Part shown: positions 1-48,894 of the stretch, piece by piece
Position numbering within the stretch: position 1 is the stretch's first letter
How the letters are laid out: each line of letters opens with the position of its first letter
Assembly (NCBI RefSeq): GCF_018156225.1
Contig: NZ_JAGTAR010000041.1
Span: 1 to 48,894 of the forward strand
DNA: 48,894 nucleotides
From: Carboxylicivirga sediminis
GTDB lineage: Bacteria > Bacteroidota > Bacteroidia > Bacteroidales > Marinilabiliaceae
Direction: 5' to 3'
Made by a program: the position numbers and the translations under genes
The notes under the pieces: model-generated
What the model was told of the DNA's origin: nothing
Seen by the model: only the letters and a program-made list of their open reading frames with translations
Databases searched by the model: none

Positions 1-99
1 TGTTCACCATAGCTCGCTATGCTTTCACAAATATTCCTTGAAACTAAACATTTATAAGCGATTTGAGCCAGTAATTTTATGTCGAACTCAGGTTAGTAC

Positions 100-144
100 A
101 AAAAATCCCTTGCAATAACACCTATTAAATGGAACTGCAAGGGA
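100..144 (-). terminator. Rho-independent terminator of the TonB receptor gene
   Basis: Read on the minus strand, a perfect 9-bp stem (TCCCTTGCA with TGCAAGGGA, arms at 106-114 and 136-144) closes a 21-nt loop and is followed by a run of T (the A tract at 100-105 on the plus strand). It lies 34 bases after the receptor stop codon, so it fits transcription end for that gene. The first 99 bases of the window hold no gene that I can see. Confidence 0.8.
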
Positions 145-177
145 CCTATTGTTTATTTCAAAAACACAATTGTGGTA

Positions 178-2781
178 TTAGAAATAGTCGTCGCTAATAT
201 GTTTTCTTTGTGATTTCTGCTTTTTATTATTGAATGAATAACTTATTCCAAATTCAACAATCTGGCCTTCATAATCGTAAACATACCCACGTCGGAGCAA
301 AATCTGCTCTCCTTCATAGGCAGCCGTATACCCACCAGCCTGATTGGTTCCTAAAACATCAAGCATTCTGGCTGAAAAAGTCCAGCCCCGTAATTTCTCA
401 GGCGTATAATTAATAGCCGCATTTAAGGCTTCAAATTGCAGGCTTTCTCCCTGTGGTGTAACGGAGGCCGATTTAATGGAATAGTCAACCGTTAACTTCA
501 AAGGAGCGGTTATTAGCCAGGAGGCATTTGATTTAATATTCCAGTTGGTGCTCCTGCTATCACGGCTTTCACCCAATAACTCATCATCGGCAATTACCTG
601 AAAATCATACAAAGCTCCACCTACAAAAACTTTTACTTTATTAATTAAGTCAAAGTTCATCCCCATTTCGGCTCCTAACGCAGTTTGGTTACCTGCATTG
701 GTATAGCTTCGCAAAAGCACACCACCCGGGTTACCCATGTCATATGCTACCCTGTTTACCCGATAAATGGCATTATCAACACCACGATAAAATCCGGTAA
801 GGGTAATGTTGTTTTTACCAAATCGTCGTGTATAGTTCAATTCTGCATTCAAGGTGTATTCTGGTTCCAGCAGGGGATCACCCATCTCGTATATCTCCTG
901 GTGACGACGGTAAAGAAAAGGTGCCATATCCTTGGCTGGAGGACGGTTAATACGACGACTGGCCGCCAGCGACAGGCTATTGGCATCATTTATATCGTAC
1001 TTGACATGCAATGTTGGAAACAGGTCAAATTTGCGTTGTTGAAAATCCTTTTGATTAAAATCGCGCCCTCCGCCTATCTCGCTAAAGTAACCGTACACAT
1101 ATTCGAAATACTCTGTACTGCTCACATTCATCAACTGATCCATGTATTCGGCACGCAACCCCAGTACATAATTCAGCTTACCAGTTTTTCCGCTATAGTC
1201 CACATAAGCCGAATATACATCGCGCTTCAGGTCTATACTATTGTCATAGCTTTCAATACTTGGGTCGCCCCAATAGCCATTGCCAATTATTGTATCGTAT
1301 GCAAACTCGCCCTGAAGCCGTATCCATTGTGGCTGAACTCCTGTGTTTAACCTATTTCCATTATCAAATGTATGCTGATAATCCAATACAAAACGATAGG
1401 CATCTAAGGGTGTATCATCACTCTGAAACGAATGGAAATCAGGCGTATCATCGTAATAATAACGGTCGCCATCATAGGCATACTCTTTATTATCGATGGT
1501 TTGTTCCAGGTTTGAGGTCTCATAAATAAAAGAGGTGCTTAATTTCGACTGGTCCCCAATATTCTGGATATAATCCACACTTAAGTTACTAAACCAACCA
1601 TCGCGGTGAATATCGTTAGGGTTGTATATTTGCTGCAAGGTACCATCATACGGTTCGCCATCAGGTGAGTCAGAAAAATAAGCTTTATAAACATAGTTGG
1701 CTGTTCGACCACTGGTACGTTTCGAATACTGATAGCTGGCAGCCAGCTCCGCATTATCGCTAACCTGGTAGTTAAGGCCGGCATTTGCCATCATATTTGT
1801 ATACCATTTAGGACGTGAACCTTCCCCATCCAAAACATAGTAGCTACCGGGATAACCACTAACTGACTCATCAGGGTGCTGATAGATATAAGGATCGATT
1901 ATACCTATCCCCTTATTATTGCGCGATTGCATAGTAAGAGCACCACTAACCGATAGTTTATCCTTGTTATACATGAGGCTCACACTGGTGTTATATCGGT
2001 TGTTATTCAAGGCCTGACGGCTATACACATCATCCTTATTTGTCCATGGGGTTCCGCCAATCATGCCACTGGCCACCACCGAAAGTCCGTCAAACGCCCC
2101 CTTTTGCGTGGTGATGTTAATGATACCACCTTTGCCCTGAGCATCATATCGTGCACCCGGCACAGTAATAATCTCCACATTCTTAATCTGAGCAGCTGGT
2201 ATTTGACTAAGAATATCACTGGCACTTGTCTGTGTAGGCTTACCATTAATATATACCAAAAAGTCGCTTGTTCCGCGCACTGACACCATACCATCGCCAT
2301 CAACTGATACTGCAGGTAGTTTATCCAGCACATCTACAGCCGTTCCTCCGCTTGCAGTAGCAAAATCTTCGGCTCTATAGCTTTTTCTATCAATTTTAGA
2401 TGTTACGGTTTGTGCTGTTGCCATGACATCAACGCCTTCTATACTCACACTAGCTGCACTCAATGCAACACTTTTTAGGTCAGCTACCCGTTCAACTTCT
2501 GTGATTTCAATTTCATTTATCTCTTTAGCATCATAGCCCAAAAAAGACACTGATAGACTATAAGTGCCTGTACTTACATTATCAAGTTTAAAATGCCCTT
2601 TCCCATCCGTTACAGTACCGGTAAATATCTCACCGTTTTTGAGTAAAGCAACATTCGCAAATGGAATATCTTCATCACTTTGGGCATCAATCACTCTTCC
2701 CTTGACAACTCCTGTTTGTGCAAGCATTGATAATGACCATAGCAGGCCAAATACAACACTTGTAATAAATTTGTGATTCAT
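178..2781 (-). CDS. TonB-dependent outer-membrane receptor (OMP_b-brl_3 type)
   Basis: Outer-membrane active-transport receptor of 867 residues; the substrate cannot be told. Residues 1-22 form a signal peptide ending in LAQ. Residues about 26-105 are a carboxypeptidase-regulatory-like beta-sandwich, common as an N-terminal extension in Bacteroidota receptors. A plug-like domain follows (about 120-230, with VRGTSDFLVYINGKP and GKGGIINI), then a long beta-barrel region ending in an aromatic residue (Phe), as expected for barrel insertion. The gene is divergent from the small His-rich gene at 3087 and has its own terminator. It is a paralogue of the receptor at 21683, sharing the DVLDKLP/EVLENVP, INGKPT/IDGKPT and GGIINI segments. 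No SusD-like partner lies next to it, so it is not a classical polysaccharide-utilisation SusC. Family assignment is strong; role is unknown. Confidence 0.93.
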   Translation of the reverse strand: MNHKFITSVVFGLLWSLSMLAQTGVVKGRVIDAQSDEDIPFANVALLKNGEIFTGTVTDGKGHFKLDNVSTGTYSLSVSFLGYDAKEINEIEITEVERVADLKSVALSAASVSIEGVDVMATAQTVTSKIDRKSYRAEDFATASGGTAVDVLDKLPAVSVDGDGMVSVRGTSDFLVYINGKPTQTSASDILSQIPAAQIKNVEIITVPGARYDAQGKGGIINITTQKGAFDGLSVVASGMIGGTPWTNKDDVYSRQALNNNRYNTSVSLMYNKDKLSVSGALTMQSRNNKGIGIIDPYIYQHPDESVSGYPGSYYVLDGEGSRPKWYTNMMANAGLNYQVSDNAELAASYQYSKRTSGRTANYVYKAYFSDSPDGEPYDGTLQQIYNPNDIHRDGWFSNLSVDYIQNIGDQSKLSTSFIYETSNLEQTIDNKEYAYDGDRYYYDDTPDFHSFQSDDTPLDAYRFVLDYQHTFDNGNRLNTGVQPQWIRLQGEFAYDTIIGNGYWGDPSIESYDNSIDLKRDVYSAYVDYSGKTGKLNYVLGLRAEYMDQLMNVSSTEYFEYVYGYFSEIGGGRDFNQKDFQQRKFDLFPTLHVKYDINDANSLSLAASRRINRPPAKDMAPFLYRRHQEIYEMGDPLLEPEYTLNAELNYTRRFGKNNITLTGFYRGVDNAIYRVNRVAYDMGNPGGVLLRSYTNAGNQTALGAEMGMNFDLINKVKVFVGGALYDFQVIADDELLGESRDSRSTNWNIKSNASWLITAPLKLTVDYSIKSASVTPQGESLQFEALNAAINYTPEKLRGWTFSARMLDVLGTNQAGGYTAAYEGEQILLRRGYVYDYEGQIVEFGISYSFNNKKQKSQRKHISDDYF

Positions 2782-3086
2782 TCTATTGATATAGTTAAAA
2801 TTATTCGGGCGCTAAAATAGTATACTCATTTAAAGTATTATGGTAGTAATTTGCTTTTATATACCAATTTTGTTGATCTATATACATTAATTACTTAAGC
2901 ACAGATAAATACAGACCTGATTTATTTTTAAAATAATCTTAAAGAAAAAGAACCTAGGCAGCTTTGAAATCATCCAATTCGTGTCATCTTTTGAAGCAAC
3001 GCATTTAAAATAATGTTACTTAAATCATGACAAAATCCCTAATTGTAGGTATTGGCAGGAATAAAGAAATTTTTCATTTTTGCATC
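2782..3086. promoter_or_regulatory. Divergent intergenic region with two candidate promoters
   Basis: A 305-base AT-rich spacer between divergent genes. On the minus strand, TATTTTAG at 2812-2819 is one mismatch from the Bacteroidota -7 consensus TAnnTTTG and would start transcription about 25 bases before the receptor ATG. On the plus strand, CATTTTTG at 3075-3082 (one mismatch) with TTG at 3052-3054 at the usual -33 spacing would start at about 3087. No riboswitch-like or repeated structure was seen. Confidence 0.5.
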
Positions 3087-3431
3087 GTGATAAAAGAGTA
3101 TATAAAATACCAAAAGGTCTTTAATAGATTAGCTGTGATGCTAATTGTAGTGTTTGCAATTCAAATTGCAAGCAATGCACTCTTCTATCATACACACAAG
3201 ATAGATGGTAAAACATACAGTCACGCGCACCCTGACTGCGACGGTCATTCACATAACTCGGCCGATTTTACTTTTTATCAGCAGCTGCAAACAATACTAT
3301 CTGAAGAAAGCCCTGAACTTCTTTATGATATTCTGCCAGTCTATTTCAACAAGCTTAAGTTTGAAACAGTAATTACTGCCAACAACAAATTCATCGAACA
3401 CAGCGCTGGCAGGGCGCCACCTGTTGCTTAA
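3087..3431 (+). CDS. Small His-rich membrane or exported protein beside a TonB receptor
   Basis: Unrecognised protein of about 115 residues. After a basic N-terminus (KEYIKYQKVFNRL) comes one hydrophobic segment (LAVMLIVVFAIQIASNALFY), then a His-rich stretch with HTH, HAHP and HSH within about 30 residues, then a polar tail ending GRAPPVA. The His cluster suggests binding of a transition metal such as zinc or copper; this is inference. An upstream ATG at 3027 keeps the frame open, but the best promoter (CATTTTTG, 3075-3082) lies inside that extension and would put the transcript start on the GTG at 3087, so I chose this start and regard the mRNA as possibly leaderless. ATG 3138 is a third option but would lose the basic n-region. 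The receptor gene at 3558 follows after 126 bases, probably in the same operon. Confidence 0.6.
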   Translation: MIKEYIKYQKVFNRLAVMLIVVFAIQIASNALFYHTHKIDGKTYSHAHPDCDGHSHNSADFTFYQQLQTILSEESPELLYDILPVYFNKLKFETVITANNKFIEHSAGRAPPVA

Positions 3432-3557
3432 GAACTATTCCTCTTAATATTTATTGACGGATAAAGTCAACCGTTTTTCGTGTCTTTTTCTAAAAGAAGA
3501 CGCACAACCTAATTATTAACTCACAACTAATCTGCGGATTACAAATTACTTTTAACA

Positions 3558-5960
3558 ATGAAGTACAGCATTACGAAAGCCCTGATACTATTATGTTTAT
3601 TTATACAAGCATCTGTCTTCGCACAAGCTCCACCAGAACCGATGTGCCAACTAACCGGCACTATTTTATCTGAAGGCGAACCTTTACCATTTGCGACAGT
3701 TACACTGGCGAATACAACCCTTGGGGCAGCATCTGATCTTAATGGACAATTTGAATTAGGTTTTATACCCGAGGGCGAGTTTACGGTAAAAGTTCAGGCC
3801 ATTGGATATAAGCCTGTTGAAAAAATTCTCGTATTTAAACGCGGCGAAAAGGTTGTACTTGATGTTAGCCTGGAGACCGATGTGTTAGGTCTGGAACAGG
3901 TGGTAGTAACTGCCGATAGAAACGAGCAAAAGAGAACTACGGCATCGGTTATTGTTAATACACTCACCCCTCGTTTGCTGGAAAATACACAATCTGTTTC
4001 CATTGCAGAAGGCTTAAACTATATTCCTGGTTTAAGGCTTGAAAACAACTGTCAGAACTGTGGATTTACACAGGTTCGCATGAATGGCATGGACGGTGCT
4101 CACTCGCAGGTATTGATCAACAACAGGGCAATTTTTAGCAACCTGGCTGGTGTCTATGGTCTGGAACTCATCCCTTCGAGCATGATTGAGCGCATTGAAG
4201 TAGTAAGAGGCGGTGGCTCTGCATTATACGGCAGCAATGCGGTGGCAGGTACCATTAATTTGATCACCCGCGACCCGATGAATAATTCATATGATATATC
4301 AACGCAACACAGCTCTATTGGTGTTGGAACAGATGGTAAGGTTGCTTCTGATTACTCGCTGAATATGAATACTACCATAGTGAGCGATGATAAGAAAACC
4401 GGCTTTGCCTTATTTGGCTTTTATCGCGATAAGGATCCGTTCGATGCAAATAATGATGGCTACTCTGAATCATCTAAAATTGAAAACCTGACCTTTGGAG
4501 GACGCTTATACCATCGTATTGATTATCGCAATAAATTAACCCTCGATTTTATCAGGGTAAATGAAGAAAGGCGCGGTGGAAATGGATTTGACAAGCCACA
4601 CCACGAAGCAGATGTATCGGAGGCGGTAGACCATAAAATTACCACAACTGCCCTTACTTACGAACGGTTTATTGGAACCGGAAGTCTGCTGTCAGTATAT
4701 GGTTCAGCTCAGAATGTTGATCGGGCATCATACTATGGTGCTAACCAAAGCCTTGCCGACTACGGACAAACTGATGGGTTGACCTTTAATGTAGGAACAC
4801 AGTTTAAATCTGACTTTGGAAAAAACAGTATTGTAACTGGTATAGAGCTGGTGCATGATGATATGCTCGACCAGAAACTGGGTTACCTTGACCTGATATA
4901 CGATGATAATGGCAATGTTATTGGCTCAAATGGCCACGTACCTAACACTGTCATTACTGACCAGAATAAGAATGTATATGGCGTATTTGCTCAATATGAC
5001 AGATACTTTGGGCCGGTAAAAGCATCAGTGGGTGCCCGATTTGATCGCTATGAAATAACTGACCTTGATCACAAGGAAGGGAATAATTCGGGTAACGTTT
5101 TCAGTCCGCGTTTAAATATCTTGTGGGATGTTGCTCCTTCGTTGCAATGGCGCGTGAGCTATTCGCAAGGATACCGGGCGCCACAGGTATTTGATGAAGA
5201 TTTACACATCGAAACATCAGGCTCTCGCAAAGTAGTGCATGCTAATGCACCTGATTTAAAACAAGAAACCAGTCACAGCTATATGACTTCTGTTGACTTT
5301 AACCGTAAAATTGGCAACTGGAATCTTGGCTTACTGGCTGAAGGGTTTTATACCCATCTGAATGATGCTTTTGCCCAAAACCCTGAATACGACGAGTCAA
5401 CTGGCGTAACCACCTACATCAGAACCAATGCAGATAACGGTGCCACAGTTAAAGGTGTCAACTTTGAAGCAAATGCATCGCCAGGCAACCGTATCTATTT
5501 AAAGGCCGGTTATACTATCCAAAGTAGCGTTTATGGTGATGCACAGGAACTGGGAGAGAAAGATTTCCTGAGAACGCCTGATGATTATGGTTTCTTATCG
5601 CTTGACTATGATGTATTACCACGCTTATGCCTGATAGCCAGCGCTACCTATACCGGTAAAATGAAAGTAGCTTATTACGGAACCGAATTCAGACCCGACG
5701 ACATTATCATTGAAGAAGATGGGATTCAAGGAACTATCAGAACTACACCAACTTTCTTTGACCTTGGTTTCAAAGCAGAATATGATCTTAAAGTGGCTGG
5801 CTTACCATTCAAAGCATTTGCAGGGATTAAAAACATTTTTAACTCTTTCCAGGATGATTTTGACTCAGGCATGGATCGCGACCCGGCATACATTTACGGT
5901 CCAACCAATCCAAGAACTGTATACTTTGGCATTAAACTCAGTAATGTATTCGGACACTAA
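3558..5960 (+). CDS. TonB-dependent receptor, possibly for a metal or metal chelate
   Basis: Outer-membrane receptor of 800 residues. A signal peptide of about 23 residues ends in VFAQ. Residues about 30-110 are a carboxypeptidase-regulatory-like domain, followed by a plug at about 120-235 (VVVTADRNEQKRTTASVIV, RIEVVRGGGSALYGSNAVAGTINLI split over the plug end) and a beta-barrel with the typical conserved FSPRLNILWDV and SQGYRAPQVFDED segments. The plug carries an NNCQNCG pair of cysteines at about residue 163. Classical siderophore, cobalamin and haem receptors share this layout, unlike the OMP_b-brl_3 receptors at 178 and 21683. The small His-rich gene upstream makes a metal-linked substrate attractive, but nothing here fixes it. 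A strong terminator follows 25 bases after the stop. Confidence 0.93.
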   Translation: MKYSITKALILLCLFIQASVFAQAPPEPMCQLTGTILSEGEPLPFATVTLANTTLGAASDLNGQFELGFIPEGEFTVKVQAIGYKPVEKILVFKRGEKVVLDVSLETDVLGLEQVVVTADRNEQKRTTASVIVNTLTPRLLENTQSVSIAEGLNYIPGLRLENNCQNCGFTQVRMNGMDGAHSQVLINNRAIFSNLAGVYGLELIPSSMIERIEVVRGGGSALYGSNAVAGTINLITRDPMNNSYDISTQHSSIGVGTDGKVASDYSLNMNTTIVSDDKKTGFALFGFYRDKDPFDANNDGYSESSKIENLTFGGRLYHRIDYRNKLTLDFIRVNEERRGGNGFDKPHHEADVSEAVDHKITTTALTYERFIGTGSLLSVYGSAQNVDRASYYGANQSLADYGQTDGLTFNVGTQFKSDFGKNSIVTGIELVHDDMLDQKLGYLDLIYDDNGNVIGSNGHVPNTVITDQNKNVYGVFAQYDRYFGPVKASVGARFDRYEITDLDHKEGNNSGNVFSPRLNILWDVAPSLQWRVSYSQGYRAPQVFDEDLHIETSGSRKVVHANAPDLKQETSHSYMTSVDFNRKIGNWNLGLLAEGFYTHLNDAFAQNPEYDESTGVTTYIRTNADNGATVKGVNFEANASPGNRIYLKAGYTIQSSVYGDAQELGEKDFLRTPDDYGFLSLDYDVLPRLCLIASATYTGKMKVAYYGTEFRPDDIIIEEDGIQGTIRTTPTFFDLGFKAEYDLKVAGLPFKAFAGIKNIFNSFQDDFDSGMDRDPAYIYGPTNPRTVYFGIKLSNVFGH

Positions 5961-5984
5961 GCAAGTAACAGCATAATGATATGA

Positions 5985-6010
5985 AGCCTGGCAATAGCCG
6001 GGCTTTTTTT
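5985..6010 (+). terminator. Rho-independent terminator
   Basis: An 8-bp stem (AGCCTGGC with GCCGGGCT, one T-G wobble) around the loop AATA, followed by seven T. It lies 24 bases after the receptor stop codon. Confidence 0.9.
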
Positions 6011-6137
6011 GTTTTATAAAATTTTCTTTTTACTGCCACAAAAAGTTCAGACCTCGCGTTGATATATTGAATTGATAAATCAGTAAAATGTATACAGCAA
6101 GCTGTAAAAAGTTTTAGCCTGTGAGCCAAATGACCTT

Positions 6138-6145
6138 TACTTTTG
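6138..6145 (+). promoter_or_regulatory. -7 box of the metallo-hydrolase promoter
   Basis: TACTTTTG matches the Bacteroidota sigma -7 consensus TAnnTTTG exactly. The transcript would start near 6150, leaving a 5' leader of about 17 bases before the ATG at 6167. The box overlaps a possible TTG start at 6143, which argues against that start. Confidence 0.65.
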
Positions 6146-6166
6146 TTAGCATTAAAATGTGCGGTA

Positions 6167-7327
6167 ATGAAAAAAATGGCAAAGACAATGATAATAATAG
6201 CAAGCACCCTGGCATTAATAGTGATATCGGTAGTACTGTTTATGGCACTCAGTCCCCAGTTCGGTGGCCTTCCTACCCAAAAGCAACAATTAATATACAA
6301 TCAATCACCTCAACATCGTGATGGTAAATTTGCCAATATGGGCGACGTTAAAATGGAGATGACTGGCAAAAAGTTCTGGGCCATGCTCAAAGAGCAGTTC
6401 AACGTGCACCCCAATGCTACTCCAGCACAGCCGCCGCATCCGGTATCTATGGATTCAACAGATTTATTGAGGCACAATGGCGATTTTCGTTTGTTTTGGT
6501 TTGGCCATTCATCCTTCTTAATACAAACTAATGGAAAAAACATATTGATTGACCCCATGCTCGGACAATCAGCTTCACCGGTACCATTTATTGGTGTAAA
6601 GCGCTTTAATAAAAAAATGCCCATTGAGATTGAACAACTACCCCTTATTGATTTGGTGCTTATTTCACACGACCATTATGATCACCTCGATTACCAATCA
6701 ATTAAGCGACTGAAAGATAAAACAGAAGCGTTTTATACACCTCTGGGTGTTGGAGCGCATCTAAGGGCATGGGGTGTGGATAGCATGCGCATCACCGAAC
6801 TGGATTGGTGGCAACACGCTCAATTGGATGAGTTGAGCTTTACCTGCACGCCCGCTCAACACTTTTCAGGACGTGGCAAATGGTTCAGCGATCAGGCCTC
6901 AACGCTCTGGTGTTCATGGGTGATTCAAACACCTGAAAAGAAAGTGTTTTTTAGCGGTGACAGTGGTTATGGCCCACACTTTAAAACCATAGGCGAGAAA
7001 TATGGCCCCTTCGATTTGGCCCTGATGGAATGCGGCCAATATAATGACTTATGGAAAGAAATACACATGATGCCCGAAGAAACCATATTGGCAGCACAGG
7101 ATATTAAAGCCCGCATTGTGATGCCCATTCATTGGGGCGCATTTAAACTGGCCATGCACGACTGGCTTGATCCTATAACCAGAGCCAGTGCCAAAGCCAA
7201 CGAAACAGGATTACCCGTCATCACCCCACGCATTGGCGAAGGCCTGTTGCTGAATGGCGAAATACCCGCTACAACACAATGGTGGGATGAAAGACGAAAT
7301 GAACCTATAATAACAGCCAATCAATAA
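6167..7327 (+). CDS. Metallo-beta-lactamase-fold hydrolase, NAPE-PLD/UlaG-like
   Basis: Probable zinc hydrolase of 386 residues, anchored to a membrane by one N-terminal segment (MIIIASTLALIVISVVLF). The catalytic core begins near residue 100 with the segment LFWFGHSSFLI. It has the metal-binding motif SHDHYDHLD (about residues 167-175), a later HFSGR, the metal-bridging Asp in FSGDSGYGP and a C-terminal PIHWGAF His. These features match the Lactamase_B_2 group that includes N-acyl-phosphatidylethanolamine phospholipase D and UlaG-type lactonases; the N-terminal NQ..QHRDGKFAN segment is also typical of NAPE-PLD-like proteins. Substrate is unknown. ATG 6167 was chosen over TTG 6143 because the promoter -7 box covers the latter. 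It is a single-gene unit. Confidence 0.9.
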   Translation: MKKMAKTMIIIASTLALIVISVVLFMALSPQFGGLPTQKQQLIYNQSPQHRDGKFANMGDVKMEMTGKKFWAMLKEQFNVHPNATPAQPPHPVSMDSTDLLRHNGDFRLFWFGHSSFLIQTNGKNILIDPMLGQSASPVPFIGVKRFNKKMPIEIEQLPLIDLVLISHDHYDHLDYQSIKRLKDKTEAFYTPLGVGAHLRAWGVDSMRITELDWWQHAQLDELSFTCTPAQHFSGRGKWFSDQASTLWCSWVIQTPEKKVFFSGDSGYGPHFKTIGEKYGPFDLALMECGQYNDLWKEIHMMPEETILAAQDIKARIVMPIHWGAFKLAMHDWLDPITRASAKANETGLPVITPRIGEGLLLNGEIPATTQWWDERRNEPIITANQ

Positions 7328-7458
7328 GAATTCGATTCATAGTAATGCCAACAAAAACAAAACATTAATACGTTAATGTTATTCATATTACAGATAAAAG
7401 CATATCTAGATAAGATCGTGTGATGTAAAGTTTTATTGTTGATTATTTGCGTTGTGAG

Positions 7459-7466
7459 TTATTTTG
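7459..7466 (+). promoter_or_regulatory. Candidate -7 box upstream of the acyl-CoA synthetase gene
   Basis: TTATTTTG has one mismatch to TAnnTTTG, with a TTG near 7436 at suitable -33 spacing. It would give a 5' leader of about 60 bases. Support is weak because the region is AT-rich. Confidence 0.35.
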
Positions 7467-7531
7467 TGTTAATTCAACATTTATTTTAACCAAATAACTT
7501 CAATTTATAATTAACCATTAAACCACACATT

Positions 7532-9160
7532 GTGAACAATCTATTATCGTACGACAACGGAACGTCCGACGTGCCCTTGTTGGGTATTACTATTTCAGAA
7601 CAACTTAAACAAACTGTTGATAAATATCCTGATAGTGAAGCCCTGGTGGTTCCTTATCAGAATTACCGCGCCTCTTACCGGGAGTTTTGGCAGCAGGTAG
7701 AAGAAGTGGCCAAAGGTATTCTGGCCTATGGCGTTAATAAAGGTGACCGTGTGGGGATCTGGTCGCCTAACCGCTTTGAGTGGGTGTTGGTGCAGTTTGC
7801 CACGGCGCGCATCGGAGTTATCCTGGTCAATGTTAACCCTGCTTATAAAGCATCGGAACTAAAATATGCACTGAAGCAATCAGAAATCAGCCTGCTCATC
7901 ATGTCGAAAGGCTTTCGACAGACCAATTATGTGGAGATACTGGATGAAGTAAGGGCCTCGTGCATTCGCCTGAAGCACATCATTGTAATGGAGCATGACT
8001 GGAACTCACTGCTTGAAGCTGGCAAAAAAGTAAGCACTGACGATTTGCTGACCAGAGAAGCCAACCTGCAGTTTGACGACCCCATCAACATACAATACAC
8101 TTCTGGCACAACCGGCTTTCCCAAAGGGGCTACCTTATCGCATCATAACATCCTGAACAATGGCTTTTTCATTGGCCAACGTCTCAAATACACCGAAAAA
8201 GACAGGGTGTGTATTCCGGTACCTCTGTACCATTGTTTTGGCATGGTATTGGCCAACCTGGCCTGTATTACACATGGTGCCTGTATGGTATTAACCGGTG
8301 AAGCATTCGTTCCCGATACGGTATTGCAAACTGTTCAGAACGAAAAGTGTACATCGCTCTATGGTGTACCACTAATGTTTATTGCCGAACTGAACGATCC
8401 CAACTTCGACAAGTATGACTATTCGAGTCTGCGTACAGGCATAATGGCAGGTGCCTCGTGCCCCGAATCTACCATGCGGGCCGTGCGTGAGAAGATGAAT
8501 ATGCGCGAGGTAGGCATTTGTTATGGCATGACAGAAACCTCGCCGGTGAGCACCCAAACCTTTGTGGATGATAATGAGTACCGCCGCTGTGCGACCGTTG
8601 GCAAGGTACACCCACATCTCGAAATCAAAATCATCGATCCGGAAACGGGCCGGATTGTAACCCGTGGTGAGCAGGGTGAATTTTGCACCCGCGGTTATTC
8701 GGTGATGCTTAAATACTGGAATAATCCAGAAGCCACCGCATCGGTGATTGATGAAGGACGCTGGATGCATACCGGTGATTTGGCCGAGATGGACGAACAC
8801 GGCTATGTAAAGATTGTGGGCCGTATAAAAGACCTGATCATCCGCGGTGGAGAAAACATATCGCCGTTCGAGATAGAGGAGTTTCTGCACAAACACGATG
8901 ACATTAAAGATGTGCAGGTGATTGGTGTACCATCGGCCAGATATGGTGAAGAAGTGATGGCCTGGATCATCCCTCAACAAGGTGTTACACTTTCTGGCGA
9001 AACGCTTCACAACTATTGTAAGGGGCAGATTGCCACCTTTAAAATTCCTAAATACTGGAAGTTTGTGAGTGAATTTCCAACCACAGTAACCGGTAAGGTG
9101 CGTAAGGTTGAAATGCGCGAAATATCGGCCAAAGAACTTGGTTTGGAGCAACGCAAGTAA
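7532..9160 (+). CDS. Acyl-CoA synthetase (AMP-forming, fatty-acid-CoA ligase type)
   Basis: Activates a carboxylic acid, probably a medium- or long-chain fatty acid, to its CoA thioester through an acyl-adenylate. The protein has 542 residues and the full set of ANL-superfamily motifs: P-loop YTSGTTGFPKG at about residue 188, YGMTETSP at about 331, HTGDLAEMDEHGY, GRIKDLIIRGGENISPFEIE at the hinge and the catalytic Lys in TVTGKVRK near residue 527. The start is GTG at 7532, in frame with an N-terminus (NNLLSYDNG) typical of this subfamily. Length matches bacterial fatty-acyl-CoA ligases (about 540-560). It is preceded by the metallo-hydrolase gene 204 bases upstream and is convergent with the reductase gene. 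Exact chain length preference cannot be read. Confidence 0.94.
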   Translation: MNNLLSYDNGTSDVPLLGITISEQLKQTVDKYPDSEALVVPYQNYRASYREFWQQVEEVAKGILAYGVNKGDRVGIWSPNRFEWVLVQFATARIGVILVNVNPAYKASELKYALKQSEISLLIMSKGFRQTNYVEILDEVRASCIRLKHIIVMEHDWNSLLEAGKKVSTDDLLTREANLQFDDPINIQYTSGTTGFPKGATLSHHNILNNGFFIGQRLKYTEKDRVCIPVPLYHCFGMVLANLACITHGACMVLTGEAFVPDTVLQTVQNEKCTSLYGVPLMFIAELNDPNFDKYDYSSLRTGIMAGASCPESTMRAVREKMNMREVGICYGMTETSPVSTQTFVDDNEYRRCATVGKVHPHLEIKIIDPETGRIVTRGEQGEFCTRGYSVMLKYWNNPEATASVIDEGRWMHTGDLAEMDEHGYVKIVGRIKDLIIRGGENISPFEIEEFLHKHDDIKDVQVIGVPSARYGEEVMAWIIPQQGVTLSGETLHNYCKGQIATFKIPKYWKFVSEFPTTVTGKVRKVEMREISAKELGLEQRK

Positions 9161-9175
9161 GCTTTTTATACTAAT

Positions 9176-9273
9176 AGGCTGTCCTGAAGAGAACTATAAA
9201 CTACCACAACTCCTAATAACATGTGGTATGTATGGAATCATACGCAAATACTAAGTACTCTTTGGGCCAGCCT
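9176..9273. terminator. Large branched hairpin between convergent genes
   Basis: Arms at 9176-9191 and 9258-9273 form a 16-position stem with two G-T wobbles and one mismatch, followed on the plus strand by TTTT. Inside lie a TACCACA/TGTGGTA stem (from about 9212 to 9229 and beyond) and a GTATG-GAAT-CATAC hairpin. It sits between the convergent genes ending at 9160 and 9374, so a terminator role is likely, but it is larger than the other terminators here. The rest of the 213-base spacer shows nothing. Confidence 0.4.
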
Positions 9274-9373
9274 TTTAAATCAAACTTACTAAGCAAGCAT
9301 TTAAAGCCACCTCCTCAACTACATTAAGATTACAGCACACCATTAGCATTCAAAACTAAACAAGCCATTTCCC

Positions 9374-10432
9374 TTACAAAACATCCGCTTCCACCAACTG
9401 CTCAAACATCTCATTAACGGTCTCTTCCAAAGAGCGATACTGAATACCCAATTCCCGAATACTCTTTTTACTGTCAGCTTTCCAGCCATAGCCCACATTT
9501 CTTGAAATATATTTACGCGTCAAGGCTTTGTTAAGCATGGGGCCTACCAGCCATATCAACCATTTGGGCATTTCTTTTTTGGGTATAGGATAGGCATTAC
9601 CATACTTTGGCAATAGCGTATTAGACAACCCCAGAAACGTAGTATTATGGCCTGACACAATGTGCCGGCCACTGGCAGTTGATACAAATCCTGCCTGAAA
9701 GTGGGCCTCTGCAACATCACGCACATCCACCACACCCCAGCCAATATATGGCACCCCGGCTTTCAGTGTACCATCGGCTATTTGTTTGATAATGGCATAA
9801 CTCTCAGATGTTACATTTTGCGGATTAACAGCCGGTCCCATCACCAATGATGGATTAATCACTACCAAATCCCATCGGCTTTGCTCACGATTAATTTTCC
9901 AGGCCTCTTTCTCTGCCAATGTTTTAGAATAAGGATAAGCACCGTGTGTGAGCGACGAACTGGTATTCCAGTCTTCCTCGGTAAAGATGCCATTGGCGGT
10001 ATTCTTAATATCGATATTATCACCGTAGATGGCCGCCACACTACTGGTTAGCACCACTCGCTTAACCGATTCCGTGCGATTGGCCTGCTCCAGCACGTTA
10101 CGCGTTCCCAAAAGCGCCGGTTCAACGAGTTCCTTTTGCGGATCATTGACGCTTAAGGTAAAAGGCGATGCCGTATGAAACACCAGTTCACACCCTTCCA
10201 TGGCCTCAGCATAGGAACCTTCATCCAATAAATCACTTTTGAAATATTTAATAGTACCGGATGATTGATTAGCCAGTTCATCTAGTACTTTCAGTTTCTC
10301 TCTATTATCAGGGTTACGAACTGCAGCATGCACAGTCAATCCTTCGTCCAATAGTTTTTTAACCAGCCAACCAGCCACATAGCCTGTTGCTCCGCTTACC
10401 ATTACAGGTTTTGTTTTATCAATCTGTATCAT
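9374..10432 (-). CDS. NAD(P)-dependent extended SDR reductase, dihydroflavonol-reductase-like
   Basis: Rossmann-fold oxidoreductase of 352 residues that likely reduces an aldehyde or ketone. The N-terminal nucleotide-binding motif is SGATGYVAGWLV (about residues 14-25), with R in AAVRNPDN pointing to NADP(H) preference by analogy. Further family marks are LVFHTASPF, LTSSVAAIYG with the catalytic Ser region, YPYSKTLAEK with the catalytic Tyr and Lys near residue 160, and GWGVVDVRDVAEAH. This set is characteristic of the dihydroflavonol-4-reductase / cinnamyl-alcohol-dehydrogenase-like aldehyde reductases. The substrate is unknown and no pathway partner is adjacent. Gene ABC-F lies upstream on the same strand but is separated by a strong terminator, so this is an independent unit. 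Confidence 0.9.
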   Translation of the reverse strand: MIQIDKTKPVMVSGATGYVAGWLVKKLLDEGLTVHAAVRNPDNREKLKVLDELANQSSGTIKYFKSDLLDEGSYAEAMEGCELVFHTASPFTLSVNDPQKELVEPALLGTRNVLEQANRTESVKRVVLTSSVAAIYGDNIDIKNTANGIFTEEDWNTSSSLTHGAYPYSKTLAEKEAWKINREQSRWDLVVINPSLVMGPAVNPQNVTSESYAIIKQIADGTLKAGVPYIGWGVVDVRDVAEAHFQAGFVSTASGRHIVSGHNTTFLGLSNTLLPKYGNAYPIPKKEMPKWLIWLVGPMLNKALTRKYISRNVGYGWKADSKKSIRELGIQYRSLEETVNEMFEQLVEADVL

Positions 10433-10510
10433 AGTTTGGTGCTTATATTTACTGCAATATACGAATTACAGCACTAAGCATTAAAGTGATTAACAGGCCT
10501 TTTTGTTCAT

Positions 10511-10543
10511 AAAAAAATCCGGTACTACAGAGTAATACCGGAT
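10511..10543 (-). terminator. Rho-independent terminator of the ABC-F gene
   Basis: On the minus strand, an 8-bp perfect stem ATCCGGTA/TACCGGAT (arms 10517-10524 and 10536-10543) is followed by a T run (A run at 10511-10517 on the plus strand). It separates the ABC-F gene from the downstream reductase gene. Confidence 0.88.
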
Positions 10544-10580
10544 CAATACCATCATATATAAATAACAGCTTTAGCTGTCT

Positions 10581-12218
10581 TTAGTTTTTCATTTCAAGTT
10601 CATTCAGGTGTGCCATCTTTTTCATTTCCAGGAAGCTCTTAATATCTCCCAGATGTTCTTTGACGCGTTTATTGCCAAACTCATACACTTTGTCTACCAA
10701 ACCATCCAGGAAATCCCTGTCGTGCGAAACCAGAATCAGTGTACCGTCAAAGGCCTTCAGGGCATCTTTCAACACATCTTTGGTTTTCATGTCCAAATGG
10801 TTGGTCGGCTCATCCAGTATCAGCAGGTTAACGGGTTCCAGTAAAAGCTTTATCATGGCCAGACGTGTACGCTCACCTCCCGACAGCACACGTACTTTCT
10901 TATCGATATCTTCGCCACCAAACATAAATGCGCCCAGCATATCTTTAATCTTGGTACGGATGTCGCCCACGGCAATGTCATCTATCGTCTGAAACACGGT
11001 TAGCTCATCCTCCAGCATCGAGGCCTGATTTTGCGCGAAATAGCCAATTTGCGTATTATGTCCCAGTTGCAACTGACCATCGTACTTTATCTCGTCCATA
11101 ATGACCTTAACCAGTGTAGATTTACCTTCACCGTTGCGTCCTACAAAGGCAATCTTCTCTCCTCGCTCAAGGGTTAATGAAGCATTGGCAAATACAAGAT
11201 GATCATCGTAATACTTAGTGACTTCGGTGGCTATCAGTGGGTAGCTACCTGAGCGAGGTGCAGGCGGAAACTTCAAACGCAAAGACGAGCGGTCTTCTTC
11301 ATCCACCTCTACCCTATCAAGCTTCTCCAACATCTTAACACGGCTCTGTACCTGAAGGGTTTTAGAGTAGGTCCCCTTAAAGCGCTCGATAAAAGCCTCA
11401 TTCTCGGCAATCATCTTTTGCTGCTCTTCATAGGCTTTCAACTGCTGCTCACGTCTCTCCTGACGTAGTACCAGGTATTTGGAGTAGTTCACTTTATAGT
11501 CATAGATACGTCCCATGGTCACCTCAATGGTACGCGTGGTGATATTATCGACAAATGCGCGGTCGTGCGATATCACAATTACCGCTTTTCCACAACCAAT
11601 CAAAAACTCTTCAAGCCATTGGATAGATTCAATATCCAGGTGGTTGGTAGGCTCATCCAACAGAATCAAATCCGGTTTCTGAAGCAGAATCTTGGCCAGT
11701 TCGATGCGCATGCGCCAGCCACCACTAAACTCGCTGGTTGGCTTGTGCAAGTCATCACGTAAAAAGCCGAGACCCAGCAGCACCTTCTCTACTTCAGCAT
11801 CAAAGTTGGTTTCCTCAATGGAGTAATACTTTTCGCTCAGTGTCGACACCTTCTCAATCAGCTCATAATAGCTCTCCGACTCATAGTCGGTGCGTGTTTC
11901 CAGCTCCTTATTAATTGCTGCCATCTCCTGCTCCATGGCAAAGATGTGGGCGAACGCCTGTGAGGCCTCCTCAAAAACGGTGCGATTATCCTCGGTCATC
12001 AAATGCTGTGGCAAATAGGCCACCACCTTATCGCTCGGAACCGCCACATGTCCTTTATTGGCCTCGCGCGCACCAGCCAGTATTTTCAGCAAGGTTGATT
12101 TACCTGCCCCATTCTTCCCCATCAGCGCAATGCGGTCCTTTTCATTAATAACGAATGAGATATTTTTAAAGAGTGTGGTAGCTCCAAATTCTACCGTTAA
12201 GCCATCTACCGAAATCAT
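10581..12218 (-). CDS. ABC-F family ATPase (ribosome-associated type)
   Basis: Soluble protein of 545 residues with two ATP-binding cassettes and no membrane segment, the layout of ABC-F translation factors that act at the ribosomal E site. First cassette: Walker A GKNGAGKST near residue 35, signature FSGGWRMRIELAK, Walker B LILLDEPTNHLD. Second cassette: GRNGEGKST, LSGGERTRLAMIKLL and LLILDEPTNHLD, ending SHDRDFLDG. Between them is a charged, probably coiled-coil linker (RQERREQQLKAYEEQQKM) with the P-site tRNA-interaction-motif-like segment. Size and linker resemble the YbiT/EttA side of the family rather than antibiotic-resistance members, but I cannot place it exactly. The promoter box TATCTTTG lies at 12238-12245, giving a short leader; the gene ends in its own terminator. 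Confidence 0.94.
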   Translation of the reverse strand: MISVDGLTVEFGATTLFKNISFVINEKDRIALMGKNGAGKSTLLKILAGAREANKGHVAVPSDKVVAYLPQHLMTEDNRTVFEEASQAFAHIFAMEQEMAAINKELETRTDYESESYYELIEKVSTLSEKYYSIEETNFDAEVEKVLLGLGFLRDDLHKPTSEFSGGWRMRIELAKILLQKPDLILLDEPTNHLDIESIQWLEEFLIGCGKAVIVISHDRAFVDNITTRTIEVTMGRIYDYKVNYSKYLVLRQERREQQLKAYEEQQKMIAENEAFIERFKGTYSKTLQVQSRVKMLEKLDRVEVDEEDRSSLRLKFPPAPRSGSYPLIATEVTKYYDDHLVFANASLTLERGEKIAFVGRNGEGKSTLVKVIMDEIKYDGQLQLGHNTQIGYFAQNQASMLEDELTVFQTIDDIAVGDIRTKIKDMLGAFMFGGEDIDKKVRVLSGGERTRLAMIKLLLEPVNLLILDEPTNHLDMKTKDVLKDALKAFDGTLILVSHDRDFLDGLVDKVYEFGNKRVKEHLGDIKSFLEMKKMAHLNELEMKN

Positions 12219-12237
12219 AATTCTATTTTTTGCGCCG

Positions 12238-12245
12238 CAAAGATA
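12238..12245 (-). promoter_or_regulatory. -7 box of the ABC-F gene promoter
   Basis: On the minus strand TATCTTTG is an exact TAnnTTTG. The predicted start near 12232 leaves a leader of about 14 bases before the ATG at 12218. Confidence 0.65.
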
Positions 12246-12403
12246 AAATTATCCACCTAAGCATGAAGCACCTTCATGGCGTTTTAAGGTTTTTTTGATT
12301 TAAAAGCCGCCAGAGTATAGCTTCTAGCTACTAGCAATTCACATGGCGCTTAACTCCTCTTCTGCCATCCGTCATTCGTCTTCGGTTCCCAATCTTCTGC
12401 CTC

Positions 12404-12424
12404 CTGCCTAACTACTGACCACTA
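12404..12424 (+). repeat. Direct repeat, left copy, flanking the 22-nt hairpin array
   Basis: A 21-base segment beginning CTGCCTAACTACTGAC recurs at 12779-12799 with one difference (ACC versus ACT). The two copies lie on either side of the hairpin array, about 355 bases apart. The stretch around the left copy (12300-12430) is pyrimidine-rich and of low complexity. Confidence 0.6.
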
Positions 12425-12459
12425 ACTAATGTCAACTTGCATACTTTTCGATTGCCAAC

Positions 12460-12547
12460 CACAGATTCTTCCGTGGCCTAACACAGAAAAGTCTGTAGCC
12501 TCGCACAGAAAAGTCTGTGGCCTCGCACGGAAAAATCTGTGGGATTT
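12460..12547 (+). repeat. 22-nt hairpin repeat array, type A (four units)
   Basis: Four head-to-tail units of exactly 22 nt start at 12460, 12482, 12504 and 12526. The best copy is a CACAGA/TCTGTG stem with an AAAG loop followed by GCCTCG; the outer two copies are diverged. The period is not a multiple of three, and the frames it crosses do not look like protein. It runs after a 9-base gap into the type B units, which have the same period and the same GAAAA-type loop but a different stem. Confidence 0.85.
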
Positions 12548-12556
12548 ACCTCCATT

Positions 12557-12686
12557 GGTGAAAAATGTCACCAACATTGATGGAAAACGTCACCAACATT
12601 GGTGGAAAACGTCACCAGCATTGGTGGAAAACGTCACCAGCATTGGTGTAAAGTGTCACCAACAGGTGAGAAACGCCACCAATCTT
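12557..12686 (+). repeat. 22-nt hairpin repeat array, type B (six units)
   Basis: Units start at 12557, 12579, 12601, 12623, 12645 and 12665. The consensus is GGTG, GAAAACGT, CACC, then AACATT or AGCATT (22 nt; the fifth unit has 20). Each unit can form GGTG/CACC, extended across borders to TTGGTG/CACCAA. Units 3 and 4 are identical and the outer ones have diverged, as in a tandem array growing from the middle. It lies about 215 bases before the ligA promoter. Confidence 0.88.
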
Positions 12687-12778
12687 AGGGGAAGATTCAT
12701 TGTCTTAGGCTTTAGAACTGCAAACTTCAATCAGATAGCTGTTTTCATAGTATTAGATTCACTCCAGCCGCCAAATCT

Positions 12779-14940
<2,162 letters not shown>

Positions 14941-14974
14941 CCAATCATCAAATAACATTGAAACGACCCGATAA

Positions 14975-15523
14975 ATGAGCAACTTCATTGATACAATACG
15001 ACAAAAGGTAGCTTTATACAAGTTGGATAAACAGCTGCAAAAAGCGCCCCGAATTAAAAAACTTCACAACCTTAAAACAGCTCAAACAGCTGGTATCCTT
15101 TACGATGCCACCAACGAGGCTAATCACCAGTTAGTAAAAGAACTAATTAAGGAATTGAAGGAAGAAAACATCAGCTCACAGGCACTGGGATTTATTGACA
15201 AAAAGAAGCGAGACGACAACTACATTGGTGATAGCACCTACAGCTTTGCCTGTCGAAAAGACTTCAGCTTTTTCTACGCCATTAAAAAGGAAGCTATTCA
15301 ATCTTTTATTGATACACCGTTTAATTTGCTCATTATACTGGTTAATGAACAACCATTTGCCATTGATTACCTGGGCCAGCTATCAAAAGCTGAATTTAAA
15401 GTAGGAAAAGCCGGACTGGATAATGACTTATACGACCTGATGATTGAGCTTGCTCCAACAGCTAGTATGTATGAGCTAAAAAAGCAAATCACCTTTTACC
15501 TCAAACTTCTTAACAACAACTAA
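14975..15523 (+). CDS. Conserved Bacteroidota protein, DUF6913-like
   Basis: Protein of 182 residues with no signal peptide or membrane segment, rich in Lys and Leu; probably cytosolic. I recognise the overall pattern (basic helical N-terminus, a central alpha/beta part with NLLIILVNEQPFAIDYL, and a helical tail LMIELAPTASMYELKKQI) as the DUF6913-type family often found beside dapA in this phylum; no function is known to me. It starts 34 bases after ligA and ends one base before the dapA ATG, so the three genes are almost certainly co-transcribed and translation of dapA may be coupled to it. Confidence 0.8.
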   Translation: MSNFIDTIRQKVALYKLDKQLQKAPRIKKLHNLKTAQTAGILYDATNEANHQLVKELIKELKEENISSQALGFIDKKKRDDNYIGDSTYSFACRKDFSFFYAIKKEAIQSFIDTPFNLLIILVNEQPFAIDYLGQLSKAEFKVGKAGLDNDLYDLMIELAPTASMYELKKQITFYLKLLNNN

Positions 15524-15524
15524 A

Positions 15525-16442
15525 ATGGCCCCCATGATATCAGCACAACAACTAAAAGGTACTGGCGTAGCACTGGTAACACCCTTTAACGAGCATAAAC
15601 AGGTTGATCACACAGCATTGACCAAACTGGTGAATTTTGTGATAGAAGGTGGTGTTAACTTCCTGGTTGCACTGGGTACAACTGCCGAAACAGCCACACT
15701 AAATGACAAAGAGAGGCTGGAGGTGGTGAAAACCATCAAAAAAGCGAATGACAGCCGGGTGCCAATAATTATGGGAATGGGTGGTAATAATACCAGTCAA
15801 TTGACTGATACCATCAACAAAACTGATTTTGATGGTATCGACGCCATATTATCAGTCACTCCCTTCTACAATAAGCCTACACAGGAAGGACTGTATCAGC
15901 ACTATAAAACCATTGCCGAGGCATCTCCCGTACCGATTATTTTGTATAACGTGCCTTCGCGCACAGGGTGCAACCTGGATGCTTCAACATGTCTGCAGCT
16001 CGCCAATGACTTTGACAATATCATTGCTGTGAAAGAGGCTTCGGGTGATTTATTGCAGGTAATGGACATCATCAAATACAAACCTGATGATTTTGCGGTA
16101 TTATCGGGCGACGATGCATTAACATTACCTATCCTTGGCCTTGGTGGCGATGGGGTAATATCGGTTGTTGCCAACGGGTATCCAAAAGCATTCAGTCAAA
16201 TGGTGCAGGCTGCGCATAACGACAACTACATTAAAGCACGCAGACTACACTATGGCCTTACGGATATTATAAAGAATCTCTTTATTGAGAGTAATCCAGC
16301 AGGTATCAAAGCCATTTTAGAAATGCGTGAAATCATTGACAACCAATTACGTCTGCCACTTGTTCCTTTAACAGAACAGACGTATGATACGCTTAAAGCT
16401 CAATTTAAAGCCTTTCAGGCTGAATTTTGGAATGCTTTTTGA
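15525..16442 (+). CDS. dapA: 4-hydroxy-tetrahydrodipicolinate synthase
   Basis: Condenses pyruvate with aspartate semialdehyde, the first committed step of lysine and diaminopimelate synthesis in the cytosol. The 305-residue protein is a TIM barrel with GVALVTPFN at the N-terminus, the GTTAETATL phosphate/substrate loop (family form GTTGE; here A replaces the second G), the catalytic Tyr in ILYNVPSRTG near residue 139, the Schiff-base Lys in AVKEASGD near residue 168, and the LSGDDALTLP segment. Two Met codons lie close together (15525 and 15534); the first keeps a one-base gap to the preceding gene. Diaminopimelate supply fits the peptidoglycan theme of the LpoB-like gene downstream. Confidence 0.96.
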   Translation: MAPMISAQQLKGTGVALVTPFNEHKQVDHTALTKLVNFVIEGGVNFLVALGTTAETATLNDKERLEVVKTIKKANDSRVPIIMGMGGNNTSQLTDTINKTDFDGIDAILSVTPFYNKPTQEGLYQHYKTIAEASPVPIILYNVPSRTGCNLDASTCLQLANDFDNIIAVKEASGDLLQVMDIIKYKPDDFAVLSGDDALTLPILGLGGDGVISVVANGYPKAFSQMVQAAHNDNYIKARRLHYGLTDIIKNLFIESNPAGIKAILEMREIIDNQLRLPLVPLTEQTYDTLKAQFKAFQAEFWNAF

Positions 16443-16500
16443 TATTTTCAATCACGGATTCATAAATTAGACTATCCAATAAAATCTAAACTTATTACTT

Positions 16501-17091
16501 ATGAAACGAAATTTGTTATTCGTACTGGCAATAGGACTAGCCGTAAGCTTACTCACCGGATGTGCCCACACTGTTGAACGCGTTGATACCAAAGAAGCCA
16601 TTGATTTAAGTGGCCGTTGGAACGATACTGATTCTCGTCTGGTAGCCGAAGAAATGGTTAACCAGGTGCTGGGTGGTGCATGGATTGATAACCATCAGGG
16701 CGATAATAATGGACAAAAGCCGGTAGTGGTTGTTGGTTTAATCTACAATAAATCACACGAACATATTAGTGCCGAGACTTTTGTAAAAGATGTAGAACGC
16801 GCTTTTATTAACAGTGGCCGTGTTCGCCTGGTACAAGCCGGCGATAAACGCGAAGAACTTCGCCGCGAGAGAGCCGCACAGCAAGAGTTTGCCAGCATGG
16901 CAACAGCTAAGGCTTGGGGTAAAGAGTTAGGCGCTGACTTTATGCTTAATGGAGATATTAACTCAATTGTTGATACCTACAAGAAAGAACGTGTTAATTT
17001 CTACAAGGTTAATATGGAGCTTTCCAACCTTGAAACCAATGAAATAGTATGGATTGGTGACAAAGAAATTAAGAAGTACATTAACAATTAA
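16501..17091 (+). CDS. LpoB-like outer-membrane lipoprotein
   Basis: Lipoprotein of 196 residues with signal peptide and lipobox LLTGC (Cys 21). The mature part resembles the LpoB / penicillin-binding-protein-activator family: DLSGRWNDTDSRLVAEEM near the start, VVVVGLIYNKSHEHI, FVKDVERAFINSGRVRLV, then an Arg/Glu-rich helix and GADFMLNGDINS, ending NLETNEIVWIGDKEIKKY. In Gammaproteobacteria LpoB stimulates the bifunctional synthase PBP1b; whether this Bacteroidota homologue does so is inference. The next gene encodes a COG3014-like lipoprotein, a neighbour often seen with this family, and a 15-bp stem hairpin lies between the two. Confidence 0.88.
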   Translation: MKRNLLFVLAIGLAVSLLTGCAHTVERVDTKEAIDLSGRWNDTDSRLVAEEMVNQVLGGAWIDNHQGDNNGQKPVVVVGLIYNKSHEHISAETFVKDVERAFINSGRVRLVQAGDKREELRRERAAQQEFASMATAKAWGKELGADFMLNGDINSIVDTYKKERVNFYKVNMELSNLETNEIVWIGDKEIKKYINN

Positions 17092-17109
17092 TTGTTACAA
17101 AAACCTAAA

Positions 17110-17144
17110 GATTAATGCCTGTTGCCAGCCAACGGGCATTAATC
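17110..17144 (+). promoter_or_regulatory. Strong intergenic hairpin between the LpoB-like and COG3014-like genes
   Basis: Arms at 17110-17124 and 17130-17144 form a 15-bp stem with a single T-G wobble around a 5-nt loop (CCAGC). No T run follows directly (the next bases are TACACTTTTCC), so it is a poor intrinsic terminator. It could be an attenuator, an RNA-processing or stability element, or an operator. It swallows the ATG at 17115, so the next gene is better started at 17175. Confidence 0.7.
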
Positions 17145-17174
17145 TACACTTTTCCTCCAACAGCCCTTCATAGC

Positions 17175-18560
17175 ATGAAAAGCAAAATCCTCACCTCATT
17201 ACTCCTCATTACCATCCTTGGCGGATGCGCCACCTACTACGAACAAAATATTAAGTTACAAACCCTAATCACCTCCGGACAATTTGAAGCTGCTGATAAA
17301 GAATTGGCCAAAGATACCAAGGGAGCTGAAGGTAAGAACCGATATCTCTATTTTTGCAATCGCGGTGTAGTGAGCTTTATGAACGGACAATACGAAACCA
17401 GCATCAACTATTTTAATCAGGCCGACTATTATGCCGAGGACTTTAGTAAATCGTTTGGTAACGAGGCACTGGCTTTAATCACCAATCCCATGGTGAAGCC
17501 CTATCGCCCTGAGGATTTTGAGGCTGTACTTGTACACTTTTACAAGGCGCTTAACTTTATCTACCTGAAGAATTATGAAGGCGCCTTAATTGAATGCCGC
17601 CGCGTTAATATTGTCCTGCAAAACCTGAATGACAAGTATAAAAAGCATAAAAACAAATATGCACGCGATGCCTTTGCTCATTGTCTGATGGGCCTGGTAT
17701 ATGAGGCTGCCGGCAATACCAACGACGCCTTTATTGCCTATCGTAATGCCCTGGAGATATACGAAGAGGATTACAAAGCACTTTTTGGTCTGGATGTTCC
17801 TGAACAGCTTAAGTACGACCTGATGCGTACCGCTCATGAACTGGGTTTTGGAACAGAACTGGACTTTTATGAAAATAAGTTTGGCTATAAATACGAGCCC
17901 GAAGATCCGGATAAGGGCTACCTGGTCTTTTTCTGGTTAAATGGCTTTGGACCGGTTAAGGATGAATGGAGCATTAACTTTACCAACACAGGTTATAACG
18001 ACGGTTGGATTACCCTGGCTAACGATGAATATGGGCTGAGTTTCCCCATTTATATTGGCAATAAGTCACGTAACGATCAGGCGGCCTTCAAAAACCTGTC
18101 TTTTCTTAGAGTTGCTTTTCCTAAATATCGCGAACGTAAACCGGTATTTAATACGGCCAGCATTAGCGCCAACCAGGAAAGCTATCCATTGGAATTAGGC
18201 GAGAATATCAATGCAGTGGCATTTCAGTGCCTGCAAGACAGAATGATGCGTGAATTAGCTTCTGGTATTGCCCGCTTAGCCACCAAAAAAGCATTGGAGG
18301 AAGTGGCACGTAATGAAAATGAAAACCTGGGAACCATCGTTAGCATTGTCAATGCTATGACCGAAAAAGCAGATACCCGCAACTGGCAATCATTACCTTA
18401 CAGTATTTCCTACTGCCGTATTCCGCTTGATGAGGGAATGCAACAAGTCGAGTTAAATACATCGGGACGCATGCAGCATACTGTGCCATTTACCTTCGAT
18501 ATAAAAAAGAATCAGACAACCTTTTTTGCCTTCCACAACCTGGAAAGTCAACAGCGCTGA
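17175..18560 (+). CDS. COG3014-like lipoprotein with TPR-like N-terminal region
   Basis: Lipoprotein of 461 residues with signal peptide and lipobox ILGGC. The N-terminal half reads as helical repeats (YLYFCNRGVVSFMNGQYETS, then FYKALNFIYLKNYEGALIEC, then AGNTNDAFIAYRNAL), and the C-terminal half is a mixed domain with PLELGENINAVAFQ. The pattern fits the COG3014 family, found beside LpoB-like genes in several phyla; molecular role unknown, probably envelope. ATG 17115 is rejected because it lies inside a strong hairpin and would hide the lipoprotein signal. It ends five bases before the convergent PepSY-type gene, with no terminator between them. Confidence 0.82.
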   Translation: MKSKILTSLLLITILGGCATYYEQNIKLQTLITSGQFEAADKELAKDTKGAEGKNRYLYFCNRGVVSFMNGQYETSINYFNQADYYAEDFSKSFGNEALALITNPMVKPYRPEDFEAVLVHFYKALNFIYLKNYEGALIECRRVNIVLQNLNDKYKKHKNKYARDAFAHCLMGLVYEAAGNTNDAFIAYRNALEIYEEDYKALFGLDVPEQLKYDLMRTAHELGFGTELDFYENKFGYKYEPEDPDKGYLVFFWLNGFGPVKDEWSINFTNTGYNDGWITLANDEYGLSFPIYIGNKSRNDQAAFKNLSFLRVAFPKYRERKPVFNTASISANQESYPLELGENINAVAFQCLQDRMMRELASGIARLATKKALEEVARNENENLGTIVSIVNAMTEKADTRNWQSLPYSISYCRIPLDEGMQQVELNTSGRMQHTVPFTFDIKKNQTTFFAFHNLESQQR

Positions 18561-18564
18561 TGGT

Positions 18565-19089
18565 TTAAATATACAAGGCTAAAACAGCCAAAATAAGGCC
18601 AACAGCGGTTAACACAAGGCCTCGCTTAAACTTGCTGCTTTTGGGTTTATACATCCAAAGCGATGAAATGGCCAGAAATAGCAGCAACACACCATAGGTC
18701 AGTCCCATCCAGTGTGCCCCAAACCGGCTCTTGGTTTTATGAAAACCGTTGATTTGCCACACCCAATCAGGATAGGTGTTAATCGTGTAATCTGCCAATC
18801 CTGTGGACTTACAATAAGTTCCATAGTTAAAATATATGGTGTCGGTACTTTCTTCTGTCACATTCAGGCGACGTAATTCCAAAGCGTCACCAAGTTCATC
18901 AGCTGGTGTATTAGGCGCTATTTGCTCAACATACCTTTTATCGACTGTAAATAAATTGGTATCCCGATACAACAGGATAATACCACTGACACAATATACA
19001 AGGGTTAAACCAATCATTAAAAAACCAATATCGCGGTGCAGTACGCGCATTATTTTTGTTACCGAATTCTTCTTATTCTCTGTTGCCAT
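18565..19089 (-). CDS. PepSY-associated transmembrane protein
   Basis: Inner-membrane protein of 174 residues. An N-terminal amphipathic stretch with MRVLHRDIGF precedes a membrane helix (FLMIGLTLVYCVSGIILLYRD split across its end), a periplasmic domain of about 80 residues with WQINGFHKTKSRFG, and two further helices (GLTYGVLLLFLAISSLWMY and GLVLTAVGLILAVLAL). The RxLH near the first helix and the H-rich FGAHWMG are typical of the PepSY-TM group linked to iron or flavin reduction. It has no such partner nearby, so the function remains open. It faces the COG3014-like gene, ending five bases from it. Confidence 0.75.
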   Translation of the reverse strand: MATENKKNSVTKIMRVLHRDIGFLMIGLTLVYCVSGIILLYRDTNLFTVDKRYVEQIAPNTPADELGDALELRRLNVTEESTDTIYFNYGTYCKSTGLADYTINTYPDWVWQINGFHKTKSRFGAHWMGLTYGVLLLFLAISSLWMYKPKSSKFKRGLVLTAVGLILAVLALYI

Positions 19090-19164
19090 ATTTTATAATT
19101 GGGCTGCAAGTTTACTTTTTACTCTTCTATTTCTGGTACTCTTTAACGTTGCATTAACACGTCT

Positions 19165-20070
19165 TTACTTTATATTGGCCAGGTAAGCGTTAAGATTATC
19201 CAGCACCTTGTCCGACAAACGGCCTTTTGCCTCACGTGTCCAGCCCGATGTTTTGTCGGAATAAATAATATTATTGTAGCGGGTTAATGTATTCATGTGT
19301 GGACCAAAGCCACAATTATCAAAAATGGCATAGTTCCCATTCCTTAGCAGCCACTTCTCAAACACCTCCTTCTCAAATGGCAGTCCAAGTGAAGTATTCA
19401 CAATAATTTTGCGGTTACCGAGCCATTGAAAGTATTCCTCATTCAATACTTTTGCATTCCTGGGTAAATGAAAAGAGATAATATCATTGTTCTGCAAAAG
19501 CTCTTCCAATGGTTGATAATCTATTTTTAACTGCTCAACATATGGCTTTCTGCTGCGGCTGTAGTAACTCACCTTAGCACCAAAAAACTGCAAATGCCGG
19601 GCTGTTAACAGGCCTGTAGTACCCATACCTATTATTCCTACTCTACGTCCACCTAGTTCAAGTGGTTCAGACCGCCACTGATGCTTACCCAATCCTTTCA
19701 GCAGGCCAATTAATTCGGCTATGATAAACTCAGCAACACCTTCATCCCCATAGTCCCGTATACCAGATACTTCAATTCCATTTGCTCTGGCATAACGTAC
19801 ATCAACATTGGCAGAGTCTTCATCAATAAGGCTGCAGCACATACCTATGTATTTCAGCTTATGGCAATGAGCCAGCACTTTTGCACTAACAGGCGTATTC
19901 CATGATACAAAAAGCGCTTCAGCATCCCGCGCACGCTCTATGGTGGTAGCTTCATCCACTGGCACATCATTATATATGGCTACGGGATTTTCCGATAATT
20001 CTTGCAAGCGCTGCAATGCAAAGCCCTGCAAACCTGTATAATCAAGAACAACAATTTGCTTAAAAAACAT
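19165..20070 (-). CDS. D-2-hydroxyacid-dehydrogenase-like protein, catalytic residues not conserved
   Basis: Protein of 301 residues with the fold of NAD-dependent D-isomer 2-hydroxyacid dehydrogenases. The Rossmann motif is GGRRVGIIGMGTTGLLTARH at about residues 140-160, and the catalytic-domain entry FVSWNTPVSAKVL and IGMCCSLIDEDSANVDV lie before it. The active site is unusual: the family Arg motif (VNxxRG) reads VNTSLG here, the usual Glu motif region reads DNCGFGP, and the family His near the C-terminus is not seen in YSDKTSGWTREA. It may therefore bind NAD(H) without classical dehydrogenase chemistry, or use other residues. It stands alone between the PepSY-type and MoeB genes, all on the minus strand with spacers of 75 and 216 bases. 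Confidence 0.85.
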   Translation of the reverse strand: MFFKQIVVLDYTGLQGFALQRLQELSENPVAIYNDVPVDEATTIERARDAEALFVSWNTPVSAKVLAHCHKLKYIGMCCSLIDEDSANVDVRYARANGIEVSGIRDYGDEGVAEFIIAELIGLLKGLGKHQWRSEPLELGGRRVGIIGMGTTGLLTARHLQFFGAKVSYYSRSRKPYVEQLKIDYQPLEELLQNNDIISFHLPRNAKVLNEEYFQWLGNRKIIVNTSLGLPFEKEVFEKWLLRNGNYAIFDNCGFGPHMNTLTRYNNIIYSDKTSGWTREAKGRLSDKVLDNLNAYLANIK

Positions 20071-20286
20071 TCTAAAAACAGTTATTGAGAGAACTAATCA
20101 GCACGTGGTATAGCCAATTAATTATAAAATTTCATATTGATTTAACATTCAATTTACGACATTGAGGTCTTCTATTGTTATTTTGTGCACCATTTAGCAA
20201 TCGCTTAACCCATAGTATACATGGACGGACTCATAGTTATTTCCATCTCTTTCTTTTTCGCGATGAGTCTTTCCATGTTTATGGGC

Positions 20287-21396
20287 CTAATGGATAGCAT
20301 CCCACGCATCTATTCCACCGCTTAAATTAATCAGGTTTTTATAGCCCTCTCGCTTCAGATACTGTATCACATGCATACTGCGCATGCCCAGATGGCAGAA
20401 TACAACCACTGGCATATTCCTGGCTATTTCATGCTTACGATCCGGAACTTGCTGCATGGGTATATTTAGTGCACCAGCAATTTGCCCTTCCAACAGTTCT
20501 TCAGGTTCACGCACATCAATGAGCTGTAGCGGTCCTCCCTCACCAATCAATTGCTTCAGTTCATCTGCACTTATTTCATCCTTTTGCTCAACATCTTTGC
20601 CATCGCCACAAAAGATTTCGTAATCAATCAATTCTGTTAATGTGGGATGTTCGCCACAACATGGGCAATCAGGGTCTTTCATGAATTTAATTTCATTAAA
20701 AGACATGGCCAGTGCATCATAGTTTAATAAGCGACCTGTTAGTGCTTGTCCAATACCAGTAATCAGCTTGATGACTTCGGTAGCCTGCAGAGTGCCAATT
20801 ACGCCTGGCAGAACACCCATAACACCAGCATCGGCACACGATGGTACACTGCCCGCCTCAGGTGGCTCAGGAAACAAACACCGGTAGCACGGACCATCCT
20901 TCGTACCAAACACACTTACCTGCCCTTCAAACTGACGAATGGACCCAAACACATTGATTTTACCACTCAATACACAGGCATCATTAACCAGGTAACGGGT
21001 AGCAAAGTTATCGGTTCCATCGGTAACAATATCGAACTGCTTTATAATGTCAAGGGCATTTTCTTTATTCAAAGCACAATTGAACAGCGACACCTTAACA
21101 TGCGGATTAATCTCCTTAAGGGCCTCAGAGGCCGACCATGTTTTTGCTTCACCTACATGGCTGGTTTTATGAATAATCTGACGCTGAAGATTGGACACAT
21201 CCACCACATCAAAATCTATTAATCCGATATGGCCGACTCCGGAAGCCGCCAGATACATGGCTATAGGAGAGCCTAAACCACCAGTGCCAACCATCAGCAC
21301 AGAAGCCTGTTTCAGCTTAGTTTGCCCCTCTGCTCCTATTTCAGGTAACACGATGTGCCGCTTGTAGCGCTCTAACTCTTGTTTTGTTAATGACAT
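20287..21396 (-). CDS. moeB: MoeB/ThiF-type adenylyltransferase fused to rhodanese
   Basis: E1-like enzyme that adenylates the C-terminal glycine of a small ubiquitin-like sulfur carrier (MoaD or ThiS), with a rhodanese domain that can pass sulfur on. The 369-residue form starts at ATG 21396 (the longer frame from 21516 adds a non-conserved tail). It has the nucleotide-binding GTGGLGSP near residue 36, the R-containing NLQRQIIHKTSHVG, Zn ligands in CYRCLFPEPP and CPCC, and the SCADAGVMGVLPGVIG loop. The rhodanese part (about 270-369) has LIDVREPEEL and the persulfide-forming Cys in FCHLGMRS. No other moa, moe or thi genes lie nearby, so molybdopterin versus thiamine or another carrier is not settled. 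Confidence 0.9.
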   Translation of the reverse strand: MSLTKQELERYKRHIVLPEIGAEGQTKLKQASVLMVGTGGLGSPIAMYLAASGVGHIGLIDFDVVDVSNLQRQIIHKTSHVGEAKTWSASEALKEINPHVKVSLFNCALNKENALDIIKQFDIVTDGTDNFATRYLVNDACVLSGKINVFGSIRQFEGQVSVFGTKDGPCYRCLFPEPPEAGSVPSCADAGVMGVLPGVIGTLQATEVIKLITGIGQALTGRLLNYDALAMSFNEIKFMKDPDCPCCGEHPTLTELIDYEIFCGDGKDVEQKDEISADELKQLIGEGGPLQLIDVREPEELLEGQIAGALNIPMQQVPDRKHEIARNMPVVVFCHLGMRSMHVIQYLKREGYKNLINLSGGIDAWDAIH

Positions 21397-21646
21397 GTTA
21401 ATTTCACTCAATTTGGCAGTGAAGATAATTACTTTAGCCGATACAGTATGTATTTTGATGAAATCGTTACCAGTATTGGGATACAAAGCTACCGGATTAG
21501 TGAATTTCTGATTCATTGAGCAGGCGTTCTTAAAACATTCAATACCAATGAATGACTCAAGAGCCTAAAGGCAATAAAATCTTTTTTTTGACCTTATTGT
21601 TCTTCTTAGGCGCAGGAATTATAAATGATTAGCGTCAGATTACAGT

Positions 21647-21654
21647 AAACTTTG
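21647..21654 (+). promoter_or_regulatory. Candidate -7 box of the TonB receptor gene
   Basis: AAACTTTG has one mismatch to TAnnTTTG and would start transcription near 21660, about 23 bases before the GTG start at 21683. Confidence 0.4.
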
Positions 21655-21682
21655 GAAACAACTATAAATAATAACAGTAAAC

Positions 21683-24130
21683 GTGAAGATTTTAACCCTC
21701 TTATTAGGATTAACAATGACACTTTCGGCATGGGCAAATTCACCCGAGAAAGATGGAATTGTAAAAGGAAAGGTTTTCGATGGTAAATCGAAAGTGCCGG
21801 TTGAATATGCTACTGTGGCCATCTACAATGCTGATGACGACAATGTAATAACCGGAACCATCAGCGAGCAAGATGGTAGTTTTAAGATTAAAGGCCTTAA
21901 AGAAGGTAATTTTTACATCATTGTATCATTTTTGGGCTATGAAAATAAGCGCTACGACAACATTATTGTGGATGGTGGCCGCGACATGATAGACCTGGGT
22001 ACTATCACACTTGGTTCATCTAGCCAGGCGCTTGATGAAGTAGAGGTAGTTGCGCAGCGCCAATCAGTAGAATTCCAAATTGACAAGAAGGTTGTATCGG
22101 TAGGCGAACAAATGACATCTGCATCCTTATCAGCTGTTGAAGTTTTGGAAAATGTCCCTTCTATCAAGGTGGATATCGAAGGAAATGTATCGTTGCGCGG
22201 CAGTACTGGTATAACTGTGTTAATTGATGGTAAACCAACAGTACTGGATGCCAGTGATGTATTACGTCAAACTCCGGCATCTACCATTCAAAATATTGAA
22301 ATTATCACCAATCCTTCAGCCAAGTACCAACCCGATGGTACAGGAGGTATCATTAACATCATTACCAAAAGAAACCGCACACCAGGTGTGCAAGGCCTTG
22401 TGAATGTTAAAGGGGGTAACTTTGATATGTATGGCGCTGATTTCTTACTAAACTGGCGTAAAGAAAAGGTGAACTTCACTTTAGGTGCCGATTACAATAA
22501 CCGCCCGCGAACCGGCACAATGTATACACGCAGAGAAACAGAAAATGAAAATGGCACCACCATCATTGAAGCCGATGGCGACAGTGAAAGAAAGTTTTAT
22601 GGCGGCGGTGTCAGGGGTGGATTCGACTGGGATATATCCAAGCGCGATAACTTCAGTATTGAAGCCCGGGTTGGTAAATTTAACATGCAAAGCACATCAG
22701 ATTTAAATTACTTTGAGCAAATACCCAATATTGAGAATCAGGTTTACCGCAGTATCAATGAATCCAAAAGGTCGGGTATGTACTATTCAATTACCGCCAA
22801 CTATCTGCACCGCTTTGCACAAAAGGGCCATGAACTGTCTGCCCAGTTAAATTCACGCGGTTATGATGGTGATGAGTACTCCGAGAACTTCCGCTCGCAA
22901 AGCAACAGTATAGTTGATGGTACGCGCACCACGGAGGTAGGCCCGAGCAACCGCTGGGAATTAAGACTGGACTATAGCAAACCAATTGGTGAAGATGACC
23001 TGTTCGAAGCCGGTTTTCAGGGGCGCATGAGCTTAGGCGATGATGTTACAAAAGTATATAACTGGGATGTGGCACAAGGTGGCTTTGTACCGAATGATAC
23101 CCTTCAGAATTATACCGAACTGGATCGTAATATTTACGGGCTCTATTCGGTATATAAGGGAAAGCTTAATGACTTTGGCTACCAATTGGGACTGCGTGCC
23201 GAATACACTGACCGAAAAACAGAATTTGAATATCAAATGAAGGAATCGGCCGACGCCACAGAAGTAATTCCTGTAAATGAAACCTATGTGATTGATCGCT
23301 GGGACTTTTTCCCAACGATACACCTATCGTACCAACTGCCTGCCGACAATCAGATAATGGCCAGCTATTCGCGCCGTATTGATCGCCCACGTGGCTGGTA
23401 CCTGGAGCCATTTATCACATGGACCGATCAGTACAATGTACGCCGGGGTAATCCTGATTTGGCACCCGAATACATTGATGCCTTTGAACTGGGATATCTG
23501 AAAGAATGGAAGAAAATTTCACTTTCGCTGGAAGGCTACTACCGCATTACAAACGATAAGATACAAGGCATACAGATGCCTTATGATGAAAATGGTGAAA
23601 TATGGCTACGCACCTACGATAATATCGGTAAAGACTACTCATTAGGTGTTGAAACAATGCTAAACATCACCCTGGCTAAGTGGTGGGAAATGAATGTCAT
23701 GGGTAATTTATATGATTATCGTATTGAAAACTATTATGATGCCAGTCAAAACCGATCATCTTTTAACTGGAGCTCAAGAGTCAACAATTCATTTGCGCTT
23801 AAGAAAAATATAAAACTACAGATTGACGGTACTTACGATAGCCCAACAGTAACAGCACAAGGTGAAAACAAATCGAACTACTACATGAATGCAGCGGTTC
23901 GTATGGATTTTATGGATCGTAAACTTTCAGCTGTTGTACAGGCGCGAAATGTACTGGGTACTTCACGACGCATATCTATTATTGACAACCCCAACTCATA
24001 CAGCTACCAGGAAATGATACCTGATTACCCGATGGTATCCGTTACACTTAGCTATCGATTGAACAATTTTGTGCAGAAAAGAGGTCGTAACGGCAATAAC
24101 GGAGGCGGAGGAATGGAAGATGAATTCTAG
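21683..24130 (+). CDS. TonB-dependent outer-membrane receptor (OMP_b-brl_3 type)
   Basis: Outer-membrane receptor of 815 residues, paralogue of the one at 178. It starts with GTG (21683) and a signal peptide ending in AWANS. A carboxypeptidase-regulatory-like domain covers about residues 27-105, a plug domain about 120-225 (QSVEFQIDKKVVSV, LRGSTGITVLIDGKPT, NPSAKYQPDGTGGIINI), and the barrel the remainder with RIDRPRGWYLEPF and RRGNPDLAPEYIDAFELGY, ending in Phe after a Gly/Asn-rich tail. A clear TonB box was not identified. No SusD-type lipoprotein accompanies it; substrate unknown. It is followed by a strong terminator and by a small PKD lipoprotein gene. Confidence 0.93.
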   Translation: MKILTLLLGLTMTLSAWANSPEKDGIVKGKVFDGKSKVPVEYATVAIYNADDDNVITGTISEQDGSFKIKGLKEGNFYIIVSFLGYENKRYDNIIVDGGRDMIDLGTITLGSSSQALDEVEVVAQRQSVEFQIDKKVVSVGEQMTSASLSAVEVLENVPSIKVDIEGNVSLRGSTGITVLIDGKPTVLDASDVLRQTPASTIQNIEIITNPSAKYQPDGTGGIINIITKRNRTPGVQGLVNVKGGNFDMYGADFLLNWRKEKVNFTLGADYNNRPRTGTMYTRRETENENGTTIIEADGDSERKFYGGGVRGGFDWDISKRDNFSIEARVGKFNMQSTSDLNYFEQIPNIENQVYRSINESKRSGMYYSITANYLHRFAQKGHELSAQLNSRGYDGDEYSENFRSQSNSIVDGTRTTEVGPSNRWELRLDYSKPIGEDDLFEAGFQGRMSLGDDVTKVYNWDVAQGGFVPNDTLQNYTELDRNIYGLYSVYKGKLNDFGYQLGLRAEYTDRKTEFEYQMKESADATEVIPVNETYVIDRWDFFPTIHLSYQLPADNQIMASYSRRIDRPRGWYLEPFITWTDQYNVRRGNPDLAPEYIDAFELGYLKEWKKISLSLEGYYRITNDKIQGIQMPYDENGEIWLRTYDNIGKDYSLGVETMLNITLAKWWEMNVMGNLYDYRIENYYDASQNRSSFNWSSRVNNSFALKKNIKLQIDGTYDSPTVTAQGENKSNYYMNAAVRMDFMDRKLSAVVQARNVLGTSRRISIIDNPNSYSYQEMIPDYPMVSVTLSYRLNNFVQKRGRNGNNGGGGMEDEF

Positions 24131-24157
24131 ATTTTTTTAGTTTCAATAATTACATCA

Positions 24158-24186
24158 AAGGAAGGTTTGGCACCTTCCTTTTTTTT
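24158..24186 (+). terminator. Rho-independent terminator
   Basis: A perfect 9-bp stem AAGGAAGGT/ACCTTCCTT with a 5-nt loop and eight T in a row including the stem end. It lies 27 bases after the receptor stop codon. Confidence 0.92.
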
Positions 24187-24280
24187 GAGATCATTTCTAA
24201 ATCAGTCTAGGTATTCTAATAACATACCAATTAGAATATTAACTTAGTATTGTGAAATGTATCAAAGCAAACTAATCCTT

Positions 24281-24649
24281 ATGAAATTTATCCCTATCAT
24301 CATTCTTTTTTGCATTGTAAGCAGTTGTGAGAAGAGTGATTCACCTAAGCCTGAAGCTTGTATATCAATCTCGGATGCGAGCAATCTACATATCAATCAA
24401 ACTATTAATGTTTTATCCTGCTCTGAAAATGCAAAATATATCATGTGGGATTTTGGAGATGAAACAATCTCATATGAGCAAAAAACCTCGCATTCATACA
24501 AAGAACCAGGCACATACCTTTTGTCGTTGGTGGTTCAGAATGTAGATTTTACAGACTTAAATGGTGATGGACGCATCGATAAAGATGATATCAGCAGATA
24601 CAACTCCTCTATTATCAGTATTGAAATAGTTGTTTTACCAGGCATATAA
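24281..24649 (+). CDS. Small PKD-domain lipoprotein with a calcium-loop-like segment
   Basis: Exported lipoprotein of 122 residues. The signal peptide has a lipobox-like VSSC followed by EKSDSPKPE. Residues about 25-90 form a PKD-like domain (KYIMWDFGDE, HSYKEPGTYLLSLVV, both signature strands). In its last third the segment DLNGDGRIDKDDI resembles the Ca-binding loop of dockerin/EF-hand proteins. ATG 24281 is preferred over 24257 because it starts directly at the basic n-region of the signal peptide. Role unknown; surface or periplasmic binding is inferred only from the domain. It lies between the receptor gene and a 4Fe-4S protein gene, 33 bases from the latter. Confidence 0.7.
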   Translation: MKFIPIIILFCIVSSCEKSDSPKPEACISISDASNLHINQTINVLSCSENAKYIMWDFGDETISYEQKTSHSYKEPGTYLLSLVVQNVDFTDLNGDGRIDKDDISRYNSSIISIEIVVLPGI

Positions 24650-24682
24650 TTCTTTAATACGGCTTCATCTGCAGTTAAATCT

Positions 24683-25387
24683 ATGCCTGCAAATAATCAA
24701 ATAACCAGCTTTTTAAACGATAAGGGCGCTTCCTTTATTCGCTTCGTTAATCTTCAATCGCTTAATAGTCAACAAACGCAAGGTTACTCTTCTGCAATCC
24801 TATTTGGTATCGCATTAGGTGCTGTTTATATCAAAAAGGTAGCTAAAAACACAAGCTACGTAGCACAAATGATAAAAACCAAAACTGTAAAACAGGATGA
24901 GTTTCATAATACTGAGATTTATACCGATAAGCTAGCTGATGAATTAAGTATTCTATTGCAAGAGGCAGGGTATAGTAGTTTTTCACAATCTGAAGCAAAC
25001 CTGTCAAAAGCTGGCCTTTATAATTCAACCACACAAACCACGCCCCTTCCCCATAAAACATTGGCAGTTATGGCCGGCTTGGGTTGGATAGGTAAAAATA
25101 GCCTGTTGATTACGCCAGAATATGGTTGTGCCATAAGCATGTGTTCAGTACTTACCAGCGCGCCGCTTAACACTGGTACTTTTGATTTAGAGCCTTCTCA
25201 ATGTGGCACGTGCACTATTTGCCAAAAAATCTGCTGTACAAGAGCCTTAAAAGGCCGTACATGGAACACTGCAACAAAACGTGACCAATTGATTGATATC
25301 CACCATTGCACCACCTGCTTACAATGCCTGGTACGTTGCCCATATACGAAAGCATATAGCATGAGGCATACAAGCCTCAAACTCTAA
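24683..25387 (+). CDS. Short QueG-like double 4Fe-4S cluster protein
   Basis: Iron-sulfur protein of 234 residues related to the C-terminal part of epoxyqueuosine reductase. It has two cluster motifs close to the C-terminus: CGTCTICQKICCTRAL (about residue 173, where the usual C-P after the last Cys of the first motif reads C-C) and CTTCLQCLVRCPYTKAY. The upstream LAVMAGLGWIGKNSLLITPEYG segment (about 128-150) is the conserved QueG-like loop. True QueG is 310-380 residues, so the N-terminal cobalamin-binding region is shorter here and the C-terminal HEAT-like part is missing. It may therefore act as another reductase or electron carrier. It lies directly before the regulator gene at 25469 (81 bases). 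Confidence 0.75.
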   Translation: MPANNQITSFLNDKGASFIRFVNLQSLNSQQTQGYSSAILFGIALGAVYIKKVAKNTSYVAQMIKTKTVKQDEFHNTEIYTDKLADELSILLQEAGYSSFSQSEANLSKAGLYNSTTQTTPLPHKTLAVMAGLGWIGKNSLLITPEYGCAISMCSVLTSAPLNTGTFDLEPSQCGTCTICQKICCTRALKGRTWNTATKRDQLIDIHHCTTCLQCLVRCPYTKAYSMRHTSLKL

Positions 25388-25468
25388 TCAGTCAGACTCA
25401 TATAACAATAAGTTAATTGATGCTGGATATTTATATTATTTGATTGTAATTTTAATCAATAATATGAT

Positions 25469-26146
25469 ATGGCGATTAATATTAGCATAATATACAAGCA
25501 CTTACTCTGGGCTGATTCCCTGAATGCTTTGCTACGCCGGGAGGATTCATTTCATCTTAGCCATGTACTAAAAGTTGATCATATAGCATCACTTAATCAC
25601 CGGTTTAAAGATATTGTGCTACTCGAGGCCACCTACCCCAATGCTGAACTGGTAAACCAGGTTATCAACCTAAAAAAAAACAAACTTCAGGTAATTGTTA
25701 TTGGCTATCATCTGGATAATGAGTTTATTGATTTACTGCTGGTTAAAGGATTAGATGGCTTTGTACTTAAGACCTGTGGCAAAGCCAACTTGTTTGAAGC
25801 CATTAAAAACGTGCATCAGGGCAAAAAATACTTTTGTGCACCAATCGCCGAATCATTATCTAAGCGCCTATATAACCAATCTGACAAAAACACCTTAACC
25901 ACGCGGGAAAAAGAAGTTTTAGTTGGCTTGGTTTGCTTCAAAAGCACTTCAAATATAGCACGCCAGATGCACATCAGTGATGCAACAGTTCGAACGCACC
26001 GCAAAAATATCATGCGCAAATTTGGTTCGAAAAATTACCTTGGGCTGCTAAGGTATGCCTGCCGCGAAGGATTGCTGCAAACTCCGGATGAGCAGTTCTG
26101 CGTTGGTTGCCGAAACAAAAGATGTTCCTCTCCACACTTTGGGTAG
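25469..26146 (+). CDS. LuxR-type DNA-binding regulator with a degenerate receiver and Cys-rich tail
   Basis: DNA-binding protein of 225 residues built like a NarL/FixJ response regulator. The N-terminal 130 residues have receiver-like alpha/beta periodicity, but neither the acidic pair nor the phospho-acceptor Asp is seen at the expected places (IIYKHLLWADSL and IVLLEATYPNAEL), while the FVLKTC position resembles the receiver K. The C-terminal LuxR-type HTH (LTTREKEVLVGL, NIARQMHISDATVRTHRKNI) is intact. A short tail FCVGCRNKRC holds three Cys in C-x2-C-x4-C spacing, which may bind metal or be redox-sensitive; this is inference. No histidine kinase is adjacent, so control by phosphorylation is doubtful. 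The QueG-like iron-sulfur gene is just upstream. Confidence 0.82.
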   Translation: MAINISIIYKHLLWADSLNALLRREDSFHLSHVLKVDHIASLNHRFKDIVLLEATYPNAELVNQVINLKKNKLQVIVIGYHLDNEFIDLLLVKGLDGFVLKTCGKANLFEAIKNVHQGKKYFCAPIAESLSKRLYNQSDKNTLTTREKEVLVGLVCFKSTSNIARQMHISDATVRTHRKNIMRKFGSKNYLGLLRYACREGLLQTPDEQFCVGCRNKRCSSPHFG

Positions 26147-26360
26147 ACATATATTGTCAGATGTGTAAAAAGGTTTGTATTGCAGGTAGTCAATTTCATT
26201 TCTATAAGTATTGAATCCACCTCCAACTAACAATAACTTTACTACTCCTAACTACTCATATGATTTCGCATAATCATTGACGTTGGCAGTTTACAAATGC
26301 AGCACTTTGCCTAGTTACGGCCATACACAAAGCAACAGACTTAACATTAAATTTTATGAT

Positions 26361-27509
26361 ATGAAATCAATCAAAAAAGTTTCCTTTGGAATTATGTTAC
26401 TGGCAATTAGCCTGATTGGATGTGAAAGATGGGGAGGACGTGTAGACAACTTGGATTCAGACCGCCCTACTGATGTTGGCCCCGAGTATGGTAAACGTGG
26501 CAATGGTGGTAGCACCGATTTAGGCACACTATACGGCGACTTACTTTACATATTGCGTGATGCGGATGGGCTACCGGTTTATACCGATGACGGTTTTGTT
26601 CAACCTCTGGCCTTTGTAGATGGTGTGCCGCTAACAGATGATGGCACCCTGGAAGGTGTACAATATGTTTGCGCGGTAAACGATGAGGGCGAAGTGGAAC
26701 TGAATTTTTACATGGATGGTGATGAAAAGAAAGCCTACGATGGCGTTGGTCCCATGGAAGTAGAGTTTGGCAGAACAAGCATATTCAGGTCCCCTCAAAG
26801 AGTAATGGATCAAGCTATCAGGGAGGCTCTGAGAGGTTTATCTGAAGCTGACCCTACTACCATCAGACTTGACTTCTGCGGACGTCTGTATGGCGTACGC
26901 CCCGATGGCACAGAAAAAACAGTTGATTCACCACGCGAAAACATGGCGCTCTACCAGAACATGATGGAAAACGAAGGTTTCAGTGGCATTTGTGATATAT
27001 GTGCTGAACTCAACCTGAATCAACTGCATGACTTCTTTTACAATTGGCAGGAACCATGGATGCACGTTGCCGCCGGTTGTTTGGCAGCAGCCAATGATAA
27101 AACAGGCGTAGTTACTGTCGATAAAGTCCGCTATATTCACAGTTTCAAAAACCTGATTGGATTAAATCCTATAGAAGATGAGCAAAACAAGCTTTACTTC
27201 GATTTCTCAATATACAACAGCTACGATCGCAACATGTGGAGAAATATTGAACTGGGATTCCTGGTATGGAATGGTTCGTACAATACAGAACCAATTGAAG
27301 TCCTAAGCGTTTGGGATATTTTCGAATCCTCCATTACTGGATTTGGTTATGGCACACAGCCCAACTTCACCTATCACTCTGAGCATAACTGGTTCAAAAC
27401 AACCAACATTGGAGGTTTTGCTCAATTTGCCGATGATTGTAATCAGGTGCTGGAGTATGTACATGGCGACTCTAATATTGTTTGGGTAAAAGAACAAAAT
27501 GAAGAATAA
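26361..27509 (+). CDS. Lipoprotein of unknown function, acidic, with Cys pairs
   Basis: Exported lipoprotein of 382 residues; I do not recognise a family. Signal peptide with lipobox SLIGC (Cys 20) then ERWGG, and a Gly/Asp-rich linker. The middle is acidic (VYTDDGFVQPL, AVNDEGEVELNFYMDGDEKK) and later there is a CDIC pair and a C-terminal aromatic-rich section (FLVWNGSYNTE, WDIFESSITGFGYG). ATG 26361 was chosen since the frame upstream to 26277 adds a non-signal leader. The acidic surface is typical of exported Bacteroidota proteins, but its role is open. A strong terminator follows. Confidence 0.6.
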   Translation: MKSIKKVSFGIMLLAISLIGCERWGGRVDNLDSDRPTDVGPEYGKRGNGGSTDLGTLYGDLLYILRDADGLPVYTDDGFVQPLAFVDGVPLTDDGTLEGVQYVCAVNDEGEVELNFYMDGDEKKAYDGVGPMEVEFGRTSIFRSPQRVMDQAIREALRGLSEADPTTIRLDFCGRLYGVRPDGTEKTVDSPRENMALYQNMMENEGFSGICDICAELNLNQLHDFFYNWQEPWMHVAAGCLAAANDKTGVVTVDKVRYIHSFKNLIGLNPIEDEQNKLYFDFSIYNSYDRNMWRNIELGFLVWNGSYNTEPIEVLSVWDIFESSITGFGYGTQPNFTYHSEHNWFKTTNIGGFAQFADDCNQVLEYVHGDSNIVWVKEQNEE

Positions 27510-27530
27510 ATACGTCTAAACCTGCTATTT

Positions 27531-27563
27531 GGCCAATCAATATTAATTGGTTGGCCTTTTTTT
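27531..27563 (+). terminator. Rho-independent terminator
   Basis: A 10-bp stem GGCCAATCAA/TTGGTTGGCC (one wobble) around TATTAA, followed by seven T. It lies 21 bases after the lipoprotein stop codon. Confidence 0.92.
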
Positions 27564-27583
27564 ACTCAATAAGCTCTTAGCTG

Positions 27584-30349
27584 ATGCGGCCCGTTACTTT
27601 CCTATTATCCTTCTTCATCGTAACCTCCTTTTTGCATGCCCAGGAGAGTATTATCTATCGCCCTAAAACACAACAAATACGCTTAAGAGAATTTGCCACG
27701 CAGAGGCAATGGGCTCATAAGCATCAAAAGCAAATGGCTGAACAACTTGCAAAACGTTACTCCCTGCCTCTGACAATAGTGAATGATAATGGAGGCATCC
27801 AATCGTTGGCGATGGTTAAAAACAAGCGTCCTGTTTATGTGGCCACCCACAATACAAATGCCGCAGCAACTATATCGGCCGACTTGCTATGGAACTCCCC
27901 TTACCTGCCAATCCAGCTAGATGGTTCACATACCCAATTGGGCTTATGGGATGGTGGAGGCGTTTTCCAGGAACACCAGGAATTTAATAGTACAAGCAGA
28001 ATATGGCAGCGCGATACGCCTCCCTTTCTGCTGGGCCATTCGACACACATTGCCGGAACCATAGGGGCTGAAGGTGTAAATCCATTGAGCAGAGGCCTGG
28101 CTAATCAGGTTACTTTTTATGCCTATGACTTTAGCAATGACATTGCAGAAATGGCTCTGGCAGCTTCCGAAAACCTGAGTCTCTCCAACCATTCATATGG
28201 AACGGTATGCGGGTGGAAATACAATAGCGATTCAGAGTGCTGGTTTTGGTATGGCGATATTAACTTAAATAGCTCAGTAGATGTTGCTTTTGGTCTGTAT
28301 GACTCAACAGCCTGGCACATTGATTATATTGCTCATCTGGCTCCCTATTATTTAATGGTAAAATCAGCAGGCAACGATCGTAATGAGGGCCCAACTGAAC
28401 AACCGGTTTCGCACTACTACTGGGACGATGGCTGGCAAGAGAGTTCGGCAATCAGAGATATTGATGGCGGCCCCGATGGTTATGATTGTCTGACACCCAA
28501 GGCAGTGGCTAAAAATAACCTGGTGATCGGTTCTGTAATGGATTTACCGGAAGGATATACATCGGCTGATGCAGTCACACTCTCCACCTTTAGCTCTTGC
28601 GGTCCAAGTAATGATGGACGTATAAAACCCGATTTAGTCTGTAACGGTGAATCAGTCTTTTCACCGGTGAATGATGCCGCTGACGCTTACGAGACCTACT
28701 CAGGCACATCAATGGCAGCTGCATCAGCTACCGGTACTATTGCCTTACTCTCTGATCTGCAACAACAATTGCAACCTGGTGTGCCATTACTATCATCCAC
28801 GATAAAAGCCATACTTATAAACACTGCTGATGAGTGCGGCCCCTCTCCAGGGCCTGATTACCAATATGGCTGGGGTTTACTCAATGCTTTTAAAGCTGCC
28901 ACCTGCCTGCACAACAACTATATATCGGGTGGCGCCTTCATTCACGAAGGAAGTATCAGTAACAATGAAACCGTCAGTTATCCTATACATATTGAGGATC
29001 ATCAAAATGAGTTAAAGGTTACCCTCTGCTGGACCGATCCGCCGGGGCATGTGAAAGAAACAGATCCTGTGTTGGGTTTAATCAATGATCTAGATCTTCA
29101 CATCGAAAAGCTAACAGAACAGACTATTTACTTTCCATGGGTGCTTAATCCTGATGTACCAGGTCAGGCTGCAAGCAAAGGAATTAACCGGCTTGATAAT
29201 GTGGAACAGGTACATATCCAAAATCCTGTGCCGGGTGACTACCTAATAACAATAAGTGGCAATGCCATTATTGAAGGAGACCAACAAGCCTTTAGCCTGG
29301 TTATAAATGAGTGTTCTGCCAATAAAGACGTATTGCCGCCTGTTAACTTAAAGTATAGAATTGGTGATGCCAGAGCCCAATTATTCTGGTCACCTCCCAC
29401 CAGTTTACCTCAAAGTTATGAGGTATATATTGATGCTGAGTCCATCATCCAAAGTAACGACACAACCGTTATTCTGAATACTTTATTAAATGAACGCACC
29501 TACACATGCTATGTCAAGGCTAAATACCGGGATGACTCATACAGTCTTCCGTCCAACACAGTATCATTCACCCCCCAACAAGCCGTTTCATCACCTTACT
29601 ATACCAATTTCGAAGATGGATTAAACAAATGGCAAATTAAGCAGGAACTGGATGGCTGGCGATTAGGTAACAAGGATTCTCTCACCTCCTATTACCTCAA
29701 TCTGGAGGAGAACACCAGCCAGTTTATATGGATAGATTCAGGGATCAACAAATGGCATTCGCACGTGACCGATGTTGCTACATCTCCCCCCATTAACCTG
29801 GAAGATCATACCAATATAACCGTTAACTTTAAATACGTATTTGCTACAGGCATTTATGATGTTATAGATGAACTGCATTTAGTATACCGACAAGTTGGCG
29901 ATAATGAATGGATAAAAGCCGGGCAGCCTGAAGCATCGTCCAAATGGATGCAGGCCAGTTTCACCCTGCCCGATGAAGCGGCCGGACCAAATACTCAGAT
30001 AGGTTTTTATTACGACGACTTCTATCTACACGGAATGGGCGCCGCCATTGATGAAATCTACATTAGCAGTTCTGTTCCTACACTGATACAAAAGCAGGTT
30101 CCTAAAGTCAACATCGACCTAAAGGGCAATACATTAAGCGTTTTAATCGATAATGCCCAAGACAACACCTGTAATTGGCAACTTTTTGATATGACAGGCA
30201 GATGCTTGCATCAGGGTATTTTTTACCTGTCAGGTGGTGAAGCAAGTACGATTCTTCCACATTTAGATACCGGCATATATCTTGTCCGGCTAAGTAGCAA
30301 GCATACAAATATTACCCGCAAAATATTTAACGCCAACATAGCCAGGTAG
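27584..30349 (+). CDS. Subtilisin-like secreted protease with T9SS sorting domain
   Basis: Exported S8-family serine protease of 921 residues. Signal peptide of about 20 residues ends HAQ. The catalytic triad is seen as Asp in LGLWDGGG (about 123), His in GHSTHIAGTI (about 155) and Ser in YSGTSMAAASATG (about 375); the residue after AA, usually Pro, is Ala. A beta-sandwich follows at about 460-575, then a fibronectin-III-like module near 585-665 (ARAQLFWSPPTSLPQSYEV), a jelly-roll like the cleaved-adhesin domains at about 670-835, and a type A T9SS C-terminal domain (about 845-921, WQLFDMTGRCLHQG, LDTGIYLVRL). It is thus probably secreted to the surface by the type IX system. Confidence 0.94.
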   Translation: MRPVTFLLSFFIVTSFLHAQESIIYRPKTQQIRLREFATQRQWAHKHQKQMAEQLAKRYSLPLTIVNDNGGIQSLAMVKNKRPVYVATHNTNAAATISADLLWNSPYLPIQLDGSHTQLGLWDGGGVFQEHQEFNSTSRIWQRDTPPFLLGHSTHIAGTIGAEGVNPLSRGLANQVTFYAYDFSNDIAEMALAASENLSLSNHSYGTVCGWKYNSDSECWFWYGDINLNSSVDVAFGLYDSTAWHIDYIAHLAPYYLMVKSAGNDRNEGPTEQPVSHYYWDDGWQESSAIRDIDGGPDGYDCLTPKAVAKNNLVIGSVMDLPEGYTSADAVTLSTFSSCGPSNDGRIKPDLVCNGESVFSPVNDAADAYETYSGTSMAAASATGTIALLSDLQQQLQPGVPLLSSTIKAILINTADECGPSPGPDYQYGWGLLNAFKAATCLHNNYISGGAFIHEGSISNNETVSYPIHIEDHQNELKVTLCWTDPPGHVKETDPVLGLINDLDLHIEKLTEQTIYFPWVLNPDVPGQAASKGINRLDNVEQVHIQNPVPGDYLITISGNAIIEGDQQAFSLVINECSANKDVLPPVNLKYRIGDARAQLFWSPPTSLPQSYEVYIDAESIIQSNDTTVILNTLLNERTYTCYVKAKYRDDSYSLPSNTVSFTPQQAVSSPYYTNFEDGLNKWQIKQELDGWRLGNKDSLTSYYLNLEENTSQFIWIDSGINKWHSHVTDVATSPPINLEDHTNITVNFKYVFATGIYDVIDELHLVYRQVGDNEWIKAGQPEASSKWMQASFTLPDEAAGPNTQIGFYYDDFYLHGMGAAIDEIYISSSVPTLIQKQVPKVNIDLKGNTLSVLIDNAQDNTCNWQLFDMTGRCLHQGIFYLSGGEASTILPHLDTGIYLVRLSSKHTNITRKIFNANIAR

Positions 30350-30516
30350 TCCAGGCCATATATCACTTATGAAAATATAAATCATCCACAATGTAAAAAA
30401 TGCCTGATAACTGGAGTACTTGCAAATAGTCGAAAATTTTAAGTATTGTATTGAACTTTTTTTCGTGTCTGCTGTCTTTTTAGTACGATTACTTGCAAGG
30501 TTCGAAAAAAACTGGT

Positions 30517-30524
30517 TTACTTTG
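30517..30524 (+). promoter_or_regulatory. Candidate -7 box of slyD
   Basis: TTACTTTG is one mismatch from TAnnTTTG, with a TTG near 30493 at -33-like spacing. The predicted leader is about 110 bases. The spacer 30350-30641 shows no gene and no other structure that I can identify. Confidence 0.4.
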
Positions 30525-30641
30525 CAAGTTTTTTGCATGAAAGGCCAAATATTGAAAGCAATATGTAACTATTTGGCATGCTTGATGTAGAATAACAGCA
30601 AGCCATAAAAATGAAATAATTACAATACTAAATTTTATAAA

Positions 30642-31169
30642 ATGGAAATAGGAAGAAATAAATTTGTTACCCTTTCCTACGAATTGCGTACCAACGGTGC
30701 AGAAGGAGAAGTGATTGAAAAAACAGAAGCAGAAGCTCCTCTAGGATTTGTATTTGGTGCCGGTAAAATGCTGGAAATGTTCGAAAACAAGTTGGAAGGC
30801 TTAGCTAAAGGTTCTGCTTTTGATTTTGAGTTGAAAGCTGCTGAAGCTTATGGCGAAGTGAACCCCAATGCGATTGTTGAGATTCCAAAGAACATTTTCG
30901 AAGTAGAAGGACAAATTGATGAGAATCTTCTAACAATTGGTAACCATGTACCTATGCAGGATGCACACGGTAACCGCCTTAATGGTTTGGTACTTGAAGT
31001 AGGTGACGAGAAAGTTAAAATGGACTTTAACCACCCACTGGCTGGTGATAACCTGTTCTTTAAAGGCGAAGTACTTGAGGTACGTGAAGCTACTGAAGAT
31101 GAACTGGTAGAATCTTGTGGTACCGGTTGCGGTTCAGGTGGCTGCGGCGGTGGTTGCTCTTGTGGTTAA
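30642..31169 (+). CDS. slyD: FKBP-type peptidyl-prolyl isomerase, SlyD-like
   Basis: Cytosolic folding helper of 175 residues that isomerises X-Pro bonds and can bind metal. It has the SlyD two-part FKBP domain: LSYELRTNGAEGEVIEKTEA, the PLGFVFGAGKMLEMFE loop and FELKAAEAYGE, interrupted by the insert-in-flap region (about 65-130), then NHPLAGDNLFFKGEVLEV. The C-terminus is a Gly/Cys tail with five Cys (CGTGCGSGGC then GGGCSC), parallel to the nickel-binding tail of SlyD, which in E. coli feeds hydrogenase assembly. Whether metal is handed on here is unknown. It is a single-gene unit with its own promoter and terminator. Confidence 0.93.
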   Translation: MEIGRNKFVTLSYELRTNGAEGEVIEKTEAEAPLGFVFGAGKMLEMFENKLEGLAKGSAFDFELKAAEAYGEVNPNAIVEIPKNIFEVEGQIDENLLTIGNHVPMQDAHGNRLNGLVLEVGDEKVKMDFNHPLAGDNLFFKGEVLEVREATEDELVESCGTGCGSGGCGGGCSCG

Positions 31170-31469
31170 TATACAAATACAAGCTATATAGATGAGGGAG
31201 GTGTTAAACACTTCCCTTTTTTTATCTCGTGACTCAGCCACTTGCTATGGAAGTCATTCTTTCAAAGCTCGTAATGTTTTTCAATAGGTTCTTTTTACAA
31301 TTAAACGACCAAAAAATAATTAGCTTGTTAAACAAAAACAACTCATCCCGTACAGTAAAAGCTCATGTAAAGCTCTCACAACGATATTCAATAATTGTCT
31401 TGGGCAATAGCTTATAAACAACTATTTTTACGCTTCATTTTCTAATAATCTATAAATATAAACCGATAT
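31170..31469. other. Intergenic spacer between slyD and aroC
   Basis: Contains the slyD terminator and, at 31423-31430, TATTTTTA, one mismatch from TAnnTTTG, which could serve aroC with a leader of about 34 bases. A 62-codon frame (31229-31417) lacks any family pattern and is not called. Confidence 0.4.
31196..31223 (+). terminator. Rho-independent terminator of slyD
   Basis: Stem GGGAGGTGT/ACACTTCCC (one wobble) around a short loop, then seven T. It lies 26 bases after the slyD stop. Confidence 0.9.
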
Positions 31470-32546
31470 ATGTCTGCAAATTCATTTGGCACCCTATTTA
31501 AGCTCACCTCTTTTGGTGAGTCGCACGGAAAAGCAGTTGGTGGTATCATTGAAGGTGTACTACCCAACACGCTTATTGACGAAGACTTTATTCAGAGCGA
31601 ATTAGATCGTCGTCGCCCGGGCCAGTCAGCCATTACCACACCTCGCAATGAAGAAGATAAAGTGGAGTTTTTATCAGGCATCTTTGAGGGCAAGGCAACC
31701 GGTACACCTATTGCCTTTGTTATCTGGAACAAAGACCAGCGCTCCAAAGACTATGGTAATATTGCCGATGTGTATCGCCCTTCGCATGCCGACTATACCT
31801 ACCAGAGCAAATATGGGATACGCGACTACCGTGGAGGCGGCCGTTCCTCAGCACGCGAAACCATTGCCCGTGTAGTGGCAGGTGCAATAGCCAAGCTGAT
31901 GCTGCAGCAACAGGGCATCACCATTCAGGCATTTACATCAAAGGTAGGACCAATACAATTGGATAAGTCCTATGAAGAGCTTGATTTAGCCAATACAGAG
32001 AATAACATTGTACGATGCCCCGATACCACCATAGCCGATAAGATGATAAATTACATTGACGAGGTGAGAAAAAGCAAGGATTCGGTGGGCGGCATCATCA
32101 GCTGCGTTATTAAAAATGCACCCGTTGGACTGGGCGACCCGGTTTTTAATAAACTACACGCTACCCTGGGCCAGGCCATGTTGTCCATCAATGCCGTTAA
32201 AGGTTTCGAATACGGATTAGGCTTTGGAGCTACTAATTTAAAAGGCTCGGAGCACAATGATGAATTTTATATGGAAGGCGACCGGGTAAGAACTAAAACC
32301 AATCGTTCCGGCGGCATCCAGGGGGGTATCAGCAATGGTGAAGACATCTATTTCAATGTAGCCTTTAAGCCCATTGCCACCATTCTTATGGAGCAGCACA
32401 CGGTGAACCGTAATGGAGAAGAAATAACATCGACCACCAAAGGGCGCCACGATCCTTGTGTGTTGCCGCGAGCAGTGCCAATTGTAGAGGCCATGGCTGC
32501 CATCACTATAGCTGATCATATTTTGGTGAATAAGATGTACAGATAA
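31470..32546 (+). CDS. aroC: Chorismate synthase
   Basis: Last step of the shikimate pathway: eliminates phosphate from 5-enolpyruvylshikimate-3-phosphate to give chorismate, with reduced FMN as helper. The 358-residue protein has the family signatures [18 protein letters not shown] at the N-terminus, [19 protein letters not shown], the [13 protein letters not shown] signature near residue 125 and [16 protein letters not shown] near 285, ending with [18 protein letters not shown]. Length is normal (about 350-390). It is not in a recognisable aro operon. A terminator follows the stop by 20 bases, then the hairpin-rich spacer starts. Confidence 0.97.
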
Positions 32547-32566
32547 TAAAACACTATAAGAGTCAG

Positions 32567-32595
32567 ATGCCAATCCGTGAGGGTTGGCATTTTTT
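32567..32595 (+). terminator. Rho-independent terminator of aroC
   Basis: Stem ATGCCAATCC/GGGTTGGCAT around GTGA (one wobble), followed by six T. It lies 20 bases after the aroC stop. Confidence 0.9.
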
Positions 32596-32663
32596 ATATG
32601 CTGATTCGCATCGTTTTTTAAATATATCAAGTGATAATCTATTAATTATGCATATCAATAGTT

Positions 32664-32839
32664 GAACCCACTCCGGGGTTCTGTTTGTAATGTATTAATA
32701 TACCATGGGTTGCAGCCATGGTTATTAAAAATAAATCCCTTCGGGATATAAAAATGTCCGTAGGACATTAATAATAATAGCCCCGTGCGAAGCGTGGGGT
32801 TATGAATATGGTGAGAAAACACAACCCTGTTATGGGTTG
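32664..32839. repeat. Cluster of six distinct short hairpins
   Basis: Six separate perfect or near-perfect stems with different sequences lie back to back: 32664-32681 (GAACCC/GGGTTC), 32702-32722 (ACCATGG/CCATGGT), 32735-32747 (ATCCC/GGGAT, TTC loop), 32753-32769 (AATGTCC/GGACATT, GTA loop), 32778-32802 (11-bp with wobbles, GAA loop) and 32822-32839 (CAACCC/GGGTTG). The A/T-rich joints are of similar length. The style resembles interspersed REP-like hairpin clusters of Bacteroidota, as I recall them; no transposase (RAYT) is adjacent. Confidence 0.75.
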
Positions 32840-32882
32840 AAGGTTTATATTCAGCAAGTTTAACAATTGATTCATATTAATT

Positions 32883-33218
32883 GCCGATACACTGTGTACT
32901 CGGCAAAAATTAAAAAAGCGTCGATACACGGTGTATCCATCATTTTTGAACTTGGCGAAGCAAATACAAAGTGTATTTTGCATTTTTAGACTTGGTGGAG
33001 CAAATACAGCGTGTATTTCGACTTTTTAGGACTCAGCGGGCCCGATACACGGTGTATCGGCTTGTCTGAAGAGTAAAACAACCAAATACACGGTGTATCG
33101 GCCAGTTTTAATACCTGGGGAGCAAAATACACGGTGTATCGGGTTGCCCAACAAAAAAACTGGTAAATACACGGTGTATCCGTTTTTTACACTTTCCCGG
33201 TATAAGTACACGAAATAT
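32883..33218. repeat. Regular array of ATACA-NNG-TGTAT mini-hairpins, about 40-bp period
   Basis: Eight copies of a 13-base hairpin core, ATACA, a 3-nt loop ending in G, TGTAT (the first copy ends TGTAC), have loop centres at 32893, 32930, 32970, 33010, 33051, 33092, 33133 and 33173. Spacings are 37, 40, 40, 41, 41, 41 and 40. A decayed ninth copy (GTACA-CGA-AATAT) is centred at 33212, 39 further on. The loops are CTG, CGG, AAG, GCG and CGG four times. Flanking bases often extend the stem, for instance to CCGATACA/TGTATCGG at 33042-33060 and AAATACA/TGTATTT at 33002-33018. The 24-25-base spacers differ, except that the spacers after copies 2 and 3 are alike. The period is not a multiple of three. 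Confidence 0.9.
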
Positions 33219-33233
33219 ATTGGCTTCCAGAAT

Positions 33234-33278
33234 AACCAGCATAGGAGAAAATTAAGTCTCCTATGAACCTGACTGGTT
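33234..33278. repeat. Nested dyad upstream of the fucosidase gene
   Basis: An 8-bp perfect stem (ATAGGAGA/TCTCCTAT, arms 33241-33248 and 33257-33264) lies inside an outer AACCAG/CTGGTT pairing (33234-33239 and 33273-33278). It is 109 bases before the GH95 start; an operator or RNA structure is possible. The remaining bases up to 33386 show no other feature. Confidence 0.5.
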
Positions 33279-33386
33279 AGAATGATAATAAAGAGGTAGC
33301 TGAATGTACAAACATAATGCCCTTACAACAATGATTTGGTATATTTGAGGCTAATCATATAATTCACCGCATATCCTTTCAAAATA

Positions 33387-35735
33387 ATGAAAAAACTACA
33401 CCTGTTTCTTTTTATCATCGGCCTGTCAGCCATCTGCTCTTGCCGGCAAACAACCAATAAAGCCACCAATCATGTTTTATGGTACCAACAAGCTGCCGAA
33501 AACTGGAACCAGGCCTTACCCATAGGCAATGGGCGCCTGGGAGCCATGGTATTTGGTAAAACTGATACCGAACGCATACAACTGAATGAAGATTCGATGT
33601 GGCCGGCTGATTTAGGCTGGGATGAACCCGCAGGACAGGCAGAAGACCTTCAGGCCATTCGTCAACTACTATTTGAGGGTAAGCATCAGGAAGCAGATGC
33701 CATGTTTGTCGACAAGTTCTCACGGAAATCAGTTGTTCGCTCGCACCAGACGATGGGTGATTTATGGCTTGATTTCAAACATGACAACATCAGTGATTAT
33801 CGACGTGAGCTGGACATAAATACGGCCATTGCCACCACCACTTACAAAGCAAACGGCTACCAATTTAGTCAAAAAGCGTATGTCTCGGCGCCACACCAGG
33901 TAATGGTGATTGAACTAAAGAGTGAAGCGCCCAATGGCATGAATGGTTCTATACGACTGAGCAGGCCCGATGATAAAGGACACACAACAGCAAAAAGCTA
34001 CACCGATGGCAACAAGCGCTTATTGATGGAAGGTGAAGTTACACAGCATGGTGGTGCTTTTGACTCCCAGCCAGCCCCCATCAACCATGGCGTGAAATTC
34101 CAAACGCTTTTGCATATCGAAAACCACGATGGGCAACTTACTACCACCGGGAATTCCATAACATTGCAAGGCGTTAAAAACGCTGTTATTTACCTGGTAG
34201 CCAACTCATCATTCTATCATGATGATTATGCGGCCCAAAACAATGAACAGCTGCAACAAGCACTCAGTTTGTCTCCTGAGCAGCTGGAGCATACGCATAT
34301 TGCCGATTATCAGCAACTTTACCAACGCGTTGACTTGCAACTTAGCGGCGAGATGCTGGACAGTATACCAACCGACACACGTATTAAACGAGTAAAAGAC
34401 GGTCAAAGCGATATTGGTTTGGAGGCCATGCTTTTTAATTATGGTCGCTACCTGTTGATCAGTTCATCGCGCCCGGGCACCAACCCGGCTAACTTGCAAG
34501 GCTTGTGGAACGAACATATAGAAGCCCCCTGGAATGGCGATTACCACCTGAATATTAACCTGCAGATGAACTATTGGCCAGCCAATGTCACCAACCTTAA
34601 TGAACTTAATCAGCCCTTGTTTAACTATGTGGATAAGCTGGTGGAGAACGGACAGTTAACAGCCCAAAAGAACTTTGGTTGTCAGGGAGCATTTCTGCCA
34701 CATGCCACCGACTTATGGGCGCCTACCTGGCTACGTGCTCCTACAGCCTATTGGGGATGTTCAATGGGTGCCGGTGGCTGGATGATGCAACATTACTGGC
34801 AACATTATTTATTTACAAAGGATACCGATTTTTTAAAAAACACCGCCTTACCAGCCATAGAACAAGTGGCCAGGTTTTATAGCGACTGGCTGATTGAAGA
34901 CCCGAGAGACGGCTATCTGGTATCGGCGCCTTCCACTTCGCCCGAAAACCGTTTCTATGATCAAAACGGGCAGCCTGTTGCCACTTGCCTAGGTTCGGCT
35001 ATGGATCAGCAGGTAATAGCTGAGGTTTTTGATAACTATCTGCAGGCTTGTGCCACCCTGAACATCAGCAATGCATTTACGGAAAAGATAGCCGAACAAA
35101 AGGAACACCTCCGTCCAGGCTTTGCTTTAGATGACCGAGGCCTGATTATGGAGTGGGATCGCGCCTATAAAGAAGTAGAGCCAGGGCACCGCCACATGTC
35201 TCACCTTTATGGATTTCACCCTGGTACAGCCGTTACTGCCAGCGAGACACCTGAACTATTGCAGGCAGTCAGACGCACGCTGGAGCATCGCCTGGCAAAC
35301 GGTGGCGCCGGCACCGGCTGGAGCCGTGCGTGGTTGATTAACTGTAGTGCCAGACTATTAGATGGCGATATGGCCCATCAGCACATACTGGAGCTATTTA
35401 AAAGATCATTGTTCATCAACCTGTTTGATGCGCATCCCCCTTTCCAGATTGATGGCAATTTTGGTTATACAGCCGGTGTGGCAGAGATGCTTATTCAATC
35501 ACACGAAAACAATCTCATACGGTTACTGCCAGCTTTACCGAAAGCTTGGGAAAGTGGCTCGGTTAGTGGTTTAAAGGCAAGAGGTGATGTTACTGTCAAT
35601 ATCGTCTGGACCAAGGGCGAGGTAATATCCGCAGAACTCATCTCTGAAAAAGAATGTAATACAGATATTCTGGTCAATGGTGAAACACATACGGTTCATC
35701 TGCAACCCAATCAACCATACCAATACAGAAAGTAA
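33387..35735 (+). CDS. GH95 family alpha-L-fucosidase-like glycoside hydrolase
   Basis: Probable secreted lipoprotein enzyme of 782 residues that removes alpha-1,2-linked fucose (or galactose) from glycans. Signal peptide with Cys 17 and Cys 19 (ICSC) as likely lipidation site. The N-terminal beta-domain starts [26 protein letters not shown], written here in parts: [23 protein letters not shown]. The (alpha/alpha)6 barrel carries [20 protein letters not shown], of which the Asn pair in NINLQMNYW (about 389) is the family's water-activating pair, SPENRF with the likely acid Glu (about 520) and FQIDGNFG with Asp near 688. [13 protein letters not shown] is also typical. No SusC/SusD pair flanks it. 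Substrate glycan unknown. Confidence 0.93.
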
Positions 35736-35741
35736 AAAAAT

Positions 35742-35776
35742 AAGGCAGTGATTTAGAAGTTCCTGCCTTTTATTTT
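35742..35776. terminator. Bidirectional terminator between convergent genes
   Basis: Arms AAGGCAG (35742-35748) and CTGCCTT (35763-35769) form a 7-bp stem. T-rich bases follow on the plus strand and the A run at 35734-35740 gives a U run on the minus strand. It lies between the GH95 stop and the nuclease stop. Confidence 0.75.
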
Positions 35777-37142
35777 AATACGGAATCAGCTTCTTATACT
35801 TTTTTTGGCGAATATAATTAGAAATAATGCTGCGGGTATCCCCATTATCATGGCAGAAGGTGATATGATCTTTAAACTGTTCGGGCGACTCTATACATGC
35901 ATCCTCTCCAATAAAGCCCCAGCCAAGGTAACGGCCATTTTCCACAACTACTACCGCCATCTCGGAATCGTTTCGTCCTTTGTCGAGTATTACGAGATTA
36001 GAATGCCCATAGGATAGTTTCTGAAGCAACGCCTGTACACGTCTATTATAATTCAAATCCGACTCCTCCCCTACGCAGGCACCTTTACAGGTCTTAAGCT
36101 GATATTGAAAACAACCATGTTTTCCATCATAAAGGCCACATAACTGCTGACACAGTTCGTACTCCTCAATCCATTGAAACAGGCGTTCGCGGCCTTCTTG
36201 TATCGTATCAAAGGTGGCACTGGGAATATCAACCCCGCTATTGGGTTTAAGTGTCAACCGCAGGTAACCATTACGATCGGTATAATGATACAAGCCTATT
36301 TTGCTTTTGGAGCGTCGCTGAGCCCGGTTATAACGTGGTTTCTCCAGCTTTATTTCCTCTGACTCCTTCAGGAGGGCAACTAATTCGCTGCCGGTTATAA
36401 AACAGCTTATATCGGCCGCATTTTGCTTCATTTCTATCCCTTTCTTCGTTCGTGGATTGCCCAAGTGTGTGATAATACGACTTCGGATGTTTTTGCTCTT
36501 ACCAATATAGATAAGTTCGCCTTGCTCGTTGTGCATGTAATACACTCCGGTCTGAGCGGGCAAGGCCTTTATTTGCTCCACGCTCATCTGATGATGTAAG
36601 CCATCAGCTGAAAAGGTCTTATATGGATCTTCCGGATTGATTAGTCCATTATTCTTATCCAGTAGTATTTCGAACAGCTTAACGGTTGCCAGTGCATCGC
36701 CCGCTGCACGGTGTCGGGCTTCATTGCCAATGCCTAACTCTGGGCATATCTTCCCTAAACTATACGAAGCATGCCCGGGTAACAACTGACGAGCCAGTTT
36801 AACGGTGCAAATAGTCGGCATCTCAAAACTATAGCCGAGATTCCGGAACTCTTCTTTGATAAAATTATAGTCAAAAGCAGCATTATGCGCCACAAATACA
36901 GCGCCTTTGCATATCTCCACTATATCTTTGGCTATTTGATAAAATGGTGGTGCCGATTCAACCATTTCATTGGTAATACCTGTTAATGAGGTTATAAAAG
37001 GTGGAATATAGGATTCGGGATTTACCAGGCTCACAAACTCATCCACTACTTGTTGGCCATCATAACGGTAAATAGCTATTTCCGTTATTTTGCCATTCTT
37101 CATATTCCCCCCGGTTGTTTCAATATCTACTATGACGTACAT
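35775..37142 (-). CDS. DnaQ-like 3'-5' exonuclease fused to GIY-YIG nuclease
   Basis: Protein of 455 residues with two nuclease domains, likely in DNA repair or degradation. Residues 1-165 are a DEDDh exonuclease: VDIETTGG (first D and E), FVAHNAAFDYNFI (second D) and HRAAGDALAT (His and last D). Residues about 195-275 are a GIY-YIG domain as in UvrC and Cho: QTGVYYMHNEQGELIYIGKS with the Tyr pair, then R and Glu in LKESEEIKLEKPRYN. A C-terminal region (about 310-455) contains a cluster of Cys (CQQLCGLYDGKHGCFQYQ, CKGACVG). This fusion is known in several bacteria; precise substrate unknown. It is divergent from the RNA candidate at 37305. Confidence 0.92.
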   Translation of the reverse strand: MYVIVDIETTGGNMKNGKITEIAIYRYDGQQVVDEFVSLVNPESYIPPFITSLTGITNEMVESAPPFYQIAKDIVEICKGAVFVAHNAAFDYNFIKEEFRNLGYSFEMPTICTVKLARQLLPGHASYSLGKICPELGIGNEARHRAAGDALATVKLFEILLDKNNGLINPEDPYKTFSADGLHHQMSVEQIKALPAQTGVYYMHNEQGELIYIGKSKNIRSRIITHLGNPRTKKGIEMKQNAADISCFITGSELVALLKESEEIKLEKPRYNRAQRRSKSKIGLYHYTDRNGYLRLTLKPNSGVDIPSATFDTIQEGRERLFQWIEEYELCQQLCGLYDGKHGCFQYQLKTCKGACVGEESDLNYNRRVQALLQKLSYGHSNLVILDKGRNDSEMAVVVVENGRYLGWGFIGEDACIESPEQFKDHITFCHDNGDTRSIISNYIRQKKYKKLIPY

Positions 37143-37304
37143 GCACTAACTATCGCTCTTAAACTACACTTGTTTCGAATTACCTTTGTTGCTTTTGTTA
37201 AAGTATTGGTAAAAGTACACATTTTAATTTTTTATTAATCAACTCATTCCATCTCAATTTCGCTAAAACCCTTGTATTTTCTTGGATGTAGAGTTTTTAA
37301 AAGC

Positions 37305-37312
37305 TATATTTG
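37305..37312 (+). promoter_or_regulatory. -7 box of the candidate non-coding RNA
   Basis: TATATTTG is an exact TAnnTTTG with TTG at 37282-37284 at -33-like spacing. A start near 37319 would precede no open frame of note. Confidence 0.6.
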
Positions 37313-37318
37313 TTGTAC

Positions 37319-37556
37319 GATCATTGACAAAGACATTCCGCATCAGTCGTATTTAGATTGTTAAACTCAACACTAAAAAAACACCGAGTGACGCTATGTT
37401 TTTAAAGAGCGGGCCTCGCCCTTGTGGTTACTACTTGTAGTACGGAGGATTATCGATAATTACATGCACTCAAATCCTGTTTTCAGGAGTTTAAATAATC
37501 CCGGGTGATGCGGTCCTTATAAAAAGGCGATAACTGTTTTGCAGCTATCGCCTTTT
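37319..37556 (+). ncRNA. Candidate structured RNA with own promoter and terminator (6S-like?)
   Basis: A transcript of about 238 nt is framed by a consensus promoter and the terminator at 37524. Long-range nested pairing gives a rod: CCGCATCA (37338-37345) with TGATGCGG (37506-37513), TTAAACTC (37361-37368) with GAGTTTAA (37487-37494), GAGTG (37386-37390) with CACTC (37467-37471) and ATGT (37396-37399) with ACAT (37462-37465). The apical part has local stems such as TACTAC/GTAGTA and AGCGGGCC. A closed rod with a central open region is the shape of 6S RNA, and AGCGGGCC is reminiscent of it; but I could not confirm the family. No protein-like frame is present. It sits in the 466-base spacer between two genes. 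Confidence 0.45.
37524..37556. terminator. Strong bidirectional terminator
   Basis: Stem AAGGCGATA/TATCGCCTT continued after one A-C mismatch by CTG/CAG, with TTTT after it and an A run before it, so it can stop both the RNA candidate (plus) and the YihY-like gene (minus, stop at 37609). Confidence 0.9.
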
Positions 37557-37608
37557 CTATTTCATATTATCCCGAAGCCTTGCCAGAAGTTGTCTTTCAT
37601 CAATATTT

Positions 37609-38916
37609 TTAAAGTTCTTTCAGCAGAATATTACGTTTACTCTTCTCCAGTAATTCATCAAACTCCGACAGAATATCATCAAGGTTATGCAAGTGGCTGG
37701 TTTCCTCGAAGTGCAAATCACGACTACCTTTCGCCTCTACCATCTTAATCACTTTTGTAACGGTTAGTTTATTTATATCCAATGCCGGCTGATAGTAGGT
37801 TTCCTTCTCATCATCATTAATCACTTCTGAAAACACCTTACTAATCACCAATTCATATACTACTTCATTAATTAGGCGTATCGGAAGTTTTAATTCATTA
37901 GACAAATCCATGTTATTGGGCGGGGTTTTGCCGCGCTCAAAACGCTTTATCACATAAGAAGCCACCATCAGGATGACATGCCGTTTATAGGCATAGCTCA
38001 CCCGCCTGGTATCTGCGTCAAACTCATAACTGTCGGCATTTTGAAAAGCAAATGACAACTCTGCTCCTAATAAAACAATCAGCCAGCTTGACTGCAGCCA
38101 AATCAGGAAAAATGGCAGGGCAGCAAAGCTACCATAGATGGCATTATAGCTGGTTACCGAACTTTGGAAATGTACATAGCCATATTGCAACAGTTGGAAT
38201 AATGAGCCGGAAATAATTCCGCCGAAAAGTGCTGCTCTAAATTTCACCCGTGTATTAGGCATTATATACATGAGTAGGGTAAAAACAATCCATACGAGTA
38301 GGTAGGACGATACATAAATAAGACTGGATAAACCACTATTCTCGAACCCTAAATCTCTTAAATGTTTGCTGACAATAACAACCATACCACTGCTCGACAA
38401 CATGAAAATGATGGCTATCAGCATCAGGGAAATATAATCGCTAAACTTACGAATAAACGAGCGGGCATGCTTAACTTCCCATATATCATTAAATGAATGC
38501 TCAATATTGCCAAATACCTTCATGACCGACCAGAAAAGCACGACCAATCCAATACCGGCGACTTCGCCCCCCGGAGTGCGTTCAAGATAGTTTAACGCGA
38601 AGTTGGACACAAATGCCAATACTTCTTCCTGTCCTTCTAACTTCGCTGTTAGTATGTCCTGCAATTTATTGTCTAAACCAAATCCCTTGGCAATACCAAA
38701 TGCCAATGCGGCTACCGGCACAACTGATAGTAGCGAATAGAAGGTTAATGCAGACGCTTTTAGCTGGCATTTATCATTAATAAAACCTTTAATCGAAATA
38801 TTTAATATCCGAATGGCACGTATCAGGAAAAACTGACGTTTAGTGGTATCATCAGCTGTTATTCGCCAAATTTCTTCGTTAATGAAGTGAATTATGCGGG
38901 CTAAACGTTCTTTCAT
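37609..38916 (-). CDS. YihY/virulence-factor-BrkB family membrane protein
   Basis: Inner-membrane protein of 435 residues with about six hydrophobic segments in the first two thirds. Family marks are KASALTFYSLLSVVPVAALAFG, the AGIGLVVLFWSVMKVFGNIE region and PFFLIWLQSSWLIVLLGAEL. A soluble C-terminal part of about 150 residues follows with a winged-helix-like stretch (DLSNELKLPIRLINEVVYELV). The transported or bound molecule of the family is not settled; a tRNA-processing name used earlier for YihY is not supported. ATG 38916 was chosen: the frame runs on to 38994, but that extension overlaps the RNase P RNA gene. The gene follows rnpB on the same strand with 29 bases between them. Confidence 0.88.
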   Translation of the reverse strand: MKERLARIIHFINEEIWRITADDTTKRQFFLIRAIRILNISIKGFINDKCQLKASALTFYSLLSVVPVAALAFGIAKGFGLDNKLQDILTAKLEGQEEVLAFVSNFALNYLERTPGGEVAGIGLVVLFWSVMKVFGNIEHSFNDIWEVKHARSFIRKFSDYISLMLIAIIFMLSSSGMVVIVSKHLRDLGFENSGLSSLIYVSSYLLVWIVFTLLMYIMPNTRVKFRAALFGGIISGSLFQLLQYGYVHFQSSVTSYNAIYGSFAALPFFLIWLQSSWLIVLLGAELSFAFQNADSYEFDADTRRVSYAYKRHVILMVASYVIKRFERGKTPPNNMDLSNELKLPIRLINEVVYELVISKVFSEVINDDEKETYYQPALDINKLTVTKVIKMVEAKGSRDLHFEETSHLHNLDDILSEFDELLEKSKRNILLKEL

Positions 38917-38945
38917 AAGGCAGTGTTTTAAGGAAAGAAAAAAAT

Positions 38946-39308
38946 AGCAAGCCTGTAAGCCGGGTCCTGTCTCTCCCGAAGGAGCGTCTATCATTTATCT
39001 ACAATAGCAGTCACCTGCTATTTCCAGCGACCTACCCCTCACAACTTCTTACGAAACAAAACGAGCAGCCTTGCTCCAAAATGGAATTGTGATATACATG
39101 GTCTTGCAATCCGTCAGACGTACAGCCAGCCTAGTTACCTAACCTGCTGGTGAGCTCTTACCTCACCTTTTCACCCTTACCCGAAGGCGGTTATTTTCTG
39201 CTACGTTACTATACCCTCACGAGCATCTTCCTGTTCAGAAGCACGGTGCTCTGCATTGCCCAGACTTTCCTCTCCAGCCTTATGGCTGCAGCGATAGACC
39301 GGCTTGCT
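38946..39308 (-). ncRNA. rnpB: RNase P RNA (bacterial type A)
   Basis: Catalytic RNA that cuts the 5' leader from tRNA precursors. Reading the minus strand, the 5' part has AGGAAAGTCTGGGC, the P-loop conserved element close to the canonical GAGGAAAGTCCGGGC; further on stand GGGTGAAAAGGTGAGGTAAGAGCTCACC (in parts) and, near the 3' end, ACAGGACCCGGCTTAC, close to the family 3' element. The ends pair as AGCAAGCC with GGCTTGCT (38946-38953 and 39301-39308), the P1 helix, and a T run follows the 3' end, so the helix may also serve as terminator. Length is about 363 nt, normal for type A. The promoter is at 39317-39324. Confidence 0.93.
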
Positions 39309-39316
39309 ATCGCTTA

Positions 39317-39324
39317 CAAAACTA
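39317..39324 (-). promoter_or_regulatory. -7 box of rnpB
   Basis: On the minus strand TAGTTTTG is an exact TAnnTTTG placed 8 bases before the P1 helix. It lies in the 23-base gap after the SPOR-like gene stop, so rnpB probably has its own start besides read-through from the upstream operon. Confidence 0.65.
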
Positions 39325-39331
39325 CAATAAA

Positions 39332-39961
39332 TTATTCAATCTTAAACGGCATGTACTTATCCAGTTCAACCAAGTGAGCATCTTTATAGCCTAAGGCCTT
39401 TATGCGATTTAATTCCTGCTCAGCCACATCGCCCTTGAAAGTACCTGTAGTATAACGAAATATCTTATCTTTCATCCTGAATTCCATTACATCATCAATA
39501 TTTTTAAAATGACTCAGGTATACAGGAAAACGAAATGCACTTAATTGCACGGTATACGTCTTAGTAGGATCAATTTTTTGTCCTGACTTTAGAGTACCCA
39601 ATGGTGAACCGCTTCCAATGGTATATTCGCGCGTATTGACCACAAAAGCCTGATCATAACCAAGCGCTTTCACATCAGGTATGGCGGCTTTGGCAGCTTC
39701 ATAGCTATCATACTGTCCTACACAGAAACGTAGAAATCCATCACTACAAGGATATTCACGCGCAACATCCACATTCTTGAAAAATGATGGCATTTGCGGA
39801 GGTTTTGCCAGAGCAATAATTTGAATGGCAAAGTAAGGTGCCTGCGCTTCAGACATCCTTATAATCGTCTTATTTGTGCGAAGAGCATCAAGTTTATCTG
39901 CTTTACTAATGGCTGCTGATGCAAGTATAAAAACAGCTACTATAAGGTATTTAAGTTTCAT
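39332..39961 (-). CDS. Exported protein with two SPOR-like repeats
   Basis: Periplasmic or envelope protein of 209 residues. Signal peptide of about 22 residues (LIVAVFILASAAISKA). The mature part has two similar modules of about 75 residues, the first with YFAIQIIALAKPP and RFCVGQYDSYEAAKAAIPDVKALGY in parts, the second with YTVQLSAFRFPV, FRYTTGTFKGDVAEQ and IKALGYKDAHLVEL. The pattern (AIQI.A or VQLSAF opening, F.V/YT.G.., .. KALGY.DA.V) is that of SPOR domains, which often bind denuded peptidoglycan. ATG 39961 gives a normal signal start rather than 39988. It is the last gene of the operon with the PorE-like, PorP/SprF and adhesin genes, 35 bases after the PorE-like gene. Confidence 0.8.
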   Translation of the reverse strand: MKLKYLIVAVFILASAAISKADKLDALRTNKTIIRMSEAQAPYFAIQIIALAKPPQMPSFFKNVDVAREYPCSDGFLRFCVGQYDSYEAAKAAIPDVKALGYDQAFVVNTREYTIGSGSPLGTLKSGQKIDPTKTYTVQLSAFRFPVYLSHFKNIDDVMEFRMKDKIFRYTTGTFKGDVAEQELNRIKALGYKDAHLVELDKYMPFKIE

Positions 39962-39996
39962 TTTTGACACACTATTACCGTTACACATTAATTCTG

Positions 39997-42024
39997 TTAT
40001 TTCAGCATACGCCAGACAACAACTTCAATTCGGCGATTTATGAGATGCTCACTATCCGAACAGTAAACACCACGCTTACATTTATTCTTCAAATAACGCT
40101 CGCCATAGCCTCTAGGTATCATCTGTTCATCATTAATACCTTTACTAATCAATATTTGTTCAGCTTTTTCCGCAATATCCTGAGATACATTCAGGTTATT
40201 ATAGCGATTGCCTTTTGCTTCTGTATGACCGTTTAACTTGACAACAATATTTGGATTTAATGACAAGTAAGTTGCCAGTTCATCTAAAACTGCTAATCCT
40301 TCTTTTGTAATCTCGTTGCCTTCGTAAGGAATTATCATCATTCCTATATCGTCCAGTACATCATCCTTGAAAATAGGTGTCAGGCTTAAACCATTGTTAT
40401 TGATGTCCTCAACTTCCATAATGTTGACAATCATCCTTTTTGAGTTAAATTCGTCGCCTTTTGAAAACTTAATCTCAAATTCCTGATCCTCCTTCTTATA
40501 TTCATCAGGTATAACAATAGTTACACGTCCATCATCTCCACTTACACCAGTAGCGATCAGGGTGCCATCATTGGCATCTCGCATTTCAACAGTAACACCT
40601 GGTATAACAACACCGTTGAATGTTGAGGTTATTTTAGTTTGCAGGCTGCCCGGGAACATTGACAAGTCAACAGCAGGTACAACTACTGGCATTGTCTCAA
40701 CCGGCGCTTCCTCCTGCATATCAACCACAGGAACTTCGTCAAGACCAAAGATTGGTGGTGCATCATCACCCTCTTCCTCCTCCATTGGTGGCGCAATGGT
40801 AAATACCGCATCAGTATTACCACTTCCTAAACGATTGGATGAAAGGAAACCACGTGTTGGATCGGAAGGATCAAGTACATAACCAAAATCATCTTTACCA
40901 CTGTTAATTGGTTGACGCAGGTTAACTGGTTCACCAAAACCATCACCTTGTTTTTCGGCTTTAAAAACATCTAATCCACCAAAACCCAGGTGACCATTGG
41001 ATGCGAAGTAAAGGTTACCTTCCTTATCGATGTAAGGCCACTCTTCATCGCCAAAGGTATTAATTACACTTTTCAGATTTTCTCCTTTACCAACAGTACC
41101 AGAAGGCTTAATTTCGGCCCGATACAGGTCTTTACCTCCAAAACCACCTCTTTGTGTGGATGAATAATAGATATACTTATTATCGGGGGATATAGCCGGA
41201 TACGCAGTATTGTATTCATCCGAGTTAATACTTAATTCACGTTCATCCACCCAATCTTCACCATCAAACACCGATGTAAAAATCTTTAAGCGACTATCGC
41301 CACCTTTAATTCGCACTGGTTTGGTATAAAATATGCGGCTAAAATCGCTCGTAAATGCAGTAGCACCCACATGATAATCCGATTCGAGATTTTTAGAGAA
41401 CGAACGACTTCCTTCCTGTATTTCACCCTCCACTAACTTGGAAAAAGCCAAGTTTAAGAAGCCTTTACCAGAACGGTCAACTTCCTTGCTTCTTCCCTGC
41501 TTCTCGGCAGAATAAACCACTCCATCTTCATAGTATTGAATACCAAATGATTGATCTCCAACTAAAAGACTTGCCGGGTTAACCACCACATCGCGGTTAA
41601 ATGAACCATTTTCCATCGCCCATTTACAAGCTTTAATGAGGTCATCCATATCTATCGGATTAGCCCCTTGGCTTTTGGCCTTCTCGTACCATTCAATGGC
41701 TAACTCAAAACCACCTTCCTGATGCCAACAAGATGCAAAATTAACTATGTCCTGACCGGTTAAGTTATCTTGTACCTCGTCATAGCGATTGAGTGCTTCA
41801 GTTACATTCTTCTGATTAAAATAACAGCGGGCTATTTCAATCTTAACCTGCGTGTTAAACTGTGCACCTTTTTCACCAGCAAGTGTATAGTACTCTAATG
41901 CTCTGTAATATTCCTCGTTAGCTAAAAACTCCTGTGCTTTCTTCAATTCTGAGCGCTGTGCGAATGCAGAAGCCACGAACAGAAGCATCAAAAGAAGAAG
42001 TGATATTCGAGAATTAGGTTTCAT
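39997..42024 (-). CDS. porE: PorE-like OmpA family protein of the T9SS
   Basis: Envelope protein of 675 residues. Domain order and length match PorE of Porphyromonas gingivalis: signal peptide (about 1-22), a helical TPR-like region (about 25-150, YYRALEYYTLAGEKG, FNQKNVTEALNRYD), a beta-propeller of PD40-type (about 180-400, YPAISPDNKYIYYSS, EWPYIDKEGNLYFASNG), a carboxypeptidase-regulatory-like domain (about 455-530) and a C-terminal OmpA domain (about 560-675). PorE anchors the PorLM-linked outer-membrane ring to peptidoglycan. The OmpA part reads GHTEAKGNRYNN and VSQDIAEKA, so the usual Asp (HTD) and Arg (SxxRA) of diaminopimelate binding are replaced. It sits between PorP/SprF and the SPOR-like gene. 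Confidence 0.85.
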   Translation of the reverse strand: MKPNSRISLLLLMLLFVASAFAQRSELKKAQEFLANEEYYRALEYYTLAGEKGAQFNTQVKIEIARCYFNQKNVTEALNRYDEVQDNLTGQDIVNFASCWHQEGGFELAIEWYEKAKSQGANPIDMDDLIKACKWAMENGSFNRDVVVNPASLLVGDQSFGIQYYEDGVVYSAEKQGRSKEVDRSGKGFLNLAFSKLVEGEIQEGSRSFSKNLESDYHVGATAFTSDFSRIFYTKPVRIKGGDSRLKIFTSVFDGEDWVDERELSINSDEYNTAYPAISPDNKYIYYSSTQRGGFGGKDLYRAEIKPSGTVGKGENLKSVINTFGDEEWPYIDKEGNLYFASNGHLGFGGLDVFKAEKQGDGFGEPVNLRQPINSGKDDFGYVLDPSDPTRGFLSSNRLGSGNTDAVFTIAPPMEEEEGDDAPPIFGLDEVPVVDMQEEAPVETMPVVVPAVDLSMFPGSLQTKITSTFNGVVIPGVTVEMRDANDGTLIATGVSGDDGRVTIVIPDEYKKEDQEFEIKFSKGDEFNSKRMIVNIMEVEDINNNGLSLTPIFKDDVLDDIGMMIIPYEGNEITKEGLAVLDELATYLSLNPNIVVKLNGHTEAKGNRYNNLNVSQDIAEKAEQILISKGINDEQMIPRGYGERYLKNKCKRGVYCSDSEHLINRRIEVVVWRMLK

Positions 42025-42080
42025 TGGTCAATTATTTAATCCAAAATTCTTTTCCTTAACTATTCAAGATACGGTATTTA

Positions 42081-43013
42081 TTAGAAGTATCTGATTGAAC
42101 GCATTCCTGCTCTCTTGTTAAAAGAGAAATCAAATTGTAATCCTATTTCGTGTGAACCATATTGTCCATACTTACCTAACTTAGACAATGAATAGTCAAA
42201 TGAGTAACGAACCGTCCATTGTCGGTTGATAATAAATTCACTCAGCAGAACCATTTCAGAGATACTTCTATAGCCTGCTCCCAACCAAATACGTTCGTTT
42301 AACAAGACATTACAGCTTAGGTCAAACGTTAAAGGTGCACCAACAACCGTTCTAATTAAGGCTGTAGGCTTCACTTTTACATCTCCCCAGTCAAATATGT
42401 ACCCACCATACCAATACGAGTGAATATCTTTAAAACTTACTGTATTCTTGAATTTGCCATCGTTTTCATTTGCTTCATCAAAATCAGGTCTAAAAAACCT
42501 CGGGATAGAGAAGCCTGCAAAGTAATTTTCAGCATAATAATAGGCTCCAATTCCGAAATTAAATCCAATTAATGATTGCTTGCCATCAAATACCGGATCA
42601 CCATAATCCTGTGTAATTGCTTTTGTACCATCATATACATTAGAAGTTACACCTAGTTGTAAACCTAAGGCAAGAAAATCTCTACGGCCCATCTGTAACT
42701 TGTATGAACCAGCAGCCATAAAATTGAAATTATTAGAGAATCCAAGTCTATCATTTTCAAGCACAACGCCAACTCCAAGATTAGTATCTTCAATGGGGCC
42801 ATGAACATTGATGGCCTGGTTCATAGGCGCATCACTCATGCCTAGCCATTGATTACGGCTAACAATTAAACCACTAATGACATCTCTGGTACCATTATAA
42901 GCTGGATTTAAAATACCTTGGTTGCTTATATAATGATTGTACTGAGCCTGATCCTGACCACTAACTATCACCGGTAAGGCAATCAGTAGTAATATAGGCA
43001 GTAGATATTTCAT
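42081..43013 (-). CDS. PorP/SprF family outer-membrane protein of the type IX secretion system
   Basis: Outer-membrane barrel of 310 residues with a signal peptide ending VSGQ. The mature part opens with QAQYNHYISNQGILNPAYNG, the hallmark of the family, followed by alternating beta-strand segments and ending FSFNKRAGMRSIRYF with a terminal aromatic residue. Members act with a T9SS cargo that carries the gliding-type C-terminal domain and are usually encoded right beside that cargo; SprF is needed for SprB secretion in Flavobacterium. Here it follows the giant adhesin gene by 68 bases. ATG 43013 keeps the signal n-region (KYLLPILLL); the upstream start at 43031 adds six residues. Confidence 0.92.
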   Translation of the reverse strand: MKYLLPILLLIALPVIVSGQDQAQYNHYISNQGILNPAYNGTRDVISGLIVSRNQWLGMSDAPMNQAINVHGPIEDTNLGVGVVLENDRLGFSNNFNFMAAGSYKLQMGRRDFLALGLQLGVTSNVYDGTKAITQDYGDPVFDGKQSLIGFNFGIGAYYYAENYFAGFSIPRFFRPDFDEANENDGKFKNTVSFKDIHSYWYGGYIFDWGDVKVKPTALIRTVVGAPLTFDLSCNVLLNERIWLGAGYRSISEMVLLSEFIINRQWTVRYSFDYSLSKLGKYGQYGSHEIGLQFDFSFNKRAGMRSIRYF

Positions 43014-43081
43014 GTGTTTAAATTTTATCATTAGTCCTAATTATTCACCCTGTCTAAGCAAGGTAGGAACAAATAAACTCT

Positions 43082-46000
43082 TTATCGTCTTAGTTCAATA
43101 AAACCAGTGTATTCTTTAGACACAGTTTTAGAACTTCCAGTGTCTTCGTCAACAACACTTATATCAACTTTAAATATGTAAAAGTACGTTCCACTTGGTA
43201 AATCTTCACCTAATGATACCATGCCAGCATTTGATTTACCATCCCAGAAGTTATCTGTATACTTCTTACCTTTAGAGCGATAAACGAGCGTCCCCCAGCG
43301 GTTAAACACCTCTAATTTTGATTCTGTTGGTTCTGATTTAAACTGACTGATGACAAATTCATCATTAAAACCATCCCCATTAGGCGAAAATGCATTAGGT
43401 ATCAGTAATTCATCCTCTGCCTGATTGATGTTTCCTGCAAAGAAATAAATCCTTCCTCTATCGTAACGGTTTGAACCAAGGTAATCAGTATTATAAACCA
43501 CATAATCAATGGAATCTCGACCGTAGAAACTTGGTAATTTAGTAAATACCACTGTACCATCCACATACATTTCAACAAGGTTCATGTCATTACCATTTCT
43601 GTCTAAAGTATGCTTTGGAAGAGGAGCTTCTGAATCCCAAGGCACGAGCTCATCTAAATCAATCTCTTCATCACAACCTAATAACTTAAAGTAGATATTC
43701 TTGGATTGACCAACATTAATATCAATAGACGAAAGGCTAATATCATTAAACCAAACGTTGGTATCCGCCACATTTTGCCCATAGGTGACAGGTAATATAT
43801 CATCTATCGCTTCCAATGGTTTTTCAAAGATATTAACGCTACCTGCCATTAATCTTGAACATCCGTTTTCTTCTGCAAGAATAGTATACATACCACCTAC
43901 AGGAAGCGCAGTAGTGTATTGGAATGGATTACCTGTTCCACTATCAAGCACATAATCGGGCGAATAAGGTAGATTATTACGCAGTAAGCTATATCTTACT
44001 CCTACAGTAGATAATTCCAGTCCAATAAGATCCAGGTTAATAGAACCTGATCCAACTTCGCCATCTTCAATGGTTTCAAAACCACCGACAGATGTACCGA
44101 CCTGCATCCTGAATTTTTGAATTTCAGAATATGCATTCACTGTAAAATCAAGGCTATTAATATCACAACCACTGTCGAATGACTTTGCGGTTACATAATA
44201 AGTACCAGCTAGCACTGATTCCTTAAATTCAAGAACACCAGCATCTCCTGATAAGAAACTTATTCTGTTACCAGTTGCCTTATCGACAATATAGTAATCA
44301 ATACCCGACTCAACTGCAGTAAGCGATACTTTAACACCTTCAGCATCCCAACAATAGTTCATATCTATTGTTGGTTCTACAACTGGTTGTAAAGGTGCAT
44401 CTTTAACAGCTATGCGAACTATGTCTAACACAAGATCACATGTAGGCGTACCTAATGCAATAACCTCATATAGATTATCTCCAATTTCATCGCAAAGAAC
44501 AGGTATCGTCAATGGATTTCCATCGCCAGTAGCTGTAGCGACAACATTATTTAATTCATCAACTATATTGTAAACACGAGTGTCTTCGCTACCGTCTAAT
44601 TCAATATTAATGGTTGTACCCTGACATATATTAACAAACTCAGTGGCCACAACATTAAATGATAGTGGACTTGAATTAGAAGTAATAGCAATAGCATTAC
44701 CACTGTTCATTGGAGTAACACAACCGTCACCTCCGTACGAAGCAATAATTGTATATGTACCTTCAGGCATTAAACCAAGACTTAACTGGCCACCTGAGGC
44801 ATCACCAACAACCTCAGCCTGAAGTTCCATTGCAAGATTAAACACCTGGTATGTTACTCCATCTTGCTGACCCTCAAGCACAATATCAATTCCACCTTCA
44901 GCTTCACAGTAGGACAACTCAGTATTAACTATATCATAATTTACGATATCAGCATCTATACCAATAGTTACTTCGCCATTCATATTTGATGTACATAGCG
45001 TCGTACTGTTATACGCGACAACAGAATATACACCAGCAGTATTAAACGGACCAAATGTCAATTCGGATCCAGATCCACTTACTCTTGTTCCTTGCTGGAT
45101 GCCCCCCATTTGTACAATATATTCAACACCTACTTCAGAGCTTTCCAGTCTAATATATGCTCCTGCTTCAGTTGAACAGTATTTACCTGAACCTGAGATC
45201 TGATAAGCTATTGGGAGTGGGTGTACAATTAAGGTTTCGCGGTTAAGCATTTCTATTTCGCAACCAGCTCCATCATCAGCCATTACATAATATTCACCTG
45301 GATTATTGACAAGATTAAACGTAATAGGTGCATCGCTACCTGCAACTGTTTGCTGAACAGTTCCACTTGAACTACCAGGAGCATCGGCTAAATAAAGAGT
45401 ATAGTTTACACCATTATCCCCATATGCTACACCAAACTGCTGACCCGGATCACCATTGCAAATATCTCCACTTCCAGTGACAGCATATTGAGTCATTGCA
45501 CCAGGCACATCAATATATATCGTATTAATTAATGTTTGTTCACAACCATTTTTATCGGCATATACCACATATGTGGCAGCAATATCGAGAACAGGTGTTG
45601 GAAACTCTACATCATTACCATCACCTGTAACAATATTTCCTGTTCTAACACCGGATTTAACTAACTCATAAACTACACCTGTTTCTGAAGCTTCTACAAT
45701 AACTACTGCACCATTATTACAATCCAGGCCAGTTCCTGGCTTGATACTTAACACCTTTGTTAAGTCAGCATAAACCTTCTCGGTAATTGCAATACGCGGA
45801 GCCATTTCACTTGTACAAGAAGTCACTCCATCTTTGCGCATAGCAACGATATAATAGGTATCAGTACCAGTAATTTCAAAGTCCAGAACTCCACCATTAC
45901 CATCAACCCAAGGGCCAGTAACTGAGTCGCCTTCTCTCTCCCATCTGTACTGAACATCTGACTCAGAACCATCTAGGTGCAAGAAGGTAGTTCCTCCTGT

Positions 46001-48894
46001 ACAATAATCACCATCAGTTGTAACATTGTAAACTGTCGGCAAGTTATCTTCAATAAGAATCAGCTCATTATTCATTGGTGCAGAACAAACTACACCGATC
46101 GTACGTGCTTCTACACGATAAGTTCCTGCAACACCATAATCACCTAAAGTTAACCGCGCAGTATCATCATCTATTGTACCCGTAACAATTCCAACAGAAA
46201 TATCGTTATGGAATAATTCATAATCAACACCATTTTGCTGGCCTGATATTGTGATAGTTACCATATCTCCAGAACAAAAATGTGCATTATTTGTAGCCTC
46301 TAAATCATATGATTTTGGTAGTGCAACTTCGATAACATTAACAGCACCATTCATTGAAAACTTACAGCCTGTTGCAGTATTAACAACCACGCTATAGCTT
46401 CCTTCTATAGTGTATGGTCCAAATGTATGTGCAGAACCATCACCAATCCAGGTGTCGCCAATTTCAATACCGTCTCTGATAACACGATACTCAACTCCTA
46501 CTTCAGATCCTTCTAATATAACATTAGCACCTGCAGCTCCTACACAGAAATTACCATCTCCACTAACATCAAAACTTGTATAAGTCCCATCAGGATCAAT
46601 GTTAAAAGTATTACTCATCAAACTACTACACCCTGTAGTTGAATTAGTCGCCATAATGGTATACTCTCCAAAAATTGTTTGGAAACCAAATGTAATTTCA
46701 TTGCCTGTATTACCAACAACAGGGGTACCAATGTTTCCACCATCTAGCATTAACTGATAGCTGACACCAGTTTCTGAATTTTCGAGTTTTACTTCATGAC
46801 CTGCACCTCCGCCACAACCAGTCACGGTACCAGTTGGCAGAATGCTAAATACACTTGGTAAATTATTTCTGGTAATTGTGACACGATTATTCATCTCGAT
46901 CTCTGAACCTGGAACAGACGGATAAAAACCTTCTACTCTGAACTCTTCAGTTGTAAGAGCTGCAGGTACAGTTACATCATCCCACCTAACTGTATTCGTA
47001 CCGTCAAACAATATTATTGGATTAATAACCTGATCATCAGATGTTCTTATAAGTCGATATGACACACCAGCCTGAGGTGTTGCCAGATAAAGACTTACAC
47101 CAGACTCATCTTCACAATATTCTGTAGCAGATGATAATAGATCATAAGGAGTAATTCCATCAACAACACTCATTGTTATACTAGCTGTTGCCATACAATC
47201 ATTAGCATTGTAAACGACAACCGAAATTACATCACCATCAACTAAATCATTGACTGGTCCATAGGTATCACTTGCATTAGGCCCCTGAACAGAAACAGCA
47301 TTTCTGAAGAACTCATACTGCACTCCACCGGTAGCTGTAAATGTGACATCAGTCCCTGTAATAATATTAGGACCAGTGTCAGCAGAAATACCTACTGTTG
47401 GAAGCGAGTTAACAGTATGAACAAGTTCTGCTGACATTTGAGAACAACTTGTTGTGGTGTTAGTCACGTTTACGCTTACACGATCACCATCAACAAGAGC
47501 ATTTGTCACGTAAGTATTTGCTGCAGAAGGGGCTCCAACACTTGTTCCATTAATAAAGAATTCGTATAAATCCCCACCCGAACCGGTGAAAGTAACTTCA
47601 TCACCTTCACAAATTGTATTATCTGCGTCCGAACTGGAAATAACAGCTGTCGGTAACGGATTTACTGTAATTGTTATTCCAACATGAGTATCTTCACAAC
47701 CAGTTGCATCAATAGCACGAACGGTAACTAACTGACCATCTGTTAATCCTGAAGCAATATAAGTATCACTTGGGTCAGGACCTTGTACCGTACTACCATC
47801 TACCATGAATTCGTAGGTATCACCTCCTGTAGCTGTAAAGAGGACATCTTCACCACTACAAATATTTGTTTTGTCAGCAGATAATCCAGCAGTTACAATG
47901 TTAACTGTGATAATCTCAAATGCTGGCGTTAAAGATTCACAGCCATCACCATTAACATAATTAAGCATCACAGAATAAGGTAAAACACCATCCCAAACAA
48001 CTTCCACAGATTCATCGTCCAAATCGCCAGTTGGGGTTCCTCCACTGATTATCCAGGTATAGTTACCTTTTCCTAAACCAGTTACATTGGCTGTATATGT
48101 TTTAGTATCATTCGCACAAACCACTTTATCTCCATCAATAGAAGGAGTTGGTCGGGCATTCACCTGAATGGTTATATCACTTGATGTTCCGAAACAAGCA
48201 CTTGCAGAAAGATCGGTATAAGCAGTAACATTAATTTTATCACCATCATTGAAACCATTATAATTAAATGTATTTCCAGCACCGTCTTGTATCGGATTAC
48301 CATTAATTGAAAACACATATCGAGCAAAACTAGCAGGTGTCACTTCAAAGTCCAGTGCTTCATCTTGACAAATAATTGACGAACCGCCATTATTAGTAAT
48401 GGCTAATGTTGGAACCGGATTACTAACAACATTGATGATAATTGAACTTGATGCATCTGAACAACCTGTGTCAATATCATTAACAACAACATAGAACTCA
48501 TCTCCATCTATTGGAGCATCCACTCCAGTAGCAACGTATGTTGAACTGGGTCCATTCGCTTGCACTATGTCATCTGCTGCTCCACGAATTCTATGAAACT
48601 CGTAAGAATAATTTCCAGATCCAAGATTACCACTAGCATTAAAGGTAATTGGAGTACCTGCACAAACAGTAGTTACACCAGGAGAAGGAGCACTAACACT
48701 GATAGTTCCATCAACTGTATTAACATCAACACTAGTCGTGGCTGCACCAATACAACCATTTGCATCTTCAACGGTTAGTGTAAACACATGCGTACCAGTT
48801 CCATAAGGTGTTGAACTGATGGTTACATTTTGAGTATTACCAACAACAGTACCTCCGGCGTTGGTCCATGTATAGGTCGCCATGCCTGCAGGAT
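43082..48894 (-). CDS. Giant surface adhesin with gliding-type T9SS C-terminal domain, 5' end outside the window
   Basis: Partial: the frame is open to the window edge (at least 1937 codons), so signal peptide and start lie beyond. About six Ig/PKD-like modules come first (for example TAVISSSDADNTICEGDEV, GGDLYEFFING), then about twelve modules of 75-85 residues sharing a core like YCxG, LEGSEVGVEYRVI and a C-x4-MN end, with one conserved Cys pair in most. A further domain (about 1660-1800, EAIDDILPVTYGQNVAD) precedes the C-terminal CHU_C domain with LLIPNAFSPNGDGFNDEF, FNRWGTLVYRSKG and FWDGKSN, a type B T9SS signal. It is probably displayed on the surface for adhesion or gliding, with the PorP/SprF gene following. 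Confidence 0.92.
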   Translation of the reverse strand, partial: PAGMATYTWTNAGGTVVGNTQNVTISSTPYGTGTHVFTLTVEDANGCIGAATTSVDVNTVDGTISVSAPSPGVTTVCAGTPITFNASGNLGSGNYSYEFHRIRGAADDIVQANGPSSTYVATGVDAPIDGDEFYVVVNDIDTGCSDASSSIIINVVSNPVPTLAITNNGGSSIICQDEALDFEVTPASFARYVFSINGNPIQDGAGNTFNYNGFNDGDKINVTAYTDLSASACFGTSSDITIQVNARPTPSIDGDKVVCANDTKTYTANVTGLGKGNYTWIISGGTPTGDLDDESVEVVWDGVLPYSVMLNYVNGDGCESLTPAFEIITVNIVTAGLSADKTNICSGEDVLFTATGGDTYEFMVDGSTVQGPDPSDTYIASGLTDGQLVTVRAIDATGCEDTHVGITITVNPLPTAVISSSDADNTICEGDEVTFTGSGGDLYEFFINGTSVGAPSAANTYVTNALVDGDRVSVNVTNTTTSCSQMSAELVHTVNSLPTVGISADTGPNIITGTDVTFTATGGVQYEFFRNAVSVQGPNASDTYGPVNDLVDGDVISVVVYNANDCMATASITMSVVDGITPYDLLSSATEYCEDESGVSLYLATPQAGVSYRLIRTSDDQVINPIILFDGTNTVRWDDVTVPAALTTEEFRVEGFYPSVPGSEIEMNNRVTITRNNLPSVFSILPTGTVTGCGGGAGHEVKLENSETGVSYQLMLDGGNIGTPVVGNTGNEITFGFQTIFGEYTIMATNSTTGCSSLMSNTFNIDPDGTYTSFDVSGDGNFCVGAAGANVILEGSEVGVEYRVIRDGIEIGDTWIGDGSAHTFGPYTIEGSYSVVVNTATGCKFSMNGAVNVIEVALPKSYDLEATNNAHFCSGDMVTITISGQQNGVDYELFHNDISVGIVTGTIDDDTARLTLGDYGVAGTYRVEARTIGVVCSAPMNNELILIEDNLPTVYNVTTDGDYCTGGTTFLHLDGSESDVQYRWEREGDSVTGPWVDGNGGVLDFEITGTDTYYIVAMRKDGVTSCTSEMAPRIAITEKVYADLTKVLSIKPGTGLDCNNGAVVIVEASETGVVYELVKSGVRTGNIVTGDGNDVEFPTPVLDIAATYVVYADKNGCEQTLINTIYIDVPGAMTQYAVTGSGDICNGDPGQQFGVAYGDNGVNYTLYLADAPGSSSGTVQQTVAGSDAPITFNLVNNPGEYYVMADDGAGCEIEMLNRETLIVHPLPIAYQISGSGKYCSTEAGAYIRLESSEVGVEYIVQMGGIQQGTRVSGSGSELTFGPFNTAGVYSVVAYNSTTLCTSNMNGEVTIGIDADIVNYDIVNTELSYCEAEGGIDIVLEGQQDGVTYQVFNLAMELQAEVVGDASGGQLSLGLMPEGTYTIIASYGGDGCVTPMNSGNAIAITSNSSPLSFNVVATEFVNICQGTTINIELDGSEDTRVYNIVDELNNVVATATGDGNPLTIPVLCDEIGDNLYEVIALGTPTCDLVLDIVRIAVKDAPLQPVVEPTIDMNYCWDAEGVKVSLTAVESGIDYYIVDKATGNRISFLSGDAGVLEFKESVLAGTYYVTAKSFDSGCDINSLDFTVNAYSEIQKFRMQVGTSVGGFETIEDGEVGSGSINLDLIGLELSTVGVRYSLLRNNLPYSPDYVLDSGTGNPFQYTTALPVGGMYTILAEENGCSRLMAGSVNIFEKPLEAIDDILPVTYGQNVADTNVWFNDISLSSIDINVGQSKNIYFKLLGCDEEIDLDELVPWDSEAPLPKHTLDRNGNDMNLVEMYVDGTVVFTKLPSFYGRDSIDYVVYNTDYLGSNRYDRGRIYFFAGNINQAEDELLIPNAFSPNGDGFNDEFVISQFKSEPTESKLEVFNRWGTLVYRSKGKKYTDNFWDGKSNAGMVSLGEDLPSGTYFYIFKVDISVVDEDTGSSKTVSKEYTGFIELRR

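Follow-up and report, generated by a model that had tools for sequence, protein, structure and literature searches.

The window, a stretch of 48,894 nucleotides from Carboxylicivirga sediminis, contains a row of short palindromes between aroC and a gene for a glycoside hydrolase of family 95 (GH95). The four genes near the row encode an FKBP-type isomerase, chorismate synthase, GH95 and an exonuclease-like protein. The GH95 gene is the fucosidase gene of the original prediction, which had placed the array between it and aroC. The features are as follows.

31470–32546, plus strand: aroC, chorismate synthase, left neighbour (TIGR00033, 475.8 bits)
32887–33179, no strand: array of eight phased 13-bp dyads, orphan of the DUF6261 type; orthologue in C. 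mesophila, paralogue G000:C11
32887–32899, no strand: dyad 1, ATACACTGTGTAC, head end, one mismatch to ATACANNGTGTAT
32900–32923, no strand: head spacer, 24 nt, A-rich
32924–32936, no strand: dyad 2, ATACACGGTGTAT
32964–32976, no strand: dyad 3, ATACAAAGTGTAT
33004–33016, no strand: dyad 4, ATACAGCGTGTAT
33045–33057, no strand: dyad 5, ATACACGGTGTAT
33086–33098, no strand: dyad 6, ATACACGGTGTAT
33127–33139, no strand: dyad 7, ATACACGGTGTAT
33167–33179, no strand: dyad 8, ATACACGGTGTAT
33206–33218, no strand: decayed ninth copy, GTACACGAAATAT; C. mesophila has the same decayed stretch, 2 bp shorter
33387–35735, plus strand: GH95 gene, right neighbour (PF22124, 546 bits)

The eight dyads follow each other at steps of 37, 40, 40, 41, 41, 41 and 40 bp, and the weak ninth copy lies 39 bp after the start of dyad 8. 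These positions and steps are as predicted for eight phased copies and a decayed ninth, but the match to ATACANNGTGTAT is exact in only seven copies, the first one having C as its last base. With at most one mismatch, ATACANNGTGTAT was found 20 times in the window on both strands versus 1.27 expected, and none of 100 shuffles reached this number. Consistently, a search for chains of dyads at 35–45 bp that was blind to the core gave a score of 16.7, versus a maximum of 7.0 in six local whole-window shuffles. The spacers are 24, 27, 27, 28, 28, 28 and 27 bases long rather than the 24–25 bases first proposed, and their description as mostly unlike each other holds in part. The mean identity of the four 28-nt spacers is 35%, versus 24% (maximum 33%) in shuffles, so they look like decayed tandem copies.

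Paired changes had been described for the outer flanking pairs, where no support was found (p = 0.18 at ±7, falling to 0.07 when the C. mesophila orthologues are included; no significance at ±8 or ±9). Covariation sits instead inside the 13-mer. The ±1 positions around the centre form Watson-Crick pairs in 28 of 39 units versus 16.9 by shuffling (p = 1e-4, uncorrected for relatedness of the units). Overall, the original observation was partly confirmed. An Rfam search of positions 32500–33450 gave no match, the best of the four hits listed reaching 23.1 bits versus a cut-off of 55. To the left of the array, positions 32664–32840 hold a run of short G+C-rich hairpins (e.g. GAACCCACTCCGGGGTTC and AATGTCCGTAGGACATT) that are REP-like in look.

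The genome and its relatives were searched for the core at regular spacing, as the original prediction had proposed, and copies were found in both. A second array with the window's core lies in the same genome (G000:C11), and it has nine units in the opposite orientation. In Carboxylicivirga mesophila JCM 18290 (G011), the window and C11 arrays are present at the same sites, and a third array is located on scaffold_5, 58 bp before a gene of the DUF6261 family (PF19775). The window array and the gene-adjacent array G011:C55 are 81% identical over 210 bases with the same unit order. The arrays C69, C11 and C55 are copies of each other, and where they are aligned, unit i mostly matches unit i of the others best. 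By profile, no DUF6261 gene adjoins the window array or C11, whereas one is present at the homologous C. mesophila locus (L081). Three sites hold arrays across pairs of species; in genome G004, aroC and the GH95 gene adjoin without an array between them.

Comparison of the paralogous arrays showed that the half-sites are kept while the spacers diverge. The ten half-site bases and the spacers changed at 2 of 70 versus 42 of 135, 1 of 50 versus 15 of 79 and 1 of 50 versus 25 of 107 positions, counted over equal-length spacers only (5 of 7, 3 of 4 and 4 of 4 spacers). This was taken in favour of the binding-array reading. At the C11 site, the species differ within units 2–8 at 1 of 91 positions in the dyads and 5 of 163 in the spacers (6 of 254 together), versus 10 of 62 in the left gap. 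Over all nine units the changes are 6 of 113 and 18 of 211, since the outermost units have diverged. The right flank of this site is not homologous between the species, and the coding sequences in the vicinity differ at 20 of 516 and at 27 of 445 positions. The window array and its C. mesophila orthologue (C28) differ at 3 of 104 dyad and 9 of 189 spacer positions and at 23 of 334 and, on the right, 6 of 195 flank positions. The signal at the window site is weak, as the dyads did not change clearly more slowly than the spacers and the right flank changed as little.

The original prediction had overlooked that the window array belongs to a family tied to DUF6261 genes. In C. mesophila (L081), G006 (L119) and G008 (L122), an array lies 50–61 bp before a DUF6261 gene with its head end closest to the start codon. 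A PF19775 search gave 78 matches in 12 of the 14 genus genomes, with up to 11 DUF6261 genes per genome. Seventy-seven genus genes were analysed, leaving out L180 (stops, no open frame) and including L206 (below the Pfam cut-off). The 600 bp upstream of each gene, with the first ATG of the frame taken as the start codon, were scanned for 14-mers repeating at 36–47 bp; the strict rule was at least three units at 40–43 bp (or 37–38 bp), and six of the 77 genes had less than 600 bp upstream. By the strict scan, 53 of the 77 genes have an array, 45 upstream and 8 others downstream. Among the 24 genes without one, four have less than 600 bp upstream, and the array of L122 was seen only by relaxed reading. 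In these eight genes the array comes after the stop codon, and six of them belong to a 216–218-aa subfamily (L163, L170, L173, L189, L190 and L195). The downstream scan was positive for 8 of 72 DUF6261 genes in the genus and 0 of 25 in the order.

DUF6261 was found in 13 of 109 genomes of the order sample, the window's genome counted. In other genera, an upstream array precedes 22 of the 27 DUF6261 genes examined, the best-scoring of 67 matches, and 19 of the 24 that lie outside the family. In contrast, none of 171 upstream regions of control genes, drawn from the window and from 12 further stretches of 20 kb each, passed the strict rule. Sixteen of them have at least three irregular repeats, including the window array, which failed only by its 39-bp last step; the array itself has at least three repeats at 40–43 bp (37–38 bp at the head), and the ninth copy makes the scan count it as non-strict. 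Fisher's test for the association gave p = 1.8e-37, which overstates independence because the genes are related. The absence of the arrays searched for in G007 and G012, the genus genomes without DUF6261, weakly supports the association; G001 has the gene and likewise none of these arrays. A Tannerella locus reached by the window's core (L040) has an array followed by a DUF6261-like gene, and repeats were seen by eye before DUF6261 genes at two Parabacteroides distasonis loci. In the remaining Tannerella stretches fetched, the arrays are not accompanied by a DUF6261 gene. These results show that, in Bacteroidales, most of the DUF6261 genes examined adjoin such an array, which as a rule lies upstream and in some cases downstream.

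Copies with the same core also occur alone between other genes, as in the window. Window-type orphan arrays were found in G010 and G003 (the latter in a GTACAC form), where no close cognate DUF6261 gene was found. A second core type, TRACTANNTAGTYA, occurs at eight places in 5 of the 14 genus genomes, four beside DUF6261 genes and four away from any match, so orphans are not confined to the window's core. In the window's genome, six of the seven DUF6261 genes have an array (five upstream, one downstream), and by eye all six arrays are different. The seventh gene (C67:14871, L159, G000:C67:12500-17500) is truncated at the 5' end, so that 50 residues are missing from the start of its product, and the scan gave no array beside it. 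Its product is 94.7% identical to residues 51–239 of the protein behind the third C. mesophila array, of which it is the orthologue.

Most DUF6261 genes have their own core, e.g. TTCCAAACGTTTGGAA, TGCACGTACGTGCA, GTCATCATGAC, TGCCCAGNCTGGGCA, TTGATCGAATCAA, ATTACCATATGGTAAT and TGACTAAATAGTCA. Core similarity correlates with protein similarity (Mantel r = 0.31, p = 0.0005, 44 arrays), mainly among close proteins; close relatives account for the correlation, and co-inheritance alone could be its cause. Whatever the core, the spacing is nearly constant. Among 270 spacings in 69 arrays, 249 are 41–43 bp (98 of 41, 135 of 42 and 16 of 43), which is about four helical turns. The filter admits only 37–38 and 40–44 bp, but only 2 of 71 chains of at least three units fail it, so it hardly causes the narrow spacing. 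In B-type arrays, which have a 14-bp core, the spacer stays at 27–28 nt and the period is 41–42 bp, so the phasing is not exact. In the same 69 arrays (lags of at most 44 bp allowed), a dyad is clear by the outer-pair rule in 44, which have outer pairing of at least 0.7 and include L133 with its 11 near-identical units. With the axis set from the outer pairs only, the inner pairs are Watson-Crick at 183 of 468 positions in the 44 arrays and at 227 of 662 in all arrays measured, versus a background of 24%. Symmetry varies, some arrays being symmetric to the centre and others not (0 of 20 in L133, 0 of 18 in L223).

Further arrays of the genus were found with a sequence model of the 54-nt unit and with relaxed patterns. 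The model matched 7 of the 14 genomes and gave none in the other seven. G003 has a GTACAC/GTGTAC array, G006, G009 and G011 have 14-bp ATACC/GGTAT arrays, and G008 has mixed forms; the first two types are changed on both sides of the dyad. The core is 13 or 14 bp long and the spacer mostly 27–28 nt at either core length, and the period is therefore 40–42 bp. Of 15 arrays with A- or B-type cores, 14 (all but L079) have a spacer of 24–25 nt near one end, although in L123 the core on its far side is decayed; TRACTA-type arrays have the same short spacer. The arrays L120 (G011) and L123 (G008) lie between look-alike flanking genes in two species, with the cores changed.

The window's core was found in 2 of 393 order genomes and in 7 of 100 related genomes. 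A permuted control palindrome occurred in 2 of 198 order genomes, of which one has 42-bp arrays, and this made it less likely that the ATACAC core as such is peculiar to Bacteroidales. The 21 stretches found by the window's core are, as we take them, all Bacteroidales in the GTDB sense, and a search by that core is biased. Termite-gut Tannerella arrays of the ATACAC-GTGTAT form (L036, L038, L043, L044, L047, L049, L051–L053) repeat at 38–42 bp with no DUF6261 gene in the fetched stretch, and by eye their spacers are hairpins themselves, with paired changes. Prevotella-type genomes (L045, L050, L086, L087) have repeats resembling ATACACTGTGTAT at steps of 22 bp, roughly half the period of the arrays. 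In L084 (G031:C41), tandem repeats of 43 bp are almost identical to each other, with ATACANNNTGTAT cores and a CTTCGTGAAG hairpin inside.

DUF6261 proteins are acidic, with a median pI of 5.46 (n = 99). Only PF19775 matched the adjacent proteins consistently (47 of 47), and no consistent relatives were found by sequence in PDB, Pfam, PADLOC, PHROGs or NCBIfam. The best isolated matches, each to a single member, are ZorA (5.8e-5), phrog_10358 (1.2e-5) and CIS_TMP (1.5e-4), and AbiU2 HEPN (0.0045) and AbiTi (0.0062) were weakly matched by one member each. Two AlphaFold models, with mean pLDDT of 37.6 and 44.4, were too poor for use. One DUF6261 protein searched against phage records gave no match, and one pattern scan and three protein scans of viral contigs gave no relative; plasmid records gave two Parabacteroides distasonis matches, both with chromosome-type genes. 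In the literature searched, DUF6261 is named only in a Streptococcus daptomycin study and PF19775 nowhere, as far as the accessible text goes. Titles and the starts of abstracts gave no account of such arrays, and no paper in the literature searched names Carboxylicivirga together with repeats and palindromes.

The original prediction had offered two readings, a multi-site binding array on one DNA face and a transcript of repeated hairpins, and it is partly supported. The binding array is the better supported of the two, given the 41–43 bp spacing whatever the core and the half-sites kept while the spacers diverge. A transcribed hairpin chain might instead bind or restrain the DUF6261 protein, as in type III toxin-antitoxin systems, but we regard this as unlikely. 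The 41–43 bp repeat and its usual place upstream of a gene of roughly 240 aa do resemble toxI-toxN in repeat and gene size, and the array RNA folds at -114.4 versus -74.2 kcal/mol in shuffles, far beyond them. The z-scores are however alike on the two strands (-8.6 and -7.8), and the array also folds as DNA, mostly in a single fold-back, which self-complementary repeats give in any case. In window-type units the dyad enters the 1-nt centre, with the ±1 pair covarying where an RNA hairpin could not pair. Among mismatched pairs, G-T is not significantly above A-C (37 versus 25, p = 0.16, with low power).

Promoter-like sequence also speaks against a transcript. By eye, L229 and L239 have TTTG-N20-TATCTTTG, which we take to be the Bacteroidetes promoter form, between the array and the ATG, so the array there would not be the gene's leader. 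The TANNTTTG pattern was counted 9 times in 9736 positions of the gap, 7 times in 11690 of the array and 6 times in 18192 upstream. Several DUF6261 genes (e.g. L149, L160, L164, L183 and L193) share, by eye, a stretch resembling CTTTATC a short way upstream of the ATG. In type III toxin-antitoxin systems (toxIN, cptIN, tenpIN), gene-specific tandem repeats adjoin a small gene, according to the accessible part of PMC5086642. The DUF6261 arrays differ in that they can be downstream (the 8 genus genes, against 45 upstream) and consist of dyads rather than pseudoknots, and no ToxN/CptN/TenpN-type family is among the 14 Pfam (E at most 0.01) or 17 PADLOC families matched by 47 members. Taken together, the spacing, the inner dyad pairs, the ±1 covariation, the lack of a G-T excess, the folding and the promoter-like sites favour a putative duplex-DNA platform over RNA.

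The arrays might also be selfish, spread like mobile minisatellites by some transposase with DUF6261 as passenger or helper, which seems improbable. They do occupy different gaps, the copies C69, C11 and C55 share unit order, the aroC-GH95 gap of G004 is free of an array, and arrays of the second core type lie away from any DUF6261 match in 4 of 8 cases. On the other side, homology between array copies begins and ends within palindromes, with no terminal inverted repeat or target duplication by eye, the three sites keep arrays between species pairs, and the half-sites are constrained. The nearest parallel is BrickBuilt, a minisatellite/MITE of Porphyromonas gingivalis that has a leader, a tail and terminal inverted repeats and whose dispersed intergenic arrays consist of 23-nt repeats without spacers (PMC4596501, accessible part). 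Both are intergenic repeat arrays dispersed in a Bacteroidales genome, but the window's period is about 41 bp, no repeat was seen by eye beyond the array ends, and the accessible part of that paper holds no link to DUF6261.

A site for a host protein, such as a nucleoid or replication factor unrelated to DUF6261, would fit the helical phasing and the orphan arrays in G003 and G010 without a close cognate gene. It is very unlikely, as one host protein would not explain cores that differ between genes of one genome, and 7 of the 14 genus genomes have no match to the unit model. Quasi-palindrome correction in replication, a mutational mechanism, could keep the palindromes of functionless tandem copies perfect and yield paired changes without selection, but it leaves unexplained why the arrays go with one gene family, why the spacing varies so little and why the head unit is shared, and we give it hardly any weight.

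Several known systems share features with the arrays. In parS/parC partition arrays, repeated sites lie beside the gene of the binding protein and specificity differs between relatives, but DUF6261 has no ParA/ParB-like match among the matches listed and reaches up to 11 genes per genome. CRISPR arrays also consist of short palindromic repeats with spacers, but the window's repeats are 13 bp, and its spacers are mutually related and common to paralogous arrays in the same order. In REPtrons, a RAYT gene lies beside its own REP palindromes, which are also dispersed between genes (PMC3733652, in the part available). DUF6261 genes likewise lie beside their own palindromic repeats, which are also scattered. 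They differ in having no match to the tyrosine transposase (IS200-like HUH) among the matches listed and in arrays phased mostly at 41–43 bp. A CGTC, which like GTAG would be a candidate end tag, occurs in the window's head spacer. CRISPR, REP/RAYT, BrickBuilt and type III toxin-antitoxin were each set lower, one or more of the defining features of each being absent.

The window array is homologous to a gene-adjacent array and has no DUF6261 gene of its own, which makes it an orphan copy of a DUF6261-type array. With a probability of about 0.5, we propose that it serves as a multi-site DNA platform for a dimeric protein, most likely a DUF6261 product. Several findings speak against it: the proteins are acidic and without consistent relatives, orphan arrays occur in G010 and G003, the phasing of B-type arrays is inexact, the contrast between dyads and spacers is weak at the window site, and 24 genus genes have no array by the strict scan. 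With dyads spaced roughly four helical turns apart, the candidate binder would fill the sites side by side on one helix face; arrays of this clade also have a short, A-rich head unit at one of their ends. Position, co-inheritance and gene-specific cores make the protein encoded by the adjacent DUF6261 gene the obvious candidate, and gene and site may shift together to new specificities. The window copy would then be a detached target. The closest cognate gene in the genome is the one at G000:C67, and since it is truncated, the window copy may be a relic or may be read by a relative of that protein. The wider proposal of a new two-part Bacteroidales element, in which a helical DUF6261 protein reads its own array, specificities diversify gene by gene and detached arrays spread as targets in trans, is tentative, and we hold it at a little under even odds.

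The array family points to an undescribed protein-and-DNA pair. If the binding is true, this would be a new class of protein-site pair; if not, the gene-repeat association needs another cause. With seven DUF6261 genes and six adjacent arrays, one genome offers naturally occurring material for following changes in DNA (or RNA) specificity, and orphan arrays such as that of the window would show where targets in trans lie. Each DUF6261 protein would be paired with a DNA array of its own, which would give this family of unknown function a partner.
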